Assembly: GCF_001650715.1 (NCBI RefSeq)
Contig: NZ_LWQT01000043.1
Span: 1-64,000, forward strand
Reading direction: 5' to 3'
DNA: 64,000 nucleotides
Origin: Paramagnetospirillum marisnigri
GTDB taxonomy: Bacteria > Pseudomonadota > Alphaproteobacteria > Rhodospirillales > Magnetospirillaceae
Position numbers and translations under genes: made by a program. The notes beneath the pieces are model-generated. The model did not search any database. It saw only the letters and a list, made by a program, of their open reading frames with translations, and was not told where the DNA came from. Of this stretch, positions 1-64,000 are shown piece after piece (positions within the stretch are counted from its first letter, which is position 1; every line of letters starts with the position of its first letter).

Positions 1-102
1 AACAAGGACGAGGAGGCCCCCATCTTCCAGGTGGCCGATTACGGACTGGTGGCCGATCTCTTCAAGGTTCTGCCTGAACTCGCCTCCGAGTTGGGCAAGT
101 AG
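1..102 (+). CDS. etfA: Electron transfer flavoprotein alpha subunit, C-terminal end (partial)
   Basis: The frame is open from the left edge to a TAG stop. The 33 visible residues ([16 protein letters not shown], ending in ELASELGK) match the conserved C-terminus of the ETF alpha subunit, part of the FAD-binding domain. ETF carries electrons from acyl-CoA dehydrogenases to the membrane quinone pool. The next gene encodes 3-hydroxybutyryl-CoA dehydrogenase, a common partner of etfBA in alphaproteobacteria, which supports the call. Only the tail is visible, so an ETF-like paralogue is not excluded. Confidence 0.85.
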
Positions 103-147
103 TTTCATCATTTCGGCGCCAGCGCCCATAAACCGGGAGTCATCCAT

Positions 148-1026
<879 letters not shown>

Positions 1027-1115
1027 CAGGCTGCGGATAAGAACCGCTCTTGAGCGACACTCCCACCGCTGACGCTCGAATTTGAGCGGTTTGGCGGAGT
1101 AATTGGCCTCGTTTC

Positions 1116-1147
1116 CCCGGTTCCGCCCGATTTTGGGCGGAACCGGG
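1116..1147. other. Perfect 13-bp stem-loop between convergent genes
   Basis: CCCGGTTCCGCCC at 1116-1128 is complementary to 1135-1147 across a 6-nt loop. There is no T-run on either side, so it is not a classical intrinsic terminator. It lies in the 3' part of the transposase remnant between hbd and the flavoprotein gene. It could stabilise or end convergent transcripts. Confidence 0.5.
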
Positions 1148-1152
1148 CGTGG

Positions 1153-1310
1153 TCAGGCCGCCGCCATCAGCCTGGGCAACCTCGCCAGATTGTATGCGGC
1201 TGCGGGATGGATTGTTGGGGGTGACGGCGATGGCTCCCTTGTCAGCGATCACCTGCCGGAAATGGTCGGCGTCATAGGCTGTGCCAGCCATAGCGATTGC
1301 GGCGGAGAGG
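1153..1310 (-). pseudogene. Remnant of an IS5-family DDE transposase
   Basis: On the minus strand one frame reads GTAYDADHFRQVIADKGAIAV then TPNNPSR, which resembles the third-Asp region of IS5-type transposases. About ten codons later the +1 frame reads AAAYNLARLPRLMAAA and stops at 1153, like the usual C-terminal tail of these enzymes. The catalytic N-terminal half is missing and the two parts lie in different frames, so the element is dead. Non-coding sequence down to about 1035 may be the rest of the IS end. The remnant directly abuts the stop codon of the next gene at 1311. Confidence 0.65.
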
Positions 1311-2495
1311 TCAGGCGCTTTGGCCCGCCACCCAGCCCGACGACCACGCCCATTGGAAATTATAGCCGCCCAGCCAGCCGGTGACGTCCACCGCCTCGCC
1401 GACAAAGAACAGCCGGTCAAGATGCTTGGCCGCCATGGTCTTTGACGACAGATCACGGGTGTCGACGCCGCCCAGGGTGGCCTCGGCCACGCGATAGCCC
1501 TCGGTTCCCGTCGGAATCGGGCTCCAGGCCGCCAAGTGCAGGGCAAGACGTTCCAGTTCCGCATTGCGGACCTGACCGATGGCCTTGTCCGCCAGTCCCG
1601 CCAAGGACACCATGGCCCGGGCCAGGCGGGCGGGCAGCAGTTCCGCCACCACTGTTTCCACCTGCGCCTTGGGACGCGCCGATTTGCGCTCCACCAGCCA
1701 GGCGCGGGCGTCCACATCCGGCAGCAGGTTGATGGAGATGGCTTGTCCCGGCCGCCAGTAGGAACTGATCTGCAGGGTGGCGGGACCGGACAGGCCGCGA
1801 TGGGTGAAGAGCAGCGCCTCGCGGAAGCGTGTCTTGCCCAGGGACAGCTCGGCCGGAACGGCGATACCCGCCAGATCGCGCATCAGTCCCAGTTCGGGCT
1901 CGGCGAAGCTCAAGGGCACCAGGGCGGGGGCGGTGGGGACCACGCCGAGGCCATGACGCTTTGCCAGGGCATGGGCAAAGCCGCTGGCGCCGATCTTGGG
2001 CAGGGACAGACCGCCGGTCGCCACCACCAGGGAGTGGGCGGTGACACTGCCCCGGCTGTTGGCGATCTCGAACGGCCCGTCGCCGGAAATGGTGCCGATG
2101 CGCGCCCCCAGGCGGATGTCGACGCCGCCCGTTCCGCATTCCGCCAGCAGCATGTCGAGGATGCGGGCGGCGGAATCGTCGCAGAACAACTGGCCGTGGT
2201 CGCGTTCGTGCCAGGGAATGCGGTGGCGGGCCACCAGATCAAGGAACTCGCCGGGGCCGAAGCGTTTCAGCGCCGAGGTGGCGTAATGGGGATTGGCCGA
2301 CAGATAGTTGGCGAGGGAAACCGAGCGGTTGGTGAAATTGCAGCGTCCGCCGCCGGATATCAGGATCTTGCGCCCCGGTTGGTCGTTGTGGTCCAGGACC
2401 ACCACCCGGCGTCCCCGGCCAGCCGCCACCGCCGCCGCCATCAGCCCGGCGGCGCCCGCGCCGATCACCGCGACGTCGTACACCATTCCCACCAT
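1311..2495 (-). CDS. HI0933/YhiN-family FAD-dependent oxidoreductase
   Basis: The protein has 394 residues. The N-terminus has a dinucleotide-binding motif (DVAVIGAGAAGLMAA) followed by GGGRCNFTN, the signature of the HI0933/YhiN flavoproteins. The middle holds GGLSLPKIGASGFA and the C-terminus the family motif GEAVDVTGWLGGYNFQWAWSSG. These FAD/NAD(P)-binding proteins are conserved but their reaction is not firmly known. I chose the ATG at 2495 because it overlaps the stop of the upstream gene (TGATG) and follows GAGG; longer frames would run into that gene. The 3' end touches the transposase remnant but the family C-terminus is complete. Confidence 0.9.
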   Translation of the reverse strand: MVGMVYDVAVIGAGAAGLMAAAVAAGRGRRVVVLDHNDQPGRKILISGGGRCNFTNRSVSLANYLSANPHYATSALKRFGPGEFLDLVARHRIPWHERDHGQLFCDDSAARILDMLLAECGTGGVDIRLGARIGTISGDGPFEIANSRGSVTAHSLVVATGGLSLPKIGASGFAHALAKRHGLGVVPTAPALVPLSFAEPELGLMRDLAGIAVPAELSLGKTRFREALLFTHRGLSGPATLQISSYWRPGQAISINLLPDVDARAWLVERKSARPKAQVETVVAELLPARLARAMVSLAGLADKAIGQVRNAELERLALHLAAWSPIPTGTEGYRVAEATLGGVDTRDLSSKTMAAKHLDRLFFVGEAVDVTGWLGGYNFQWAWSSGWVAGQSA

Positions 2496-2983
2496 CAAAC
2501 CTCGATTTCCTCCATCTTTTCCTTCAGCCACTTGGCCTTCTTTTCCATGTCGCGTTCCATGCGCTTGATGCGCTTGTCCAGGTCCTCGATATGGGCCAGC
2601 CGCTCGGCCCGCTTCTCCCTGGCGTAGCCCGAGACGAAGCGCTTGATCCCCCAATCGGCGGTGACGAAGAACAGGGCTGCACCGGCCACCAGGGTGATGA
2701 CGGCGGCGACCCCGCCATAGGCGCTGTTGACCGCCACCATGGCGCCCCAGAAACCGATGGTCACCAGCGACGAGGCCGCCACCAGCACCAGCCGGTTGAC
2801 GGTCTGGTCATGCTGGCGCTGGCGCTTCTCGTTGGCGCGCATGGCGTTGTAGATCTCTTCCCGGGCGATGGCCTGCCAGGTGCGGAACGACATGCCCTTG
2901 ACAGTCCGGTTGTCGCGGATGGTCTGTTCCAGCTTGCGCACCAGATAGTCGGTCTGCTGCTCGGGGGTGGGGTTATCGGCCAT
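2495..2983 (-). CDS. Hypothetical membrane protein with two TM segments and a C-terminal coiled coil
   Basis: The 162-residue protein is not recognised. A charged N-terminal region (1-60) is followed by two hydrophobic segments (about 65-85, LVLVAASSLVTIGFWGAMVAV, and about 90-108, GVAAVITLVAGAALFFVTA). A highly charged Lys/Glu helix (115-162, including RIKRMERDMEKKAKWLKEKM) is probably a cytoplasmic coiled coil. It is translationally coupled to the downstream flavoprotein gene by a TGATG overlap. It may be a membrane anchor or scaffold; function unknown. Confidence 0.75.
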   Translation of the reverse strand: MADNPTPEQQTDYLVRKLEQTIRDNRTVKGMSFRTWQAIAREEIYNAMRANEKRQRQHDQTVNRLVLVAASSLVTIGFWGAMVAVNSAYGGVAAVITLVAGAALFFVTADWGIKRFVSGYAREKRAERLAHIEDLDKRIKRMERDMEKKAKWLKEKMEEIEV

Positions 2984-3016
2984 GGGGGCGGAGTCTCGGG
3001 GGCGGCGGGGCTGGGG

Positions 3017-3943
3017 TCAAGGCCCGAATCGGCCGAACACCAGCGGCAGCCAGGCCAGGGCGAACAGGGTGGAGCCCGCCACCGCGATGGCGGCCCGGTC
3101 GGGATGGATGTTGCGGAGATGGGCGTGGACGACGGTGACGGCGGCCAGCGGCACTAGGCTTTCCACCAGCAACACCTGATGGGCGGTGCGGCCCAGGCCG
3201 TGCAGCCAGGTCTTGTCCAGCCAGATGAAGCCCAGGGCCAAGGCGGGCCACAGGGCGAACTTGAAGGCGAAGGTGAAGGCGGTGAAGCCCACATCCAGCG
3301 ACAGGCGGCGGATCTGGGCCAAGCCCAGTCCGACGATCATCATGCCCACCGGCACGAAACCGCCGCTCAGGATATCGACGGTCTGCATCAGGGAGGGCGG
3401 TACCTTGATGCCGTAGAGATTGACGGCCACCCCGATCCAGCAGGCGTGCAGGCCGGGGAATTTCAGCACCCGGAGCAGGGCGCCGCCCATGGTGGCCTCG
3501 GCGCGGGCGACGGTGTAATAGCCCACCGAATTCTCATAGGCGGTGGCGCCGAACGACACCATCACCACATAAGGAAGCGACTCCGGGCCGATCAGGGCGA
3601 GGCAGGCGGGAATGCCGAAAAAGCCGGTATTGCCGGTCCCGGCGGTGAAGGCGGCGATGCGCTCGCGTCCGTCCGTCCAGCAACGCGCCGCCAGCGGCCG
3701 CGCCAGCAGGGCGGTGAGGGCGCACAGGGCGAAGACTCCCAGCGGCAGCAGCAGCAGCGCGCCCTTGAGATCGGCGCCGACGAAGGCCTTGAACACCACG
3801 GCGGGCGACAATACGTAAAGCGCCAGCCGACCCAAGTCCTGGCCCTTCACATCCAGCAGGCGGCCGAGCGCGAAGCCCACCGCCACCAGGATGTAGAGGG
3901 GGACGAGCTTGAGGGCCAGGGCGGTGTCGAAGGGCAGGGACAT
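3017..3943 (-). CDS. AEC-family transporter (auxin efflux carrier/malate permease type)
   Basis: The 308-residue protein is strongly hydrophobic, with about ten predicted membrane segments in the two five-helix halves typical of the AEC family. It starts VPLYILVAVGFALGRLLDV and has AGTGNTGFFGIPACLALIG in the middle, the family's conserved region of the fourth to fifth helices. AEC proteins are secondary carriers for small organic anions such as malate; the substrate here cannot be told. The start is uncertain: ATG at 3943 (used here) or 3952. It is divergent from the DapA-like gene with only about 60 bp between them, so the two may share a control region. Confidence 0.85.
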   Translation of the reverse strand: MSLPFDTALALKLVPLYILVAVGFALGRLLDVKGQDLGRLALYVLSPAVVFKAFVGADLKGALLLLPLGVFALCALTALLARPLAARCWTDGRERIAAFTAGTGNTGFFGIPACLALIGPESLPYVVMVSFGATAYENSVGYYTVARAEATMGGALLRVLKFPGLHACWIGVAVNLYGIKVPPSLMQTVDILSGGFVPVGMMIVGLGLAQIRRLSLDVGFTAFTFAFKFALWPALALGFIWLDKTWLHGLGRTAHQVLLVESLVPLAAVTVVHAHLRNIHPDRAAIAVAGSTLFALAWLPLVFGRFGP

Positions 3944-4006
3944 GGACTCCATCCGCGAGAGGGGTAGAGTGGCGTTTCGGGCCGGATTGCGAAAGGGAAA
4001 AGCGGC

Positions 4007-4900
4007 ATGACCAGTCTGGACGGCGTCCTGGCGCCCATCCTCACCCCCTATGGCGACGACCTTGCCCCCGATCCGGTCCGCTTCGTCGCGCTGGCGCGCT
4101 GGCTGATGGACCAGGGGCTGGGGCTGGCGCCGTTCGGCACTACCAGCGAGGGCAACTCGCTGTCGGTGGAGGAGAAGATGGCGCTGCTGGACGCCTTGGC
4201 CGAGGCCGGTCTGGATCGCGGCCGGATGATGCCGGGCACCGGCTGTTGCGCGCTCACCGATTCGGTGCGGCTGTCGGCGCATGCGGTGGCGCGGGGCTGT
4301 TCCGGCGTGCTGATGCTGCCACCCTTCTACTACAAGACTGTCTCCGAGGACGGGCTGTTCGCCGCCTTCTCCGAGGTGATCCAGCGGGTGGGCGACTCAC
4401 GCCTGCGGGTCTACCTCTACCATTTCCCGCAGCAGAGCCAGATTCCCATCGGCCATGCCCTGATCGAGCGGCTGCTGGCCGCCTATCCGGGCGTGGTGGT
4501 GGGGCTGAAGGATTCCTCGGGCGATCTTTCCAACATGGTGTCGCTCTGCCGCGCCTTCCCCGGCTTCAAGGTCTTCGCCGGGACCGAGCGGCTGATCCTG
4601 CCGGTGATGCGGGCCGGCGGCGCGGGCTGCATCAGCGCCAACGCCAATATCCACGGCGCCGCCATGCTGGCCTTGGTGCGCGGCTGGCGGGATGCCGGGG
4701 CCGAGGCCATGCAGGCCGGGCTGGAGGGCTTCCGGGCGGTGATGGAAGGCATGCCGCTGATCGCCGCCTTGAAGGCGGTGACGGCGATCCGGACTGGTGA
4801 CGCGGGCTGGCGGCGGGTGCGACCGCCGCTGGTCGGCCTCCCTGTCGACAAGGAGGCCGAACTGCTGGCGCGCCTCAAGTCAGTCGGGGTGCTATTTTAG
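4007..4900 (+). CDS. DapA/NanA-superfamily aldolase (dihydrodipicolinate synthase family)
   Basis: The 297-residue TIM-barrel protein has the family landmarks: FGTTSEGNSLSVEEK (about 43-57), a catalytic Tyr in YLYHFPQ (Y138) and the Schiff-base Lys in VVGLKDSSGD (K168). Glycine-rich AGTERLILPVMRAGGAGCISA follows. Members condense or cleave pyruvate-type keto acids. Sequence features such as GTTSEGNS and YHFP fit a catabolic or KDG/NAL-like subgroup rather than the housekeeping DapA, but the substrate is not determined. The last 9 bases overlap the convergent solute-binding-protein gene. Confidence 0.85.
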   Translation: MTSLDGVLAPILTPYGDDLAPDPVRFVALARWLMDQGLGLAPFGTTSEGNSLSVEEKMALLDALAEAGLDRGRMMPGTGCCALTDSVRLSAHAVARGCSGVLMLPPFYYKTVSEDGLFAAFSEVIQRVGDSRLRVYLYHFPQQSQIPIGHALIERLLAAYPGVVVGLKDSSGDLSNMVSLCRAFPGFKVFAGTERLILPVMRAGGAGCISANANIHGAAMLALVRGWRDAGAEAMQAGLEGFRAVMEGMPLIAALKAVTAIRTGDAGWRRVRPPLVGLPVDKEAELLARLKSVGVLF

Positions 4901-5683
4901 CTCGGCGATGGCGTCCAGGCCGTTGGCCTTGGCGGCGGCCAGGACCCGACCATCCGCCTTGGCGCGGGCGACGAAGGCGTCCATGGCCTCCAGCCAGCCC
5001 GCATCGCCCTGTGCCATGGCATAGGCATAGCCGTTGGGCGCCAGCGGCGTCGGCGGTTCCAGCAGCTTGGCCCAGTCATGGCGGGCCAGCATCTTGCGCG
5101 AATAGGGGTAGTCGGTGAAGAACAGGTCGGCGCGGCCGCTCATCACTTCCTGCTCGCGGGCCTCGGGGGTGGCGACTTCCACCAGCTTGGCCTGCTTCAA
5201 TTCCTTCTTCATGGCCTCGACCATATAGGTTCCGGCGGCGACGGCGCCCACCACGCCCTCCTTGTCGATATCGGCCCAGGATTTGATCACCGGGTGGGTC
5301 TTGGTGGTGATGGCGTAGATGCCGCTGCGCAGATGGGGCTTGGTGAAGACCAGCTTCTCCTGGCGGGCCGGGGTGATGGCGACGCCATGCATGGAAACGT
5401 CGCAGCGATCGGCCAGAAGATCGTCGATCATGGTCTTGAACGAGCTGTCGATGAAGCGGACGGATACCCCCAGATCCTTGCCCAACTCCTTGGCCAGATC
5501 AATGTCGATGCCTTCCAACTGGCCGGTGCGGGTGTTGCGGTAAGAAATGGAGTAGTAGTCGGGCCAGATGCAGACGCGGACCTCGCCCGCCTTCTTGATC
5601 CGATCCAGTCGCCCGGGGTCGGCCGCGTCGGCCGTGCCGCCCAACACCACCACCGCGCACAAAGCCAGGGCCAGACGCTTCAT
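4892..5683 (-). CDS. Family 3 extracellular solute-binding protein (amino-acid ABC type)
   Basis: The 263-residue precursor has a Sec signal peptide (MKRLALALCAVVVLGGTADAA, cleavage near residue 21). A bacterial SBP family 3 domain follows: AGEVRVCIWPDYYSISYRN, IDIDLAKELGKDLGVSVRF, DVSMHGVAITPARQEKLVFT. It should bind an amino acid or small organic ligand in the periplasm. No permease or ATPase gene is adjacent, so it is an orphan and may feed a distant ABC system or act as a sensor protein. GGGAGGG lies five bases before the ATG at 5683, which favours this start over the upstream in-frame codon. Confidence 0.88.
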   Translation of the reverse strand: MKRLALALCAVVVLGGTADAADPGRLDRIKKAGEVRVCIWPDYYSISYRNTRTGQLEGIDIDLAKELGKDLGVSVRFIDSSFKTMIDDLLADRCDVSMHGVAITPARQEKLVFTKPHLRSGIYAITTKTHPVIKSWADIDKEGVVGAVAAGTYMVEAMKKELKQAKLVEVATPEAREQEVMSGRADLFFTDYPYSRKMLARHDWAKLLEPPTPLAPNGYAYAMAQGDAGWLEAMDAFVARAKADGRVLAAAKANGLDAIAELK

Positions 5684-5727
5684 TTTTCCCTCCCGATACA
5701 ATGGATATATGCTATTGCATCTGAACC

Positions 5728-7857
5728 ATGCTGGGAAGGCCTTCTCATCGTTCCACGTCGCCTCCCCTTCCGACCGATACGGTCGTGCTGGGCAGCGTGC
5801 CGGTGGACCCTCTGTATTCCTCCGCCCTGATACGGCTGGTGGCGGTGTTTGGCGTTGGCGTCGCCCTGGCGGTGGCCATCGCTACCGGAGTGGCGCTGTG
5901 GGCCGGGCGGCAGGACGCCATCGCGGCGGCCGCAAGCAATGCCGGCAGCCTGGCCCGTGCCCTGACCGACTCCGTGGCCCGGTCGGTCAATTCCATCGAT
6001 GTCACCCTGGCCTCGGTGGCGGAATCGGTCCGCGACGGTGATCTGGCCGATGACCGCAAGGGGGGGCTGGCCCGTCAGGTGGCGCAACGTCTGCAACTGG
6101 CGCCGCATATCCGTCAGATCGTGGTTGTGGGCCTGGACGGCCATATCCTGTTCGACAGCGCGGCGCCTCCCCGCGGGCGGCATGTGGATATCTCCGCCAC
6201 CCTTGATGATCTGAACCGCTTACCCCGCTCGCTGGTCATCGGCGCGCCCATGGCCGGGCGATTCATGGGCGATGGCGCTCGCGCCGCAGGTCACAGTCTG
6301 GTTCCGGTGAGCGCGGCGGTACGCAATCGGGATGGTTCCATCGTCTCGCTGGTGGTGGCGGCCATCAACCCCGAATACTTCTCGGGCATGTTCCACGAGA
6401 TCGAGCAGGAAAGTGGCGCCCGGGTGCGGCTGTGGCGCTATGATGGCGTGCTGCTGGCGGGCGAGGTTGCCATGGTGACGACGCCTCCCACAAGCCGATC
6501 GACCTTGCCGCTGTTCGCCGTCCATCTCAAGAAATCCGAGATGGGGGGCTTCATCGACCATGACGACGATGGCGTGAAGCGGATCACCAGCTATCGCACC
6601 ACGCTGGCCTGGCCGCTGGTGGTCAGCGTCGGCATTCCCATGGATCGGGCTTTGGCCAATTGGCGCCGCAACCTGGACAGCATCGCCGTCCCGGTGGGGC
6701 TGGTCAGTCTGGTGGTGCTGGGACTGACGGTGGTGCTGGTGCGGACCCTGGCCCGGCGCGCCCGCGACGAAGCGCGGCTGCGGCTCAGCGACCGTGTGCT
6801 CGCCAATGTCTCCAACGGTGTCACCATTGCCGACGCGTCATCGGGCGATCTGCCGCTGCTCTATGTCAACCAGGCCTTCGAGCAGATCACTGGCTATGGC
6901 GCCGCCGAGGTGCTGGGACGCAATGCCCGCTTTCTGCATGATGGCGAGGCCGACCAGGAGGGGCTGGACCGTATTCGCGAGGCGCTGGCGGAAGGCCGCG
7001 CGGTGACGGTGCTGCTGCGCAATGTGCGGGCCGACGGGACGCCGTTCTGGAACCATGTCTCCCTGTCTCCTGTCCGCAATTCCACCGGCGTGATCACCCA
7101 TTGGGTCGGCGTTCAACGAGATGTCACCCACGAGGAAGAGGCGCGCGCCGCCCTGGCCGCCGCCTATGACGACGTGGCGCGCACCAGCGCCGATCTCGAG
7201 CGCTTCTCCTTCGTGCTCGCCCACCACCTGCAGGAACCTGCCCGACAGATGCGGTTGCAGGCGCAACTGCTGATGCTGCGGCTGGGTCCGGATGCCTCGG
7301 TCGAAGAGAAGACCCCGGCGGAACGGATCATTTCCGCCTCGGCCCGGCTGGTGGACATGCTGCGCGGCGTGCAGAGCTATCTCGCCATGGAGCGCGAACA
7401 GGTCAAGGGGGTGGTGGCCGATGTCGCCCGGGCCTTGAACACCGCGGTGGCCAAATATGCGCCCGGTTGCCCCGGCGGGACCCTGACGGTGGAGCATGGC
7501 GCACTACCCCAGGTGGCGATGTCCCAGCGCAGGCTGGATGAGTTGTTCGACATCCTGGTGAAGAACGCGGTGGATTTCCGCCACCCCGACCGGCCACCTT
7601 TGCTGGTGCTCGACGCCGAGCCGGACGGCCGCTTCTGGCGGTTGCGGCTTCGCGACAACGGCATCGGTATCGAGGCCACTTATTTCGAGCGGATTTTCGT
7701 GCCGCTGGAGCGGCTCCACCACCATGCCGGGCCTGCGGGCACCGGCATCGGGCTGGCCATCGCCCGCAAGATCGTCGAGGCGGCGGATGGCAGCATCCAT
7801 GTGGACTCCGACGGAACCAGCGGTTCGACCTTCGTCTTCACCCTGCCAGCCGCCTGA
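5728..7857 (+). CDS. Membrane sensor histidine kinase with Cache-like sensor and LOV-like PAS lacking the adduct cysteine
   Basis: 709 residues. TM1 (about 34-58) and TM2 (about 318-340) flank a periplasmic region of about 260 residues that looks like a double-Cache domain. A PAS domain (about 352-470) closely resembles LOV domains (GRNARFLH at 397-404, then DGTPFWNHVSLSPV and WVGVQRDVT), but the photoactive cysteine is Ala400. The kinase core has an H-box AHHLQEP of the bacteriophytochrome type (His499 by alignment), an N-box NAVDF (613-617), DNGIGI (643-648) and GTGIGLAI (671-678). No response regulator is adjacent. The start lacks a strong Shine-Dalgarno, so a slightly later start is possible. 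Its 3' end abuts the convergent radical-SAM gene. Confidence 0.9.
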   Translation: MLGRPSHRSTSPPLPTDTVVLGSVPVDPLYSSALIRLVAVFGVGVALAVAIATGVALWAGRQDAIAAAASNAGSLARALTDSVARSVNSIDVTLASVAESVRDGDLADDRKGGLARQVAQRLQLAPHIRQIVVVGLDGHILFDSAAPPRGRHVDISATLDDLNRLPRSLVIGAPMAGRFMGDGARAAGHSLVPVSAAVRNRDGSIVSLVVAAINPEYFSGMFHEIEQESGARVRLWRYDGVLLAGEVAMVTTPPTSRSTLPLFAVHLKKSEMGGFIDHDDDGVKRITSYRTTLAWPLVVSVGIPMDRALANWRRNLDSIAVPVGLVSLVVLGLTVVLVRTLARRARDEARLRLSDRVLANVSNGVTIADASSGDLPLLYVNQAFEQITGYGAAEVLGRNARFLHDGEADQEGLDRIREALAEGRAVTVLLRNVRADGTPFWNHVSLSPVRNSTGVITHWVGVQRDVTHEEEARAALAAAYDDVARTSADLERFSFVLAHHLQEPARQMRLQAQLLMLRLGPDASVEEKTPAERIISASARLVDMLRGVQSYLAMEREQVKGVVADVARALNTAVAKYAPGCPGGTLTVEHGALPQVAMSQRRLDELFDILVKNAVDFRHPDRPPLLVLDAEPDGRFWRLRLRDNGIGIEATYFERIFVPLERLHHHAGPAGTGIGLAIARKIVEAADGSIHVDSDGTSGSTFVFTLPAA

Positions 7858-9159
7858 TCAGCCGAACGGATCGTCGCATGTGCCGCACATGGGGACGCCG
7901 GACACGTCGCCCGCGCGGAAGCCCTCCAGGATTCGGCGCCAGGTTTCGCCATTGCGGATTTCCGCCAGCCCCTGCTCCATGATGTTGCCGATTTTCAACT
8001 GGGCATTGGAATCGTAGCAGCCACAGGCGGTGACGGTGCCGTCGCAGAATACTCCCACCGCCTTGAGGAAGATGCGGCACGGCATCAGGCGGTGGTGGTC
8101 GATGCTTTTCAGGGTCCAGACCTTGTGGCGCTCGTGCAACTGGCCGCATTGGACCGAACCACCGAAATTATTGGCCTTGAGGGTCCACACCTTTGTGACG
8201 CCCTGGCTGGCGAGGAAGGCGCGGGTCTTGCGCAGGTCCTCCTGCCAATCGCCCAGGGCGATCGCCTTGACCATGAAATTGGTCCGGGTTCCGGCCAGGG
8301 TGGCATTGATGGCCTTCAGATTGACGATGGCGCGCTCGAACTTGGCACCCACATAGACGCTTTCATAGCTGGGAGCGTCCCACCCGGCGAAGGAGAACTG
8401 GAGATAGGCCAAGCCCAGGCGGCCCAGCCGCTCGATCCGCTCTGGCGTGAACGGCGTGCCGTTGGTGACGATGCCGACCTCGAAGCCCTCGGCCACGGCG
8501 CGTTCCAGCATCTCGAAGATCTGGGGGTGCAAGAAGGGCTCGCCCTGTCCGGCCAGGATATGCATGGTCTTGATGCCGCAGGCCTTGGCCTCGGCGATCA
8601 CCCGCTCGAACACGTCCGCTTCCATGAAGCCGGAATTGTCCTTCCAGATTTCCCAGCCGCACATGGTGCAGCGCAGATTGCAGCGGCGCGACAGCTGGAC
8701 ATAAATCTCGAACGGGACCAGGCCACGCCGCTCGGCGGGGGCGATGACCAGATTGCGGGCCTTCGCCAACTGGGCGGCGGAGGCGTCCAGCAGTCCGGCC
8801 TCGTCCAGCGCCACGCCGGCCAGATAGGCGATGCGGGCGGAATCCGGCTGGGCGGCCACCGCCCGTTTCAGCAGCGGCAGCGCCTCGGTGGCACGCCCCT
8901 GGGCCACCAGGCTGCCCGCCAGGCCGACGGCGCATTCAAGGTGGTCGGGCGCCAGGGCCAGCAGGCGGCGAAACAGAACTTCCGATTCGGCCGGGCGGTC
9001 GAGCACCAGCAGCATCCCCGCCCGGCAATAGTCGCATTCCGGTTCGCCATCCAGGGGTTCCAGCAGGGCGATGGCGTCCAGCAGCAACTGGGCATTCATC
9101 AGCCGCTGCGCCTCGGCGAGCACGGCGGCGGGTTCGATCTTCGTCTTGGCTTTGCTCAT
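7858..9159 (-). CDS. Radical SAM protein with N-terminal TPR-like repeats and SPASM-like C-terminus
   Basis: 433 residues. Residues 1-140 are Ala/Leu-rich helices of TPR type (EALPLLKRAVAAQPDSARIAYLAG). The radical SAM core begins near 150 with CNLRCTMC (Cys160, 164, 167), which would bind the [4Fe-4S] cluster that cleaves SAM. MHILAGQGEPFLHPQIFEML is the beta-2 GGE-like region. The C-terminal part is cysteine-rich (CRIFLKAVGVFCDGTVTACGC and CGTCDDPFG) and resembles a SPASM auxiliary-cluster domain. SPASM enzymes often modify peptides or proteins, and TPR repeats would suit binding a protein substrate, but no precursor peptide is visible nearby. The specific reaction is unknown. Confidence 0.88.
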   Translation of the reverse strand: MSKAKTKIEPAAVLAEAQRLMNAQLLLDAIALLEPLDGEPECDYCRAGMLLVLDRPAESEVLFRRLLALAPDHLECAVGLAGSLVAQGRATEALPLLKRAVAAQPDSARIAYLAGVALDEAGLLDASAAQLAKARNLVIAPAERRGLVPFEIYVQLSRRCNLRCTMCGWEIWKDNSGFMEADVFERVIAEAKACGIKTMHILAGQGEPFLHPQIFEMLERAVAEGFEVGIVTNGTPFTPERIERLGRLGLAYLQFSFAGWDAPSYESVYVGAKFERAIVNLKAINATLAGTRTNFMVKAIALGDWQEDLRKTRAFLASQGVTKVWTLKANNFGGSVQCGQLHERHKVWTLKSIDHHRLMPCRIFLKAVGVFCDGTVTACGCYDSNAQLKIGNIMEQGLAEIRNGETWRRILEGFRAGDVSGVPMCGTCDDPFG

Positions 9160-9234
9160 GGTCGGCGCATCCTAGCACCTCCGCCCGTCCTACTTCCATG
9201 GCGGGGTGACCTGGGGCATTATGGCCGCCTATGC

Positions 9235-12200
9235 ATGAAACGGGGGATGTGGCGCGTGGGTAGCGCTGTGGCGGACAAGGACGCGCGGGGACGGTGGCGG
9301 TTTGGCATCCGCGCCAAACTGGTGGTCGCGGTGGGGACCGTGGCCGTCATGATTCTGGCGGGTGCCGTCCTGACCTGGTTCAGCTATTCCGAGATCGAGC
9401 GGCTGTTGGCGGCGGTGACGCGGACCAACTTGCCCAGCGTGTCCAATGCCCTGAAGCTTTCCGAGGCCACGGCGCGGCTGGCGGCGGCGGCGCCTGCCCT
9501 GGACAGTTCGCAGTCCCAGTTCCAGCGTCAGAGCAATTTCGTCGCCCTGCAACAGCAGACGGAGCGCCTGCTGGCCCTGATCGACCAGTTGGCGGTGAGT
9601 TCCTCCGATACCGGCCGGGTCGAGGAACTGCGCTCGATGATCGCCGCCTTCGGCGACAATGTGGTCGATCGCAACATCCTGGTGGATAAGCGTCTGCAAC
9701 TGGTCGAACGCGCCCGGGTCCTGGCCGAGGTCATCACCCGTCTTGATCTGGAAATCCACCGCGAGGTCGAAGGCATCGGCACCGATCCCATTCTGGCGGT
9801 GGTGGTGCTGGCCTCGAATTATCTGCGCGAGGCGGTGGTCGCGCCCGAATTGGAAAAGGTGGGCGAGCTGCGCAGCGCCTATGAAGAGCAGGTCCGCAAG
9901 CTGCCCATGCTGGTGGAAGCGGCGGGCGAGGGCAGCCGTGGCCTGCGCGGGCGCGAACTGACCCGCCGGGTGCTGGCGCTGGGCACTGGCCCCGAGAACG
10001 TGTTCGAGCTGCGCAGCCTGCAGATGCTGACCATTGCCCGCCTGGCGGCGGCCAATGACGAGGGCCGCGATCTGGTGGCACGGACCTCGTCGGCGGTGGG
10101 GCGATTGGTTTCCGCCGCCGAGACCGATGCCGCCGACAATGAACGCCGCACCGAAAACGCGGTGAAACTTGGCCGTTACACCCTCCTGGTGGTGGCCATG
10201 CTGACCTTCTTCGGGCCGCTGCTGTTCGTCTGGCTGTATCTGGGCCGCAGCCTCGTGGGCCGTCTGACCGGTCTGGCGGAAGCCATGCACCGTATCGTCG
10301 AGGGTGATTTCCACACGCCCATTCCCGGTACCGGCAAGGACGAGATCGCCGATATGGCCGCCGAGCTGGTGGTGTTCCGCGATGCCATGGCCAAGGTGCA
10401 GGAATCCACCCGTGCCCTGGTGGAAAGCGAGAAACGCCTGCGCCGGATTCTCGATACCTCGCCGCTGGCCTTGGCCATATCCCGGGTGGCCGATCACTCC
10501 CTGATTTCGGTCAATCCCCGCTGGACCGAGCTTTATCTGATCTCGGAGGCCGAGGCCATGGGGATGAGCGTGGCCAGTTGCTATGCTCAGCCCGCCGATC
10601 GGCGCAAGCTGGTGGAACTGGTGCGCCAGCGCGGCTTCGTGCCGGGTTTCGAGTGCCGTATGCGTGACAGCTCCGGCCACGAATTCTGGGCCATGCTGTC
10701 GGCGGCCGAGATCGAGATGGATGGCGAGCCGGCGGTGATCGTCTCCTCCACCGACATCACCCGCCACAAGGAGGAGGAGGCCGCCCTGGCCGAGGCCAAG
10801 CGCATGGCCGAGGATGCCAGCCAGGCCAAATCCCTGTTCCTGGCCACCATGAGCCACGAAATCCGCACCCCCATGAACGGCGTGCTGACCATGGCCCAGT
10901 TGCTGGAGGACATGCCGCTTGCCGCCGAGCAGCGCGAGATGGCCCGCGTCATCCGCGACTCGGCAACGGCGCTGCTGACCATCATCAACGACATCCTGGA
11001 CTTCTCCAAGATCGAGGCGGGCAAGCTCGAACTGGAGACGGTGGAGATGTCGGTGGTCGATCTGGTGGAAGGCGTCGCCGAACTGCTGACCTTGCGCGCC
11101 CAGGAAAAGGGCATCGGCCTCATCACCCATGTGGACCCGACGCTGCCGTCGCGGGTGCTGGGCGATCCGGTGCGGTTGCGCCAGATCATCACCAATCTGG
11201 CGGGAAATGCCATCAAGTTCACCGACAAGGGCTATGTGCGCATCGGCGTCGGCGCGGCCGACGGTTCGGCCCGGCCGCTGCGGCTGCGTTTCTCCATCAC
11301 CGATACCGGTATCGGCCTGGATTCCGAGCAGCAGGCCCGCCTGTTCGAGCCCTTCATGCAGGCCGATATCACCATTTCACGCCGCTATGGCGGCACCGGC
11401 CTTGGTCTGTCCATCTGCCGCCGTCTGGTGGCGATCATGAATGGCGATATCGGCGTCGCCAGTAATATCGGCGCCGGGTCCACCTTCTGGTTCGAAATCC
11501 CCCTGGATGTGGCGGTGGAGCAATCGGAAACCGGTCCCGATCTGACCGGCAAGGCGGTTCTGGTTCTGGCCGAGGGGCCGGTGGCGGCGGATTCCATCCG
11601 GCAATATCTCGGCCATCTCGGGGCCCAGGTGGCGGTTGTGGCCTCGCCCGATGGCGCCTTGGCGGCGGTGAGGGCGGCGGCGCTGGCGGGTTGGGCCTAT
11701 GATGTCGCCCTGCTGGACGGCGGTGTCGACTATCGTCAGCGTCTCGGCCTGGCCGGAGCCTTGATCACCGCTGCCGGTTCCGAGGGCGAGATGCGGATGA
11801 TGATGATGGTCGGACAGGATGCCTATCCCGCCGCCTCCGCCGAAGCCGATGCCTTGGGACTGTTCGGTGTCGTGCCCAAGCCCGTGCGCCAGCGCCTGCT
11901 GTGGCGCGCCGTGTCCGCCGCGGTCGGTCGTGCCGATCCGGCTGCCGCCGCCCAGGTCGAGGACGGACAGGTGGAGACATGGATCCAGCCCACGGTGGAG
12001 GAAGCCGCCGCCGCCGGGGCGCTGATTCTTGTGGCCGAGGACAATCCCACCAACAAGGTGGTGATCCGCCATCTGATGGAGCGGCTGGGCTATGCCATCG
12101 AGGTGGTGGACAATGGTGCCGAGGCCTGGGACCGCATGCAGATTCGGGACTATGGGCTGCTGCTGACCGATTGCCACATGCCCGAGATGGACGGCTATGA

Positions 12201-12804
12201 ACTGACCCACCGGGTGCGGCAGTGGGAAGCCGAACTGGATACCGGCGACCATTTGCCCATCGTGGCGCTGACCGCCGACGCATTGTCGGGCACTTCCCGG
12301 CGCTGCCATGAATGCGGCATGGATGGCTTCTTGGCCAAGCCCATCGACCTTAAGCAGTTGGACGGCACCATTCGCCGCCTGCTGCCCATGGCGGCGGCAC
12401 TTCGCTCGCGCCGCCCGGCGGGGGAGGCGCCACCAATTGCCAGCCAGACCAGCCGCATTCCGTCAGGTAACCTGCCGCCGGTCCTGGACCTTGATCCCAT
12501 GCGCCAGATCTTCGGCGAGATCGGCGACGAGGTGCGCGAACTGCTGGAACTGTTCATGGATACCACCCGCCCGCTGCTGGACGAGCTGGAAGCCGCCATC
12601 ATCGCCGGAGATGCCATTGCCGCCCGCGAGGCGGCCCATTCCTGCAAGGGCGGTGGCAACAGCGCGGGTGCCTTCCGCTTCGCCCGCTACTGCGCCGAGA
12701 TCGAGTCCGATTGCGCTGCCGGCAATCTGGACGCCGCCGCCGAACTTCTGCCCGTGGCCAAGATCGCCTTTGTCGAGGTGGGCGAGGCCATCGACGCCAT
12801 GTGA
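9235..12804 (+). CDS. TorS/BarA-type hybrid sensor histidine kinase with two receivers and HPt
   Basis: 1189 residues. TM1 (about 25-47), a long helical periplasmic sensor and TM2 (about 315-337) lead into HAMP, then PAS (about 400-515). The HisKA box is ATMSHEIRTPMNG with His541. The ATPase has NLAGNAIKFT, DTGIGL and GGTGLGLSI. A first receiver-like domain (about 770-890) has Asp828 but lacks the usual acidic pair. The second (about 929-1050) is canonical, EDNPTNK with Asp979 in DCHMPEMDG. The C-terminal HPt domain has AHSCKGGG with His1135. The full His-Asp-His relay therefore lies in one protein. Start chosen at ATG 9235 because earlier codons lie inside the divergent radical-SAM gene; ATG 9247 is possible. 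Confidence 0.9.
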   Translation: MKRGMWRVGSAVADKDARGRWRFGIRAKLVVAVGTVAVMILAGAVLTWFSYSEIERLLAAVTRTNLPSVSNALKLSEATARLAAAAPALDSSQSQFQRQSNFVALQQQTERLLALIDQLAVSSSDTGRVEELRSMIAAFGDNVVDRNILVDKRLQLVERARVLAEVITRLDLEIHREVEGIGTDPILAVVVLASNYLREAVVAPELEKVGELRSAYEEQVRKLPMLVEAAGEGSRGLRGRELTRRVLALGTGPENVFELRSLQMLTIARLAAANDEGRDLVARTSSAVGRLVSAAETDAADNERRTENAVKLGRYTLLVVAMLTFFGPLLFVWLYLGRSLVGRLTGLAEAMHRIVEGDFHTPIPGTGKDEIADMAAELVVFRDAMAKVQESTRALVESEKRLRRILDTSPLALAISRVADHSLISVNPRWTELYLISEAEAMGMSVASCYAQPADRRKLVELVRQRGFVPGFECRMRDSSGHEFWAMLSAAEIEMDGEPAVIVSSTDITRHKEEEAALAEAKRMAEDASQAKSLFLATMSHEIRTPMNGVLTMAQLLEDMPLAAEQREMARVIRDSATALLTIINDILDFSKIEAGKLELETVEMSVVDLVEGVAELLTLRAQEKGIGLITHVDPTLPSRVLGDPVRLRQIITNLAGNAIKFTDKGYVRIGVGAADGSARPLRLRFSITDTGIGLDSEQQARLFEPFMQADITISRRYGGTGLGLSICRRLVAIMNGDIGVASNIGAGSTFWFEIPLDVAVEQSETGPDLTGKAVLVLAEGPVAADSIRQYLGHLGAQVAVVASPDGALAAVRAAALAGWAYDVALLDGGVDYRQRLGLAGALITAAGSEGEMRMMMMVGQDAYPAASAEADALGLFGVVPKPVRQRLLWRAVSAAVGRADPAAAAQVEDGQVETWIQPTVEEAAAAGALILVAEDNPTNKVVIRHLMERLGYAIEVVDNGAEAWDRMQIRDYGLLLTDCHMPEMDGYELTHRVRQWEAELDTGDHLPIVALTADALSGTSRRCHECGMDGFLAKPIDLKQLDGTIRRLLPMAAALRSRRPAGEAPPIASQTSRIPSGNLPPVLDLDPMRQIFGEIGDEVRELLELFMDTTRPLLDELEAAIIAGDAIAAREAAHSCKGGGNSAGAFRFARYCAEIESDCAAGNLDAAAELLPVAKIAFVEVGEAIDAM

Positions 12805-12821
12805 CGGCTCACTGTCTGTTA

Positions 12822-12850
12822 TTGCGAATGAGTGTCAATCGCGATATTGT
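12822..12850 (+). promoter_or_regulatory. Flavodoxin promoter with Fur-like box
   Basis: TTGCGA (12822-12827) and TATTGT (12845-12850) are separated by 17 bp, a plausible housekeeping promoter. Between them TGCGAATGAGTGTCA (12823-12837) matches the 15-bp Fur core TGATAATNATTATCA at 10 of 14 defined positions. Binding there would block the promoter under iron sufficiency. This agrees with a flavodoxin replacing ferredoxin when iron is scarce, but the site is only a visual match. Confidence 0.45.
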
Positions 12851-12879
12851 CTGGCATCGTCCTCAGCCAGGAGCAGGAT

Positions 12880-13362
12880 ATGACCGTGACCGTGATATTC
12901 GGATCTGATTCCGGGGCCACCAAGGCCGTTGCCGTCAAGATCGCCGCCAAGACCGGGGGGCGCCTGTTGAGCGTCCAGAAGGCCAGGACGGCGGATTACG
13001 AAAGCTGCGATCTGTTGATCCTGGGCTGTCCCACTTATGGCATCGGCGAGTTGCAGAGCGATTGGGACACCCATATCGGCCAGTTGGAGGCCGCCGATCT
13101 GGCGTCGTGCAAGGTGGCGCTGTTCGGAACCGGCGATCAGATGACCTATCCCGACTCATTCGTGGACGCCATGGGCATTCTTTACGACAAGGTGGTGGCG
13201 CGCGGCGCCCAGGTGGTGGGCTTCACCGACACCTTCGGCTATGACTTTTCCGCCTCGACGGCGTTCCGCGATGGGCGTTTCGTCGGCCTGGCCCTGGACG
13301 AGGACACCCAGTCCCACCTGACCGACGACCGCGTCAACGCCTGGATCGGACAACTGCCATGA
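12880..13362 (+). CDS. fldA: Flavodoxin (long-chain type)
   Basis: 160 residues. It starts VTVIFGSDSGATKAVA, the phosphate-binding loop for FMN, followed by LLILGCPTYGIGELQSDWD and VALFGTGDQMTYPDSFVDAMG, the two FMN isoalloxazine loops of long-chain flavodoxins. It is a cytoplasmic one-electron carrier that replaces ferredoxin in low iron or donates electrons to nitrogenase and similar enzymes. I chose ATG 12880 because AGGAG precedes it and the family N-terminus starts there; the frame extends 16 codons upstream. The stop overlaps the next gene by ATGA. Confidence 0.95.
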   Translation: MTVTVIFGSDSGATKAVAVKIAAKTGGRLLSVQKARTADYESCDLLILGCPTYGIGELQSDWDTHIGQLEAADLASCKVALFGTGDQMTYPDSFVDAMGILYDKVVARGAQVVGFTDTFGYDFSASTAFRDGRFVGLALDEDTQSHLTDDRVNAWIGQLP

Positions 13363-13709
13363 AGTCATCGGTCATGGGCCATGTGGTCCACCAGCTCTAC
13401 GAATACCGCAAGGGGGTTCGGCAGCTGTTCATGATGACCATGACCACCCAGGAAGCGGCGGTGGTGGTCCGGCGCCTGCAGGCCGAGGCCATCGAGCATT
13501 ACGCCCATCGGGTCAGCGCCGCCAAGGCCAATGTCTTTTTCGGCCGGGCTCCCTGCGTCGAACTGGTCCGTCGCATGGTGACCAAGCCGCTGTGCCACCT
13601 GACACCGGAAGAGGACTTCATCCTGGGGACGCTGCTTGGCTATGACCGCGAGCAGCAATGCCTGCGATTCCTGGCCATGACCGGCGGACCAAGGCAGGCC
13701 AGCGCCTGA
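13359..13709 (+). CDS. DUF2023 family protein, flavodoxin partner of unknown function
   Basis: 116 residues. HHxYEYRKG-like start (HVVHQLYEYRKGVRQLFM), ANVFFGR and the C-terminal LTPEEDFILGTLLGYDREQQC are hallmarks of DUF2023. From memory, these small proteins are commonly encoded next to flavodoxin genes, and here the gene is translationally coupled to fldA (ATGA overlap). The conserved cysteines (in GRAPCVEL and near the C-terminus) might bind a metal or cluster, but no reaction is known. A role in flavodoxin function or the iron-starvation response is inference from context. Confidence 0.8.
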   Translation: MKSSVMGHVVHQLYEYRKGVRQLFMMTMTTQEAAVVVRRLQAEAIEHYAHRVSAAKANVFFGRAPCVELVRRMVTKPLCHLTPEEDFILGTLLGYDREQQCLRFLAMTGGPRQASA

Positions 13710-13750
13710 ATTCCTGTCGCTGACCGATCGGGCCCCTTTGCCGCAAATGC

Positions 13751-13780
13751 AAAAACCGCGCTCCCTGGAGGGGCGCGGTT
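13751..13780 (-). terminator. Rho-independent terminator of rpmJ
   Basis: Reading the minus strand, AACCGCGCCCC pairs with GGAGCGCGGTT (one G-T pair) around a short loop and is followed by five T. It lies 41 bp after the rpmJ stop. The hairpin may also help to end the DUF2023 transcript arriving from the other side. Confidence 0.8.
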
Positions 13781-13821
13781 CGCATCGACCGGGGCCTGAC
13801 GCACCGGTCCGGCCGGGGCGA

Positions 13822-13947
13822 TCAGCCCTGGCGAGCCTTGTAGCGCGGGTTGGTCTTGTTGATGACGTAGACCCGGCCCTTGCGGCGGACGATGCGGCAG
13901 TTCTTGTCGCGCAGCTTGGCCGACTTGAGCGAATTGCGAATCTTCAT
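13822..13947 (-). CDS. rpmJ: 50S ribosomal protein L36
   Basis: 41 residues, a full L36: [20 protein letters not shown] followed by [21 protein letters not shown]. The single Cys17 and the lack of the CXXC/CXXXXH zinc motif place it in the zinc-free type found in many alphaproteobacteria. It binds 23S rRNA in the large subunit. It is monocistronic, with its own consensus promoter upstream and a terminator downstream. Confidence 0.97.
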
Positions 13948-14002
13948 GGTCCAAATTCCTGAATGCGTAAGGTCGCCCAAAACGGCGTCGACTGGAGGCG
14001 GG

Positions 14003-14031
14003 AAAATAGGGAAACTGGCGCGGGCTGTCAA
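14003..14031 (-). promoter_or_regulatory. Consensus sigma-70 promoter of rpmJ
   Basis: On the minus strand TTGACA (14026-14031) and TATTTT (14003-14008) are separated by exactly 17 bp. Transcription would begin near 13996, about 50 nt before the rpmJ ATG. The near-perfect match fits a strongly expressed ribosomal protein gene. Confidence 0.8.
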
Positions 14032-14099
14032 CACCCCCATGGAACATATTTTGTATCCGGCGCTCGAATCCTGTCCATCGGTCGGGTTATAGTGCGGTC

Positions 14100-14891
14100 A
14101 TGCTGACCTTCATTCCCGATCCGCCCAATCTTCCACCTGCTTTCGAGTGTGTCGAGGGCGACGACGATGCCCGCGTGCTTCTGGTCTGCGACCATGCGTC
14201 CAAGGCGATTCCGCCCGATCTCGGCGAGCTTGGCCTGGAGCGGTCGGAGCGGGAATGCCATGTGGCCTGGGATATCGGCGCCGCCCTGGTGACGCGGGCG
14301 CTGGCCGCCCGCCTGGGCTGCCCGGCGGTGCTGGCGGGCATCAGCCGCCTGGTGATCGACTGCAACCGCCAGCCGGGCGATCCCACCTCGATTCCGGCCA
14401 ATTCCTGCACGGTGGAAGTCCCGGGCAATCGGGGCCTGAGCGAGGCCGAGGCCGCGGACCGCGCCCAGCGCTGGTTCTGGCCCTATCACACCGAGATCGG
14501 CAACCGCATCGCCCATCTGTGGCGCCACGGCACCGCCCCGGCGGTGGTGGCGGTGCACAGCTTCACGCCCCGCATCAATGGATGCGCACCGCGACCCTGG
14601 CATGTGGGCGTGCTGTGGAACCGCGATCCCCGCATGTCCGAGCCGCTGCTGGCGGCGCTGCGCGCCCGTGGCGATCTGGTGGTCGGCGACAACCAGCCTT
14701 ATTCCGGCAAGGAAATCAACTATACCCTGGACACCCATGCCGGGGCGGCGGGATTGCCCAATGTCTCGTTCGAAATCCGTCAGGACCTGCTGATGGACGA
14801 GGCGGGATGCCAGCGCTGGGCCGATCTGCTGGCCGAGGTCTTGGTGCCGGTGCTGAACGATCCCGCCCTGCACCGGGTCCAGGTCTACTGA
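14100..14891 (+). CDS. N-formylglutamate amidohydrolase family protein
   Basis: 263 residues. The FGase family motifs are visible: VLLVCDHASKAIPPDLGELGL (about 26-46), DIGAALVTRALAARL, ISRLVIDCNRQPGD and VAVHSFTP (about 139-147); the conserved His residues would bind zinc. The family includes HutG-type N-formylglutamate hydrolases of histidine breakdown, but no hut genes are near, so the substrate may differ. It is a single-gene unit facing away from rpmJ. Confidence 0.88.
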   Translation: MLTFIPDPPNLPPAFECVEGDDDARVLLVCDHASKAIPPDLGELGLERSERECHVAWDIGAALVTRALAARLGCPAVLAGISRLVIDCNRQPGDPTSIPANSCTVEVPGNRGLSEAEAADRAQRWFWPYHTEIGNRIAHLWRHGTAPAVVAVHSFTPRINGCAPRPWHVGVLWNRDPRMSEPLLAALRARGDLVVGDNQPYSGKEINYTLDTHAGAAGLPNVSFEIRQDLLMDEAGCQRWADLLAEVLVPVLNDPALHRVQVY

Positions 14892-14893
14892 CC

Positions 14894-15016
14894 TCAGATG
14901 CCCTTCTGGAATATCCAGCAGCGCTCCTGATTGTCGTCATTGTCCGCGCTGATGTTGCAGTTGGCGCAGGCGGCCAGGACGAGGCATAACAGGATGGTGG
15001 CGATATTTCTCATCAT
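14894..15016 (-). CDS. Small putative lipoprotein, 40 residues
   Basis: A short frame starting with two Met codons encodes [20 protein letters not shown], then 20 polar residues ending CWIFQKGI. The N-terminus is a textbook lipoprotein signal with lipobox LAAC (Cys17), so the mature peptide would be only about 24 residues and contain three Cys. It ends two bases after the convergent amidohydrolase gene. The ribosome site is weak. Small entericidin-like or cell-envelope lipoproteins are similar in size, but no family is recognised. Confidence 0.5.
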
Positions 15017-15059
15017 GATTCTAGCGTAACAGGATCATGCCGTTATGGGCAACACTCGC

Positions 15060-15088
15060 TTGAACCCGGGGCGGGGCTTGGCTATGGT
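15060..15088 (+). promoter_or_regulatory. Likely gapR promoter
   Basis: TTGAAC (15060-15065) and TATGGT (15083-15088) have a 17-bp spacer and lie about 30 bp before the gapR ATG, with AGAGGAAG as ribosome site in between. Each hexamer matches consensus at four positions. Confidence 0.45.
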
Positions 15089-15118
15089 CGGCGATCCGCG
15101 AAGCAGAGGAAGACCTTC

Positions 15119-15382
15119 ATGAGCGACGACCAGACGAACAGCCAGATCGGCGGCATTGCCGCGGAAGCCCTGCGCCAGTTCATCGACCGGATCGAGCGGT
15201 TGGAGGAAGAGAAGAAGGCGCTGGGCGCCGATCTCAAGGACGTCTATGCCCAGGCCAAGAGCCAAGGCTTCGACACCAAGATCATTCGCAAGATCGTCAG
15301 CCTGCGCAAGAAGGACCGGGCCGAGCGGGAAGAGGAACAGCAGATCCTCGACCTTTACCTCGCCGCCATCGGCGAGGCCTGA
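15119..15382 (+). CDS. gapR: GapR-family nucleoid-associated protein (DUF2312)
   Basis: 87 residues, typical of the family. A central coiled coil ([20 protein letters not shown]) is followed by the DNA-contacting region ([21 protein letters not shown]) and [20 protein letters not shown]. In Caulobacter GapR binds over-twisted AT-rich DNA ahead of replication and transcription forks and stimulates topoisomerases. The call rests on these conserved blocks. It stands alone, downstream of a plausible promoter. Confidence 0.93.
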
Positions 15383-15402
15383 GGGCACTCGGCGCACGAT
15401 AT

Positions 15403-15426
15403 CCCTCGCCCGCAAGCGGGAGAGGG
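15403..15426. terminator. Stem-loop after gapR
   Basis: CCCTC-GCCCGC and GCGGG-AGAGGG form an imperfect hairpin 20 bp after the gapR stop and 17 bp before the end of the convergent rnf operon. No T-run follows on either strand, so termination here is tentative. Confidence 0.4.
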
Positions 15427-15442
15427 GTCGATCGTAAAGGTC

Positions 15443-15859
15443 TCAGAACTCGCGCATGGCCTTGGCGCGCAATTCGGCGGCGCGCGGCGTCTCGGTGTCC
15501 AGCGTGCCGTCGCTGGACGACATGCGGATGGATTCCGCCACCTCGTTCAGGCTTTGGGCGTTACGCTGGTCGTACTGGTCCAACTGCCACACCGCGTTGC
15601 GGTTCTCGCTCATCAGCATGGCGGCCTCGGTCTGCAACTGGGTGGCCTCGGCCAGCAGGCGGGCGGCGTTGGCGGCATGCCGCGCCGAGGGCGTGGTGGC
15701 CCCGGCGGCGGCCACCTGGGCGGAATGGGCCGAACGGTCGTCGCCCTTCAGCCAGATATGGGCCCAGGCCTTCCACGAGGCTCCCGCCTCGGTGTCCAGC
15801 GCGTACATGACGGCATAGGCGACGGCCTGGGTGACCGTAAGATCGTCCTGGGTGCTCAT
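15443..15859 (-). CDS. Hypothetical protein, last gene of the rnf unit
   Basis: 138 residues, no recognised family. It is mostly helical, rich in Ala, Glu and Asn, with a long amphipathic stretch (about 60-110, HAANAARLLAEATQLQTEAA) that could form a coiled coil, and no signal peptide or membrane span. Its start overlaps the rnfH stop by ATGA, so it is translationally coupled and probably made with the Rnf complex. A role in Rnf assembly or electron delivery is inference from position. Confidence 0.75.
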   Translation of the reverse strand: MSTQDDLTVTQAVAYAVMYALDTEAGASWKAWAHIWLKGDDRSAHSAQVAAAGATTPSARHAANAARLLAEATQLQTEAAMLMSENRNAVWQLDQYDQRNAQSLNEVAESIRMSSSDGTLDTETPRAAELRAKAMREF

Positions 15860-16140
15860 CCTTCGGCTCCTTCGCCGCCTTCCTTGGCGCGGCGCTTGAC
15901 GGTCTTGGGGTCGGCGGTGATGGGGCGGTAAATCTCGATCCTGGCCCCTTCCTCGATCACGGCGTCGAGCGTGGTGGACTTGCCGAAGATGCCAACCTTC
16001 TGGGTCTCCAGATCGATCTCGGGAAACTGGTGCAGGATGCCCGACTTCTCGATGGCCTGCTTCACCGTGGTGCCCTCGGGCACGTCGATGGTCAGCCAGG
16101 ACTGGCGGGTGGGAATGGCGTAGACGACACCGACCTTCAT
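15856..16140 (-). CDS. rnfH: RnfH family protein
   Basis: 94 residues with a ubiquitin-like/beta-grasp fold: MKVGVVYAIPTRQSWLTIDV, EGTTVKQAIEKSGILHQFPEID, VGIFGKSTTLDAVIEEGARIEIYRPI and a charged tail (DPKTVKRRAKEG). RnfH ends the rnfABCDGEH operon of Rhodobacter capsulatus, where Rnf serves nitrogen fixation; the biochemical role of RnfH itself is uncertain. The same order here supports an Rnf of that type. The start at 16140 was chosen because the family begins with this Met. Confidence 0.9.
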   Translation of the reverse strand: MKVGVVYAIPTRQSWLTIDVPEGTTVKQAIEKSGILHQFPEIDLETQKVGIFGKSTTLDAVIEEGARIEIYRPITADPKTVKRRAKEGGEGAEG

Positions 16141-16210
16141 GATCCGCTTCCTCTTAACATCTGTCCCTCGGTCGGCGGGCGGGGACGCCCGCGCTCCGAT
16201 GTTCCCGTTC

Positions 16211-16882
16211 CTAGACGCTGTGGGCACCGGCCATCTTGATTTCCTTGCCCGAGGCAAGGTCGATCATGCGCTTGGCCACCACCATCAACCCGGCCACCAG
16301 GAAGCCGCCGGGCGGCAGGATCAGCACCAGGATGCCCCAGTCGGCGGGCATGATGCGCAGTTCCAGCACTTTGGCCCACGGCCCCAGCAGCAGGGCGGCG
16401 TCGGCGAACAGGGTGCCCTGGCCGATCATCTCGCGCACCGCGCCGATGGCGGTCAGGGCGAAGGTGAAGCCCAGGCCCATGAACAATCCGTCCAGGAAGG
16501 AGGGCAGCACCGGCTCCTTGGCGGCGAAGGCCTCCAGGCGGGCCAGCGGCAGGCAGTTGGAGACGATCAGCGGAATGAACAGGCCCAGCACCTTGTACAA
16601 CTCGTGCATCCAGGCGTTCATGCCCAGGTCGACGAAGGTGACATTGGCGGCCACGATCAGGATATAGACCGGGATGCGCACCTCGTGGGTGACGTAGTTG
16701 CGGAACATGGCCACCATCAGGTTCGATGCGGCCATCACCACCGCGGTGGCGATGCCCATGCCGAAGCCGTTGGTGGCGGTGCCGGTCATGGCCATGGTCG
16801 GGCACATGCCCAGCAGCATGCACAGCACGCCGTTGTTTTCCCACAATCCGTCCTTGACGATCTGTCCGTATTTGGCAGACAT
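16211..16882 (-). CDS. rnfE: Rnf complex subunit RnfE
   Basis: 223 residues, an integral membrane protein with about six spans. Conserved features include GLWENNGVLCMLLGMCPTMA near the N-terminus, VYILIVAANVTFVDLGMNAW and FIPLIVSNCLPLARLEAFA. RnfA and RnfE are homologous subunits with inverted topology that line the ion/electron path and carry Cys residues for an intramembrane [2Fe-2S] centre. I take the ATG at 16882, which overlaps the rnfG stop (TGATG) and follows GGAG; a GTG lies one codon upstream. Confidence 0.95.
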   Translation of the reverse strand: MSAKYGQIVKDGLWENNGVLCMLLGMCPTMAMTGTATNGFGMGIATAVVMAASNLMVAMFRNYVTHEVRIPVYILIVAANVTFVDLGMNAWMHELYKVLGLFIPLIVSNCLPLARLEAFAAKEPVLPSFLDGLFMGLGFTFALTAIGAVREMIGQGTLFADAALLLGPWAKVLELRIMPADWGILVLILPPGGFLVAGLMVVAKRMIDLASGKEIKMAGAHSV

Positions 16883-17511
16883 CACTTCTTCTCCATCATG
16901 CGGGGAGCGTTGGCGGCAAAGAATTCAAGTCCGGTGCGGATGCCGCCGACCACGGCGCGCGGCGTGATGGTGGCGCCGGAGAACTGGTCGAACTGGCCGC
17001 CGTCCTTCTTGACCTTCCACTTCTCCACCGGCGGATTGCCGAGGCTCAACCCGGTGAAGCGGGTGATCCAGTCGGTCTTGACGGCATCGATCTTGTCGCC
17101 CAGGCCGGGGGTCTCCTTGTGGGAAATGACGCGCACCCCCAGCAGCTTGCCGTCCGGCGCCACGCCCAGCATCAGCTTGATCGGCCCGCCATAGCCGCCG
17201 CTGGCATTGACCTCATAGGCGAGGCCGGTGATCTGGCCGCCCTTCATGGCGCGATAGACCACGGTCTCGGCGGTGCCGCCATGTCCGCCCGCATTGGGGT
17301 TGGGAATGGCGATGGCGTCGGTCACCGGGTTGTTGTCGTGGATGGACTTGGGGATGACCTGGCCCAGCGAGGTCATCTTGTCCTCCAGGGCGCGCTCCTT
17401 GATGGGCTCCTTGGTGACATCGTCGGTGAGGGCCAGCAGCACGCCGAAACCGGCGCAGAAGGCCCCCAGGATGGTGGCGTGGACCCAGGTGGGCTTCATG
17501 GCGGTGCTCAT
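16882..17511 (-). CDS. rnfG: Rnf complex subunit RnfG (FMN-carrying)
   Basis: 209 residues: one N-terminal membrane anchor (about 10-28) and a periplasmic FMN-binding domain. The flavinylation motif DQFSGAT lies at 175-181, so FMN is expected on Thr181, attached by ApbE, whose gene starts this unit. RnfG passes electrons between RnfD and the quinone- or ferredoxin-side centres. The start overlaps the rnfD stop by ATGA and the stop overlaps rnfE by TGATG. Confidence 0.95.
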   Translation of the reverse strand: MSTAMKPTWVHATILGAFCAGFGVLLALTDDVTKEPIKERALEDKMTSLGQVIPKSIHDNNPVTDAIAIPNPNAGGHGGTAETVVYRAMKGGQITGLAYEVNASGGYGGPIKLMLGVAPDGKLLGVRVISHKETPGLGDKIDAVKTDWITRFTGLSLGNPPVEKWKVKKDGGQFDQFSGATITPRAVVGGIRTGLEFFAANAPRMMEKK

Positions 17512-18584
17512 TTGTCCCCCTTGAGCGGCAGCGGCTCGCCCTTGCGCGTGCGTCCGAAGACGCGCGGCCGGAAGTGTTGGTCGAGGATGGGCGTCAGCGC
17601 GTTCATCAGCAGCACCGCGAAGGCGACGCCTTCGGGATAGCCCGCATAGGTGCGGATGATCCAGGTCAGCAGCCCGATTCCGATGCCGAAGGCCAGCTGG
17701 CCCTGCTTGGACACCGGCGAGGTGACATAGTCGGTGGCGATGAAGAAGGCTCCCAGGAAGGACGCGCCCGAGATCAGGTGGAACCAGCCCGAGGCGTGCC
17801 GCGCCGGGTCCAGGGTGTTGAACACGGTTCCCAGCACGAACAAGGTGCCAAGCATGGCCACCGGCACATGCCAGGTGATGATCTTGCGCGCCATCAGGAA
17901 CAGGCCGCCCAGCAGGATCAGCGGCAGTGCCGTCTCGCCCATGGAGCCGGGGTGGAAGCCCAGCATCATGTCCGACAGGTCGGGCAGATGGGCCATGGAC
18001 TGGGTGACCGGCACGCCGCGCGACAGCTCGGTCTTGATATAGCCCAACTGCGAGGCGGCACTGATGCCGTCCAGGCTCACCCCACGCCCGAAGGTGATGT
18101 GCAGGCTTTCGGCAAAGCCCGGGGCTCCGGCCGAGAACAGCGGCTTGGCGGGCACGAAGGCGGTCATCTGCACCGGGAAGGAGACCAGCACCACCACGCG
18201 GCCGACCATGGCCGGGTTGAACACGTTCTGGCCCAGGCCGCCGAAGGCGTGCTTGGCCAGGAAGACGGCGAAGACCGAGGCCACCACCGCCACCCACCAG
18301 GGCGCCCAGGGCGGCAGCGACAGCGCCAGCAGCCAGCCGGTGATCAGCACCGAGCCATCGCCCAGCGCCCGGTTGGGATCGCCGCCGCCGACGCGGATGG
18401 CGATGAATTCCGAGGCCAGGCAGGCGGCCATGGTGACCACGAACAGGAAGATGGCGGGCCAGCCGAACAGATAGAGGTTGAACAAGGTGGCGGGAGTCAG
18501 CGCCGCCAGCACCGTGAACATGGTGCGCGAGACATTGTTGGAACCGTGGGTGAACGGTCCGCTACGATCGACGACGATGCTCAT
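17508..18584 (-). CDS. rnfD: Rnf complex subunit RnfD (FMN-carrying)
   Basis: 358 residues and about ten membrane spans. NqrB/RnfD landmarks include GDPNRALGDGSVLITGWLLAL, GGLGQNVFNPAMVGRV and HPGSMGETALPLILLGG. The expected flavinylation site reads DGISAAS (172-178), with Ser178 where the consensus has Thr. RnfD exchanges electrons with RnfG across the membrane. Coupled to rnfC (ATGA) upstream and rnfG (ATGA) downstream. Confidence 0.95.
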   Translation of the reverse strand: MSIVVDRSGPFTHGSNNVSRTMFTVLAALTPATLFNLYLFGWPAIFLFVVTMAACLASEFIAIRVGGGDPNRALGDGSVLITGWLLALSLPPWAPWWVAVVASVFAVFLAKHAFGGLGQNVFNPAMVGRVVVLVSFPVQMTAFVPAKPLFSAGAPGFAESLHITFGRGVSLDGISAASQLGYIKTELSRGVPVTQSMAHLPDLSDMMLGFHPGSMGETALPLILLGGLFLMARKIITWHVPVAMLGTLFVLGTVFNTLDPARHASGWFHLISGASFLGAFFIATDYVTSPVSKQGQLAFGIGIGLLTWIIRTYAGYPEGVAFAVLLMNALTPILDQHFRPRVFGRTRKGEPLPLKGDK

Positions 18585-20068
18585 GCGCTGGCCCCGCCTT
18601 GGGTGGAGGATTGAGCCTGGGCGGCCGCCTCGGCCGCCTCCTTGGCAGCCTTGGCCTTGGCGGCGGCCTCGCGCTTGGCTTGCGCCTGACGCTCGAGACG
18701 GGCGTTGTGCGCCTCGACCAGGGCCTTGGTCTGTTCCATCTTGCGCCGCTCGCGGTCCAGGGCGGCGATGCGGCCCTTGGCGTAGTTGAAGTAATGGACC
18801 AGCGGGATGTGCGACGGGCAGATATACGAGCACGAGCCGCAGGACACGCAGTCCTGCACGCCGATCTTTGCCGCTTCCTCCAGCTTCTCATGCCGGATGA
18901 ACGAGGCCATCTCCACCGGCACCAGGCCGCAGGGGCAATAGGTGACGCAGGAGCCGCAGCGGATGCAGGGGCTGGGCTCGGCTTCCTTGGTCTCGGCCAG
19001 GGTCAGGCCCAGGATGCCCGAGGTTCCCTTGACCACCGGAACATCCAGCGAGGGCAGGGGCTGGCCCATCATCGGCCCGCCGCTGACGAAGCGCTTGGCG
19101 CCCTGGGCGCCGCCGCAGAACTTCAGCAACTCGGTCACCTTGGTGCCCAGCAGGACCTCGACATTCTTCGGTTCGGCCACGGCGCCGCCGCTCACCGTCA
19201 CCACGCGGGACAGCAGCGGGCGCCCCTGGCGCACGGCGTCATGCACCGCCCGCGCGGTGGCGACGTTATGCACCACTACGCCCACATCGGCGGTCAGCTT
19301 GCGCGCCGGGGTCTCGCGGCCGGTGATGGCCTGGGTCAGGTGGCGCTCGGCCCCCATGGGATACTGCACCGGCACCGGCGCCACCGAGACATTGTCGAAG
19401 GCGGCGGCGGCCTTGCCCAGGGCCTCGATGGCCTGGGGCTTGTTGGTCTCCACCGCGATGATCACCTTGGGGGCGCCCAGGGCGTGGGCCATGATCCGCG
19501 CCCCGTCCACCACCGCGTCCGCGTGCTCGCGCATGATGCGGTCGTCGCAGGTGAGATAGGGTTCGCACTCGGCGCCGTTCAGCAGCAGGATTTCCAGCTT
19601 GTGGCTGGTGCCCAGCCCCAGCTTCACCGCCGAGGGAAAGGTGGCGCCGCCCATGCCGACGATGCCCGACTGGGCGACGCGGTCGCGGATGACCTGTGGG
19701 GTGACGGCGAAGGGATCGGCGATGGCGTCGGGCAGTTCGGCCCATTCGTCCTTGCCATCGGGCACCAGGATGATGGTGAGCGTCGGCAGGCCCGAGGGAT
19801 GCGGCGCCGTGATCTCGGTGATGGCCTCGATGCGGCCCGAGGTCGGTGCGTGCACGGCGGCAGAGATGGCCCCCGAGGCGCGGGCCAGCAACTGGCCCTT
19901 CTTCACCAGATCGCCCGGCTCCACCGTGGTGCCGGCGGGGGCGCCCATATGCTGTTGCAGGGGCAGGTACAGGGCCTCGGGCAGCGGCAGGGCGACGATA
20001 GCCTTCTCGCTCGTCAGCTCCTTGCGGTATTCCGGATGGATGCCGCCCATGATGGGAAACAGCTTCAT
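18581..20068 (-). CDS. rnfC: Rnf complex subunit RnfC (NADH dehydrogenase-like)
   Basis: 495 residues. The N-terminal barrel-sandwich domain starts MKLFPIMGGIHPEYRKELTS, followed by a Complex-I 51-kDa-like FMN/NADH region (GMGGATFPSAVKLGL, LLNGAECEPYLTCDDRIM). Two ferredoxin clusters are bound by CIRCGSCVTYCP and CVSCGSCSYICP. The last 70 residues are an Ala/Lys/Glu-rich helical tail, common in proteobacterial RnfC. It is the cytoplasmic NADH-oxidising or -reducing module. It starts 13 bp after rnfB. Confidence 0.96.
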   Translation of the reverse strand: MKLFPIMGGIHPEYRKELTSEKAIVALPLPEALYLPLQQHMGAPAGTTVEPGDLVKKGQLLARASGAISAAVHAPTSGRIEAITEITAPHPSGLPTLTIILVPDGKDEWAELPDAIADPFAVTPQVIRDRVAQSGIVGMGGATFPSAVKLGLGTSHKLEILLLNGAECEPYLTCDDRIMREHADAVVDGARIMAHALGAPKVIIAVETNKPQAIEALGKAAAAFDNVSVAPVPVQYPMGAERHLTQAITGRETPARKLTADVGVVVHNVATARAVHDAVRQGRPLLSRVVTVSGGAVAEPKNVEVLLGTKVTELLKFCGGAQGAKRFVSGGPMMGQPLPSLDVPVVKGTSGILGLTLAETKEAEPSPCIRCGSCVTYCPCGLVPVEMASFIRHEKLEEAAKIGVQDCVSCGSCSYICPSHIPLVHYFNYAKGRIAALDRERRKMEQTKALVEAHNARLERQAQAKREAAAKAKAAKEAAEAAAQAQSSTQGGASA

Positions 20069-20081
20069 CGACCGTCTCTCC

Positions 20082-20621
20082 TCAATGCGTGGCGTGGGTA
20101 TCGCCGGGCTTGCTCCAATGCCAGCCGGCGATGGTGGGGGCGATGGGCTTCATGACGATGGCCTCGGTGGGGCAGATCTTGAAGCATTTGCCGCAGGCGT
20201 GGCAGGCGTCCGAGATCACCGTGTGCAGCTGCTTGGGCGCGCCGACGATGGCGTCGGAGCCGCATTCGCCGATGCAGCGCAGGCAGCCGATGCACAAATC
20301 CTCGTTGATGAAGGCCACTTCCGGGCCCTTCTCCTCGTGGCCGTCGGTATCGGCCGAGACGCCCAGCCGCTTGGCCAGGGCCTCGATGGTGCCCTTGCCG
20401 CCCGGCGCGCACAGCGTGATCGGCGTGCCGCCCTTGGCCAGGGCGGCGGCGTATTGCGAGCAGCCGACGAAGCCGCACTGGCCGCATTGCGAGCCGGGCA
20501 GCAGCGCCTGCAGCTCCTCCTCGATGGGGTTGACCGGCACCGCCAGCAGCTTGGCGGCGGTTCCCAACATGGCGCCCAGGGTCACACCCATTACCGCCAG
20601 ACTTCCGACATCCAACAACAT
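20082..20621 (-). CDS. rnfB: Rnf complex subunit RnfB (multi-cluster ferredoxin)
   Basis: 179 residues. An N-terminal membrane helix is followed by the CGQCGFVGC cluster motif (Fe-S domain of RnfB) and then two [4Fe-4S] ferredoxin repeats, CIGCLRCIGEC and CHACGKCFKICP. RnfB is the entry or exit point for ferredoxin or flavodoxin electrons. The protein is slightly shorter than some homologues but contains all cysteine motifs. Confidence 0.95.
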   Translation of the reverse strand: MLLDVGSLAVMGVTLGAMLGTAAKLLAVPVNPIEEELQALLPGSQCGQCGFVGCSQYAAALAKGGTPITLCAPGGKGTIEALAKRLGVSADTDGHEEKGPEVAFINEDLCIGCLRCIGECGSDAIVGAPKQLHTVISDACHACGKCFKICPTEAIVMKPIAPTIAGWHWSKPGDTHATH

Positions 20622-20633
20622 GATCGGCGACTC

Positions 20634-21215
20634 CTAATTGGTGCTCATGCCGGAAAAGCCCATGAAGGCCAGGGCCAGCAGGCTGGCGGTGATGAAGCCG
20701 ATGGGCGGTCCGGCGAACAGGCGCGGCACGTTGCAGAGCGCCAGGCGTTCGCGCAGACCGGCGAACAGCACCATCACCAGCGAATAGCCCAGCGACGAGG
20801 CGAAGGCGAAGACGGTGCTTTCGATGAAGTTCATCTTGCCTTCCACCAGCAGCAGGTTGACGCCCAGCACGGCGCAGTTGGTGGTGATCAGCGGCAGATA
20901 GATGCCCAGCATCTGGAACATGGTGGGCGACACCTTGCGCACCACCGCCTCGGTGAACTGCACGGCGGCGGCGATCACCAGGATGAAGGTGACGGTGCGC
21001 AGATAGCCCAGGTCGTAGGGCTCCAGCAGCGCCTTCTCCACCCCCCAGTCGATCATGGCCGAGACCGTGATGCAAAAGGTGGTGGCGGCGCCCATGCCCA
21101 GCGCGGTATCGACCCGGGTGGTGACGCCCATGAACGAACACAGGCCCAGGAACCGCATCAGGACCACGTTGCTGACCAGCGCCGCGCTGATGAACAGCAG
21201 AAGATAATGTTCCAT
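20634..21215 (-). CDS. rnfA: Rnf complex subunit RnfA
   Basis: 193 residues, six predicted spans. Conserved RnfA features: LVSNVVLMRFLGLCSFMGV at the N-terminus, MLGIYLPLITTNCAVLGVNL in the middle and LRERLALCNVPRLFAGPPIG near the end. Together with RnfE it forms the membrane core with intramembrane cysteines. ATG 21215 was chosen as the family start; longer frames run into rseC. Confidence 0.95.
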   Translation of the reverse strand: MEHYLLLFISAALVSNVVLMRFLGLCSFMGVTTRVDTALGMGAATTFCITVSAMIDWGVEKALLEPYDLGYLRTVTFILVIAAAVQFTEAVVRKVSPTMFQMLGIYLPLITTNCAVLGVNLLLVEGKMNFIESTVFAFASSLGYSLVMVLFAGLRERLALCNVPRLFAGPPIGFITASLLALAFMGFSGMSTN

Positions 21216-21229
21216 CGTCCGGTTTCCCC

Positions 21230-21748
21230 TTAGCCGTGTTCTGGATGGCACGCCGCGTCCGAAGGAGCGGCATAGGCCTTGCGAAGGAAGCGGGGCGACA
21301 GCACGCCCCGGGCGGAAAGATGATTGGCCACCAGCCGGGCCAGCCCCAGGCCCAGCACCAGCCCGGCCACGGCGCCCGCGGCGGCCATGGAATCGGTGCG
21401 GTAGACCTCCTGGCCCAGGATGCCGCCCGCCAGCAAGGTCACCAGCGGCAGGCCATAGGCGGTGGCGGCGCCGCGCAGCAGCGTGCCTTCCGAGATGCCC
21501 ACCACCACCCGCTCGCCGACCCGAAGGTCGAGATCGCCGGGCAGCGGGAAGCGCTTGGCGGCCAGACGCTTGGCGTTGCCGCCGTCCTTGCCGATGCTGC
21601 ACAGCCCCGCCGAATGACAGGTGCCGCAACTGGTGGTTTCCTCGGGCTCCAGCCACGCCCGGCCGCCATCCACGGCGACGACGCGGGCGAAGCCCTCGAT
21701 CAGCCCGTGGGTGCCGCTATCCGGAAAGGTGGAGCCAGGAGCGTCCAT
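21230..21748 (-). CDS. rseC: RseC/SoxR-reducing system family protein
   Basis: 172 residues. The N-terminal cytoplasmic part carries a cysteine cluster (CGTCHSAGLC, about 41-50), a beta-rich domain (DLDLRVGERVVVGISEGTLLR) and then two membrane spans (about 94-108 and 122-142), the RseC layout. E. coli RseC works with the Rsx (Rnf) complex to re-reduce SoxR; here it sits between apbE and rnfA, which fits. The start at 21748 lies 5 bp after apbE. Confidence 0.85.
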   Translation of the reverse strand: MDAPGSTFPDSGTHGLIEGFARVVAVDGGRAWLEPEETTSCGTCHSAGLCSIGKDGGNAKRLAAKRFPLPGDLDLRVGERVVVGISEGTLLRGAATAYGLPLVTLLAGGILGQEVYRTDSMAAAGAVAGLVLGLGLARLVANHLSARGVLSPRFLRKAYAAPSDAACHPEHG

Positions 21749-21753
21749 CAGGA

Positions 21754-22752
21754 TCAGGCCGTTACCGTCGCCGCCACGCCATCGGGCGTGACGAAGATGG
21801 CCGACAGGCCGCCCGCGTCGCGCAGGATCTGCTGGCGACGCTCGACCGGGGCCAGCACCATGGCGGTGGACAGGCCGTCGGCCACGGCGGCGGTCTCGGC
21901 CACCACCGACACACCCAGCAGGGCGGGGGCGGTCTGGCCGGTGCGCGGATCGATCAGATGGGTGAACTTGCCCGCGTCGTCGAACAAGGTGCCATAGCCG
22001 CCCGAGGTGGACACCGCCTTGTCGACCACGTCGATCTCGGTGACGGCGCGCGAGGGATCGGCCGGATTGGCGATACCGATGCGCCAGGCCGAACCGTCGG
22101 GCTTGGTGGCAAGAGCGCGGGGCTCGCCCATGTCGACGAGCATGTTGGCGAAGCCGTGGGCGCGCAGCACCTCGGCCACCTTGTCGGTGATATAGCCCTG
22201 GGCGCCGGAATTCAGGGTCACGGCCATGCCCGGCCGGGCCAGGGAGACCCGGCGGTTGGCGGCGTCGATCTCGATGCCGCGCCAGTCCACCAACGCCAGG
22301 GCGGCGGCGAGATCGCGCTCGGCCGGGGCGGCGGTGGGGGCGGCGGGCTGGGTAAAGTGGCTGAAATACAGCGACCACACCGGCTGGATGGTGGGGTCGT
22401 AGACGCCGCCGGTGATGGCGGCCAGGCTCTTGGCCCGGCCGATCATCTCGATGAATTCCACCGGGGCATTGTCCAGCTTGCCGTCGCGGTTCAGGGCCGA
22501 CAGGCTCGAATCGGCGCGATAGACGCTGAACATGGCCTCCAGCCGGGCCAGCTCGCCCAGGGCGGCGGTCACGGCGGCGCGGGCCTTGGCCTCGTCGGTG
22601 TGATAGAGCGAAATGGAGGATGGCGCGCCCAGGGTGGTGCCTTCCCAGCGATACAGGCGGGCCTCGGCCCGGTTCGCCTTGAGGAGCAGCGGCAGACCGG
22701 CGGCGGCGGCCAGGACGGTGATGGCACGGCGGCGGGTGATACGAACGGTCAT
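21754..22752 (-). CDS. apbE: FAD:protein FMN transferase ApbE
   Basis: 332 residues. A twin-arginine-like signal (TRRRAITVLAAAAGLPLLL) indicates export. The ApbE domain shows LGAPSSISLYH, FSVYRADSSLSALNRDG, YDPTIQPVWSLY, SGAQGYITDKVAEVLRAHG and a C-terminal GVSVVAETAAVADGLSTAM metal/FAD-binding motif. It attaches FMN covalently to Thr/Ser in RnfG and RnfD, whose genes follow. The ATG at 22752 has GGGAGG upstream and begins just before the RRR motif, so I prefer it to the TTG eight codons earlier. Confidence 0.92.
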   Translation of the reverse strand: MTVRITRRRAITVLAAAAGLPLLLKANRAEARLYRWEGTTLGAPSSISLYHTDEAKARAAVTAALGELARLEAMFSVYRADSSLSALNRDGKLDNAPVEFIEMIGRAKSLAAITGGVYDPTIQPVWSLYFSHFTQPAAPTAAPAERDLAAALALVDWRGIEIDAANRRVSLARPGMAVTLNSGAQGYITDKVAEVLRAHGFANMLVDMGEPRALATKPDGSAWRIGIANPADPSRAVTEIDVVDKAVSTSGGYGTLFDDAGKFTHLIDPRTGQTAPALLGVSVVAETAAVADGLSTAMVLAPVERRQQILRDAGGLSAIFVTPDGVAATVTA

Positions 22753-23034
22753 GGAACCTGGGCCTCCCTCGGGCAAGATATCCTGCGATCCGGTAGTTTA
22801 AAGTTGCTCAAAAATGCGTCACATTGATGGTATGCGACCTGGATGAGGACTGCAAGCCCGGGCCGCACCAAAATACGCATCAAGATGCCGAATTATTCAC
22901 CATTGCAAAACAATACGTTAACCCTATGCCAACCCGGCGGGGGAGGCATCTTCCCGCCCTTCGGGTGGGAATAGTCGCAGGAAAAATGCGGCTTTCGCAG
23001 ATGCGAAGCGGCCGTATTCCCCAAACGGCGTTGC
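22753..23034 (-). promoter_or_regulatory. Long 5' leader of the apbE-rnf unit
   Basis: From the predicted start site of the sigma-54 promoter to the apbE ATG there are about 280 nt without a convincing gene. A GC-rich hairpin occurs at 22951-22971 (TTCCC-GCC/GGTGGGAA with a CTTCGG-like loop). Other stretches are AT-rich. I do not recognise a known riboswitch; attenuation or a second promoter is possible. Confidence 0.4.
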
Positions 23035-23044
23035 GGTGCACAAA

Positions 23045-23060
23045 AGCAAAGCCCGTGCCA
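23045..23060 (-). promoter_or_regulatory. Consensus sigma-54 (RpoN) promoter
   Basis: The minus strand reads TGGCACG-GGCT-TTGCT, a full match to the -24/-12 consensus TGGCACG-N4-TTGCW. It points toward apbE and the rnf genes; transcription would start near 23034. A sigma-54 promoter needs an enhancer-binding activator, and a matching NifA-type site lies just upstream. Confidence 0.75.
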
Positions 23061-23101
23061 TGGCCGGAAATGGCGGATTTACGTGGTCAGGCCTGGACCA
23101 T

Positions 23102-23117
23102 TGTCGGGGTTGCGACA
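23102..23117 (-). promoter_or_regulatory. NifA-type upstream activator site (TGT-N10-ACA)
   Basis: TGT-CGGGGTTGCG-ACA matches the NifA UAS consensus exactly. Its centre is about 76 bp upstream of the predicted start site of the sigma-54 promoter, a distance at which a bound activator can loop to the polymerase. It lies 13 bp past the stop of the upstream esterase gene. By itself the pattern is short; its value comes from the pairing with the -24/-12 element. Confidence 0.65.
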
Positions 23118-23129
23118 GCGGCCTGTCGC

Positions 23130-24083
23130 TCAGCCGCCCAGGATGGCGCTCCAGGTGTCGCAAACCTGATCCAGGGCGGCGCGGCCGCAGGCCAGATAGG
23201 CCGCCAATCCGAGGCAGCCGTGGATGGCGCCTTCCAGCCGGACATGACGCACCGGCACGCCCGCCTTGGTCAGGGCGGCGGCATAGGCGTCGCCCTCGTC
23301 CACCAGGGGGTCGAAGCCGCAGGTCAGCACCAGGGCGGGGGCCAGACCGGCATGGAGGGCGGCGCGCAGCGGCGAGGCGTCAGATTCCAGCACCGGCAAC
23401 TCGCGCCCGACGAAATACTGCCGGGTGAACCATTGGATATCGGTCTCGGTCAGCAGATGGCCCTCGGCCAGCCGGGAACGGGAGGGGAAGTCACCCGACT
23501 GGTCCACTGCCGGATAGATCAGGGCCTGCAGGGCCAGGGGAATGCCCAGGTCGCGGGCATGCAACGCCACCACCGCCGCCATTGTGCCTCCGGCGCTGTC
23601 GCCCGCTACCGCCAGCGGGACGGCGGTGAAGGTGGCGGCCAGCCAGCGCAAGGCGGCGATGCCGTCCTCGATGGCGGCGGGGTAGGGGTGTTCCGGCCCC
23701 AGGCGGTAGTGCACCGACACCACCGCCGAACCGGTGCGCGAAGCGATGACGCGGCAGATGGCGTCATGGGTGTCGAGGTCGCCGACCACGAAACCGCCGC
23801 CGTGGAAATACAGCAGCACGCCCTTGGGCGCGGCGGCTTGCGGGCGGTACAGGCGGATGGGGATGGCATCGCCGGGGCCGGGAATGGCGCTGTCGGCCGC
23901 ATCGACACCCTCGGGAGCGGCGGGATTGGTGCGCGACAGCCTGCGGGCGAACTCGGCGCGGGCCTCGATGGGCGTCATGGACGACAGCGACGGCAGCTTC
24001 AGTTCCGCCGCTTTGGCCAGGATGAAGGCGACGTCCTCGTCCAACTGCCCCTTGGTGCCGATGGAAACTGTTCCCTGGTTCAT
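23130..24083 (-). CDS. HSL-family alpha/beta hydrolase (esterase/lipase)
   Basis: 317 residues. The hormone-sensitive-lipase family motif HGGG appears in YFHGGGFVVGDLDTHD (oxyanion hole), the nucleophile in AGDSAGGTMAA, and the acid/base partners in TCGFDPLVDEGDAYA and EGAIHGCLGL. It likely hydrolyses short-chain esters. The substrate is unknown and no linked pathway is obvious. ATG 24083 was chosen because GGAGGG lies eight bases upstream; other Met codons occur at 24089 and 24101. It is upstream of, and co-directional with, the apbE-rnf unit. Confidence 0.9.
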   Translation of the reverse strand: MNQGTVSIGTKGQLDEDVAFILAKAAELKLPSLSSMTPIEARAEFARRLSRTNPAAPEGVDAADSAIPGPGDAIPIRLYRPQAAAPKGVLLYFHGGGFVVGDLDTHDAICRVIASRTGSAVVSVHYRLGPEHPYPAAIEDGIAALRWLAATFTAVPLAVAGDSAGGTMAAVVALHARDLGIPLALQALIYPAVDQSGDFPSRSRLAEGHLLTETDIQWFTRQYFVGRELPVLESDASPLRAALHAGLAPALVLTCGFDPLVDEGDAYAAALTKAGVPVRHVRLEGAIHGCLGLAAYLACGRAALDQVCDTWSAILGG

Positions 24084-24227
24084 GATCATAACCCTCCCCA
24101 TGGGGCATAGCCTGTCCGATCCGCCATCGCGAGGCAAGGCGCGGTTGCGGGCATTTCGCCTTTCTGGCGGCCGCCAGTCACGCTATCCTATGGGCATAAT
24201 CACCCAGGCTAATCATCCGGAGACGTC

Positions 24228-24593
24228 ATGAAGACCATTCTCAGCGCAGCCATCATCGGCGCCTTCGCCGTTCTCGCCGCCCAGCCCGTGCTCGCCGCCG
24301 ATCCGCCCGCCGCTTTTGCCGCCTGCAAGGCCTGCCACAAGCTGGAAGCCGGAGCCAACGGCGTCGGCCCCAGCCTGTTCGGTGTCTATGGCTCCAAGGC
24401 GGGAACCGCCGCTGCCGGATTCAAATATTCTCCCGCCATGACCGGCTGGGGCAAGTCCTGGGACGATGCAAATCTGGCCGCCTATCTGGCCGATCCCAAG
24501 GGCTCCATCCCCGGCAACAAGATGATCTTCGTCGGCGTCAAGAATCCCGACGAGATCACCGCCCTGGTCGCTTTCATCAAGACCTTGAAGTAA
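24228..24593 (+). CDS. Periplasmic class I cytochrome c
   Basis: 121 residues: a cleavable signal peptide (MKTILSAAIIGAFAVLAAQP, ending VLAA) and a single heme-binding motif CKACH (about 33-37). KLEAGANGVGPSLFGVYG and the distal Met in NKMIFVGVKNPDEITALVAF are typical of small soluble c2/c552-type cytochromes. It should shuttle electrons in the periplasm between the quinol-oxidising complex and an oxidase or reductase. It is monocistronic. Confidence 0.93.
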   Translation: MKTILSAAIIGAFAVLAAQPVLAADPPAAFAACKACHKLEAGANGVGPSLFGVYGSKAGTAAAGFKYSPAMTGWGKSWDDANLAAYLADPKGSIPGNKMIFVGVKNPDEITALVAFIKTLK

Positions 24594-24640
24594 GCCCGGG
24601 AAGCCAGGTTCGGGCGAGTCGGGCAAGCCATGGCTGAGCT

Positions 24641-24710
24641 CGTCATTCCCGCTTTGCCGGGAATCGATTTTCCTTCTCGCCACCCTCGGGCTCGACCCGA
24701 GGGTCCATGG
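24641..24710. repeat. REP-like pair of palindromes after cytochrome c
   Basis: Two perfect hairpins lie close together: ATTCCCG/CGGGAAT (24645-24664) and ACCCTCGGG/CCCGAGGGT with loop CTCGA (24682-24704), followed by GTCCATGGATGG. A similar arrangement of palindrome pair plus CCATGGA occurs at 26684-26743, so this is a dispersed intergenic palindrome family. The first hairpin could also end the cytochrome transcript. Confidence 0.6.
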
Positions 24711-24732
24711 ATGGCCGGGTCAAGCCCACGGC

Positions 24733-24965
24733 TGTCCGGTTTAATTTTCCCTTGTTCGGCCGAGAGCCTGAATGCGTCTGCGTTTTAGGGCATCGGCCCC
24801 GCCAGGGGACTTGAAAAATGATTGACCACCAAGGCGCGAAGGCACCAAGGGGGAGGAGCCGCGTGGATCACCGGGACGGAGCCCGGTGATGACGAAGGAA
24901 AAGGAAGCCTCTTGGTGTCTTGGTGGTGAATCATCTGATCCATCAGCCAGAATTTAGACCGGACA
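24733..24965. repeat. MITE-like element with nested inverted repeats
   Basis: The ends TGTCCGGTTTAATTTT (from 24733) and AGAATTTAGACCGGACA (to 24965) are inverted repeats with a few mismatches. Inside lies a second inverted repeat, ATGATTGACCACCAAG (from 24818) against CTTGGTGGTGAATCAT (to 24934), and inside that a perfect hairpin ATCACCGGG/CCCGGTGAT (24867-24890). No credible gene lies within. The symmetry suggests a non-autonomous mobile element. The rest of the 24.6-25.1 kb gap holds only the REP pair on its left and the operon promoter on its right. Confidence 0.5.
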
Positions 24966-25061
24966 CTCCAGGGTCCAGTCATGGACTCCCGCTTTGGCGG
25001 AGGTGACGAGTCCGGTTGGGGCGGGGTGCCCTCGCTCCATTACCGCCATGCCAAATGGGTA

Positions 25062-25114
25062 TTGACATGCGCATTTCACTGAATGATCATTCAGTCATAA
25101 TGAATGGTCATTCA
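25062..25114 (+). promoter_or_regulatory. Promoter with two TetR-type palindromic operators
   Basis: TTGACA (25062-25067) with a 17-bp spacer to GATCAT (25085-25090) is a plausible promoter. A perfect 16-bp palindrome CTGAATGATCATTCAG (25079-25094) covers the -10, and a second site TGAATGGTCATTCA (25101-25114) lies 21 bp further on centre to centre, two helical turns. TetR regulators of acyl-CoA metabolism, such as B. subtilis FadR, use TGAATG/CATTCA half-sites. The TetR gene at 29675-30340 in this unit is the likely binder. Confidence 0.7.
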
Positions 25115-25127
25115 GTCAGAGGGTCGC

Positions 25128-25904
25128 ATGTCGGTTCCGGTTCTCCATATCTCCCGCGTCGGCAAGGTGGCGGTCCTTACCCTGGACTCTCCGCCGGTCA
25201 ACGCCTTGTCCAAGGCGCTGATCAAGGCGCTGCACGCCGCCATGGACGAGGTGGAGGCCGACCGGGGCGTCGGCGCGGTGCATATCCGCTCGGCGGGCAA
25301 GGCGTTCTGCGCCGGGGCCGATCTGGCCGAGATGCGGGAGAATCTGAGCGATCCCGACAAGGTCGACGCCCAGATCGATTTCGTTCGCGATATCCAGGAC
25401 GTGCTGAAGCGCATCGAGACATTGGGCGTCGCCACCATCGCCGAGGTGGGGGGCGCCGCCATGGGCGGTGGGCTGGAACTGGCGCTGGCCTGCGATTTCC
25501 GTGTCGCGGCGATCGAGGCCAAGCTGGCGCTGCCAGAGGTCAATTTGGGCCTGATCCCTGGCGCGGGCGGCACCCAGCGCCTGACCCGGTTGTGCGGGCC
25601 GTCGGTGGCGCGCCGCCTGATCCTGGGCGCCGAGATTCTAGGCGGCGAGGCGGCGCAGTCGCTGGGGGTGGTCCATTGGGCGGTGCCCCGCGCCGAATTG
25701 GCCGGTTTCGCCGCCGCCCTGGCCGAACGGGTCGCCGGTCTGCCCCGCGCCGCCGTGGCGGCGTCCAAATCCTGCATCGCCGCTGCTTTCGATCCGACCC
25801 GCGACGGCTATCAGGAGGAACTGGAGCGCACCCGCGACCTTCTCCTCCATGAGCCCGAGACCCGCGCCCGGGTCGAGGCCTTCCTGAACAAGTCAGCCAA
25901 CTAA
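25128..25904 (+). CDS. Enoyl-CoA hydratase with both catalytic glutamates
   Basis: 258 residues, crotonase fold. Conserved blocks are AFCAGADL (oxyanion/CoA region), GGAAMGGGLELALACD with Glu117 and LPEVNLGLIPGAGGTQRL with Glu137. These correspond to the two catalytic glutamates of enoyl-CoA hydratase, so water addition to a 2-enoyl-CoA is expected. In the Bad-pathway analogy it would take the BadK role. The ATG at 25128 has GAGGG upstream; an upstream ATG at 25104 lies within the operator. First gene of the acyl-CoA module. Confidence 0.9.
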   Translation: MSVPVLHISRVGKVAVLTLDSPPVNALSKALIKALHAAMDEVEADRGVGAVHIRSAGKAFCAGADLAEMRENLSDPDKVDAQIDFVRDIQDVLKRIETLGVATIAEVGGAAMGGGLELALACDFRVAAIEAKLALPEVNLGLIPGAGGTQRLTRLCGPSVARRLILGAEILGGEAAQSLGVVHWAVPRAELAGFAAALAERVAGLPRAAVAASKSCIAAAFDPTRDGYQEELERTRDLLLHEPETRARVEAFLNKSAN

Positions 25905-25916
25905 GGAGCAACACTC

Positions 25917-26663
25917 ATGAACTTCAAGGACAAGGTCGCCCTGGTGACCGGCGGCGCTTCCGGCATCGGTCTGTGCACCGTGCAGACCATCGCGGATCTG
26001 GGCGGCGAGGTGCTGATCGCCGACATCAACGCCGATGCGGGCGAGCAGGCGGCGGCGGGCATCCGCGCCAAGGGGGCCAAGGCCGAGTTCGTGCGCCTCG
26101 ACGTCACCGACAAGGCCAATATCGCCGCCGTGCGCGACCATGTCCTGGCGACCAGGGGCCGTCTCGATATTCTGTGCAATGTCGCCGGTTGGGGCCATAT
26201 CCAGCCCTTCGTCGACAATGACGACGCCTTCATCGCCAAGGTGATGAATCTCAACCTCAACGGCCCCATCGAGCTGATTCGCGCCTTCTTCCCGGCCATG
26301 ATCGAGAAGAAGGCGGGCAAGATCGTCAATGTCTCGTCGGATGCGGGCCGGGTGGGAAGCCTGGGAGAAAGCGTCTATTCGGCGGCCAAGGGCGGCCTGA
26401 TCGCCTTTTCCAAGTCGCTGGCCCGCGAGGGTGCCCGCTACGGCATCAATGTCAACGCCATCTGCCCCGGCCCCACCGACACGCCGCTGCTGAAGTCGGA
26501 GCCGGAAAAGTTCCTGGAAGCCTTCCTGAAGGTCATTCCCATGCGCCGCTTCGGCAAGCCGCAGGAAGTGGCCGATGCCATCGCCTTCCTGGCCTCCAAC
26601 CGCGCCGACTACATCACCGGCCAGGTCCTGTCGGTCAACGGCGGCATCACCATGGTGGGCTGA
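25917..26663 (+). CDS. SDR-family 3-hydroxyacyl-CoA dehydrogenase, BadH-like
   Basis: 248 residues. Classical SDR motifs: TGGASGIG cofactor loop (about 10-17), NVAGWG in the NAG position, Ser in NVSSDAGR and YSAAK active site, [10 protein letters not shown], and the C-terminus [16 protein letters not shown]. From memory the C-terminal half resembles BadH, the 2-hydroxycyclohexanecarboxyl-CoA dehydrogenase of Rhodopseudomonas palustris. Expected reaction: NAD-dependent oxidation of a 3-hydroxyacyl-CoA. It follows the hydratase by 12 bp and has AAGGAG as ribosome site. Confidence 0.9.
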
Positions 26664-26683
26664 GGCTCGCCGCTCCCGAAATT

Positions 26684-26743
26684 CGTCATGCCCGGACTTG
26701 ATCCGGGCATCCATGGACCCCCGGGTCAAGCCCGGGGGTGACG
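26684..26743. repeat. REP-like palindrome pair inside the operon
   Basis: Two perfect hairpins, TGCCCGGA/TCCGGGCA (26689-26709) and ACCCCCGGG/CCCGGGGGT (26717-26739), are joined by TCCATGG and flanked by CGTCAT and GTGACG. It sits in the 109-bp gap between the SDR and the second crotonase gene and could tune mRNA stability or partial termination. Confidence 0.7.
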
Positions 26744-26772
26744 CGAACAGAGACAAGAATGGAGTGCGACAC

Positions 26773-27591
26773 ATGCGTAAGTTCAAGGCCGCCGAATACA
26801 AGGCCGAGCATTTCGATTGGAAGGTGGACGGCAAGGTCGCCACCCTGACCCTGAACCGCCCCGAGAAGAAGAATCCGCTGACCTTCGACTCCTATGGCGA
26901 GCTGCGCGACCTGTTCAACAACCTGGTCTATGCCGACGACGTCAAGGCGGTGGTGATCACCGGTTCCGGCGGTAATTTCTGCTCGGGCGGCGACGTGCAC
27001 GAGATCATCGGTCCGCTGACCAAGATGGAAATGCCGGAACTGCTGGAATTCACCCGCATGACCGGCGACGCGGTCAAGGCCATGCGCATGTGCCCGCAGC
27101 CCATCATCGCCGCCATCGACGGCATCTGCGCCGGGGCGGGCACCATGCTGGCCTCGGCCTCGGACATCCGCTTGGGGACGCCCAAGTCCAAGGTCGCTTT
27201 CCTGTTCGTGCGCGTCGGCCTCGCCGGGGCCGATATGGGCGCCTGTACCCTGCTGCCCCGCCTGATCGGGCTGTCGCGCGCCGCCGAGCTGCTCTATACC
27301 GGCCGCGCCATGGGCGGCGAGGAGGCCGAACGCTGGGGTTTCTACAACAGCCTGTATTCCTCGGAAGAGGTGCTGGACGCCGCCCTGAAGCTGGCCCATT
27401 CCCTGGCCGACGGCCCCACCTTCGGCCATGCCATGACCAAGAAGATGCTGTGGCAGGAATGGAGCGCGGGCTTGGGCGAATGCATCGAGGCCGAGGCCCA
27501 GGCCCAGGCCATCTGCATGCAGACCAACGACTTCGAGCGCGCCTATGTGGCTTTCGCCAACAAGCAAAGCCCGAAATTCGAGGGGAACTGA
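26773..27591 (+). CDS. Crotonase-family protein lacking both catalytic glutamates
   Basis: 272 residues. Crotonase blocks are clear: [11 protein letters not shown] (CoA/oxyanion), [19 protein letters not shown] and [30 protein letters not shown]. By alignment the first catalytic Glu is Met125 and the second falls on a hydrophobic residue near 146, while an Asp occurs at 154 (LAGADMG). It is therefore unlikely to be an ordinary hydratase and may be a C-C hydrolase or isomerase, such as the ring-opening BadI type. ATG 26773 has GGAG eight bases upstream. Confidence 0.85.
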
Positions 27592-27595
27592 TCCC

Positions 27596-28783
27596 ATGCC
27601 CGATTCCTCGTTCCTCGACTGGCCCTTTTTCGACCAGACCCACCGCGACTTCGCCCGCGCCTTGGAAGACTGGGCCAGGGCCAATCTGGCGACGTTGTGC
27701 CCCGAGGACGAGGCCCATGGCGACAAGATGGACCAGACGGCGCGCCGTCTGGTCCGCGCCCTGGGGAAGGCCGGGTTCCTGGCGGCCAGCATTCCCGCCG
27801 CCCATGGTGGCCGCGCCAGGGATTTCGATGTCCGCGCCATCTGCCTGGGCCGCGAAATTCTCGGCCGCCATGCCGGTCTGGCCGATTTCGCCTTCGCCAT
27901 GCAGGGGCTGGGCAGCGCCGCCATCACCCTGTTCGGCACCGAGGCGCAGAAGGCCCGCTATCTGCCCGGCGTCGGGCGGGGCGAGTTGATCGCCGCCTTC
28001 GCCATTTCCGAGGTGGAGGCCGGGTCCGACGTGGGCAATATGAGCACCCGTGCGGTTCTGGACGGCGATCACTACGTCATCGACGGGGGCAAGACCTGGA
28101 TTTCCAATGCCGGTCTGGCCGATTTCTACACTGTCTTCGCCCGCATCGGCGACGAGCCGGGGGCCAAGGGCCTCGCCGCCTTCGTGGTGGATGCCGACAC
28201 ACCAGGCCTCAGCGTGTCCGAGCGTATCGACGTCATCGCCCCCCATCCGTTGGGCAGCCTGAAATTCGACAAGATGCGGGTGCCCGCCGCCAATCTGCTG
28301 GGCCAGCCCGGCGAGGGCTTCAAGGTGGCCATGAGCGTGCTGGACGTGTTCCGCACCACGGTGGGCGCGGCGGCGTTGGGCTTCGCCCGGCGCGCCCTGG
28401 ACGAGGCCCTGGCCCGCAGCGTCAAGCGGGTGGTGTTCGGCTCCCGGCTGGCCGACTACCAGCTGACCCAGGCCAAGATCGCCGAGATGGCGGTGGCGGT
28501 GGATGCCAGCGCCCTGCTGATCTACCGCTCGGCCTGGACCAAGGACGTCAAGGGCGGCCGCGTTACCCGCGAAGCCTCTATGGCCAAGCAGTTCGCCACC
28601 GATCAGGCCCAGATGGTGATCGATCAGGCGGTGCAGCTGTGGGGCGGCCTCGGTGTGGTGTCCGGCGTGACGGTCGAACAGCTTTACCGGGAAATCCGGG
28701 CGCTGCGCATCTACGAAGGCACCTCGGAAGTGCAGAAGCTGGTGATCGCCGCCAAGGTCTACGAGGAGTTCGGCAATGGATAG
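27596..28783 (+). CDS. Acyl-CoA dehydrogenase
   Basis: 395 residues. FAD-dependent ACAD motifs: [21 protein letters not shown] (substrate/FAD loop), [19 protein letters not shown], and the C-terminal [13 protein letters not shown] with Glu374 as probable catalytic base. It would desaturate an acyl- or cycloalkyl-carboxyl-CoA and pass electrons to ETF. Start 4 bp after the previous stop; GAGGGG is the ribosome site. Its last 8 bases overlap the next gene. Confidence 0.92.
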
Positions 28784-29657
28784 ACCCGACGAGCCGTCAG
28801 GCGAGGAGTTGCGGCCGAAGGTCGACGCCGCTCGTGCGGCGAAAGCCAAGGGCGCGGAGGCGCCCGCCCGGCGCCTGAGGGGCGATGAAAGCAAACCTCT
28901 ATTCGGCCGCCACGCCTTCGTGACTGGCGGTGGCCGGGGCATCGGCCTGGCCATTTCCCGCCATTTGTTGTCGCTGGGCGCCAGCGTCACCCTGTCGGGA
29001 CGCGATCAGGCACGGGCGACGGCGGTGGCGGCCGAGTGTGGAGGCTCGGCCGCCGCCGTCGCGCTGGACGTGGATGATGCCGCCTCGATCCAGGCTGCCT
29101 TCGCCATGGCGGCGGAACGGCTCGGCCCCGTCCACATCCTGGTCAACAATGCCGGTATCGCCAAGGCGGCACCGTTCCTCAAGACCGACCTGACCCTGTG
29201 GGACGACATCCTGCGCACCGACCTGACCGGCGCCTTCCTCTGCACCCAGGCGGCGCTGCCCGGCATGCTGGAGCTGGGCTGGGGCCGCGTGGTCAATGTG
29301 GCCTCCACCGCCGGACTGACCGGGCTGGCCTATTGCGCCGCCTATTGCGCCGCAAAGCACGGGCTGATCGGCCTGACCCGTGCCCTGGCCCGCGAGCTGG
29401 CGGCCAAGCCGGTCACCGTCAACGCCGTCTGCCCCGGCTATACCGAGACCGAGATCGTCGAAACCACCCTCGACACCATTGTCGCCAAGACCGGCCGGAC
29501 GCGCAAAGATGCGCTGGCGGATCTGGTCGCGTCCAATCCGCAAAAGCGCCTGATCCAGCCGCAAGAGGTGGCCGAGGCGGTGGGGTGGCTGTGCCTGCCG
29601 GGCTCGGCCTCCATCACCGGCCAGAGCATCGCGGTGGCGGGCGGGGAGATCATGTGA
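28776..29657 (+). CDS. SDR-family oxidoreductase with charged N-terminal extension
   Basis: 293 residues. The SDR core begins near residue 45 ([16 protein letters not shown]), then [11 protein letters not shown], Ser in [15 protein letters not shown] and [10 protein letters not shown]. Before the core is a 40-residue, Arg/Glu/Lys-rich extension not usual in SDRs. GAGGAG seven bases before the overlapping ATG supports the long start. It likely performs a second 3-hydroxyacyl-CoA or related alcohol oxidation in this module. Confidence 0.88.
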
Positions 29658-29674
29658 TGATTGGAGGTGCGGCG

Positions 29675-30340
29675 ATGACCCATGACGTGAAGGCCCAGGT
29701 GACGGACGAGGCGCTGGTGCAGCGCCGCCGCGCCCAGATTGTCGCCGCCGCCGTCGAGTTGTTCTCCCATCAGGGCTTCTACCGCACCACCATGCAGGAC
29801 GTGGCCAAGAAGGCCGGGGTTAGCGCCGGGCTGATCTATCAATACGTCACCGACAAGGAGGACGTGCTGCTGCTGGTACTGCTGTCGGTGCTGGACTCCT
29901 ACAAGCAGGAGATACCCGCCGCCATCAGCGGGCTGACCGATCCGCTGGAACGGTTCTGGGCCGCCATTTCCGCCTATTGCCGGGTGGTGGACCAGCGGCG
30001 CGAGGCCACGGTTCTCGCCTATCGCTCCACCAAGTCGCTGCCCGACGATCGCCGCGAGTTGATCAAGCGTTCGGAGATCGAGACCAACGGCATGATCGCC
30101 GCCTGCCTGAAGGACTGCATCAAGGCGGGGCTGATGCGCGAGGTCAATGTGGAATTGGTGACCTATCAACTGGTCACCTTCGCCCACAGTTGGGCGTTGA
30201 AGCACTGGCGACTGAAGGAGCTGTGCGACCTCGACCAGTACGTGGCCGAGGGATTCGACTTTTTCGCCCAGGCCCTGCTGACCCCCAAGGGGCGCAGGCA
30301 TCAGGCCAAGATTCAAGGGGCGGCCGACAATGCCCCATAA
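29675..30340 (+). CDS. TetR/AcrR-family regulator
   Basis: 221 residues. N-terminal HTH (RRRAQIVAAAVELFSHQGFY, TTMQDVAKKAGVSAGLIYQYV, TDKEDVLLLVL) and an all-helical ligand-binding C-terminus. Being encoded within the acyl-CoA module, it probably represses that operon by binding the two palindromes near 25079-25114 and is released by an acyl-CoA. The ATG at 29675 has GGAGG upstream; another ATG overlaps the previous stop at 29657. Confidence 0.92.
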   Translation: MTHDVKAQVTDEALVQRRRAQIVAAAVELFSHQGFYRTTMQDVAKKAGVSAGLIYQYVTDKEDVLLLVLLSVLDSYKQEIPAAISGLTDPLERFWAAISAYCRVVDQRREATVLAYRSTKSLPDDRRELIKRSEIETNGMIAACLKDCIKAGLMREVNVELVTYQLVTFAHSWALKHWRLKELCDLDQYVAEGFDFFAQALLTPKGRRHQAKIQGAADNAP

Positions 30341-30361
30341 GCTTTCCGGGAGGAGTCCGTC

Positions 30362-32011
30362 ATGCGTCTGCCAGGAGGAGGGGCCACCGCCCATGTGGAT
30401 CGGTTCGCCCGCGAACTGCTGCCGCCGCCCGAATTGTGGCCGGTGTTCGACTATTCCGCCGACCATCTGAGCCACTATCCCGACCGCATCAACGCCGCCG
30501 TCGAACTGCTGGATAAGGCGGTGGCCGATGGCTTCGGACCCAAGCCGGTGTTCCACTTCCACACCGGCGGCGATGGCGGCGGCACCTGGACCTATGCCCA
30601 ACTGCTGGAAACGGCCGAGCGGATCGCCCGGGTGCTGGTGGAGGATTTCGGGCTGGTGCCGGGCAACCGCGTACTGATGCGCTCGGGCAATACCCCCATG
30701 GTGGCGGCCTGCTGGCTGGCGGTGCTGAAGGCGGGCGGCATCTGCGTCATGTCCATGTCGCTGCTGCGTGCCAAGGAGCTGTCCTATATCGTCGCCAAGG
30801 CCCAGGTCAGGATCGCGCTGTGCGAGCAGAGCCTGGCCGAGGAGATGGAGCTGACCCGCGCCCAGGCCCCCGACCTGGCCCATGTCGCCTATTTCTCGCC
30901 CATGGGCGACGGCTCGGCCGAGTTGGACCGGCGTCTGGGGGCACAGCCCGCCGGTTTCGCCAATGTGGCGACGGCGGCCGACGACGTGGCGCTGATCACC
31001 TTCACCTCGGGCACCACCGGCAATCCCAAGGGCGCCATGCATTTCCACCGCGATATCCTGGCGGTGTGCGACTGTTGGCCGCGCAGCTATACCATTGATG
31101 CCGACGAGATCGTGGTGGGCTCGCCCTCCTTCGCCTTCACCTATGGGCTGGCGGCCTTCCTGACCTATCCGCTGCGCTATCGCGCCACCGCCGTGCTGGT
31201 CAGCCGACCGACGCCGGAGTTGATCCTGGAGGCGATCCAACGCTATCGCTGTACCAGCCTTTACGCCGTGCCCACATCGTTCCATGCCATGCTCCAGATC
31301 ATCGGGCGCTATGATGTCTCAAGCTTGCGCAAATGCTCCTCGGCGGGCGAGCACCTCAAGCCCAAGCTCTATGAGGACTGGCTGCGCGCCACCGGGTTGA
31401 AACTGGTCAACGGCATCGGCATGACCGAGATGCTGACCCATTTCATCTGCCAGCCCCCCGATGTTGCCAAGCCCGGCGCCACCGGGCGGCCGGTGGACGG
31501 CTATTCCGCCTGTATTCTCGACGATGACGATAATCCACTGCCGCCAGGCCAGCGCGGGCGCCTCGCGGTGCGCGGCCCCACCGGTTGCCGCTATCTTGAC
31601 GACGAGGCTCGCCAGTCGGCCTTCGTGAAGAACGGCTGGAACGTCACCGGCGATATCATGGAGCAGGACGAGGACGGCTGGTTCTGGTACGTGGACCGCG
31701 CCGACGACATGATCATCTCGTCGGGCTACAACATCTCGGCCCAAGAGGTGGAACGGGTGATCCTGGACCATCCCCAGGTGTTCGAATGCGCCGTGGTCGG
31801 CGTGCCGGACGAGGCCCGGGGCAATATCGTGCGGGCCTGCATCGTGCTTACCGATCCCTCGCGGGCCAGCGAGGTGCTGGCCGAGGACATCCAGGCCTTC
31901 GTCAAGGCCGCCATCGCGCCCTACAAATATCCGCGCGACATCAAGTTCATGGAGGTGCTGCCCAAGACCCAGACGGGCAAGGTGCAGCGGTTCCGGCTGC
32001 GACAGATATAA
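30362..32011 (+). CDS. Acid-CoA ligase of the benzoate/2-aminobenzoate-CoA ligase group
   Basis: 549 residues, AMP-forming. Motifs: TFTSGTTGNPKGAMHFH (P-loop, about 214-230), NGIGMTEMLTHF (A5), and VTGDIMEQDEDGWFWYVDRADDMIISSGYNISAQEVE with the C-terminal Lys in LPKTQTGKVQRFRLR. It would activate a carboxylic acid with ATP and CoA, the entry step of the module. The N-terminal DRFARELLPPPELWPVF resembles, from memory, aryl/alicyclic acid ligases (AbmG, AliA type). Exact substrate unknown. GGGAGGAG precedes the ATG. Confidence 0.9.
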   Translation: MRLPGGGATAHVDRFARELLPPPELWPVFDYSADHLSHYPDRINAAVELLDKAVADGFGPKPVFHFHTGGDGGGTWTYAQLLETAERIARVLVEDFGLVPGNRVLMRSGNTPMVAACWLAVLKAGGICVMSMSLLRAKELSYIVAKAQVRIALCEQSLAEEMELTRAQAPDLAHVAYFSPMGDGSAELDRRLGAQPAGFANVATAADDVALITFTSGTTGNPKGAMHFHRDILAVCDCWPRSYTIDADEIVVGSPSFAFTYGLAAFLTYPLRYRATAVLVSRPTPELILEAIQRYRCTSLYAVPTSFHAMLQIIGRYDVSSLRKCSSAGEHLKPKLYEDWLRATGLKLVNGIGMTEMLTHFICQPPDVAKPGATGRPVDGYSACILDDDDNPLPPGQRGRLAVRGPTGCRYLDDEARQSAFVKNGWNVTGDIMEQDEDGWFWYVDRADDMIISSGYNISAQEVERVILDHPQVFECAVVGVPDEARGNIVRACIVLTDPSRASEVLAEDIQAFVKAAIAPYKYPRDIKFMEVLPKTQTGKVQRFRLRQI

Positions 32012-32013
32012 AG

Positions 32014-32134
32014 CGAAATCCGATTGATCCCTTCCTTCTGTCATCCTGGCATGGCTTTTGAGAATCTACACCAGGGGGGGCAGGCGGAGATCCCTCGCAT
32101 GCGCTCGGGATGACGAACTCTTCAATCGGATTCC
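32014..32134. repeat. 121-bp palindromic repeat element
   Basis: GAAATCCGATTGA (32014-32026) and TCAATCGGATTCC (32122-32134) are inverted repeats with one mismatch. The interior contains TGTCATCC near the left and GGGATGAC near the right as a second complementary pair, and an unpaired GC-rich centre. It starts two bases after the ligase stop and ends 15 bp before the convergent response regulator gene. It may act as a bidirectional terminator and is probably dispersed. Confidence 0.6.
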
Positions 32135-32149
32135 GTATGAGGAGACGGC

Positions 32150-32590
32150 TCAGCGACAGGGCGCCCGCACGGTGTTGAACCAGTATTCCTCGACCGCGTG
32201 GATGGCGGCGAACAGGTCGCGCACATCCATGGGCTTGGTGACATAGCCCTGGGCGCCCGAGCGATAGGCGACGCTGACATCGTGCTCGGCCGAAGAGGTG
32301 GACAGCATCACCACGGGCAGATGCCGCAACGAGGGATCGGAACGAATTTCCGACAGGACCTGGAGACCATTCTTGCGTGGCATATTGATGTCGAGCAGAA
32401 CCAGATCGGGCTGATTCTTCCGGCTGCTTTCCGGCGTTGGGGAGCGCAGCATCTCCATGGCCTCGACACCGTCTACCGCCCGTTCGACCACGCAGGGAAA
32501 GCGGCCACGTCCGATGGCCTTGGACACGAGTTCGATATCCGCCGGATCGTCATCGACGATCAGCACACGATACGACACAGGTGCGGACAT
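32150..32590 (-). CDS. Single-domain response regulator (CheY/Rcp1-like)
   Basis: 146 residues, one receiver domain only: VLIVDDDPADIELVSKAIGR (acidic pocket), LVLLDINMPRKNGLQVL (phospho-acceptor Asp), VVMLSTSS, and Lys in GYVTKPMDV. The insertion before the acceptor Asp is like the cyanobacterial Rcp1 group that partners bacteriophytochrome-type kinases. No kinase is adjacent; the H-box of the kinase at 5728-7857 is of the matching type, but pairing them is speculation. The chosen start matches the receiver N-terminus. Confidence 0.88.
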   Translation of the reverse strand: MSAPVSYRVLIVDDDPADIELVSKAIGRGRFPCVVERAVDGVEAMEMLRSPTPESSRKNQPDLVLLDINMPRKNGLQVLSEIRSDPSLRHLPVVMLSTSSAEHDVSVAYRSGAQGYVTKPMDVRDLFAAIHAVEEYWFNTVRAPCR

Positions 32591-32713
32591 TCCCACAATA
32601 TGTCTCCGAAGAGCTGATATATCTCCACGGCACCATCCTAGGGCATGCATGTAAGCAAAGTATGCTTCCAGTATGAATGGGCTGTAACGGCCTTCGAAGA
32701 GGGGCGAGGGAAT

Positions 32714-32965
32714 GTGACTTGGTTTGTCTATGTCGTGTTGAATGAGCGTGGGGTTGCCTATACGGGAATTGCCACCGATGTGGAGGATCGCCTGCGGCGC
32801 CATAATTGCGGCCAGGGCGCCAAGTTCACCCGGGGGCAGGGACCGTGGCGAATGATCCATGTGGAGGGACCGCTCGACCACGGCGACGCCCTGCGGCGCG
32901 AGGCCGCCATCAAGAAGGACCGGGCCTTCAAGGCCCGGCTGAAGGCGGCGGTCAGGCTCCCCTGA
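32714..32965 (+). CDS. GIY-YIG nuclease superfamily protein (UPF0213-like)
   Basis: 83 residues: [29 protein letters not shown] corresponds to the GIY-YIG core (VYV...YTG), followed by [17 protein letters not shown]. This is the small single-domain family related to YhbQ; some have nuclease activity on DNA. The GTG start follows GAGGGGCGAGGG and places the core at the usual distance from the N-terminus; an ATG-like frame extends 23 codons upstream. The 3' end overlaps the convergent chemoreceptor gene by 14 bases. Confidence 0.8.
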
Positions 32966-34631
32966 TCTGGCGCAGGAACCCGTCCACCTGGGTCGACAGG
33001 GTCGAGGCGTTGCCGGTCAGGGTGTCGGCGGCGGTTAGAACCTCGGAGGCGCCGACACTGACCTTCTCGACCACGCGGGTCATGCGGTCGACATTATGGG
33101 AGACCTCGCTGGTTCCGGTCGCCGCCTGCTGCACATTTCGGGCGATCTCGGCGGTGGCGGCTCCCTGCTCCTCCACCGCCGAGGCGACACCGGTCGCGAT
33201 GGAACTGATTTGCTCGATAGTGCCGCTGATGCCGACGATGGCATCGACCACCCCCTTGGAGGCGATCTGAACCTCGCCGATCTGAGCGCTGATCTCCTCG
33301 GTGGCCTTGGCGGTCTGGTTGGCCAGATGCTTGACCTCGTTGGCGACAACGGCGAAGCCCTTGCCCGCCTCGCCCGCGCGGGCCGCCTCGATGGTGGCAT
33401 TCAGCGCGAGAAGATTGGTCTGCGATGCGATATCGTTGATCAGTCCCACCACGTCGCCAATCTTGCGGGCAGCCTCTGTCAGGCCTTGGGCAAGGTCGTT
33501 GATGGCGCGGACATCTTTGGCTGCGCCGTTGGCCACTGCCGAAGAGGTGGCGACCTGACGCGATATTTCGGTGATGGAGGCGCTCAGCTGCTCGGCTGCC
33601 GCTGCCACGGTTTCGACGTTGCCCGCTGTCTGTTGGGCTGCCGCCGCCAGCGCGGTAACAGTTCGCCCCGATTCATCAGAACTGTCGGCCAGGGATTCGG
33701 CGGTGGACTTCATATGCCCCGCCGAGGCCGAAACCGTCTCGGCCACCGCCTTGACCTGGCGTTCCAGCGTATCGGCGATTCCGGCCAGTGCCGCCTGCCG
33801 CTCCTGTTGCGCCTTGGCTGTGCTGGTGGTTTGCTCGGCCTGAAGCCGGTCGGCCCGGATGAGGCCGTCGCGGAACACTTCCACCGAACGGGCCATGCTG
33901 CCGACTTCGTCCTGGGTATCGCGACCGGGAACCTCCATGGCGGTATCGCCGTTGGCCATGGCCTGCATGACGGCGGTCAGGCGCCGAAGCGGCGTGACGA
34001 TGCTTCCGGCCACAAGCAGTGACAGGGCAGAAAGGGCGATGAGGCTAAGGACGAAGGCGATCTCTCCGGTACGCAGCGCGGCGTCTCCGGTTCTCTCCTG
34101 TTCCTTGCGCGCGGCTGTCATCTCGCCCTCAAGTGACTTGATGACGAAGTCCAGCGGCTCCTCGATTTTCTCGCTGGCCTTGTCGATGGCATCGTCGAGG
34201 CGGTCAAATTCCTCCTTGGCGGCAAGGGTCTCGATGGCGCGCCGCAGATCCTTGTCAATCAGGACAATCAGGGCAGCAACGTCCTGGTTCAGATTGACCA
34301 GCTTGGCGCGTTCTTCCGGCGTATCAGCCACGGCCACCGCCCGTTTCGCTTCCTCGGTCAGGCTTGTGGCCAGGCGCGAGATCATGGCCTGGCGCTCTGG
34401 AGAAATCTTGCCTTCGTCGCGGTCAATGATGGAATCCATCGCCACCAGGGTCAGGCGGATCAGGTCGCCGCCCAACCGGGTCAGGACCGCGTGGTCATTG
34501 ATGCGCTTTTCGGTTTCCTCGGCCGAGCGATCCATGGATGCGTAAATATGCAAAACGATGCCGCCCATGACGGAGAGTGCCAGGGCCGCCGCCGCCCATA
34601 GCGTGATCAGTCGACCCTTGATCGCCAGCAT
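32952..34631 (-). CDS. Methyl-accepting chemotaxis protein
   Basis: 559 residues. TM1 (about 8-30), a helical periplasmic sensor of about 160 residues (4HB type), TM2 (about 193-212), HAMP and a long signalling coiled coil. The conserved hairpin tip reads [36 protein letters not shown]. No C-terminal CheR-tethering pentapeptide is present. It would control swimming through CheA/CheW encoded elsewhere. The periplasmic ligand is unknown. GGAGGAG precedes the start. Confidence 0.95.
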
Positions 34632-34768
34632 CGTGAAGCTCCTCCATTCTTTGGTCTTGATTTGAAAAGGATCAAGCTAGGCCTTTAGTTGGTGGCGTTT
34701 GCAATCCTTGACAAGATGCAGCCAGTATATAGCCGATGGTCACGTGATGGGAATGAAGGTGGGGCGTC

Positions 34769-35386
34769 ATGCGGATCAGCGATGTGGGGGATGCCGCCTT
34801 TTCGGTGGATTGCACCGCCGGTCCTGTCCCGGCGGTGCTGGCCGCCGTGCTGGGACGGGCCGGTGGTGTTCGCGGGCTGGTGGAGGTGGTTCCCGGCCTG
34901 GACTCCGTGCTGATCCGTTTCGATCCCCTGGCGACCTGCCGCGCCGAGGTCGAGGCCTGGGTCGTTGAGCGGTTGGGGCAGGCAGAGGGCTTGGCCGAGG
35001 CCGAGGGGCGGCTGTGGCGCATCCCGGTAACCTATGACGGTCCCGACCTGGACGCGGTGGCCATGGCCTGCGGCCTGACGCCTGCCAGGGTGGTGGAACT
35101 GCACTCTGGAACGGTCTTCCGGGTCCGGTTGCTGGGCTTCCAGCCCGGTTTCGCCTATCTGGGCACCCTGCCGCCCGAATTGCGCCTGCCGCGCCGGGCC
35201 GAGCCCCGCCTGAAGGTTCCCGCCGGGTCAGTGGCCATGGCCGACGACATGAGCGCCGTTTATCCCTGGGACAGCCCCGGCGGCTGGCACCTGCTGGGCC
35301 GCGCCGATATCGCCCTGTTCGACGCCGAGCGTGATCCGCCCGCTTTGCTGGCGGCGGGCGACCGGGTGGAGTTCGTGCCGCGATGA
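34769..35386 (+). CDS. pxpB: 5-oxoprolinase subunit B (KipI-like)
   Basis: 205 residues. KipI-family features: DAAFSVDC, VVPGLDSVLIRFDP, LHSGTVFRVRLLGFQPGFAYLGTLPPELRLPRR and VAMADDMSAVYPWDSPGGWHLLG. PxpB and PxpC form the ATP-dependent part of prokaryotic 5-oxoprolinase, which with PxpA opens 5-oxoproline to glutamate. First gene of a tightly overlapping pxpB-pxpC-pxpA operon. Start ATG with GGTGGGG upstream. Confidence 0.93.
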   Translation: MRISDVGDAAFSVDCTAGPVPAVLAAVLGRAGGVRGLVEVVPGLDSVLIRFDPLATCRAEVEAWVVERLGQAEGLAEAEGRLWRIPVTYDGPDLDAVAMACGLTPARVVELHSGTVFRVRLLGFQPGFAYLGTLPPELRLPRRAEPRLKVPAGSVAMADDMSAVYPWDSPGGWHLLGRADIALFDAERDPPALLAAGDRVEFVPR

Positions 35387-36408
35387 CCGCCCTGCGCGTT
35401 GTTTCCCCCGGTCTCAACACCACCGTCCAGGATCTGGGGCGGTTCGGCTATCAGGCCCAGGGGGTGCCGGTGGCGGGAGTGCTGGACCCGGTGGCGCTGC
35501 GCCTCGCCAATGCCCTGGTGGGTAATGCCCCGGGCGAGGCCGGGCTGGAGCTTTGCGCCCTCGGCCCCCGTCTGGCGGTGGTGGGCGAGGGGGCGCGGCT
35601 GGCGGTGGTCGGTCCCGTCCGTCTGACCCTGACCCGCGACGGCGAGAGCTGTCGCCTCGACCATGATCGCGCCCATCTGCTGCGCGACGGCGACGTCCTC
35701 GCCCTGGGAGCGGTGGAAGGCGCTGCCACGGCGGTGCTGGCGGTGGAAGGCGGTTTCGACCTGGAACCGGTGCTGGGCAGCCTGTCCACCTATAGCCGCG
35801 CCGCCCTGGGGCCATTGGGCGGCAAGGCCCTGTCGGCGGGGGCGGTGCTGCCGCTCCGCCGTCCGCATCCCTCGGACGAGCCGTGCCTGCTCCTGGCGGC
35901 GCCATTCGATTATGGCGCGGGTCCCATCCGGGTGATGCCGGGGCCGCAGGCGGATCGCTTCACCGACGAGGCCCTGGCCCTGTTCCTGTCCTCGGACTAT
36001 GCGGTGGCCAAGGATGCCGACCGCATGGGATTGCGGCTGGAAGGGCCAGGGCTGGAGCACCGGGACGGGGCGGGCATTCCGTCCGACGGGCTGGTGGCGG
36101 GCTGTATCCAGGTGCCGGGCAACGGCCAGCCCATCGTGCTGCTGGCCGACCACCAGACCGTGGGCGGCTATGCCAAGATCGCCACGGTGATCTCCGCCGA
36201 TCTGCCCCGGCTGGGCCGCGCGGTGCCGGGAACCCGGCTGCGCTTTTCGGCCGTCTCGCTGGCCGAGGCCCAGGCGGCGCGCCGGACGCTGGAACAGGCG
36301 GTGGCCGCCGCCGTGGCCGCCCTGCGGTCCGATGGGGGGGGGCTGGATCTGGCGGCGCTCTATTCGGCCAATCTGGTTTCCGGCATGGTCAGCGGGGAGG
36401 AGCCATGA
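35383..36408 (+). CDS. pxpC: 5-oxoprolinase subunit C (KipA-like)
   Basis: 341 residues of the biotin-dependent carboxylase-like/KipA family: TTVQDLGRFGYQAQGVPVAGVLDPVALRLANALVGN at the start, then VEGGFD, VLGSLSTYSRAALGPLGG, and LPSDGLVAGCIQVPGNGQPIVLLADHQTVGGYAKI. It overlaps pxpB by four bases (ATGA) and pxpA by the same. Role as in the PxpABC 5-oxoprolinase. Confidence 0.93.
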   Translation: MTALRVVSPGLNTTVQDLGRFGYQAQGVPVAGVLDPVALRLANALVGNAPGEAGLELCALGPRLAVVGEGARLAVVGPVRLTLTRDGESCRLDHDRAHLLRDGDVLALGAVEGAATAVLAVEGGFDLEPVLGSLSTYSRAALGPLGGKALSAGAVLPLRRPHPSDEPCLLLAAPFDYGAGPIRVMPGPQADRFTDEALALFLSSDYAVAKDADRMGLRLEGPGLEHRDGAGIPSDGLVAGCIQVPGNGQPIVLLADHQTVGGYAKIATVISADLPRLGRAVPGTRLRFSAVSLAEAQAARRTLEQAVAAAVAALRSDGGGLDLAALYSANLVSGMVSGEEP

Positions 36409-37148
36409 AAACCATCAACCTCAATGCCGATCTGGGCGAGGGCTGTGGCGACGATGCCGCCATGCTGGACGTGGTGGCCTCGGCCAATATCGCCTGCGGC
36501 TTCCATGCCGGGGACGCCGCCATGATGAGCCGCACCGTGGCCGCCGCCATGGCGCGCGGCGTCGGGCTGGGGGCGCATCCCTCCTATCCCGACCGCGAGG
36601 GCTTCGGTCGTCGCGCCATGGAGCTGTCCGTGGCCGAGCTGGAAGCGGTGGTGGCCTGCCAGGTGGGCGCCCTGGCCGGGGTGGTGGCGCTGCATGGCGG
36701 CCATCTCGCCCATGTCAAACCGCACGGCGCCTTGAGCAACCGGGCGGCGGTGGAGTTGGATATCGCCCAGGCGGTGGCGCGGGCGGTGGCGGCGGTGGAC
36801 GGCGGCCTGATCCTGCTGGCGCCCGCCGGGTCCGCCCTGGTGGAGGCGGGGCGGCGGAGCGGGCTGCGGGTGGCGGAGGAAGTATTCGCCGATCGCACCT
36901 ATGATGACGAGGGTTATCTGGTGCCGCGCTCCTCGCCCCATGCCCTGATCCACGACCCCGCCGAAGCGGCGGCGCATGTGCTGCGCATGGCCCGCGACGG
37001 GGTGATTCGCAGCCTTTCGGGGCGCGAGATCGCCTGCCAGGCTCAATCGGTCTGCGTCCATGGCGACGACCCCGGCGCGGTGGCCCTGGCGCGCGCGGTG
37101 CGTGCCGCGCTGGCGTCTGCCGGGATCAAGATCATACCCTTGGGATAG
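36405..37148 (+). CDS. pxpA: 5-oxoprolinase subunit A (LamB/YcsF family)
   Basis: 247 residues. The N-terminal NLNADLGEGCGDDAAMLDVV, then NIACGFHAGDAAMM, GAHPSYPDREGFGRR, VKPHGALSNRA and CVHGDDPGAV are the family's metal- and substrate-binding blocks. It completes the PxpABC enzyme that recycles 5-oxoproline, a by-product of N-terminal glutamine cyclisation. The gene ends 20 bp before the putative -35 of the homospermidine synthase promoter. Confidence 0.94.
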   Translation: MKTINLNADLGEGCGDDAAMLDVVASANIACGFHAGDAAMMSRTVAAAMARGVGLGAHPSYPDREGFGRRAMELSVAELEAVVACQVGALAGVVALHGGHLAHVKPHGALSNRAAVELDIAQAVARAVAAVDGGLILLAPAGSALVEAGRRSGLRVAEEVFADRTYDDEGYLVPRSSPHALIHDPAEAAAHVLRMARDGVIRSLSGREIACQAQSVCVHGDDPGAVALARAVRAALASAGIKIIPLG

Positions 37149-37167
37149 AAAATTCCTCGGCGGGTGT

Positions 37168-37196
37168 TGCATCGCGGAAAAATGGCGGGTATATAC
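37168..37196 (+). promoter_or_regulatory. Promoter of the hss leader
   Basis: TTGCAT (37168-37173) and TATATA (37191-37196) are separated by exactly 17 bp, good matches to sigma-70 hexamers. Transcription would begin near 37203, leaving a leader of about 310 nt before the hss start codon. Confidence 0.65.
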
Positions 37197-37202
37197 CCCT
37201 TC

Positions 37203-37512
37203 AGTGACGCACACGCACGTGCCTATGGCCCTTGTCGGTTATGCAACGACGACCGCGTCCTTTTTGGAAGAGCCGACGGGGTTGGGTCGGCGCCCGAAAG
37301 GGAGGTGTAGATGTTCGTGACCCATAAGATGGGCTTCATCCCGGAAATCAGTACGAGTATGTGACGGCGGCTGTCGCGACCGGAACCATGGTCGCCTGCC
37401 GCCGCTGAGCATGAGCGCGGTCTCCTTCCCGGGAGACCGCGTGGAGGGCGTCGTTTTCGGGTTCAAGGGTCGGCTTCGACCGGCCAATGACTGAGGTAAG
37501 AGGAGGACCTTT
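37203..37512 (+). promoter_or_regulatory. Structured 5' leader with upstream ORF, putative cis-regulator of hss
   Basis: At least four strong hairpins can be drawn. GCCGAC/GTCGGC lies at 37272-37291, just before the uORF ribosome site. A 13-bp stem with one internal loop (37365-37404) begins directly after the uORF stop. A perfect 10-bp stem CGCGGTCTCC/GGAGACCGCG lies at 37416-37441, and GGTCG/CGACC at 37468-37481. The hss ribosome site GAGGAGG follows. The layout resembles a leader-peptide or riboswitch control of polyamine synthesis. I do not recognise a known RNA family; the alphaproteobacterial speF motif is the nearest idea. Confidence 0.55.
37311..37364 (+). CDS. 17-residue leader peptide (uORF) upstream of hss
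   Basis: An ATG with a very strong ribosome site (AAAGGGAGGTGTAG) opens a frame of 17 codons, MFVTHKMGFIPEISTSM, ending in TGA. A stable hairpin starts at the base next to the stop codon. The ribosome site is as good as those of real genes here, which argues that it is translated. Its role may be to sense translation speed or a polyamine, as leader peptides of other polyamine genes do, but that is inference. Confidence 0.5.
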   Translation: MFVTHKMGFIPEISTSM

Positions 37513-38919
37513 ATGCGCACCATTGTCTTTTCCGGCCGCATGGTCGTGATCGGCTGCGGCAGTATCGGGCAGGGCATCCTGCCGCTGATCCTGCGCCATA
37601 TCGACATCGACCCGGCCAGGATGACCATCATCACGGCCTGTGAACGCGGCCGCGAGGTGGCCCAGGAATACGGCATCACCTTCATCAACAAGGCGCTGAC
37701 CTCCGACGATTACCGCGACCGACTGACTCCCATGCTGCGCAAGGGCGACTTCCTGCTGAATCTTTCGGTGGATGTGTCGTCGGTGGCACTGGTCGAGCTG
37801 TGTCGCGATGTGGGGGCGCTTTACCTCGATACCTGCATCGAACCCTGGCCCGGCGGTTATACCGACCCCGGCCTGTCTCCGTCGCTGCGCTCCAATTACG
37901 CGCTCCGCGAGGAGATGCTGAAGCTGAGGGTTCCCGGCATTCCCATGCCGACGGCGCTGGTCACCCATGGCGCCAATCCCGGCTTGGTCTCGCATTTCGT
38001 CAAGCAGGCCCTGCTCAACATCGCCGCCGATACCGGGCAGGCGGTGGAAACTCCCCGGTCCCGCGATGCCTGGGCGGCGCTGGCGGCCCGGCTGGGCGTC
38101 AAGGTCATCCATGTCGCCGAGCGCGACACCCAGGTGGGATCGGTGCCCAAGGCGGTGGGCGAGTTCGTCAATACCTGGTCCATCGACGGCTTCGTCGGCG
38201 AAGGCTGCCAGCCCGCCGAACTGGGCTGGGGCAGCCACGAGAAGGAATTGCCGCCCGAGGGGCGCCGCCATGAATTCGGCGGCGGCAGCGCCATCTATCT
38301 GATGCGTCCCGGCGCCAGCCAGCGGGTGCGCACCTGGACCCCCACCGAAGGCCCGTTCCACGGTTTCCTGATTACCCATAGCGAATCCATCTCCATCGCC
38401 GACTATTTCACGGTGAAGAGCGGGGATGCCGTCAGTTATCGACCCACCGTTCACTATGCCTATCATCCTTGCGACGACGCCGTGGTGTCGCTGCACGAAC
38501 TGGCGGGCAAGAACTGGAAGATGCAGGAGCGCCAGCGCCTGATGGGCAATGAAATCACCGCGGGTATCGACGAATTGGGCGTGTTGCTGGCCGGTCATGC
38601 CAAGGGCGCCTATTGGTATGGCTCGCAACTGTCCATCGCCGAGGCCCGTGAATTGGCCCCCCATAACAGCGCCACCAGCCTCCAGGTCACCGCCACGATA
38701 TTGGCGGGGATCATCTGGGCGCTGGAAAATCCGGATCGTGGCGTGGTGGAGCCCGACGAGATCGATTTCGATCGCATTCTGGAGATCGCCAGGCCCTATC
38801 TCGGGCCGGTGGTCGGGGTCTATACCGATTGGAATCCTCTTCAGGGACGTGGTGAGCTGTTTCCCGAGGATGTGGACACCTCTGACCCCTGGCAGTTCAA
38901 GAATGTCCGGGTCCTGTGA
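37513..38919 (+). CDS. hss: Homospermidine synthase
   Basis: 468 residues, the usual bacterial Hss length. It begins with an NAD-binding fold (VVIGCGSIGQGILPLIL) and continues with LSVDVSSVALVELCRDVGALYLDTCIEPWPGGY, MPTALVTHGANPGLVSHFVKQAL and GWGSHEKELPPEG, hallmarks of the family. It makes sym-homospermidine from two putrescines with NAD as a catalytic cofactor. Homospermidine replaces spermidine in many alphaproteobacteria. AAGAGGAGG precedes the ATG, after a long structured leader. Confidence 0.96.
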   Translation: MRTIVFSGRMVVIGCGSIGQGILPLILRHIDIDPARMTIITACERGREVAQEYGITFINKALTSDDYRDRLTPMLRKGDFLLNLSVDVSSVALVELCRDVGALYLDTCIEPWPGGYTDPGLSPSLRSNYALREEMLKLRVPGIPMPTALVTHGANPGLVSHFVKQALLNIAADTGQAVETPRSRDAWAALAARLGVKVIHVAERDTQVGSVPKAVGEFVNTWSIDGFVGEGCQPAELGWGSHEKELPPEGRRHEFGGGSAIYLMRPGASQRVRTWTPTEGPFHGFLITHSESISIADYFTVKSGDAVSYRPTVHYAYHPCDDAVVSLHELAGKNWKMQERQRLMGNEITAGIDELGVLLAGHAKGAYWYGSQLSIAEARELAPHNSATSLQVTATILAGIIWALENPDRGVVEPDEIDFDRILEIARPYLGPVVGVYTDWNPLQGRGELFPEDVDTSDPWQFKNVRVL

Positions 38920-38956
38920 TCACGCCTCCGCTCATTCGCCATTGAATTCTCCATGG

Positions 38957-38986
38957 GGCACCCCTATCTCGTCGGATAGGGGTGCC
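38957..38986 (+). terminator. Perfect 12-bp hairpin after hss
   Basis: GGCACCCCTATC pairs perfectly with GATAGGGGTGCC around a 6-nt loop, 37 bp after the hss stop. The next bases are GGTCCTATATA, so the T-tract is poor. It probably ends or protects the hss transcript. Confidence 0.6.
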
Positions 38987-39047
38987 GGTCCTATATACAA
39001 CGGCCAGTGTTGCGCGCCGATAGTATAGGAGAAGATGCTAAAACTAG

Positions 39048-39075
39048 TTGCATCGCACCGAACCTCCGCTAGAAT
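39048..39075 (+). promoter_or_regulatory. Promoter of the XRE regulator gene
   Basis: TTGCAT (39048-39053), 16-bp spacer, TAGAAT (39070-39075). The predicted start is about 25 bp before the TTG start codon, with GTGAGG as the ribosome site. Confidence 0.5.
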
Positions 39076-39108
39076 GTTGTCAGCAATTCTGGACTACGTG
39101 AGGTTATC

Positions 39109-39576
39109 TTGGTCAAAAGAAACGTGTCGACGCGAGGTCGGCTTGAAAGTGGCGCCCCCAATCCTGTCGATGTGCATGTGGGCGCCCGTATGCGCCTGCG
39201 TCGCACGCTGCTGGGGATGAGCCAGGAGAAGCTGGGAGAGGCCATCGGCCTGACCTTCCAGCAGGTTCAAAAATACGAGCGCGGCGCCAATCGGATCGGC
39301 GCGTCGCGCCTGTTCGACCTGTCGCGCGTCCTTGACGTGCCGGTGTCTTATTTCTTCGACGACATGTCCGACAATACCCAGGCCCAGAGCCCGGTGAACA
39401 TCATCAAGGGCTCCGTCGGCCTGTCGGACGAGCCCGCCACCTACGAGGCCGACCCCATGACCAAGCGCGAGACGCTGGAACTGGTGCGCGCCTATTACAA
39501 CATCACCGACCCCCAGGTCAGGAAGCGGGTCTATGAACTCGCCAAGGCCCTGGCGGCGGTTGCCGGCGGCGAGTAA
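39109..39576 (+). CDS. XRE-family helix-turn-helix regulator
   Basis: 155 residues. The Cro/CI-type HTH spans about 22-80: VGARMRLRRTLLGMSQEKLGEAIGLTFQQVQKYERGANRIGASRLFDLSRVLDVPVSYFF, a sequence very conserved in alphaproteobacteria. The C-terminal half (TKRETLELVRAYYNITDPQVRKRVYELAKAL) is also family-typical. Members regulate varied processes, including motility and exopolysaccharide. The frame starts with TTG at 39109, supported by GAGG six bases upstream; a GTG lies five codons later. Confidence 0.9.
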   Translation: MVKRNVSTRGRLESGAPNPVDVHVGARMRLRRTLLGMSQEKLGEAIGLTFQQVQKYERGANRIGASRLFDLSRVLDVPVSYFFDDMSDNTQAQSPVNIIKGSVGLSDEPATYEADPMTKRETLELVRAYYNITDPQVRKRVYELAKALAAVAGGE

Positions 39577-39600
39577 TCCGTCCCAATCGACCATGGCTTC

Positions 39601-39628
39601 AAAGGCCGGGGCTTGCCCCGGCCTTTTT
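39601..39628 (+). terminator. Rho-independent terminator of the XRE gene
   Basis: AAAGGCCGGGGC pairs with GCCCCGGCCTTT across a TT loop and runs into five T. It lies 25 bp after the stop codon. One of the clearest intrinsic terminators in the window. Confidence 0.9.
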
Positions 39629-39750
39629 GTTGCCCCCCCCTGATGCGGCGATAACTTTCCGTGGACAGGGGGTGGTGTGACTTTGGTGAATGGACTTGGC
39701 CGCAGGCTTTGATACTCTCTGCTAATAATTAAATGAAGTGGCGGTCGTGC

Positions 39751-40665
39751 ATGGACTCCTCCTCCGAATATCCGGAAATGATGGATACCCATCAGGTGGC
39801 CCGATATCTGCGGGTCAAGGAGCGCAAGGTCTATGAACTGCTGAAGGATCGACGCATCCCGTGCACCCGGGTGACGGGGAAATGGTTGTTTCCCAAGATC
39901 GAGATCGATGCCTGGCTGAAGCGGAACAGCGCCCAGGGATCGGCGGGCAGCCGGTCTGGTTCTGCCGCCATGGTCGTGGCCGGCAGCCATGATCCCTTGC
40001 TGGAATGGTGTCTGCGCGAGGTTGGCGGCTCCCTGGCCATGCTGCCCGGCAGTTCGGCCGATGGGCTGGCGCGGGTTGCCGCCGGCGAGGCGGCGCTGGC
40101 GGGTTTGCATCTGCTTGATCCGGAGAGCGGCGAATACAATATCCCTCATGTGCGCCAAGCGCTGGCCGAACACAATGTGGTGCTGGTGGAGTGGGCGCGG
40201 CGGCAGCAAGGGCTGGTGGTCGCGGCGGGAAATCCGCTGGGGATCGCCGGGGTGGCCGATCTCGCGCAGCACCGGCACAGGGTCGCGCTGAGACAACAGG
40301 GGGCTGGGAGCCGGGTGCTGTTCCAGCGTCTGCTGGCCGAGGCCGGGCTGTCGGAAGACGATATCATGGTGGTTGGAACCCCGGTTCGCAGCGAGACCGA
40401 TATGGGGCTGGCCATCCTGGAGGGCACCGCCGATGCCGGGCTGGCGGTGGCCTCCGTGGCCCAGACGTTGAAATTGGGCTTCGTGCCGCTGTGTGGCGAG
40501 CGCTTCGATCTGGTCATCGACCGGCAGGCCTATTTCGAACCGGCGGTCCAGGCATTGCTGGCATTTGCCAGGACGCCGGAATTCGCCGCCCGCGCGGCGG
40601 CGCTGGGCGGATACGATATCACCGGCACCGGGGCCATTCGCTGGAACGCGGCGGGGTCGGCATAG
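39751..40665 (+). CDS. One-component regulator: excisionase-type HTH fused to a periplasmic-binding-like domain
   Basis: 304 residues. Residues about 11-60 form an excisionase/MerR-like HTH (DTHQVARYLRVKERKVYELLKDRRIP, TGKWLFPKIEIDAWL). The remainder is a PBP-like domain of the type found in molybdate-responsive regulators (VVAGSHDPLLEWCL, RQQGAGSRVLFQRLLAEAGL, ETDMGLAILEGTADAGLAV). It has no signal peptide, so the sensor part works in the cytoplasm. Molybdate/tungstate or another oxyanion is a guess; no transporter is adjacent. ATG at 39751 or 39733; both have weak ribosome sites. Confidence 0.82.
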   Translation: MDSSSEYPEMMDTHQVARYLRVKERKVYELLKDRRIPCTRVTGKWLFPKIEIDAWLKRNSAQGSAGSRSGSAAMVVAGSHDPLLEWCLREVGGSLAMLPGSSADGLARVAAGEAALAGLHLLDPESGEYNIPHVRQALAEHNVVLVEWARRQQGLVVAAGNPLGIAGVADLAQHRHRVALRQQGAGSRVLFQRLLAEAGLSEDDIMVVGTPVRSETDMGLAILEGTADAGLAVASVAQTLKLGFVPLCGERFDLVIDRQAYFEPAVQALLAFARTPEFAARAAALGGYDITGTGAIRWNAAGSA

Positions 40666-40714
40666 TGGGCGAAGCGGAAGCGCCGCAGGGCGGTTCCCTG
40701 AGTGAGGAGAGCGT

Positions 40715-43213
40715 GTGATCCAGGCGTCACGGTCAGGGCTGGATGGGGATGGCGAGACGCCCGACCGGGTGACGGATCGCTTGCCTAGACGCGCGCGTTC
40801 CATTGTCTTGCGCTATGCCGCTCTGGCCGTCCTGGCCTGGAGTCTTCTGCTCGGCGGTTCGCTCTGGTGGAATGTGCAGCGCCAGGAAATCATCTCGTTT
40901 GACATGGCACTGAATTCCGCCCGGGGTGCCTTCGACAAGGACGTGGCCTACCGCGCCTGGGCATCCTCCCATGGTGGCGTCTATGTGGAGCCGTCCGAGA
41001 AAACACCGCCCAGCCCCTGGATGGCCCATCTGCCCGACCGGGACCTGCTGACCACGGACGGGCGCCTGCTCACCTTGATGAATCCCGCCTATATGCTGCG
41101 CGAGATGATGCAGGATTACGGTGACCTTTATGGCATCAAGGGACGCATCGTCGGCATCGTCTACCTCAATCCCAATAACGAGGCGGACCCTTGGGAGGCC
41201 GAGGCCATCCGCCAGTTCTCCGCCGGGAGCATTAAGGAGAAGCTGGCGGTCACCGATGTGGACGGCGCGCCGCATCTGCGCCTGATCAAGCCCTTCATCA
41301 TGGAACAGAGCTGCCAGAAATGTCATGGGCATCTGGGGTTCAAGAACGGCGAGGTTCGGGGGGCGGTGGGCGTGGCGGTGCCGCTGGCGCCCTATCGCGC
41401 CGCCGAGGCGGCGGCGGTGCTTGCCCTGGCCGCCTCCCACGGGGGCATCTGGCTGTTGGGGCTGGGAGGCATCCTGGTCATTTCCCGGCGCAGCGCCGTC
41501 CGCATGGCGGAGAAGGAGCGCGCCGAGGAGGAAAACCGCCTCGCCGCCCATGTTTTCCGCTATGCCCTGGATGCCACCATCATCACCGATGTGGATGGCC
41601 GGATATTGCGGGCCAATCCCATGTTCACCGAGATGACCGGCTACACGTCGCAAGACGTGATCGGCACCAATCCCCGGCTTCTGCGCTCGGACCACCACGA
41701 CGAGTCCTTCTATCAGGAAATGTGGCAGTCCATCTCCGCCACCGGCCGCTGGCAGGGCGAAATATGGAACCGGCGGCGCGACGGCAGCATTTTTGTCGCC
41801 TGGGAAAGCATCGTTGCGGTCAAGGATGAGCAGGGGCGGGTCCGCTACTATATCGGCAGCTTCAACGACATCACCGATCAGGTCGAGGCCCAGCGGCACA
41901 TCCTGCGCCTGGCCCATTACGACGTCTTGACCGAACTGCCCAACCGGGTGCTGTTCCAGGACAGGCTTGAGCGCGCCGTGGTGCATGCCTTGCGGCATGA
42001 CCGGCAGGCGGCGCTGCTGTTCCTGGACCTGGACGGGTTCAAGAAGGTCAATGACACGATGGGCCACCGGGCCGGGGACGAGTTGTTGAAGGAAGTCGCC
42101 CGGCGGCTGCGCCAATGCGTGCGCATGACCGATACCATCGCCCGGCTGGGTGGCGACGAGTTTACCGTCATCGTGGATGAGATCGCGTCACCCGCCGATG
42201 CCGTGGTGGTGGCGGACAAGATCCTGGCCGAACTGGCCCTGCCCATGGTCATCGAGGGGCGGGAGGTCTTCATCGGCGCCAGCATCGGCATCAGTGTCTA
42301 TCCCGATCATGGCCGCAGCGGCGACGAATTGCTGAAACATGCCGACACCGCCATGTATCAGGCCAAGGCGAGCGGCAAGGGGCGGCACAACTTCTACGCC
42401 GCCGAGATGACCCGCCGCGAGGAACGCCGCCTGGAACTGGAATCGGCCCTGCGCCAGACGGTCGAGGACGGCGGCTTCGAGGTCCATTATCAGCCCAAGG
42501 CTGATCTGAGGACCGGCGCCATCTCTGGCTTCGAGGCCCTGGTCCGCTGGACCCATCCCCAGTTTGGCGCGGTCTCGCCCGCCGATTTCATCCCCATCGC
42601 GGAAGAAATGCATCTGGTCGAGCGTATCGACATGCTGGTCTTGGGCAAGGCCTGCCGCCAGGGAAGGATCTGGCGCGAGGCCGGACATGACATCACCATG
42701 GCGGTGAACCTGTCAGGCGGCGATTTCCGGGATGGGAATTTGCCCGAGACCATTGCCGCCGTGCTGGCCGTGACCGGTTTCCCCGCCGAGTGTCTGGAGC
42801 TCGAGATCACCGAGACCTTCGTTCTGGACCTTGAACAGCAGCAGCGCCAGGTACTCGACGCGTTGAAGAAACTGGAAATACGCCTGGCCATCGACGATTT
42901 CGGAACCGGCTATTCTTCGCTCAGCTATCTCAAGTGCCTGCCGGTGGACACCCTGAAGATCGACCGCTCCTTCGTGCGAGACCTCGCCCGCGATTCGCGG
43001 GACATGATGCTGGTGGGCAGCATCATCGGCATTGCCCACAGCCTGGGGCTCAAGGTGGTGGCGGAAGGGATCGAGGAGGCCGACCAGAAAGCCATCCTGA
43101 TCACCCAGGAATGCGACGAGATGCAGGGCTATTTCCTGGCCAAGCCCATGCCGCCCGATCAGGCCAATATCTTCCTGATGCGGCATGCCCTCGATGCCGG
43201 TGACGCGGCGTGA
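40715..43213 (+). CDS. Membrane GGDEF-EAL protein with a putative heme-binding Tll0287-like sensor and PAS
   Basis: 832 residues. TM1 (about 31-52); a periplasmic DUF3365/Tll0287-like domain ending in CQKCH (Cys200, Cys203, His204), a c-type heme motif; TM2 (about 230-250); PAS (about 275-390); GGDEF (near 478-482, catalytic motif intact, so diguanylate cyclase activity is possible); EAL (near 606, with EALVRW, NLSGGDF, ELEITE, DDFGTGYSSL). It may sense redox state or a gas through heme and adjust cyclic di-GMP. GTG start with GAGGAG five bases upstream. The stop overlaps the chromate transporter start. Confidence 0.9.
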   Translation: MIQASRSGLDGDGETPDRVTDRLPRRARSIVLRYAALAVLAWSLLLGGSLWWNVQRQEIISFDMALNSARGAFDKDVAYRAWASSHGGVYVEPSEKTPPSPWMAHLPDRDLLTTDGRLLTLMNPAYMLREMMQDYGDLYGIKGRIVGIVYLNPNNEADPWEAEAIRQFSAGSIKEKLAVTDVDGAPHLRLIKPFIMEQSCQKCHGHLGFKNGEVRGAVGVAVPLAPYRAAEAAAVLALAASHGGIWLLGLGGILVISRRSAVRMAEKERAEEENRLAAHVFRYALDATIITDVDGRILRANPMFTEMTGYTSQDVIGTNPRLLRSDHHDESFYQEMWQSISATGRWQGEIWNRRRDGSIFVAWESIVAVKDEQGRVRYYIGSFNDITDQVEAQRHILRLAHYDVLTELPNRVLFQDRLERAVVHALRHDRQAALLFLDLDGFKKVNDTMGHRAGDELLKEVARRLRQCVRMTDTIARLGGDEFTVIVDEIASPADAVVVADKILAELALPMVIEGREVFIGASIGISVYPDHGRSGDELLKHADTAMYQAKASGKGRHNFYAAEMTRREERRLELESALRQTVEDGGFEVHYQPKADLRTGAISGFEALVRWTHPQFGAVSPADFIPIAEEMHLVERIDMLVLGKACRQGRIWREAGHDITMAVNLSGGDFRDGNLPETIAAVLAVTGFPAECLELEITETFVLDLEQQQRQVLDALKKLEIRLAIDDFGTGYSSLSYLKCLPVDTLKIDRSFVRDLARDSRDMMLVGSIIGIAHSLGLKVVAEGIEEADQKAILITQECDEMQGYFLAKPMPPDQANIFLMRHALDAGDAA

Positions 43214-44550
43214 ACGAGGGGCATCCTTCGTTCGGCGAGGCGTTCAGGGTCTGGGTGAAGGTGGGACTCCTCAGCTTCGGCGGCCCGGCGGCCCAGATCG
43301 CCACCATGCACCGCATCCTGGTGGACGAGAAGAAATGGATCAGCGAGGCCCGTTTCCTCCACGCGCTGAATTTCTGCATGCTGCTGCCCGGCCCCGAGGC
43401 CCAGCAGCTGGCCACCTATGTGGGATGGCTGTTGCATCGCGGCCCCGGAGGCGTCGCGGCGGGCATTCTGTTCGTGTTGCCCGGCTTCCTGGTGATGATG
43501 GGGCTGGCGGCGCTCTATGCCGGATTCCAGCAGGTGCCGCTGGTTGACGCCCTGTTCTACGGCATCAAGCCCGCCGTGCTGGCGGTGGTATTGGAAGCGC
43601 TGTTGCGCATCGGCCGTCGCGCCCTGAAGCATCGGATATTCCTGTGGCTGGCGACGGCGGCCTTTGTCGGCATCTTCTTCCTGGCGATTCCGTTTCCCCT
43701 GGTCGTCCTGGCGGCTGGTTCGGTGGGATTCGTCGCCGCCCGGGCCGGCCATCCCGCTTTCCTGCCCGCCGCCCAGGCACAGGACCAGGGCGCCGCCGAC
43801 CGGATCATCGAGACGGGGGCCGACCATCTGCGGCCCGGGGCCGCCCGGCTGACCCGGCTGGTGGTCCTGCTGCTGCTGCTGTGGTGGGGGCCGGTGCTCG
43901 CGGCCATGGCCTGGGGCGAAGGGTCCTTCGCCGCCATCGGCCTGTTCTTCAGCAAGCTGGCGGTGGTCACCTTCGGCGGCGCTTACGCGGTGCTGGCCTA
44001 TGTGGCCCAGGAGGCGGTGGAGGTGCAGGGCTGGCTGCGGCCGGGCGAGATGCTGGACGGGCTGGGGCTGGCCGAGACCACGCCCGGTCCGCTGATCCTG
44101 GTCAACCAGTTCGTCGGCTTCCTGGCGGGATGGCGCGATCCCGGGCCGCTGGCGCCCTGGCTGGGTGGGGTGGCCGGTGCCGCCATGGCGGTCTGGGTCA
44201 CCTTCACCCCCTGCTTCCTTTGGATTCTGGCGGGAGCACCCTTCGTGGAGCGGCTGCGCGGCAACGGCGCCCTGTCCGGCGCCCTCTCGGCCATCACCGC
44301 CGCCGTGGTGGGGGTGATCTTCAACCTGGCGGTCTGGTTCGCGCTGCATGTGCTGTTCGCGCGCATTGACGAGCAGCGGATCGGGCCGATTCAGCTGGGA
44401 GTTCCCCAATGGTCGTCGCTGGACCCGGCGGCGCTGGTCCTGGCCGTGCTGGCGGCCGTGGCCATGCTGCGCTTTCACGCGGGCATGCTGACCACTTTGG
44501 CCGCCTGTGGCTTGGCCGGGGCGGTGTGGCGGCTACTTCTTCTTCCGTAG
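43210..44550 (+). CDS. chrA: Chromate transporter, long-chain ChrA type
   Basis: 446 residues, two homologous halves of about six spans each. The first half carries VWVKVGLLSFGGPAAQIATMH and LNFCMLLPGPEAQQLATYVGW; the second repeats it as LFFSKLAVVTFGGAYAVLAYV and GLAETTPGPLILVNQFVGFLAG. CHR-family proteins export chromate, and some may carry sulfate or other oxyanions. It is translationally coupled (GTGA) to the GGDEF-EAL gene, an unusual neighbour. No chrB regulator is present. Confidence 0.92.
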   Translation: MNEGHPSFGEAFRVWVKVGLLSFGGPAAQIATMHRILVDEKKWISEARFLHALNFCMLLPGPEAQQLATYVGWLLHRGPGGVAAGILFVLPGFLVMMGLAALYAGFQQVPLVDALFYGIKPAVLAVVLEALLRIGRRALKHRIFLWLATAAFVGIFFLAIPFPLVVLAAGSVGFVAARAGHPAFLPAAQAQDQGAADRIIETGADHLRPGAARLTRLVVLLLLLWWGPVLAAMAWGEGSFAAIGLFFSKLAVVTFGGAYAVLAYVAQEAVEVQGWLRPGEMLDGLGLAETTPGPLILVNQFVGFLAGWRDPGPLAPWLGGVAGAAMAVWVTFTPCFLWILAGAPFVERLRGNGALSGALSAITAAVVGVIFNLAVWFALHVLFARIDEQRIGPIQLGVPQWSSLDPAALVLAVLAAVAMLRFHAGMLTTLAACGLAGAVWRLLLLP

Positions 44551-44844
44551 GGCCGCTGCGGGGCGCAATTCCTCGGCGGTGAGGGCGCGGCCCAACTGGT
44601 CCTCGAGATGAGGCAGCAGTTGCGGGAAGAATTTCAGCGGTGCCAGCATGGCGATGGCGGCTGCGGCGCCCTTGGCCTCGTCGCCGAGATCACGGCGACA
44701 GCGCAGCAGCACCGACGCCACCAGCCAGCCGTCCCAGTCGTCCTGGTCATGCCCCTTGGGCGGTGCCAGGCCGGCGAAGCGGCTCAGCATCTCCATCATT
44801 TCCTGGCGCGACATTTCCGCGACACTCTTGGGCTTGGCACTCAT
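44533..44844 (-). CDS. Hypothetical protein, 103 residues
   Basis: Not recognised. Begins MSAKPKSVAEMSRQEMMEML and includes DDWDGWLVASVLLRCRRDLG and PLKFFPQLLPHLEDQLGR, then a basic tail ALRKKK. No signal peptide or membrane span; mostly helical by composition. The 3' end overlaps chrA by 18 bases, antisense. The coding case rests on length, codon use and a start just after the MFS gene on the other side. Confidence 0.6.
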   Translation of the reverse strand: MSAKPKSVAEMSRQEMMEMLSRFAGLAPPKGHDQDDWDGWLVASVLLRCRRDLGDEAKGAAAAIAMLAPLKFFPQLLPHLEDQLGRALTAEELRPAAALRKKK

Positions 44845-44913
44845 CCCCGATCCACCCGTGACATCTTCCCCATGGGGGAGTCTATCCCACTCCGCGGTCC
44901 GGGGGAATGTGTT

Positions 44914-46071
44914 TCACATGGGGATGGCGTGGCCATTGCGCCAGGATCGGAGCAGCCTCCAGGCCAGCAGCGACGATATCGCCGACAGGCCGCCCATGGC
45001 CAGGAAGGAGGCGCCGCCCAAAAGCTCGAACAGATAGCCGCTCAATGGCGTCATCAGGCCTGGGGCGAGGCCGACGGCGATGGCGGCATAGACTCCTTGC
45101 GCCCGGCCGGCCAGCGATGGCGGCACCGCGCGCGAGATGAAATGCATGGCGCCCAGATGGCCGCAGCCGAAGGTCGCCGCGTGCAATAACTGGGCGGCGG
45201 CGACCCAGACCGGATCGGCGGTCAGCCCCAGGATGGACCAACGCGCCACGCCCCCCAGGGCCGCGGCCAGCAGCAGGCCCGATGGCCCCAGCCGGGCGAC
45301 GACCCAGCCACTGAAGGCGAACAGCAGGATTTCCGCCACCACGCCCTCGGACCACAAGATGCCGATGGCGGGGTCGGACAGGCCCGACGCCTTCCAGTGG
45401 ATGGTGGCGAAGGCGTAATAGACGGTGTGGGCCGACTGGTTGAAGGCGGCGGTGGCCAGGAACAGCAGGAAGATGCCCGAAGCCATCAGCGGCGCCAGGG
45501 GCGCTGGTGCCTCGTGGGCCGGAACCCGGGCGTCGGGTAGGGTGGTGCAGGTGGCGGCGGTGAGCGCCAGGGCCGCCACCATCAGCCAGGGCAACAGGCT
45601 TACCGGCCAGTCGGCCAGCACCTGGCCCATGGTGGTGGCGGCGATGATGAAGGCGAGTGATCCCCACAGCCGGATGCGGCCGTAATCCAGCCGTTGGGAC
45701 TGCACCACCATCAGCGACAGGGCGTCGCCCACCGGCATCAGGCTGGTGAACGGAAAAATGGTGACCACGGTGACCACCAGAATGGCCCAGAAGCCGTGCA
45801 CCCAGGGAAAGGCCAGCCAGGTGAGGGCGGCGGCGATGCTGAGGATCAGCAGCGGCCGCTTGCGGTCGCCGCGATGATCCACCCAATGGCCCACCAGGGG
45901 GGTCGCCACCAGCCGGGTCATGTATCCGGCGGCCACCAGCAGGCCGATCTCGGTGGGGCTGAGGCCGCGATCCTTGAGCCAAAGCGGCCAGAACGGAATA
46001 TGGATTCCGACGGCGGCGAAGATGGCCGCGTAGAACGCGGCCAGGCGCAAGGCGGCGGCGGAGCGGCTCAT
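44914..46071 (-). CDS. MFS transporter (3-phenylpropionate permease-like)
   Basis: 385 residues, twelve spans. N-terminal half: FYAAIFAAVGIHIPFWPLWLKDRGLSPTEIGLLV, RLVATPLVGHWVDHRGDRKRPL and YGRIRLWGSLAFI, features of the HcaT/nucleoside-H+ symporter-like MFS_1 group. C-terminal LHAATFGCGHLGAMHFISRAVP is also typical. Substrate unknown. The start overlaps the HpnK-like gene by ATGA, so the two are co-expressed. Confidence 0.9.
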   Translation of the reverse strand: MSRSAAALRLAAFYAAIFAAVGIHIPFWPLWLKDRGLSPTEIGLLVAAGYMTRLVATPLVGHWVDHRGDRKRPLLILSIAAALTWLAFPWVHGFWAILVVTVVTIFPFTSLMPVGDALSLMVVQSQRLDYGRIRLWGSLAFIIAATTMGQVLADWPVSLLPWLMVAALALTAATCTTLPDARVPAHEAPAPLAPLMASGIFLLFLATAAFNQSAHTVYYAFATIHWKASGLSDPAIGILWSEGVVAEILLFAFSGWVVARLGPSGLLLAAALGGVARWSILGLTADPVWVAAAQLLHAATFGCGHLGAMHFISRAVPPSLAGRAQGVYAAIAVGLAPGLMTPLSGYLFELLGGASFLAMGGLSAISSLLAWRLLRSWRNGHAIPM

Positions 46072-46904
46072 AGCCTGCCGAGGGTCAGCCCGCGCTCCGC
46101 CAGCGAGCGGGCGCAGTCCTCCGAGGCCAGGAAACGGTATTCGACCTCGCGCTGATCGGTCAGCCACTCGCAGGCCCGCAATTCATCGTCAACCTCGCCG
46201 GGATGGCACATCACCAGAGTGCCGGGCGACGGGTGGTCGGTGAAGATGCGGAACAGCTCGGCATAGGAAACCTTGCCGGAAAAGTCATAGACTCCCCGGA
46301 AGCTGTGGTTATGACGGGCGCCCGCCCTGTGCAGCATCCGGCGCAGGCCCAGTCCCAGAACGGCGATGATGGTGGCGCGGATGGGGTCGATGCCCCGGGC
46401 GGCGATGCGCAAGGGATTTTCCCAGCAAGACCGAACCCAGCCGCCTCGCGCCTTCAGCCGCCGTGACCACAGCTCCATCACCACGTCGCGTACCACCGGT
46501 AGCTGATGCACATGGTGGTGGCCGTCGAGAAAATCCGGTGGGCGTCCCATGGCCGACTCGAAGGCGTCCAGCTGGGCTTCCAACTCGGCGGCGATTTCGG
46601 ACCGGTCGAGGCGGCCCAGCACGGCGCGTTTCACCATGGCTCCAACCGGAGGTAGTTTGCCATGGGGAGCAAGATGGGGCATGGTGGTCAGAGGGGCATG
46701 GTCGGTCAGGGTGAGGTGCACCCCGAACTCGGCCTGACCTTCCAGGGGCAGGAGCCGTTTGGCCTCGTCCGACCAATGGGGAGAAGCGGTCATGCAGCCG
46801 GTGGCCTGCAGCCGTCCCGAGGCGATCAGGGCGCGAATGGCGCGGCCGACGCCGGGGGCAATGCCGTAGTCGTCGGCGCAAAGAGTGACGGTGGTTGGCA
46901 TCAT
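46068..46904 (-). CDS. hpnK: ChbG/HpnK-family deacetylase
   Basis: 278 residues. YdjC-like carbohydrate deacetylase motifs: LCADDYGIAPGVGRAIRALI (metal-binding DD), EFGVHLTLTDHAPL, DFLDGHHHVHQLPVVRDVV and HPGEVDDEL. Members include HpnK, often found in hopanoid clusters, and ChbG, a chitooligosaccharide deacetylase. Hopanoid genes are absent here, so HpnK naming rests on sequence type only. Two Met codons at the start; ribosome site is weak. Confidence 0.85.
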   Translation of the reverse strand: MMPTTVTLCADDYGIAPGVGRAIRALIASGRLQATGCMTASPHWSDEAKRLLPLEGQAEFGVHLTLTDHAPLTTMPHLAPHGKLPPVGAMVKRAVLGRLDRSEIAAELEAQLDAFESAMGRPPDFLDGHHHVHQLPVVRDVVMELWSRRLKARGGWVRSCWENPLRIAARGIDPIRATIIAVLGLGLRRMLHRAGARHNHSFRGVYDFSGKVSYAELFRIFTDHPSPGTLVMCHPGEVDDELRACEWLTDQREVEYRFLASEDCARSLAERGLTLGRL

Positions 46905-46979
46905 GGCCGGAGCTTATGCTGGCGTATGGGGGGGGGCAAGGCGGCTTGACAGTGAGGCTCATACGAAATAACGCAATAT

Positions 46980-46992
46980 GTGACTTTGTCAC
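46980..46992. promoter_or_regulatory. Palindrome upstream of the cyclase gene
   Basis: GTGAC-TTT-GTCAC is a perfect 5-3-5 inverted repeat about 100 bp before the adenylate cyclase start, within a short AT-rich intergenic stretch that also has TTGACA at 46946-46951. It resembles a CRP/FNR-type half-site pair but with a spacing one base short of the CRP consensus. Possible operator; no regulator assigned. Confidence 0.35.
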
Positions 46993-47090
46993 GCATATAT
47001 GTATCTGTGAACCGGGGCATCCTGTTCCTATATCCTTACGGGGAAATGGAGACGGGCCGAACGGATTGAACAAAAAGGAATAGCTTTCGG

Positions 47091-49265
47091 ATGGATATGG
47101 CGGCACCTCCCGAGCGAAGGCGGCGCCCCCGCGGCAAGGGATTGACCCTCCAGGTCAATATCGTGACCGCATTCGCGACTCTTCTCAGCGTCATCATCGT
47201 GACGCTGGTGAGCTATGCCTATGTCAAGAATGCCGGCGCCGTTCTGGATTTGACCGAAAGATTTGTCGATCGCGTCGCCGATTCGGGTATGGCCAGCACC
47301 GTGGCCTTGCTGGACCCGGTCGCCGCCCATGTCCGTTCCATGGCCGAAGTGGCCACCGAGGACGAGGCCAAGGCCCGCGACGGTTCGCTGTTCCCCTATC
47401 TGATGAGCCTGCTCGATTCCAGCCCGCAGCTTCAAAGCATCTATTATGCCTTTGAAGCCGATGGCCGCTTTCTCCAGGCCTTTCCGATCCCGCCGGGAAC
47501 GGAAAAATTCGGTGCCAACAACAATCCGCCGCCCCATGGCGCGCAGTTCGCGTTGCGGGTGGTCGACCGCAAGGGCGGCGTCTATTCCGATGTCTGGACC
47601 TATGTTCGTCGCGACGGCACCGTGTTGGGACGGGAGACCTCCAACCAACTGAATTACGACCACCGCACTCGCGACTGGTACAAGGAGGTGGTGGCCAAGC
47701 GCAGCCTGATCTGGACCGATCTGGTGGTGTTCACCAGCAACCGGCAGGCAGGCATCGCCGCCGCCTATCCGATCATCGCCAAGGACGGGCGGGTGATCGG
47801 CGCCACCGCCGCCAACATATCGACGCGGCAATTATCGGACTTCATGTCCAAGCTGGAACTGGGCTCGGGCGGCATCGGCATGATCGTTGACGAGAAGGAC
47901 CAGTTGATCGCCCATCCCGACGCCTCGAAGGTGGTGCGCCAGGACGGGCTGAAACTGTCGCTGGTCAAGGCCGCCGAACTGAACGACATCCGTGTCAGCG
48001 ACGCCTTCGCCGCCTATCACGCCACGCGCGCGAAGTTTCTGCGGTTCAATTCAGGGGGCATGGCCTATCTGGGCTCGTTCCGCGAATTGCCCGACGATTT
48101 CGGCAAGAAGTGGCTCTTGGGCGTGGTGGTGCTGGAAGATGACTTTGTCGGCACCCTGAAGTCCAATACCCGCGATATCGTCCTGGTGGGTCTGGCGTTG
48201 ATGGTGCTGGGAATGGTGGGGATGACCGTCATTTCCCGCTGGATTTCCAAACCCCTGGCCAGGCTGAGCGGCGAGATTCGCAAGATCCAGAAATTCGACC
48301 TGGCCGGTCCCATCGCCATCCATGCCTGGGTGCGCGAGGTCAACGAACTGATCGACTCGCTCAACATGATGAAGCGGGCGCTGAGAACCTTCGGCATGTT
48401 CGTGCCCCGCGATCTGGTTCGAGAACTGGTGGCCAGCGGCCGCACCATCGAACTGGGCGGGCAGGATCGCACCTTGACGGTGATGTTTACCGACATCGCC
48501 GATTTCACCGGCCTGTCCGAGCGCATGGAGGCGGGCGACCTGCTGGTCCACGTCTCGCGCCACCTTGCCGCCATGTCGCAGTGCATCGGTCAGGAGGACG
48601 GCACCGTCGACAAGTATATCGGCGACGCGGTCATGGCTTTCTGGGGGGCGCCCGCCTGGCGCGAGGACCATGCCCTGCGCGGCTGTATCGCGGCGTTGCG
48701 CGCCCAGCAGCTCCAGTCGGCTCTCAATGCCGAATGGGAGGCCGATGGACTTCCCACCATGTTTGTCCGCATCGGGCTGCATACCGCCAATGTCATCGTC
48801 GGTAATATCGGTTCGGAACAGCGGATGAGCTATACCGCCGTCGGCGATGGGGTCAACGTCGCCTCTCGCCTTGAAGGCGTCAACAAGGTCTATGGCACCA
48901 AGATCTGCATCAGCGCGGCGGTGGCCCAGGCGGCGGGGGACTCCCTCCTGATCCGGCCGCTGGATCTGGTGGCGGTCAAGGGCCGCAAGGCGGGTGAAAT
49001 GGTGTTCGAGCTGGTGGGCTTGCGCCAGGGGCCGCCGGAACTGCTGGCCACCCACGACCAGATCGAGATGTGCCGCACGACCGAGGCCGCCTTCAACGCC
49101 TATCGCGCCCGGCAGTGGGATCAGGCCATTTCCCTGTACCAGACTCTCGGCGAGAAAGGTGGCGGCGCCAAGCTGGCGGCCCTGTTCGTCGAACGCTGCA
49201 AGGCCTATCAGGCCGCGCCGCCGCCCGCCGACTGGACCGGCGTCCACGAGCTGAAATCCAAATAG
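47091..49265 (+). CDS. Membrane class III adenylate/guanylate cyclase with Cache sensor
   Basis: 724 residues. TM1 (about 24-44), a double Cache periplasmic domain (RETSNQLNYDHRTRDWYKEVV, IAAAYPIIAKDGRVIGATAANI, GMIVDEKDQLIAHPD), TM2 (about 362-382), a HAMP region and a class III catalytic domain (about 450-600). VMFTDIADFTGLSERM gives one metal-binding Asp, DKYIGDAVMAFWGAP the second, and AVGDGVNVASRLEG follows. It should make cAMP in response to a small periplasmic ligand. The C-terminal 70 residues look like a TPR-type helical tail. Confidence 0.92.
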   Translation: MDMAAPPERRRRPRGKGLTLQVNIVTAFATLLSVIIVTLVSYAYVKNAGAVLDLTERFVDRVADSGMASTVALLDPVAAHVRSMAEVATEDEAKARDGSLFPYLMSLLDSSPQLQSIYYAFEADGRFLQAFPIPPGTEKFGANNNPPPHGAQFALRVVDRKGGVYSDVWTYVRRDGTVLGRETSNQLNYDHRTRDWYKEVVAKRSLIWTDLVVFTSNRQAGIAAAYPIIAKDGRVIGATAANISTRQLSDFMSKLELGSGGIGMIVDEKDQLIAHPDASKVVRQDGLKLSLVKAAELNDIRVSDAFAAYHATRAKFLRFNSGGMAYLGSFRELPDDFGKKWLLGVVVLEDDFVGTLKSNTRDIVLVGLALMVLGMVGMTVISRWISKPLARLSGEIRKIQKFDLAGPIAIHAWVREVNELIDSLNMMKRALRTFGMFVPRDLVRELVASGRTIELGGQDRTLTVMFTDIADFTGLSERMEAGDLLVHVSRHLAAMSQCIGQEDGTVDKYIGDAVMAFWGAPAWREDHALRGCIAALRAQQLQSALNAEWEADGLPTMFVRIGLHTANVIVGNIGSEQRMSYTAVGDGVNVASRLEGVNKVYGTKICISAAVAQAAGDSLLIRPLDLVAVKGRKAGEMVFELVGLRQGPPELLATHDQIEMCRTTEAAFNAYRARQWDQAISLYQTLGEKGGGAKLAALFVERCKAYQAAPPPADWTGVHELKSK

Positions 49266-49370
49266 GCCTATCCGGGCTGTCTTCAGTCCCGAAATGGAGC
49301 GCTTGACTCCCATAATCCAATAATCTACAGATTGATAGATTGGTGGCTTTGGAAGTGATTGGAGGCGGTC

Positions 49371-50414
49371 ATGGCTCTGTTCCGCGACGAGGATGTCGGG
49401 CGCTTGGTGGTGGTGGGTCTGTTGGTGGTGGTGTTGGCCCTGGGGCTGGCCGCCTTGATCCCGGGAGCGCAGGCCGCCGAGCCCAGGACGCTGCTGAACG
49501 TGTCCTACGATCCCACCCGCGAGCTGTATCAGGCTGTCAACGACGGCTTCATCAAGTCGTGGAAGGCCAAGACCGGCGAGGACCTGAAGATCAACCAGTC
49601 CCATGGCGGTTCGGGCAAGCAGGCCCGCTCGGTGATCGACGGCCTGCCCGCCGACGTGGTCACCCTGGCGCTGGCCTATGACATCGACGCCATCGCCGAC
49701 AAGGCCAAGCTGCTGGCCCCCGATTGGCAGAAGCGCCTTTCCCATAACAGCGCGCCCTACACCTCGACCATCGTGTTCCTGGTCCGCAAGGGCAATCCCA
49801 AGCAGATCAAGGATTGGGACGATCTGGTGAAGCCCGGCGTGGCGGTGATCACCCCCAATCCCAAGACTTCGGGCGGTGCCCGCTGGAACTATCTGGCCGC
49901 CTGGGGCCATGCCTTGAACAAGAACAACAATGATCCGGCCAAGGCCGAGGCCTTCGTCGCCGCCCTGTTCAAGAATGTCCCGGTGCTGGATTCGGGGGCG
50001 CGCGGCGCGCTGACCACCTTCGCCCAGCGCGGCATCGGCGACGTCTTCCTGTCGTGGGAGAACGAGGCGGTGCTGGCGCTCAAGGAATTCGGCAACGGCT
50101 TCGAGATCGTGGCGCCGTCGCTGTCCATCCTGGCCGAACCGCCGGTGGCGGTGGTGGACAAGGTGGTGGACAAGCGCGGCACCCGCGCGGTGGCCGAGGC
50201 CTATCTCCAGTATCTCTACACCCCCGAGGCCCAGGACGTCATCGCGCGGAACTTCTATCGTCCCCGCGATGCCGACGTGGCGAAGAAATATGCCTCGACC
50301 TTCCTGCCGGTTCGCCTTTTCACCATCGACGATGTCTTCGGAGGTTGGACCAAGGCCCAGAATACCCATTTCTCCGATGGCGGCGTATTCGACCGCATCA
50401 TCGCCAAGAAGTGA
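49371..50414 (+). CDS. sbp: Sulfate ABC transporter substrate-binding protein
   Basis: 347 residues with a signal/anchor (about 8-35). Family motifs: [67 protein letters not shown] and [14 protein letters not shown]. It captures sulfate (possibly thiosulfate) in the periplasm for CysTWA, encoded next. ATG 49371 was chosen because GGAGG lies five bases upstream. Just before it, AATCTACAGATT is a 5-2-5 palindrome that might be a LysR-type (CysB-like) site. Confidence 0.93.
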
Positions 50415-50424
50415 GGACAGGCGC

Positions 50425-51282
50425 GTGACATCAGTGCCGCTGTCGCTGTTGCGTCGGACCCGGGTGGCGTCGAGCGTCATCCCGGGCTTCGGCCTGACTC
50501 TGGGCTTCACCCTGACTTACCTGTCGCTGATCGTGCTGTTGCCGCTGGCGGCTTTGCTGCTGAAGGCCGCCAGCGCCAGCCTGGACCAGTGGCTGGCGGT
50601 GCTGGGCGATCCCCGGGTGCTGTCGGCCCTGTGGCTGTCCTTTGGCGGCGCCCTGGCCGCCGCCGTGATCAACGCGGTGTTCGGCCTGCTGGTGGCCTGG
50701 GTGCTGGTACGCTATCCCTTTCCCGGTCGCAAGGTGGTTGATGCCTTCGTCGACCTGCCCTTTGCCCTGCCCACCGCCGTGGCGGGCATCGCGCTCACCG
50801 CGCTTTATGCCCCCAATGGCTGGCTGGGCCGTCTGTTGGAGCCGCTGGGCGTCAAGGTCGCCTTCACGCCCCTGGGCGTGGTGGTGGCCATGGTGTTCAT
50901 CGGCCTGCCCTTCGTGGTGCGCACGGTGGAGCCGGTGCTGCAGGACGTGGACCTGGAACTGGAGGAGGCGGCGGCCTCGCTGGGCGCCGACCGGCTCCAG
51001 ACCTTCTTCCGCGTCATCCTGCCCGCCGTCGCGCCGTCGCTGCTGACCGGCTTTTCCCTGGCCCTGGCCCGGGCGGTGGGGGAATACGGCTCGGTGATCT
51101 TCATCGCCGGCAACATGCCCGGCGTGTCCGAGATCGCGCCGCTGCTGATCGTCACCAAGCTGGAACAGTACGATTATGTGGGGGCGACGGTGATCGCCAC
51201 CATCATGCTGGCCATTTCCTTCACCCTGTTGCTGGTGGTCAATCTGCTGCAGAAATGGCGCCGCGCGCGCATGGGAGGCTGA
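50425..51282 (+). CDS. cysT: Sulfate ABC transporter permease CysT
   Basis: 285 residues, six spans. The permease family loop reads EEAAASLGADRLQTFFRVILPAVAPSLLTG; other landmarks are FVDLPFALPTAVAGIALTALYAPNGWLG and ALARAVGEYGSVIFIAGNMP. One half of the inner-membrane channel. GTG start 10 bp after sbp with GAGGACAGG upstream. Confidence 0.95.
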   Translation: MTSVPLSLLRRTRVASSVIPGFGLTLGFTLTYLSLIVLLPLAALLLKAASASLDQWLAVLGDPRVLSALWLSFGGALAAAVINAVFGLLVAWVLVRYPFPGRKVVDAFVDLPFALPTAVAGIALTALYAPNGWLGRLLEPLGVKVAFTPLGVVVAMVFIGLPFVVRTVEPVLQDVDLELEEAAASLGADRLQTFFRVILPAVAPSLLTGFSLALARAVGEYGSVIFIAGNMPGVSEIAPLLIVTKLEQYDYVGATVIATIMLAISFTLLLVVNLLQKWRRARMGG

Positions 51283-51283
51283 G

Positions 51284-52123
51284 ATGCAGACCGCTTCCAC
51301 CCGCGATCCGGTTGTCGTGCGCTGGCTGTTGACCGCCATCGCCCTGGGCTTTCTGGCCCTGTTCCTGGCGCTGCCTCTGGTGGCGGTGCTGGCCGAGGCC
51401 TTCGCCAAAGGCTGGGACGCCTATTGGCGGGCGCTGTCGGGCGAGGATGCCCTGCCCGCCATCTGGCTGACCCTGCTGGTGGCCGTCATCGCGGTGCCGC
51501 TCAACATCGTCTTCGGGCTGGCGGCCAGTTGGGCCATCGCCAAGTTCGACTTTCGCGGCAAAAGCCTGCTGGTATCGCTGATCGAGCTGCCATTCTCGGT
51601 CTCGCCGGTGATTTCCGGTCTGATCTATGTGCTGATGTTCGGCTTGCAGGGCTGGCTGGGCCCCTGGCTGGCCGAGCATGATCTCAAGGTGGTCTTCGCG
51701 GTGCCGGGCATCGTGCTGGCCACCATTTTCGTCACCTTTCCCTTCGTCGCCCGCGAACTGATCCCCCTGATGGAGGAGCAGGGCCGGGAAGAGGAAGAAG
51801 CCGCCCTGACCCTGGGCGCCAATGGCTGGCGCACCTTCTGGCTGGTGACCCTGCCCAATGTGCGCTGGGGCCTGCTGTACGGTGTCTTGCTGTGCAATGC
51901 CCGCGCCATGGGGGAGTTCGGCGCCGTTTCGGTGGTATCGGGCCATATCCGGGGTTTGACCAACACCATGCCGTTGCATGTGGAGATCCTCTACAATGAA
52001 TATGATTTCGTCGGAGCTTTCGCGGTCGCGTCTCTCCTTGCCGTTCTGGCCCTGGTCACGCTCGCGGCCAAGACTGCCCTTGAATGGTGGCACCGCGACG
52101 AACTCGTCGCCACGGGACATTGA
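51284..52123 (+). CDS. cysW: Sulfate ABC transporter permease CysW
   Basis: 279 residues, six spans. [31 protein letters not shown] is the ATPase-contact loop; [21 protein letters not shown] and [19 protein letters not shown] are CysW-typical. It pairs with CysT. The ATG lies one base after the cysT stop. Confidence 0.95.
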
Positions 52124-52136
52124 GAGGAACGGGGGC

Positions 52137-53174
52137 ATGATCGAGGTCGAGGACGTCTCCAAGCATTTCGGCGACTTCAAGGCGCTGGACCGGGTGTCGC
52201 TCAGGGTCAACCAGGGCAAGCTGGTGGCCTTGCTGGGGCCGTCGGGCTCGGGCAAGACCACCTTGCTGCGCATCCTGGCCGGGTTGGAACAACCCGATGC
52301 CGGGCGGATCAAGCTTGGCGGAATCGACGCCACCGGCCTGGGCACCCGCGACCGCCGGGTCGGCTTCGTGTTCCAGCATTATGCCCTGTTCCGCCATATG
52401 AGCGTGGCAGAGAACGTGGCCTTCGGCCTCAAGGTCAGGAAGGGCGCCGATCGCCCCTCCAAGGCGGTCATCGCCGAGCGGGTTCATACCCTGCTCAATC
52501 TGGTGCAGCTGGAGGGGCTGGCCGGGCGCTATCCCAGCCAGCTTTCCGGCGGCCAGCGCCAGCGCGTCGCCCTGGCCCGCGCCCTGGCGGTGGAGCCTCG
52601 CCTGCTGCTGCTGGACGAGCCTTTCGGCGCCCTGGACGCCCAGGTCAGGAAGGATCTGCGCCGCTGGCTGCGCAACCTGCATGACGAGATGGGGCTGACC
52701 GGCGTTTTCGTCACCCATGACCAGGAAGAGGCCCTGGAAGTCGCCGACGAGGTGGTGGTGATGAACAAGGGCCGCATCGAGCAGATCGGCACGCCTGCGG
52801 AAATCTACGACAGCCCCGCCACTCCCTTCGTCTATCGCTTCCTCGGCAATGTCAACGCGGTGCCCTGTTCGGTGACCGGCGGCGCGGCCCAGGTGGGGGG
52901 CTTGCATATCGGCGGCGGCGCCGTGGATGGCGGCGGCACCGCCTTCGTGCGTCCTCACGACGTGGAAATCCTGGAACTGTCGCCCGACCTGCCCCAGGCC
53001 ACCATCCGCCAGGTCATCGTGCTGGGGCCGGTGGTGCGGGTGGAGGTGGTGCTGCCCGACGGCACCGTGCTGGACTCCGAGGTTACCCGCGAGCACAAGG
53101 ACAAGCTGAAGCTGCGCCGGGGCCTGGAGGTCTCCATCTTCCTGCGCAAGGCCCGGGTGTTCGTCGGGGGGTGA
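52137..53174 (+). CDS. cysA: Sulfate ABC transporter ATPase CysA
   Basis: 345 residues. Walker [10 protein letters not shown], signature [15 protein letters not shown], Walker [13 protein letters not shown] and switch [11 protein letters not shown] are all intact. The last 100 residues form the regulatory TOBE-type domain typical of CysA. ATG with GAGAGGAACGGGGG upstream. Completes sbp-cysT-cysW-cysA. The convergent CoA-transferase gene ends 3 bp away, so transcription units meet head-on without a visible terminator. Confidence 0.96.
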
Positions 53175-53177
53175 ACT

Positions 53178-54302
53178 TTAAGACGCGAACTCTTTCCGGA
53201 TGGAATCGGACTGCTGGCCCAGGGCGGGGACGGGGCGGGGAGTGAAGTTCTCGCCACGAATCTGGACCGGCGGCGCCACCATCTGGACCGGGCCGGATGG
53301 GGTCGGCTGGGCCATGCGCCGCAACTGGACATGGTCGGACAGCTCGGCCACCCCGTTGAGCGAGCCATAGGCGATGCGGGCCGCGTTCAGGCGGCGCACC
53401 GCCTCGGCATGGTCGAGGGCGGCGAAGACCGCGGTGATGATGGTTTCCAACTCGGGCCGGTTGGCGACGCGGACGCGGTTCGAAGCAAAGCGCGGATCAT
53501 GGGTCATGGCGGGGTGTTCCAGCACCACCTCGCAGAACTGCGCCCATTCCCGCTCGTTCTGGATGGACAGCACCACCTGGCGGCCATCGCCCAGGGCGAA
53601 AGCGCCATAGGGCGCGATGCTGGGATGGTTGAGGCCGACCCGCTCCGGGGCCTTGCCGCCATAGTCGTGGTGCAGCAGCGGCACCGTCATCCAGTCGGCC
53701 AGGGCGTCGAACAGCGACACCGCGATGCCGGAGCCCTTGCCGCTGCGCTCGCGCTCCAGCAATGCCTGCAAGATACCCGCATGGGCATACATGCCGCAGG
53801 CGATATCGGCCACCGAGACGCCGACCCGGCCGGGGGCCTCGGGCGCGCCGGTGATGGCGGCCAGTCCCACCTCGGCCTGGACCAGCAGGTCATAGGCCTT
53901 CATGTCGCGATAGGGGCCGTCCTCGCCATAGCCGGTGATGTCGCAGGTGATCAGGCGGGGATGGCGCTGGCGCAGGGCCTCGGAACCAAATCCCGCCCGC
54001 TCGGCGGCGCCCGGCGCCAGGTTCTGCACGAAGACATCGGCGCGGGCCAGGATGCGCTCCAGCAGGGCGGCGTCCTCGGGCGCCTTGATGTCCAGGGTCA
54101 GGGAGTCCTTGCCCCGGTTGATCCAGACGAAATAGGCGCTCTCGCCCTGGGCCACATGGTCGTAGCCACGGGCGAAATCGCCCTCGGGCCGTTCGATCTT
54201 GATCACCCGGGCACCGGCGTCGGCAAGACGCGAGGTGCATAGTGGCGCCGCCACCGCCTGTTCCAGGGCCACCACCAACAGTCCCGACAAGGGAAGCGAC
54301 AT
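53178..54302 (-). CDS. Class III (CaiB/BaiF) CoA-transferase
   Basis: 374 residues. Landmarks: PLCTSRLADAGARVIKIERPEGDFARGYDHVAQGESAYF (N-terminal), NRGKDSLTLDIKAPEDAALLERI with the Asp that forms the acyl anhydride in FVQNLAPGAAERAGF's neighbourhood, and DITGYGEDGPYRDMKAYDLLVQAEVGL. It moves CoA between acids, for example in racemase-like or oxalate/formyl-CoA type reactions; substrate unknown. ATG 54302 is the family start; the frame extends 49 codons upstream. Confidence 0.9.
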   Translation of the reverse strand: MSLPLSGLLVVALEQAVAAPLCTSRLADAGARVIKIERPEGDFARGYDHVAQGESAYFVWINRGKDSLTLDIKAPEDAALLERILARADVFVQNLAPGAAERAGFGSEALRQRHPRLITCDITGYGEDGPYRDMKAYDLLVQAEVGLAAITGAPEAPGRVGVSVADIACGMYAHAGILQALLERERSGKGSGIAVSLFDALADWMTVPLLHHDYGGKAPERVGLNHPSIAPYGAFALGDGRQVVLSIQNEREWAQFCEVVLEHPAMTHDPRFASNRVRVANRPELETIITAVFAALDHAEAVRRLNAARIAYGSLNGVAELSDHVQLRRMAQPTPSGPVQMVAPPVQIRGENFTPRPVPALGQQSDSIRKEFAS

Positions 54303-54366
54303 GATGCCAAACCACTCCGGCCGATTGCGCTGGCTGATTTTAGCCCCAGGGCGGAGGCGAACTGAA

Positions 54367-54729
54367 CTATTTCCCGCCCAAGGGCTCCGAGCCATCCAGC
54401 CAGCACACCACCTCCATGGCTTCCTCCGCCAGATAGGCGTGGAAGGCATCCTCGAAGCCGCGTTCCACCAGCATCACGAAAATCCGGCCGCTTTGGGTGT
54501 TACGGGTCAGGGCGCCGCGCAGGCCGAAGCCGATCAGTCGGCCGTTGAGCGACGGGGTGGCGTAGAAGCCCCAGTCCTTGCGGGTGATGTCGTATTCGCC
54601 CCCCGATGGCGTGGTCAGGGTGACCTGTTCGTCGGGGTCCAGCGCCATGGAACCGCAATCGCTAATGGTCAGCTTGTTTCCGGTTCCGACGGCGAAGCGG
54701 CGCGGCGGCGTCTTGGCGTCAAATCTCAT
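54367..54729 (-). CDS. Conserved hypothetical in the sugar-nucleotide operon
   Basis: 120 residues, not assignable to a known family. Sequence TPSGGEYDITRKDWGFYATPSLNGRLIGFGLRGALTRNTQSGRIFVMLVERGFEDAFHAYLAEEAMEVVCWL looks like a compact alpha/beta domain; no signal or membrane span. It overlaps the cytidylyltransferase-like gene by ATGA and so belongs to the glycan operon. It may act on or bind the sugar intermediate; no more can be said. Confidence 0.75.
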   Translation of the reverse strand: MRFDAKTPPRRFAVGTGNKLTISDCGSMALDPDEQVTLTTPSGGEYDITRKDWGFYATPSLNGRLIGFGLRGALTRNTQSGRIFVMLVERGFEDAFHAYLAEEAMEVVCWLDGSEPLGGK

Positions 54730-55436
54730 GCCGGGTTCCTCTCATCCCAGCGGGCGGCGGCCTCGGCCAACTCCAGCAACGTCGCCGAGGGATGGCGGTC
54801 CAACACCCGGCACACCGCCTCGGCGCGGTCCAGGTCGCGGCCATCGTCCACCACCAGACGGGTGGCGGGGAAGGGATGCGGTGGCGCCACATTGTGAATC
54901 CGGAACTGGGCCGGATGGTCATAGCAGGCGCGGGTGACATGCTCGCGCTGTTCCGGATCGCGGGCCAGGGCGTCCAGCCGCTCCAGCGCCGCCGCCGTCA
55001 GAATCTCCACCGAGGCGCCGGGGGGAAAGCCGCGCGGAAACACATTGGTGGTCAGCTCCGCCCCCTCGCGAAGATGCAGGGCCAGCATGGCGGCGATCAA
55101 TTCGGGATCGGCGAAGGGGCTGTCGCCGCAGATGCGCACCGCATGGGCGAAGTCGTGGGCGGCGACGCAGCCGGTCAGGCGGCCCAGCACATCCTCTGCC
55201 GAGCCGCGATGGACGGCGACGCCCTCGGCGGCGCAGAAGGCGGCGATGGGCTCGTCCAGCCCCCGGTCGCTGGTGGCGACCACCACCGAGGCGCACGCGA
55301 CCCGCCTGACCCGGTCCAGAACCCGCCCCATCAGCGGCCGACCGGCCAGCGGTCGCAGCGCCTTGCCCGGCAGGCGACGGGAGTCGAGACGGGCGAGCAC
55401 CACCACCCCCACCGATCCGCCGCCGGTGGCGGTCAT
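54726..55436 (-). CDS. SpsF/NeuA-like cytidylyltransferase family protein
   Basis: 236 residues. The nucleotidyltransferase start VVVLARLDSRRLPGKALRPLAGRPL corresponds to the CTP-binding RxxSxRLPGK motif; CGDSPFADPELI is the metal-binding GDxP-type loop, and TTNVFPRGFPPGASVEIL follows. Such proteins activate a nonulosonic acid or similar sugar with CTP, or act as SpsF-type spore-coat sugar enzymes. It overlaps neighbours on both sides by four bases. Confidence 0.85.
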   Translation of the reverse strand: MTATGGGSVGVVVLARLDSRRLPGKALRPLAGRPLMGRVLDRVRRVACASVVVATSDRGLDEPIAAFCAAEGVAVHRGSAEDVLGRLTGCVAAHDFAHAVRICGDSPFADPELIAAMLALHLREGAELTTNVFPRGFPPGASVEILTAAALERLDALARDPEQREHVTRACYDHPAQFRIHNVAPPHPFPATRLVVDDGRDLDRAEAVCRVLDRHPSATLLELAEAAARWDERNPA

Positions 55437-56491
55437 GGCTTGAACAGGTCCGGCTTGGCGGCGCTGTAGCCCAGATACCAGTCCAGATAGCGGCGATAGC
55501 CCTTGTCCACCGGATAGCAGGGGTCGTAGCCGATCAGCCGTCGCGCCTTGTCCACGTTCAGGGTGCCGCGTTCCGGCATCAGGGAATCGCGGGGCTGGTG
55601 GCGCACGGTGATGCCGGGGAAGTGTTCCTTGACGATCGCGGCTAGGGAATTGATGGAATGCGCCCCGCCATAGGTCAGGTTGAAGGTCTGGCGATAGGCG
55701 GGTGGGTTCAGCAGGACCCTGACGATGCCCTGGACCAGATCGCCGATATAGGTGAAGTCCAGCTTGTCCTCGCCATCGCCATTGATGGTGAGGTCGCGAC
55801 CCGCCAGGGCGTTCTCGATGAAGGCCTGTCCCACCCGGCGCGAGACGCAGCGCTCGCCATAGAGCGCCGAGGGCCGCACGATGGTGTAGTTGAAGCCGAA
55901 CACCTGATTATAGGCGATCACCAGCTTCTCGCCGCCGAATTTCAAGGCGCCATAGATGCCGATGGGATTGCAGGGGCTGTCCTCGGTGACTGATTCGCCT
56001 TCGAAATTGCCGTAGACCATGGAGGACGAGAAATAGACGAAATGCTCGATATGGGAGCGGCAGGCGTCCAGCGCGTTTTCCAGGGTCCGCATAGAATGGT
56101 CGAAGGTGCTGAACGGGTCCTTGTTGGCGCGGTTGGCATGGGCCACGGCGGCCAGATGCACCACCGCATGGGGCTCGACCTCGGTGATGGCGCGGCTCAG
56201 CATGGAATAGTCGCGGGCATCGACCACATGCAGCGGAATGTCGGCGGAGCGCAGCATTTCCAGCCGGGTGTTGATCAGGTCCAGATACAGCCGGGCGTTG
56301 GGATCGCGGCGGATGGTATTGGTGAAGGCGCCCAGATTGTTGACCTGGAGGCTGTCCAGCACGTGGACGTCGGCCCCCAGCCGTTTCAGGCACAGCGCCA
56401 GATTATGGCCGATGAAACCGGCTCCACCCACCAGCAGGATGCGGCGATCGGAAAAATGCTCGGGCGACAGGCTTGTTTCGAAGTCGTACAT
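55433..56491 (-). CDS. NAD-dependent sugar epimerase/dehydratase
   Basis: 352 residues, extended SDR. ILLVGGAGFIGHNLALCLKRLGADVHVLD is the NAD-binding start; the active site has Ser in YFSSSMVYGNF and YGALKFGGEKLV (YxxxK), and RPSALYGERC follows. Acts on a nucleotide-activated sugar, as UDP-glucose 4-epimerase-type or 4,6-dehydratase-type enzymes do; specificity is not visible. Next to the DegT aminotransferase, a typical pairing. Confidence 0.9.
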   Translation of the reverse strand: MYDFETSLSPEHFSDRRILLVGGAGFIGHNLALCLKRLGADVHVLDSLQVNNLGAFTNTIRRDPNARLYLDLINTRLEMLRSADIPLHVVDARDYSMLSRAITEVEPHAVVHLAAVAHANRANKDPFSTFDHSMRTLENALDACRSHIEHFVYFSSSMVYGNFEGESVTEDSPCNPIGIYGALKFGGEKLVIAYNQVFGFNYTIVRPSALYGERCVSRRVGQAFIENALAGRDLTINGDGEDKLDFTYIGDLVQGIVRVLLNPPAYRQTFNLTYGGAHSINSLAAIVKEHFPGITVRHQPRDSLMPERGTLNVDKARRLIGYDPCYPVDKGYRRYLDWYLGYSAAKPDLFKP

Positions 56492-56496
56492 GGCTT

Positions 56497-57672
56497 TCAG
56501 CCTCCCTTTGACTGTTCCGTCCGGGCCTTCGCCACCGCCGTGACGAAGGAATGGGCGACGCGTTCTGCGTCGCCGTCTTCAAGGTGCGGCCCCACCGGCA
56601 GCGAGATGGTCTGGCGCGCCAACCATTCCGCCACCGGGAAGGAACCGGGGGTATATCCGTACTTGTCGCGGTAATAGGTCATCAGCGGCACCGCTTCCGG
56701 GTAATGGATGCTGGTGCCGATACCGTCCTCCTTCATCAGCGCCGCCACCCGGTCGCGGTCGATGGACCCGTCCGGGGGCAGAACGGCGTTGAGGCAGTAG
56801 TGGGAGGATTTGGCCGGGCCGCGCTCGGGCGCGAACACCGTCACCTCGGGCAGCACCGCCAACCCGGCGCGGATGACGCGGTCATTATTGGCGCGGCGGC
56901 GCTGGACCTCGTCCAGCCCGGCCATCTGGGCCAGTCCCACCGCCGCTTCCACTTCGTTCATGCGGTAATTGTAGCCCAGCACGGTGACGTCGTAGACGCC
57001 CGGCTTGCTCCGCTTGTCCAGGGTGCGGTCATAGCCGAAGGCCTTGCGCTGGGCGATGGCGGCGGCCAGGGCATCGTCATTGGTGGTGACCATGCCGCCC
57101 TCGATGGTGGTCATGTGCTTGACCGGGTAGAACGAGAAGCAGCCCACGGCGCCCAGGGTCCCGGCCTTGCGACCATCCCAGGTGGCGTCCAGCGCCAGGG
57201 CGCAATCCTCCACCACCATGGCTCTGGCCTTCCCGGCCAGGGCATTGATGCGGTCCATCTCGCAGGGCAGGCCCAGGTAATGCACCACCATGACGGCGCG
57301 GGCCTTGCTCTCGGTCAGGGCACGCTCGACCCCATCGGGATCCAGGTTTCCGGTATCGGGCTGTACATCGACGAAGACCGGCCGCGCCCCACAGAACTCC
57401 ACGGCATGGGCGGTGGCCACATGGGTCATGGCGGGAACCACCACGGCATCGCCGGGGCCGATGCCGCGCGCCAGCAGCGCCAGATGCAGACCGGCGGTGC
57501 AACTGGCGACGCTGATGGCGTGGCGGGCTCCGGCCCGCTCGGCGAAGGCCTGCTCGAAGGCATGGGTCACCGGACCGTGAACCAGGGTGGTTCCGGCCAG
57601 GACATCCGCCACCGCCGCCCGTTCGGCGTCACCGAGCATGGGCTTGCCGAAGGGGATGGGCTTCAAGGTCAT
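56497..57672 (-). CDS. DegT/DnrJ/EryC1/StrS-family sugar aminotransferase
   Basis: 391 residues. PLP-binding features: SVASCTAGLHLALLARGIGPGD, VVVPAMTHVATAHAVEFCGARPVFVDV, VEDCALALDATWDG and the Lys in CFSFYPVKHMTTIEGGMV. It transfers an amino group to a keto sugar, consistent with making a diamino-nonulosonate precursor. The frame extends ten codons upstream to a TTG, but ATG 57672 with GGGGAG is preferred. Confidence 0.92.
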   Translation of the reverse strand: MTLKPIPFGKPMLGDAERAAVADVLAGTTLVHGPVTHAFEQAFAERAGARHAISVASCTAGLHLALLARGIGPGDAVVVPAMTHVATAHAVEFCGARPVFVDVQPDTGNLDPDGVERALTESKARAVMVVHYLGLPCEMDRINALAGKARAMVVEDCALALDATWDGRKAGTLGAVGCFSFYPVKHMTTIEGGMVTTNDDALAAAIAQRKAFGYDRTLDKRSKPGVYDVTVLGYNYRMNEVEAAVGLAQMAGLDEVQRRRANNDRVIRAGLAVLPEVTVFAPERGPAKSSHYCLNAVLPPDGSIDRDRVAALMKEDGIGTSIHYPEAVPLMTYYRDKYGYTPGSFPVAEWLARQTISLPVGPHLEDGDAERVAHSFVTAVAKARTEQSKGG

Positions 57673-57698
57673 GTGAAAGGGCTCCCCGCCGCTGGATT

Positions 57699-58502
57699 TC
57701 AACCCAGCATGCGGCAGAAGGCGTAAAGAGTGTATTTACCGGACGGATCGCGGCAGCGCTCCATGACCTCGACCCGCAAACCCGCCGCCAGTGCCAGCAG
57801 GGCCAGCGAGGCCATGGAAAAGGCGCCGTAATGGTCGACGAAGAATTCCTCGCAGCCGGGGCCGCCATCGGCCAGTGCCGCTTCGCCGTCGGGCACCTCC
57901 ACATAGAGCACGCCGCGCGCCGACAGCAGCGCTCGCGCCCGCTCCAGCATCTGGCGCATGGGCACCACATGCTCCAGCACCCGGTTGAGGCTGACCAGAT
58001 CGTAGCGACCGCCAAGCTCTGCGGTGAAGAAGTCGCCGACCATCGCCTCGACCCTGGCACGGGCGCGGGCATGTTCGGCATTGGCAGCGTCGGGGTCCAG
58101 GGCGGTGACCCTCCACCCGGCCTCGCGCATGGCGGCGGGAAACACCGCCAGACCCGATCCCACATCCAGCAGGCTGGGACTCTCGCCCGGCGCGGCGGCC
58201 ATCAGCCTGCGGGCCTGGGCATCGACGCGGGCGACCCGCAGCCGGTTGTCCGAGCGCTCGGGGGGCAGTCCCATGATCGTGTCGAAGCGCTGGGCGAGAT
58301 CGCCATAGCCCACCTGACGGTACAGCCCCAGATACAGCCGCGACAGGTCGAGGGAATGGCGGTTCCACACATGGCGGCAGCGCTGGCACGACCACAATTC
58401 CCGGTGATAGTCGGGCAGACCGTAGACCGGCTCCCCCGGCGGCGGGGCGTCGAAGACGGCCACCCGTTCCAGGGGGCCGCCGCAGATATCGCAACTCACC
58501 AT
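57699..58502 (-). CDS. Zinc-ribbon class I SAM-dependent methyltransferase
   Basis: 267 residues. N-terminal zinc ribbon CDICGG and CQRCRHVWNR (Cys pairs about 30 apart), then a Rossmann methyltransferase: SLLDVGSGLAVFPAAMREAGWRVTALDPD (SAM loop) and LVSLNRVLEHVVPMRQML. The zinc-ribbon plus Methyltransf_23 layout occurs in sugar C- or O-methyltransferases of surface-glycan clusters. It overlaps the upstream gene by seven bases. Confidence 0.88.
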   Translation of the reverse strand: MVSCDICGGPLERVAVFDAPPPGEPVYGLPDYHRELWSCQRCRHVWNRHSLDLSRLYLGLYRQVGYGDLAQRFDTIMGLPPERSDNRLRVARVDAQARRLMAAAPGESPSLLDVGSGLAVFPAAMREAGWRVTALDPDAANAEHARARARVEAMVGDFFTAELGGRYDLVSLNRVLEHVVPMRQMLERARALLSARGVLYVEVPDGEAALADGGPGCEEFFVDHYGAFSMASLALLALAAGLRVEVMERCRDPSGKYTLYAFCRMLG

Positions 58503-59632
58503 GACCAGTCCTCGATCAGGAAACCGGGAATGCGCCACACTCCGTCCTCGCCCCGTGACCAGATGGCCCGGTTGCGGAATCCCTCGGCGACGCCATGGAA
58601 CCAGGCGGGATCGCGGCCGACGAAATCGCAAAAGGCGGCGATATCGGCCTCGGGCACCTGCACGCCGAGTTGTCGCAACTGGCCGATGGCGTCGTCGCGG
58701 CTCATCATGCCGTAGCGGATCTGCACCGACAGATTGTCGAAGGCCCGGGTCAGGCCGAATTTGTGCCATTTGAGGAAATGGTGCAGCGAGATGAAATGGT
58801 CGTCGATATCGGCGAAGGACCAGGTCCCGGTCTTCAGGTGCCGCTCGCCATCGGTGAAGCCGCGCGACCGGGCCAGGGCGGCGTTCTCGAACGAATTCCA
58901 GGGAAAGAAGGCGCCGAGGAAGACGGAGCGCACCTTGCCCGCGAAGGCGTCCTCGGGCGGCAGGCGATAGGCGGCGAGGTCGTTGGCGGTCAGGCCTTCC
59001 GCCCCCACCCAGTCGTCGGGGCCGGTCTGGTTGGTGACTCCCAGGCGCCGCACCCAGGCCAGATCCAGATCGGTGGCCAATTGCTGTTCCTGGCCGCCGC
59101 CGAATTCCAGTTGCGGATTCTCGCCCCACACCACCAGCGGAATGTTCATCTGCACCGCCAGCCGGATGGGAATGGCGAAGATGGCCATGTGCATGGGAAT
59201 GGCGGTGGCGCCCTTGCGCTCGAACGCCGCCGTCATGAAGCGCCGTTCCACCGACGGGTTGATGGAATAGTCGACATGATCGATGCCCAGGCGCTCGATC
59301 AGGGCGTCCAGGTTCCGGCGCCCCACCTCGGTGCGTCCCGGCGTCTTCCAGGTGATGCCCAGCACCTTCAGCCCGTGCTCCTGGCAGCGGATCACCTGAT
59401 ACCAGCTATCCTTGCCGCCCGAGATGGGCACCACGCAGTCATAGCCGACCCGATCACGCGCCGCCTGGGCGCGGGCCTCGTCCACCAGCCGCTGGAAGCC
59501 CGCCTGTCGGGCATCCCAGTCGATCCCCGTCAGCTTGCGGTCATGGCCCCGGCAGGCGGAACACACGCCGGACTCGTCCAGGGTGATGCCGGGGCGGCTG
59601 TCGGGCAGGATGCAGCGGGTGCAATACCTCAT
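58496..59632 (-). CDS. N-acetyl sugar amidotransferase (PseA/WbpG-like)
   Basis: 378 residues. CTRCILPDSRPGITLDESGVCSAC is the N-terminal Cys-rich motif of the family; the PP-loop SGGKDSWYQVIRCQEHGLKVLGITW (ATP pyrophosphatase) follows, and DHVDYSINPSVERRFM. Such enzymes turn a sugar acetamido group into an acetamidino group, using glutamine- or other-derived ammonia, as in legionaminic or pseudaminic acid derivatives. It overlaps asnB by four bases, and AsnB could be its amide partner. Confidence 0.9.
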   Translation of the reverse strand: MRYCTRCILPDSRPGITLDESGVCSACRGHDRKLTGIDWDARQAGFQRLVDEARAQAARDRVGYDCVVPISGGKDSWYQVIRCQEHGLKVLGITWKTPGRTEVGRRNLDALIERLGIDHVDYSINPSVERRFMTAAFERKGATAIPMHMAIFAIPIRLAVQMNIPLVVWGENPQLEFGGGQEQQLATDLDLAWVRRLGVTNQTGPDDWVGAEGLTANDLAAYRLPPEDAFAGKVRSVFLGAFFPWNSFENAALARSRGFTDGERHLKTGTWSFADIDDHFISLHHFLKWHKFGLTRAFDNLSVQIRYGMMSRDDAIGQLRQLGVQVPEADIAAFCDFVGRDPAWFHGVAEGFRNRAIWSRGEDGVWRIPGFLIEDWSW

Positions 59633-61452
59633 GATGCCGCGTGCTCCAGGAACAGCCGGGCGGAGATGAAGGAGAACAGGAACTTGGAAAAGCTGTTGTC
59701 GGTCATGTCGCCGGACAGGAAGCTTTCCATGGCGTCGCGGCGCACCAGCTCGAAGATGGGGCTGTCGGCCAGCAGGTAGTCGCGGGTTTCGGGGTCATGG
59801 CGGTCCACCAGGGACTCGATGGAGGCGTTGAAGCCGCGCTTCTGCTTGTCCAGGCGCACCGCGTCGGTCAGATAGCCTTCGCCCGCCGAGCGCAGCAGCC
59901 ATTTGGGAAAGCCTTGGTGGATCAGGTGGCGCGACGGCACCGTGTAGAGGAATTCAGCCAGGGATCGGTCGAGATAGGGGGCGCGGTTCTCCACCGAGGC
60001 CATCATGGAGTTGTGATCCTCCTCGCGCAGGGTGACCAGGATGGTCTCGTGGCGGACTTCATTGAGCATATGATTGCGCAGCAGATCGTCGCAATAGCGC
60101 TCCTCGGCGAAGTCCTCGTGGAACGGCACCGCCAGGAAGCTCTCGAACAGGTCCTGGTTGAGATAGATATGGCCGCGCTGATCCGGGTCCTTGGCGAAGG
60201 CCAGCGGGTCCTGCAACACCGGATTGCGCACGAAGGCGCCGTAGCTCTGGCGCCAGTCCGCCACCAGGGCGTCGAAGCCGGGCTCGCCGCTCATGCCCGC
60301 CAGCCACATGCCGTAATGATCGTAATAACCGGCGAACAGTTCGTCGGCCCCGGTGCCCGAAAGCGCCACCTTGTAGCCCGCCTCACGGATGGCTTCGGTC
60401 AGGAAGGCGTGCATGTAATAGTTGATGGTGATCACCGGCTTGTCGTGATAGGCCACCTGGGCCCGCAGCCGGTCGATGAAGCCGTCCCGGGCGGTGTGGA
60501 CCTGGTGCGCGTGGCAGCCCAGATCCGCCACCACCCGGTCGATATTGACCATCTCGTCATAGCGCGGATCGGAATCCACGATGGAGAAGACATGGGGCTC
60601 CGCCCCATGGGCCTTGGCGGCGATGGAGACCAGCACCCCGGAATCGATGCCGCCCGACAGGCAGAAGGCGAGGGGGACATCGGCCCGGAGGCGGAGTCCG
60701 ATGGCGTCGATCACCCGTTTGCGGGCTTCCTCCCGCGCCTCGTCCATGGTCATGGGCCGAGGCACATAGGCCAGCCGCCAATAGCAGCGGGGGAGCGGGT
60801 CGCCCGGCCGCTCCAGCATGGCCTGATGCGCCGGGGGAATCTCCACAACACCGGAATGAAAGCTGCGGGGGCGCTTGTTCAGCGCCTTGTAGCCATTGAC
60901 CAGATAGCGGGTCACCTGCTCCAGGTCGGGGGCCGCCCGCGTCCCGGCCAGGGACCACAGCAGTTTTGTCTCGGAGGCGAAATAAAGGCTTCGGCCGCGC
61001 CGCCACCAGAACAGCGGCTTCTCGCCGAAGCGGTCGCGGCTGAGCAGCAAGCGGCCGCTGGCCTCCTCGAACAGGGCGAAGGCCCACATGCCCTCGAAGC
61101 GCTCGACGCAGGCCTCGCCCCACTGGGTATAGGCCGCCAGGATCACTTCGGTATCGCTGGCGGTGGCGAAGCTCTGGCCGAGGCTCTCTAACTGCAAGCG
61201 AAGTTCGACGTGATTGTAGATTTCGCCATTGAAGACCAGTACCAGCCCGTCGCGGCGAAAGGGCTGGTTGGCGCGGGGGTCGAGATCGAGAATGGCGAGG
61301 CGGGTGTGCAGCAGAGTGAGCCGCCGCTCGCCCTCGCCCAGATGGGCCACCCCCCGTCCATCCGGCCCGCGTCGGCCCATCAGGGCCAGGGTGCGGGCGA
61401 TACGGTCGGGATCGGGCTGGTCGGGGCCGAAGACTCCGGCGATGCCGCACAT
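59629..61452 (-). CDS. asnB: Asparagine synthase (glutamine-hydrolysing)-like protein
   Basis: 607 residues. The N-terminal Cys2 nucleophile domain starts MCGIAGVFGPDQPDP; VFNGEIYNHVELRLQL, LLSRDRFGEKPLFWW complete the glutaminase. The synthetase half has FCLSGGIDSGVLVSIAAKAHG (PP-loop) and ALSGTGADELFAGYYDHYG. In glycan clusters AsnB-like proteins transfer ammonia onto sugars or sugar acids rather than making asparagine. Cluster position suggests that use here. Full length. Confidence 0.93.
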   Translation of the reverse strand: MCGIAGVFGPDQPDPDRIARTLALMGRRGPDGRGVAHLGEGERRLTLLHTRLAILDLDPRANQPFRRDGLVLVFNGEIYNHVELRLQLESLGQSFATASDTEVILAAYTQWGEACVERFEGMWAFALFEEASGRLLLSRDRFGEKPLFWWRRGRSLYFASETKLLWSLAGTRAAPDLEQVTRYLVNGYKALNKRPRSFHSGVVEIPPAHQAMLERPGDPLPRCYWRLAYVPRPMTMDEAREEARKRVIDAIGLRLRADVPLAFCLSGGIDSGVLVSIAAKAHGAEPHVFSIVDSDPRYDEMVNIDRVVADLGCHAHQVHTARDGFIDRLRAQVAYHDKPVITINYYMHAFLTEAIREAGYKVALSGTGADELFAGYYDHYGMWLAGMSGEPGFDALVADWRQSYGAFVRNPVLQDPLAFAKDPDQRGHIYLNQDLFESFLAVPFHEDFAEERYCDDLLRNHMLNEVRHETILVTLREEDHNSMMASVENRAPYLDRSLAEFLYTVPSRHLIHQGFPKWLLRSAGEGYLTDAVRLDKQKRGFNASIESLVDRHDPETRDYLLADSPIFELVRRDAMESFLSGDMTDNSFSKFLFSFISARLFLEHAAS

Positions 61453-61458
61453 CCGCCG

Positions 61459-62472
61459 CTATTCCACGAAATCGGTGGGGCGGAACGAGGCGCCCTTGGC
61501 CAAGGACCGGATCAGCCGCCGTCCCAGCAACTCGTCGCGCCGGGCGGCGGGGAAATGGGTGGTGGGGCGGGCATAGCCCATATCCTCCTCCGTCAGGACC
61601 GCTCCGGCTTCCAGCGGACGCGCCGCCACCAATCCCTTGCGGATGGCGGCGCGGGCGGGGGCCTCGCTGGGCTGGATGGTCTTGCCGAACTCGCCCAGCG
61701 ACGCGCGGATGCGGCCCATTGTGGCGATCAGCGCCGCCAGTTCCCCGGGCAGGAAGGAGAGTTGGTGGTCGCGGAAGTCGCGCCCCTCGCGCTGGTCGGT
61801 GACATGGACCTCGACCACGGATGCCCCCAGTGCCACGGCGGCGAAACAGGCCTCGGGGCCGATGACGTGATTGGAAAAGCCGGTGGCAAGACCATAGCGC
61901 TCGGCCAGGAACGGCACCGCCCGCGCATTGGCTTCCTCCGCCGGGGTGGGATAGGCCGAGACGCACTGCATCAGCACCACCCGCTCGGTCAGGGCCGCCG
62001 CGCTCATCTCGTCGCGCAGCCAGCCCACCGCCCGGTCGATGTCGTGGAGATCGGCGCAGCCGGTGGACAGCAGCACCGGCTTGCCGGTGCGGGCCGCGGC
62101 GCGGATCACCGGCTGGAAGTCGATATCGCCGCTGGCGATCTTGAAGGCCTCGAACAATTCGTCCAGCAGTGGCACCACGTCATGGCTGACCGGGGTGGAA
62201 AACAGCCGGATGCCCGCCGCCTTGGCCTCGGCCGCCAGTTGCCGCACCACAATGGGCGACAGGCCGAAGCGGCTGACCCGGGCGAAGCGCTCCTTGTCCT
62301 CGGCGGTGATGAAGGCATCGGCGGTGTAGACCTGCAGCTTGACCGCATCCGCCCCCGCCTCGGCGGCAAGGTGGATCAGGCGGCGCGCCGCTTCGGGGTC
62401 GCCCTCGTGATTGACCCCGATCTCGGCGATGACGATGACGTCGGTATCGGTGGACTTGCCGAACAGCTGCAT
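61459..62472 (-). CDS. neuB: N-acetylneuraminate/legionaminate synthase family (NeuB-like)
   Basis: 337 residues. The NeuB barrel: IVIAEIGVNHEGDPEAARRLIHLAAEAGADAVKLQ, FSTPVSHDVVPLLDEL, FKIASGDIDFQPVIRAAARTGKPVLLSTG and FSNHVIGPEACFAAVALGASVVEVH. The C-terminal SAF antifreeze-like domain (about 275-337, RKGLVAARPLEAGAVLTEEDMG) caps the active site. It condenses phosphoenolpyruvate with a hexose derivative to a nine-carbon sugar acid. First gene of the minus-strand glycan operon. Confidence 0.92.
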   Translation of the reverse strand: MQLFGKSTDTDVIVIAEIGVNHEGDPEAARRLIHLAAEAGADAVKLQVYTADAFITAEDKERFARVSRFGLSPIVVRQLAAEAKAAGIRLFSTPVSHDVVPLLDELFEAFKIASGDIDFQPVIRAAARTGKPVLLSTGCADLHDIDRAVGWLRDEMSAAALTERVVLMQCVSAYPTPAEEANARAVPFLAERYGLATGFSNHVIGPEACFAAVALGASVVEVHVTDQREGRDFRDHQLSFLPGELAALIATMGRIRASLGEFGKTIQPSEAPARAAIRKGLVAARPLEAGAVLTEEDMGYARPTTHFPAARRDELLGRRLIRSLAKGASFRPTDFVE

Positions 62473-62603
62473 GGGGGACTCCAGATGACTTGCAGCAGCT
62501 TTCCGGTCGCCCGCCCCGGCGTCAACCCCAATATGGGGCCTTGCTTGACGCGACTCTTCGGCCGCCGATACACTCGACGCCTCCGAAGCCCTGGATTTCC
62601 GCC

Positions 62604-63311
62604 GTGATCACCATCACCCTGCAGCCGTTCGAAAGCGCCATCCTGGGTGGGGCGGTGCATCGCCTCGACCTCGACGGCGTGCCGGATGCCTCGGAAATCC
62701 GCGCCATTGCCGCGCATGTGCGGGCCGCCCCCGGCGTCGCCCTGGCCTGGGCCCGCATCGCCGAGGACGACCGCGCCGCCGCCGAGCTGCTGACCCAGGC
62801 CGGATTCGTCCAGGTGGAGACGCTGGTGACGCTGGTCCGGCCGCCCGCTCCGGCGCCGAAACCGGCGGTCGCGGTGGGGCTGGCCTCTCCCGCCGATGCC
62901 GGGGACTGCGCCGCCATCGGCCGCGCCGCCTTTTCCTTCGACCGCTTCCATGCCGATACCCGTCTGAACCCGGCCTGCGCCGACGAGATCAAGGCGCGCT
63001 GGGTGGCCAATGGTGTCGCGGGCCGAGCCGATGCCGCCCTGGTGGTGCGGGACAGCGGCCAACTGGCCGGGTTCAATCTGTGCATGCGCCGCGAGGCCGA
63101 GGTGGTGATCGACCTGATCGCGGTGCGGCCCCAGTCGCGGGGGAGCGGCCTGGGCCGCGCGCTGATCCTGGGGGCGCTGGCCCATTACGGAGCGGGAGAG
63201 ACCATGGTGAGGGTGGGCACCCAGGCGGCCAATACCGCGTCGCTGGCGCTCTATCGCTCGCTCGGCTTCGTCGAGCGCCAGCGTGCCGCCACCTTCCATC
63301 TGGTGCCATGA
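62604..63311 (+). CDS. GNAT-family N-acetyltransferase
   Basis: 235 residues. The GNAT acetyl-CoA loop is IAVRPQSRGSGLGRALILGAL, with ANTASLALYRSLGFVERQRAATFHLV at the C-terminus. The N-terminal half is a less conserved region that may be a degenerate second GNAT domain. In such clusters it could acetylate the amino sugar. GTG start; divergent from neuB with about 130 bp between them. The stop overlaps the next gene by ATGA. Confidence 0.85.
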   Translation: MITITLQPFESAILGGAVHRLDLDGVPDASEIRAIAAHVRAAPGVALAWARIAEDDRAAAELLTQAGFVQVETLVTLVRPPAPAPKPAVAVGLASPADAGDCAAIGRAAFSFDRFHADTRLNPACADEIKARWVANGVAGRADAALVVRDSGQLAGFNLCMRREAEVVIDLIAVRPQSRGSGLGRALILGALAHYGAGETMVRVGTQAANTASLALYRSLGFVERQRAATFHLVP

Positions 63312-64000
63312 TGAAGCCCTTGAAAGCGGCGGTGATCGGGCTTGGGGTTGGCGAACAGCACGTCCTGTCCTATCAGTCCATTCCCGGCGTGGAGGTGGCG
63401 GCGGTGTGCGATATCGACCCGGCCAAGCTAGCCGAGGTGGCGGATCGCCGGGGCGTCGCCGTCCGTCACGCCGACTGGCGCAAGGTGACCGAGGACCCGG
63501 ACATCGATGTGGTCTCCATCTGCTCCTATGACTGCGACCATGCCGAGCAGGCGGTATCCGCCTTCGAGCATGGCAAGCATGTCTTCGTCGAGAAGCCGGT
63601 GGCGCTCAACCGCGAGGACGCGGGCAGGGTGCTGCGCGCCCAGCAGGATTCGGGACGGCTGATTTCGTCCAATCTGATCCTGCGGGCCAGCCCGCGCTTC
63701 GCCGAGCTGAAACGCCGGATCGATGCGGGCGAGCTGGGCGACATCTTCTATATGGAAGGCGACTACATCCATCAGATCCTGTGGAAGATCACCGAGGGCT
63801 GGCGCGGCCGCATGCCGTTCTACAATGTCACCTATGGCGGCGGCATCCATCTGATCGACCTGATGCGCTGGCTGGTGGGACGCGAGGTGAGGGAGGTCAC
63901 GGCCATGGGCAACCAGTTGCTCAGCCGGGACAGCGGCTTTGGCTATCCCGACACCATGGTCAGCCTACTGAAATTCGAGGGCGACATCCTGGCCAAGAGC
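63308..64000 (+). CDS. Gfo/Idh/MocA-family oxidoreductase (partial, runs off the right edge)
   Basis: 231 codons are visible. AAVIGLGVGEQHVLSYQSIPGVEVAAVCDIDPAKL is the NAD(P)-binding fold, then VVSICSYDCDHAEQAVSAFEHGKHVFVEKPVALNRED with the family EKP motif, and NVTYGGGIHLIDLMRWLVG. Acts on a sugar or sugar nucleotide, for example a 3-dehydrogenation in a nonulosonate pathway. Translationally coupled to the GNAT (ATGA). Truncated only by the window end. Confidence 0.92.
   Translation, partial: MMKPLKAAVIGLGVGEQHVLSYQSIPGVEVAAVCDIDPAKLAEVADRRGVAVRHADWRKVTEDPDIDVVSICSYDCDHAEQAVSAFEHGKHVFVEKPVALNREDAGRVLRAQQDSGRLISSNLILRASPRFAELKRRIDAGELGDIFYMEGDYIHQILWKITEGWRGRMPFYNVTYGGGIHLIDLMRWLVGREVREVTAMGNQLLSRDSGFGYPDTMVSLLKFEGDILAKS

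Follow-up and report, generated by a model that had tools for sequence, protein, structure and literature searches.

The gene for homospermidine synthase (hss) in the 64,000-nt stretch of Paramagnetospirillum marisnigri DNA analysed here (the window) is preceded by a leader of 313 nt with a short upstream open reading frame (uORF). The question raised by this locus is whether the leader is a regulatory RNA and, if so, of what kind. A first-pass annotation, made from the letters alone, read it as a structured, polyamine-responsive leader for hss and recognised no described family in it. The promoter-like sequence, the 17-codon uORF, the stop hairpin, the 10-bp stem and hss were all found where that annotation placed them (Table 1), and the best structural match in PDB bears out the identity of the gene. 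The leader is structured as proposed, in that it folds better than 100 of 100 dinucleotide shuffles (z -2.75). Its 5' third is the most conserved part, and three further copies of this part occur in the same genome. The promoter-like site adjoins the conserved core on its 5' side. The site was not called by a strict sigma-70 consensus scan (TTGCAT matches at three of six positions), and the position of the transcription start is taken from the promoter-like site alone. The 5' arm of the stop hairpin begins one base 3' of the uORF TGA, and the hss ATG lies 148 nt 3' of the uORF stop.

Table 1. Features of the hss leader, in positions of the window
Feature	Position	Strand	Evidence
Promoter-like TTGCAT (37167-37172), 17-nt spacer, TATATA (37190-37195)	37167..37195	+	sequence; TTGC(A/G)T-N17-TATATA layout in 10 of 11 hss leaders printed
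Conserved leader core, homologue of the ar45 segment	37205..37267	+	R1, E 1.4e-17 in own genome (sequence in training set)
P1, 5' strand GACGC (partner 37255-37259)	37206..37210	+	covariation
Conserved loop CGCACGTGCC	37214..37223	+	alignment of hits
P2 hairpin ATGGCC/GGTTAT	37225..37242	+	85.1% of cells paired
Conserved loop GCAACGACG	37243..37251	+	alignment of hits
P1, 3' strand GCGTC	37255..37259	+	covariation
CTTTTTGG strand; can pair with 37294-37301, adjoining/overlapping the uORF ribosome site	37260..37267	+	
P3 hairpin GCCGAC/GTCGGC, inside the CTTTTTGG helix	37272..37291	+	covariation
CCGAAAGGGAGG, pairing strand plus uORF ribosome site	37294..37305	+	
uORF ribosome site GGGAGG	37300..37305	+	sequence
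uORF, 17 codons, MFVTHKMGFIPEISTSM (ATG 37311 to TGA 37364)	37311..37364	+	sequence
In-frame AGT ATG codons ahead of the uORF stop	37356..37361	+	AGT frame bias
Stop hairpin, CGGCGG from 37365 pairing with CCGCCG 37399-37404	37365..37404	+	sequence
Perfect 10-bp stem, arms 37416-37425/37432-37441	37416..37441	+	sequence
hss ribosome site GAGGAGG	37500..37506	+	sequence
hss, homospermidine synthase (ATG 37513)	37513..38919	+	best PDB match, E 1.7e-176

The core (about 63 nt) was searched for with R1, a 64-nt covariance model trained on 19 leaders from the window's own family that precede hss, a second ODC-like decarboxylase (DEC2) or a gene for a 59-aa protein. BLAST finds the element in 33 of 60 relatives; R1 recovered 19 of the 19 other loci previously found by BLAST, and it matches 40 of the 60 relatives and 61 of 385 alphaproteobacterial genomes. 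R1 E-values are rough, with about four false matches expected in the 385 genomes at E 0.01 per genome, and the six weakest matches of the class-wide search (E above 0.002) were left out of the loci. The loci come from three sources: the relatives, the class-wide R1 search, and a pattern scan of named genomes that gives lower bounds. Of 196 loci, 193 were parsed (L025, L027 and L051 stand outside the locus counts), and removal of 20 repeats, recognised by comparing 85 nt from the core motif, leaves 173 distinct loci among the matches listed. L001, L004, L005, L070 and L125 were removed as repeats before counting. Two loci from genomes of the window's genus are identical in sequence to loci of named Magnetospirillum records (L021 to L153, L040 to L173), which would place the window in that group.

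Two of the further copies in the window's own genome have the 5' part of the leader at 82% identity, each before a 59-aa gene. A fourth core (L100, G000:C48), found by R1, precedes the gene for ornithine decarboxylase (ODC). Two loci of this genome, L002 and L003 (C98, 195947-199083 and 167218-170354), have identical leader and listed ORFs 28.7 kb apart, which reflect either a recent duplication or an assembly artefact. When 33 stretches upstream of ODC genes in which no core had previously been found were searched, five matched R1 at E <=0.01 (L304, L314, L320, L330 and L331) and two showed both blocks, by letter search or by eye, short of that level (L302, E 0.044; L315); the other 26 gave no such match. 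The core is common, not universal, upstream of ODC genes. Two ODC leaders (L300 and L301) have related, altered blocks (CCCACGTRCC ... GGYAACGAGGTTACGGTGCG) and are perhaps a further divergent type.

Among the matches listed, 161 of the 173 distinct loci precede ornithine-type decarboxylases or hss (111 ODC, 31 DEC2 and 19 hss). Four others precede the 59-aa gene, and eight are unclassified (five contig ends, one speD-speE, one glutamine amidotransferase in frame and one unknown 136-aa protein). ODC and DEC2 each match lysine/ornithine decarboxylases in PDB. The leader is tied to polyamine genes and is not specific to hss. Thus, the first-pass view of a conserved polyamine-gene leader stands, and its restriction to hss is set aside, given that ODC, DEC2 and the 59-aa gene are preceded by the core too. 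This gene context suggests that the leader responds to polyamines.

In the relatives, 25 of 30 hss genes have a core upstream on the same strand, 17 of them at 229-380 nt and eight at 1.48-1.63 kb. DEC2 follows the core in five of the eight distant cases (G018, G023, G033, G024 and G034), and a DEC2-like ORF after the core was recognised by eye in two more (L027 and L051). DEC2 and hss thus look like one operon there. The five hss genes without a core include two at contig starts (G013 and G025) and three with no R1 match (G002, G022 and G046).

A few loci have other contexts. In L120 the genes after the core belong to the spermidine branch: an ORF that resembles speD by eye, and a speE-like gene. 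In L091 the first ORF after the core shares its frame with a glutamine amidotransferase, which lies outside polyamine synthesis. The 59-aa protein (MENW...) that follows the leader in L018, L038 and L002 has no Pfam or NCBIfam match. In L018, a 12-codon ORF resembling the start of DEC2 lies between the leader and the 59-aa gene, as if DEC2 had been lost and the leader retained.

The core alignment comprises 93 R1 matches (90 distinct). In P1, 97.4% of cells are paired and four of five pairs show two-sided changes; in P2, the weaker stem, two of six pairs do, and the length of the hairpin top varies widely. None of 500 shuffles reaches the paired cells or the covariation score observed for the whole core structure, and slid structures are 20-58% paired, compared with 90.7% observed. 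Only 11 cells hold two-sided changes, and as the alignment is fitted to R1 this count is biased in the model's favour. Rhizobial members have GCCC/GGGC in place of the P1 strands GACGC/GCGTC, with four of five pairs kept, and this replacement may be taken as an independent sign of P1 pairing. For P3, the 68 distinct sequences of the window's type are 81.8% paired, against 75.2% in shuffles, and include 32 two-sided changes, against 12.5 (0 of 500 shuffles in both cases).

In the same 68 sequences, 93.2% of cells are paired in the outer helix CTTTTTGG/CCGAAAGG. This is no excess (446 of 500 shuffles are at least as high), and there are no two-sided changes; the combined structure of outer helix and P3 is still 70-72% paired when slid by one column. 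When leaders of all types are considered, the ribosome-site strands pair best with their true partners: they score -10.93, whereas 200 partner swaps average -10.22 and reach -10.75 at best, in a set of 145 entries that includes a few repeats and with swaps that ignore kinship. In predicted folds, at least three of five ribosome-site bases pair with the first strand in 83 of the 145 entries. Because only one of five is paired in the window's own predicted fold, we regard masking of the uORF ribosome site as plausible and do not place it higher. Two other pairings were considered and rejected. For pairing of the transcript 5' end with the CTTTTTGG strand, 60 of 300 swaps equalled or bettered the true partners, and a control region gave a similar picture. 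A competing hairpin GACG(3-9)CGTC, present in 109 of 184 loci, was not seen by eye in rhizobial sequences.

Downstream of the uORF, the stop hairpin is kept in all 11 aligned close hss leaders and is nearly invariant, with no two-sided change among them. The post-uORF consensus of these 11 leaders has two-sided changes in two of 21 pairs. Both are in the second stem, which is the 10-bp stem (two of its eight pairs; the other six are broken in 2-4 of the 11 sequences). Windows at the uORF stop have mean fold z of -3.28 for hss, -1.55 for ODC and -1.00 for DEC2 (mononucleotide shuffles; 21, 59 and 28 entries, with a few repeats included). Covariation among relatives, by which the first-pass annotation would have its stems judged, is thus seen for P1, P3 and the second post-uORF stem, and not for the ribosome-site pairing or the stop hairpin. 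If the region were no more than a conserved promoter and 5' UTR of the ordinary kind, without any regulatory role, a promoter-like sequence next to the core would be accounted for. We consider this very improbable in view of the two-sided base changes in P1 and P3, the conservation across distant families and the occurrence before several enzymes of one pathway.

Does the leader belong to a known class? At gathering cut-offs, Rfam 15 has no family with a match in the window or in any of 46 loci, of which three belong to the window's own genome, and the models of speF (RF00518) and ar45 (RF02347) have no match in 37100-37560 even at E up to 10. The Rfam search for which the first-pass annotation called, RF00518 included, finds nothing here. 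The leader nevertheless has relatives among described families, as the core and the ar45 segment found 5' of the Rfam speF leader are homologous. R1 matches eight of 18 loci retrieved with the Rfam speF model, each directly 5' of the speF segment, and seven of the nine above the Rfam cut-off; two weaker matches elsewhere in speF-model loci look like chance. In Sinorhizobium meliloti, Rfam annotates ar45 and speF next to each other, in that order, ahead of odc2. The ar45 stretch is matched by R1 in S. meliloti and Thalassospira and weakly in Neorhizobium, and nothing is matched in the Methylobacterium ar45 copy. The R1 match at 294-446 of L334 (E 4e-4) coincides with ar45 at 295-442, and that at 386-472 of L335 (E 6e-5) with ar45 at 387-468; the match is weaker in L336 (E 0.03) and there is none in L338. 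R1 also matches the ODC leader of Ruegeria TM1040, where Rfam places neither ar45 nor speF. In that locus (L337, 593-640) the annotated ODC start (593) falls inside the core, and same-frame ATGs at 632 and 638 look like likelier starts.

Since the R1 matches lie at ar45, directly 5' of speF, the window has the 5' half of that leader, joined to another 3' half. We thus place the hss leader with the ar45/speF leader, as a divergent relative beyond the reach of Rfam 15. It resembles speF in preceding a polyamine gene, in conservation from near the transcription start and in a stem with a large variable insertion; the last two features are part of the account of speF by Corbino et al. 2005 (PMC1273637). 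The 5' stem and variable insertion of the extended 2005 element are found here, and R1 has its blocks and P1 in common with rhizobial speF loci. In contrast to speF, which lies before COG0019 ornithine decarboxylase, the window's copy lies before hss, and its 3' half is a uORF with an AUG start. The likeness to ar45 (SmrC45) consists of identical position and invariant blocks in S. meliloti and Thalassospira, more weakly in Neorhizobium, although the Rfam ar45 model has no match in the window and ar45 is classed there as a small RNA rather than as a leader segment.

In S. meliloti, ar45 is reported as a candidate for an independent RNA (PMC2573895). A second paper (PMC7717549) reports its independent expression in Bartonella and describes ar45 as functionally uncharacterised. 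On these accounts ar45 is possibly a separate RNA and speF a read-through leader. The core could then act by attenuation, P1 and a following U-run ending the transcript early to give an ar45-like small RNA and read-through making hss. The reported independent RNAs would fit this, as would the U-run in which the Rfam ar45 segment ends in both Sinorhizobium and Thalassospira. However, P1 has only five pairs here, the printed members from acetic acid bacteria lack a long U-run after P1, and a consensus scan for intrinsic terminators (hairpin plus U-run before a gene) finds no site in the window. We therefore consider attenuation by the core quite unlikely.

Another alphaproteobacterial ODC leader, the odc1 (uORF-25-1) motif, is described in PMC8632094 (2021) as having a sequestered ribosome site and a uORF, with UUG-N2-UUG start codons, a constant 11-aa peptide and a pseudoknot. 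The window's leader is similar in idea. It is set apart by that description, as its uORF has an AUG start and 17 codons and lacks the tested features (UUG-N2-UUG and an 11-codon uORF). A pattern for odc1-type starts gives 30 matches, against 30 for a reversed control. The literature searched, PMC11109978 included, contains no description of this hss leader; the comparison stops short of the speF revision of Greenlee et al. 2018.

The uORF has 17 codons in 16 of the 21 entries of the hss set (which include L153, a repeat of L021) and 14 codons in five entries from other families. In the window's genus, 15 of 15 examined hss leaders have 17 codons. L025, an hss leader from another genus of the same family and outside the 21-entry set, has a 14-codon uORF. 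For the 17-codon set, pN/pS is 0.54 in frame, compared with 1.18 and 0.83 out of frame; coding constraint was not seen for the 14-codon uORFs (0.99, n=5). The codon conservation looked for in the uORF is thus a property of the 17-codon set and does not extend to the 14-codon one.

Near the ends of 111 distinct uORFs, the serine codon AGT occurs in frame 87 times, against 7 and 5 in the other frames, and 72 of the 111 have it. The other 39 do not, among them the hss leaders L113, L116, L119 and L132. In 51 mutually dissimilar uORFs the counts are 31 in frame against 1 and 3, with 24 of the 51 carrying AGT, and 200 shuffles of these uORFs give an average of 6.9 and a maximum of 16 in frame. This frame bias implies selection tied to the reading frame. 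Together with the pN/pS value, it supports selection on the uORF, which is kept in relatives with its stop and the hairpin. We found no peptide motif common to all uORFs, AGT alone being widely shared; the peptides otherwise differ between lineages and have 7-59 codons among those listed.

A separate short ORF follows the core in 113 of the 173 distinct listed loci. In another 21 a long ORF begins at the first start site, and this is mostly the ORF of the enzyme (e.g., L023, L073, L084 and L101). The enzyme's own start, lying further on, is the first to be found in 13, and 26 lack a uORF by the criteria used. In L031, L033 and L044 the two passes of uORF picking took different ATGs. At least 24 distinct loci of the pattern scan, mostly from named acetic acid bacteria, have the core without a uORF. 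The uORF is thus not essential to the core. Some of the loci named as acetic acid bacteria, L143, L147 and L152 among them, have another conserved stretch, of TCGCTGGTCCGTTAGACCGTTTCGCAAC type, after the core and no uORF, a third output module.

In enterobacteria, a short ORF, SpeFL, lies before an ornithine decarboxylase gene, in which it is like the window's leader, and a metabolite stalls the ribosome on the leader peptide. The peptide here could likewise be the sensor, with a metabolite stalling the ribosome near the end of the uORF. The constant uORF length in the window's genus, the in-frame AGT near the stop and the stop hairpin would suit such a role. Against it, peptide length ranges widely whereas the upstream core hardly varies, and some lineages have no separate uORF. 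We find sensing by the peptide unlikely.

A start site directly behind the core and P3 is common to members with a uORF and members in which the enzyme starts there. Control of initiation at this site is therefore the simplest reading. We favour, at slightly better than an even chance, a polyamine-pathway leader in which the core gates initiation on the uORF and translation of the uORF gates hss. On this reading, the hss mRNA opens with the ar45/speF leader core of alphaproteobacteria in a divergent form, and the folded core directly precedes a hairpin whose outer strands adjoin, and partly overlap, the uORF ribosome site. The core would bind a polyamine-pathway signal, or a protein reporting such a signal, and would thereby set how often ribosomes start on the 17-codon uORF. 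Here we infer the existence of the signal, its relation to polyamines and the direction of control. The translating ribosome would then meet the AGU serine codon, where it may be slowed, and the stop. A ribosome near the stop may hold the stop hairpin open or let it close, and the state of the hairpin would set hss expression via translation, Rho or RNA decay.

The nature of the binder admits a further alternative, in which the core binds a protein, or Hfq with a small RNA, instead of a metabolite. Its invariant unpaired loops suit either binder, and PMC7717549, where it treats ar45, cites co-precipitation of the S. meliloti RNA with Hfq. In the binding experiments described for speF by Corbino et al. 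2005 (PMC1273637), none of six compounds bound, homospermidine not being among the six. Yet the link to one pathway would equally suit a metabolite of that pathway, and we regard binding of a protein or of Hfq as rather unlikely, though the strongest of the rivals to gating of the uORF by a core-bound pathway signal.

Comparison across lineages shows a conserved core with a paired P1, a P3 hairpin, a uORF under selection, its AGU codon included, a kept stop hairpin and a link to polyamine genes. A bolder proposal, which we advance as doubtful, is that ar45 and speF, each as one half, together make up a single class of polyamine-sensing RNA. The 5' core would be the sensor and the signal would be homospermidine or another pathway compound outside the 2005 set. 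The output would swap between a uORF, a direct enzyme start codon and the speF 3' domain, and the class would run the whole homospermidine pathway in Magnetospirillum and relatives.

In summary, speF, an orphan among regulatory RNAs since 2005, is now tied, together with ar45, to one conserved core, the range of which is widened to the window's group and to acetic acid bacteria. Together with its occurrence before hss, DEC2 and, in one genome, speD-speE, this defines a minimal RNA of about 63 nt and yields a short list of candidate ligands, headed by homospermidine. That one core is found with different output modules is also relevant to how uORFs come and go in leaders.
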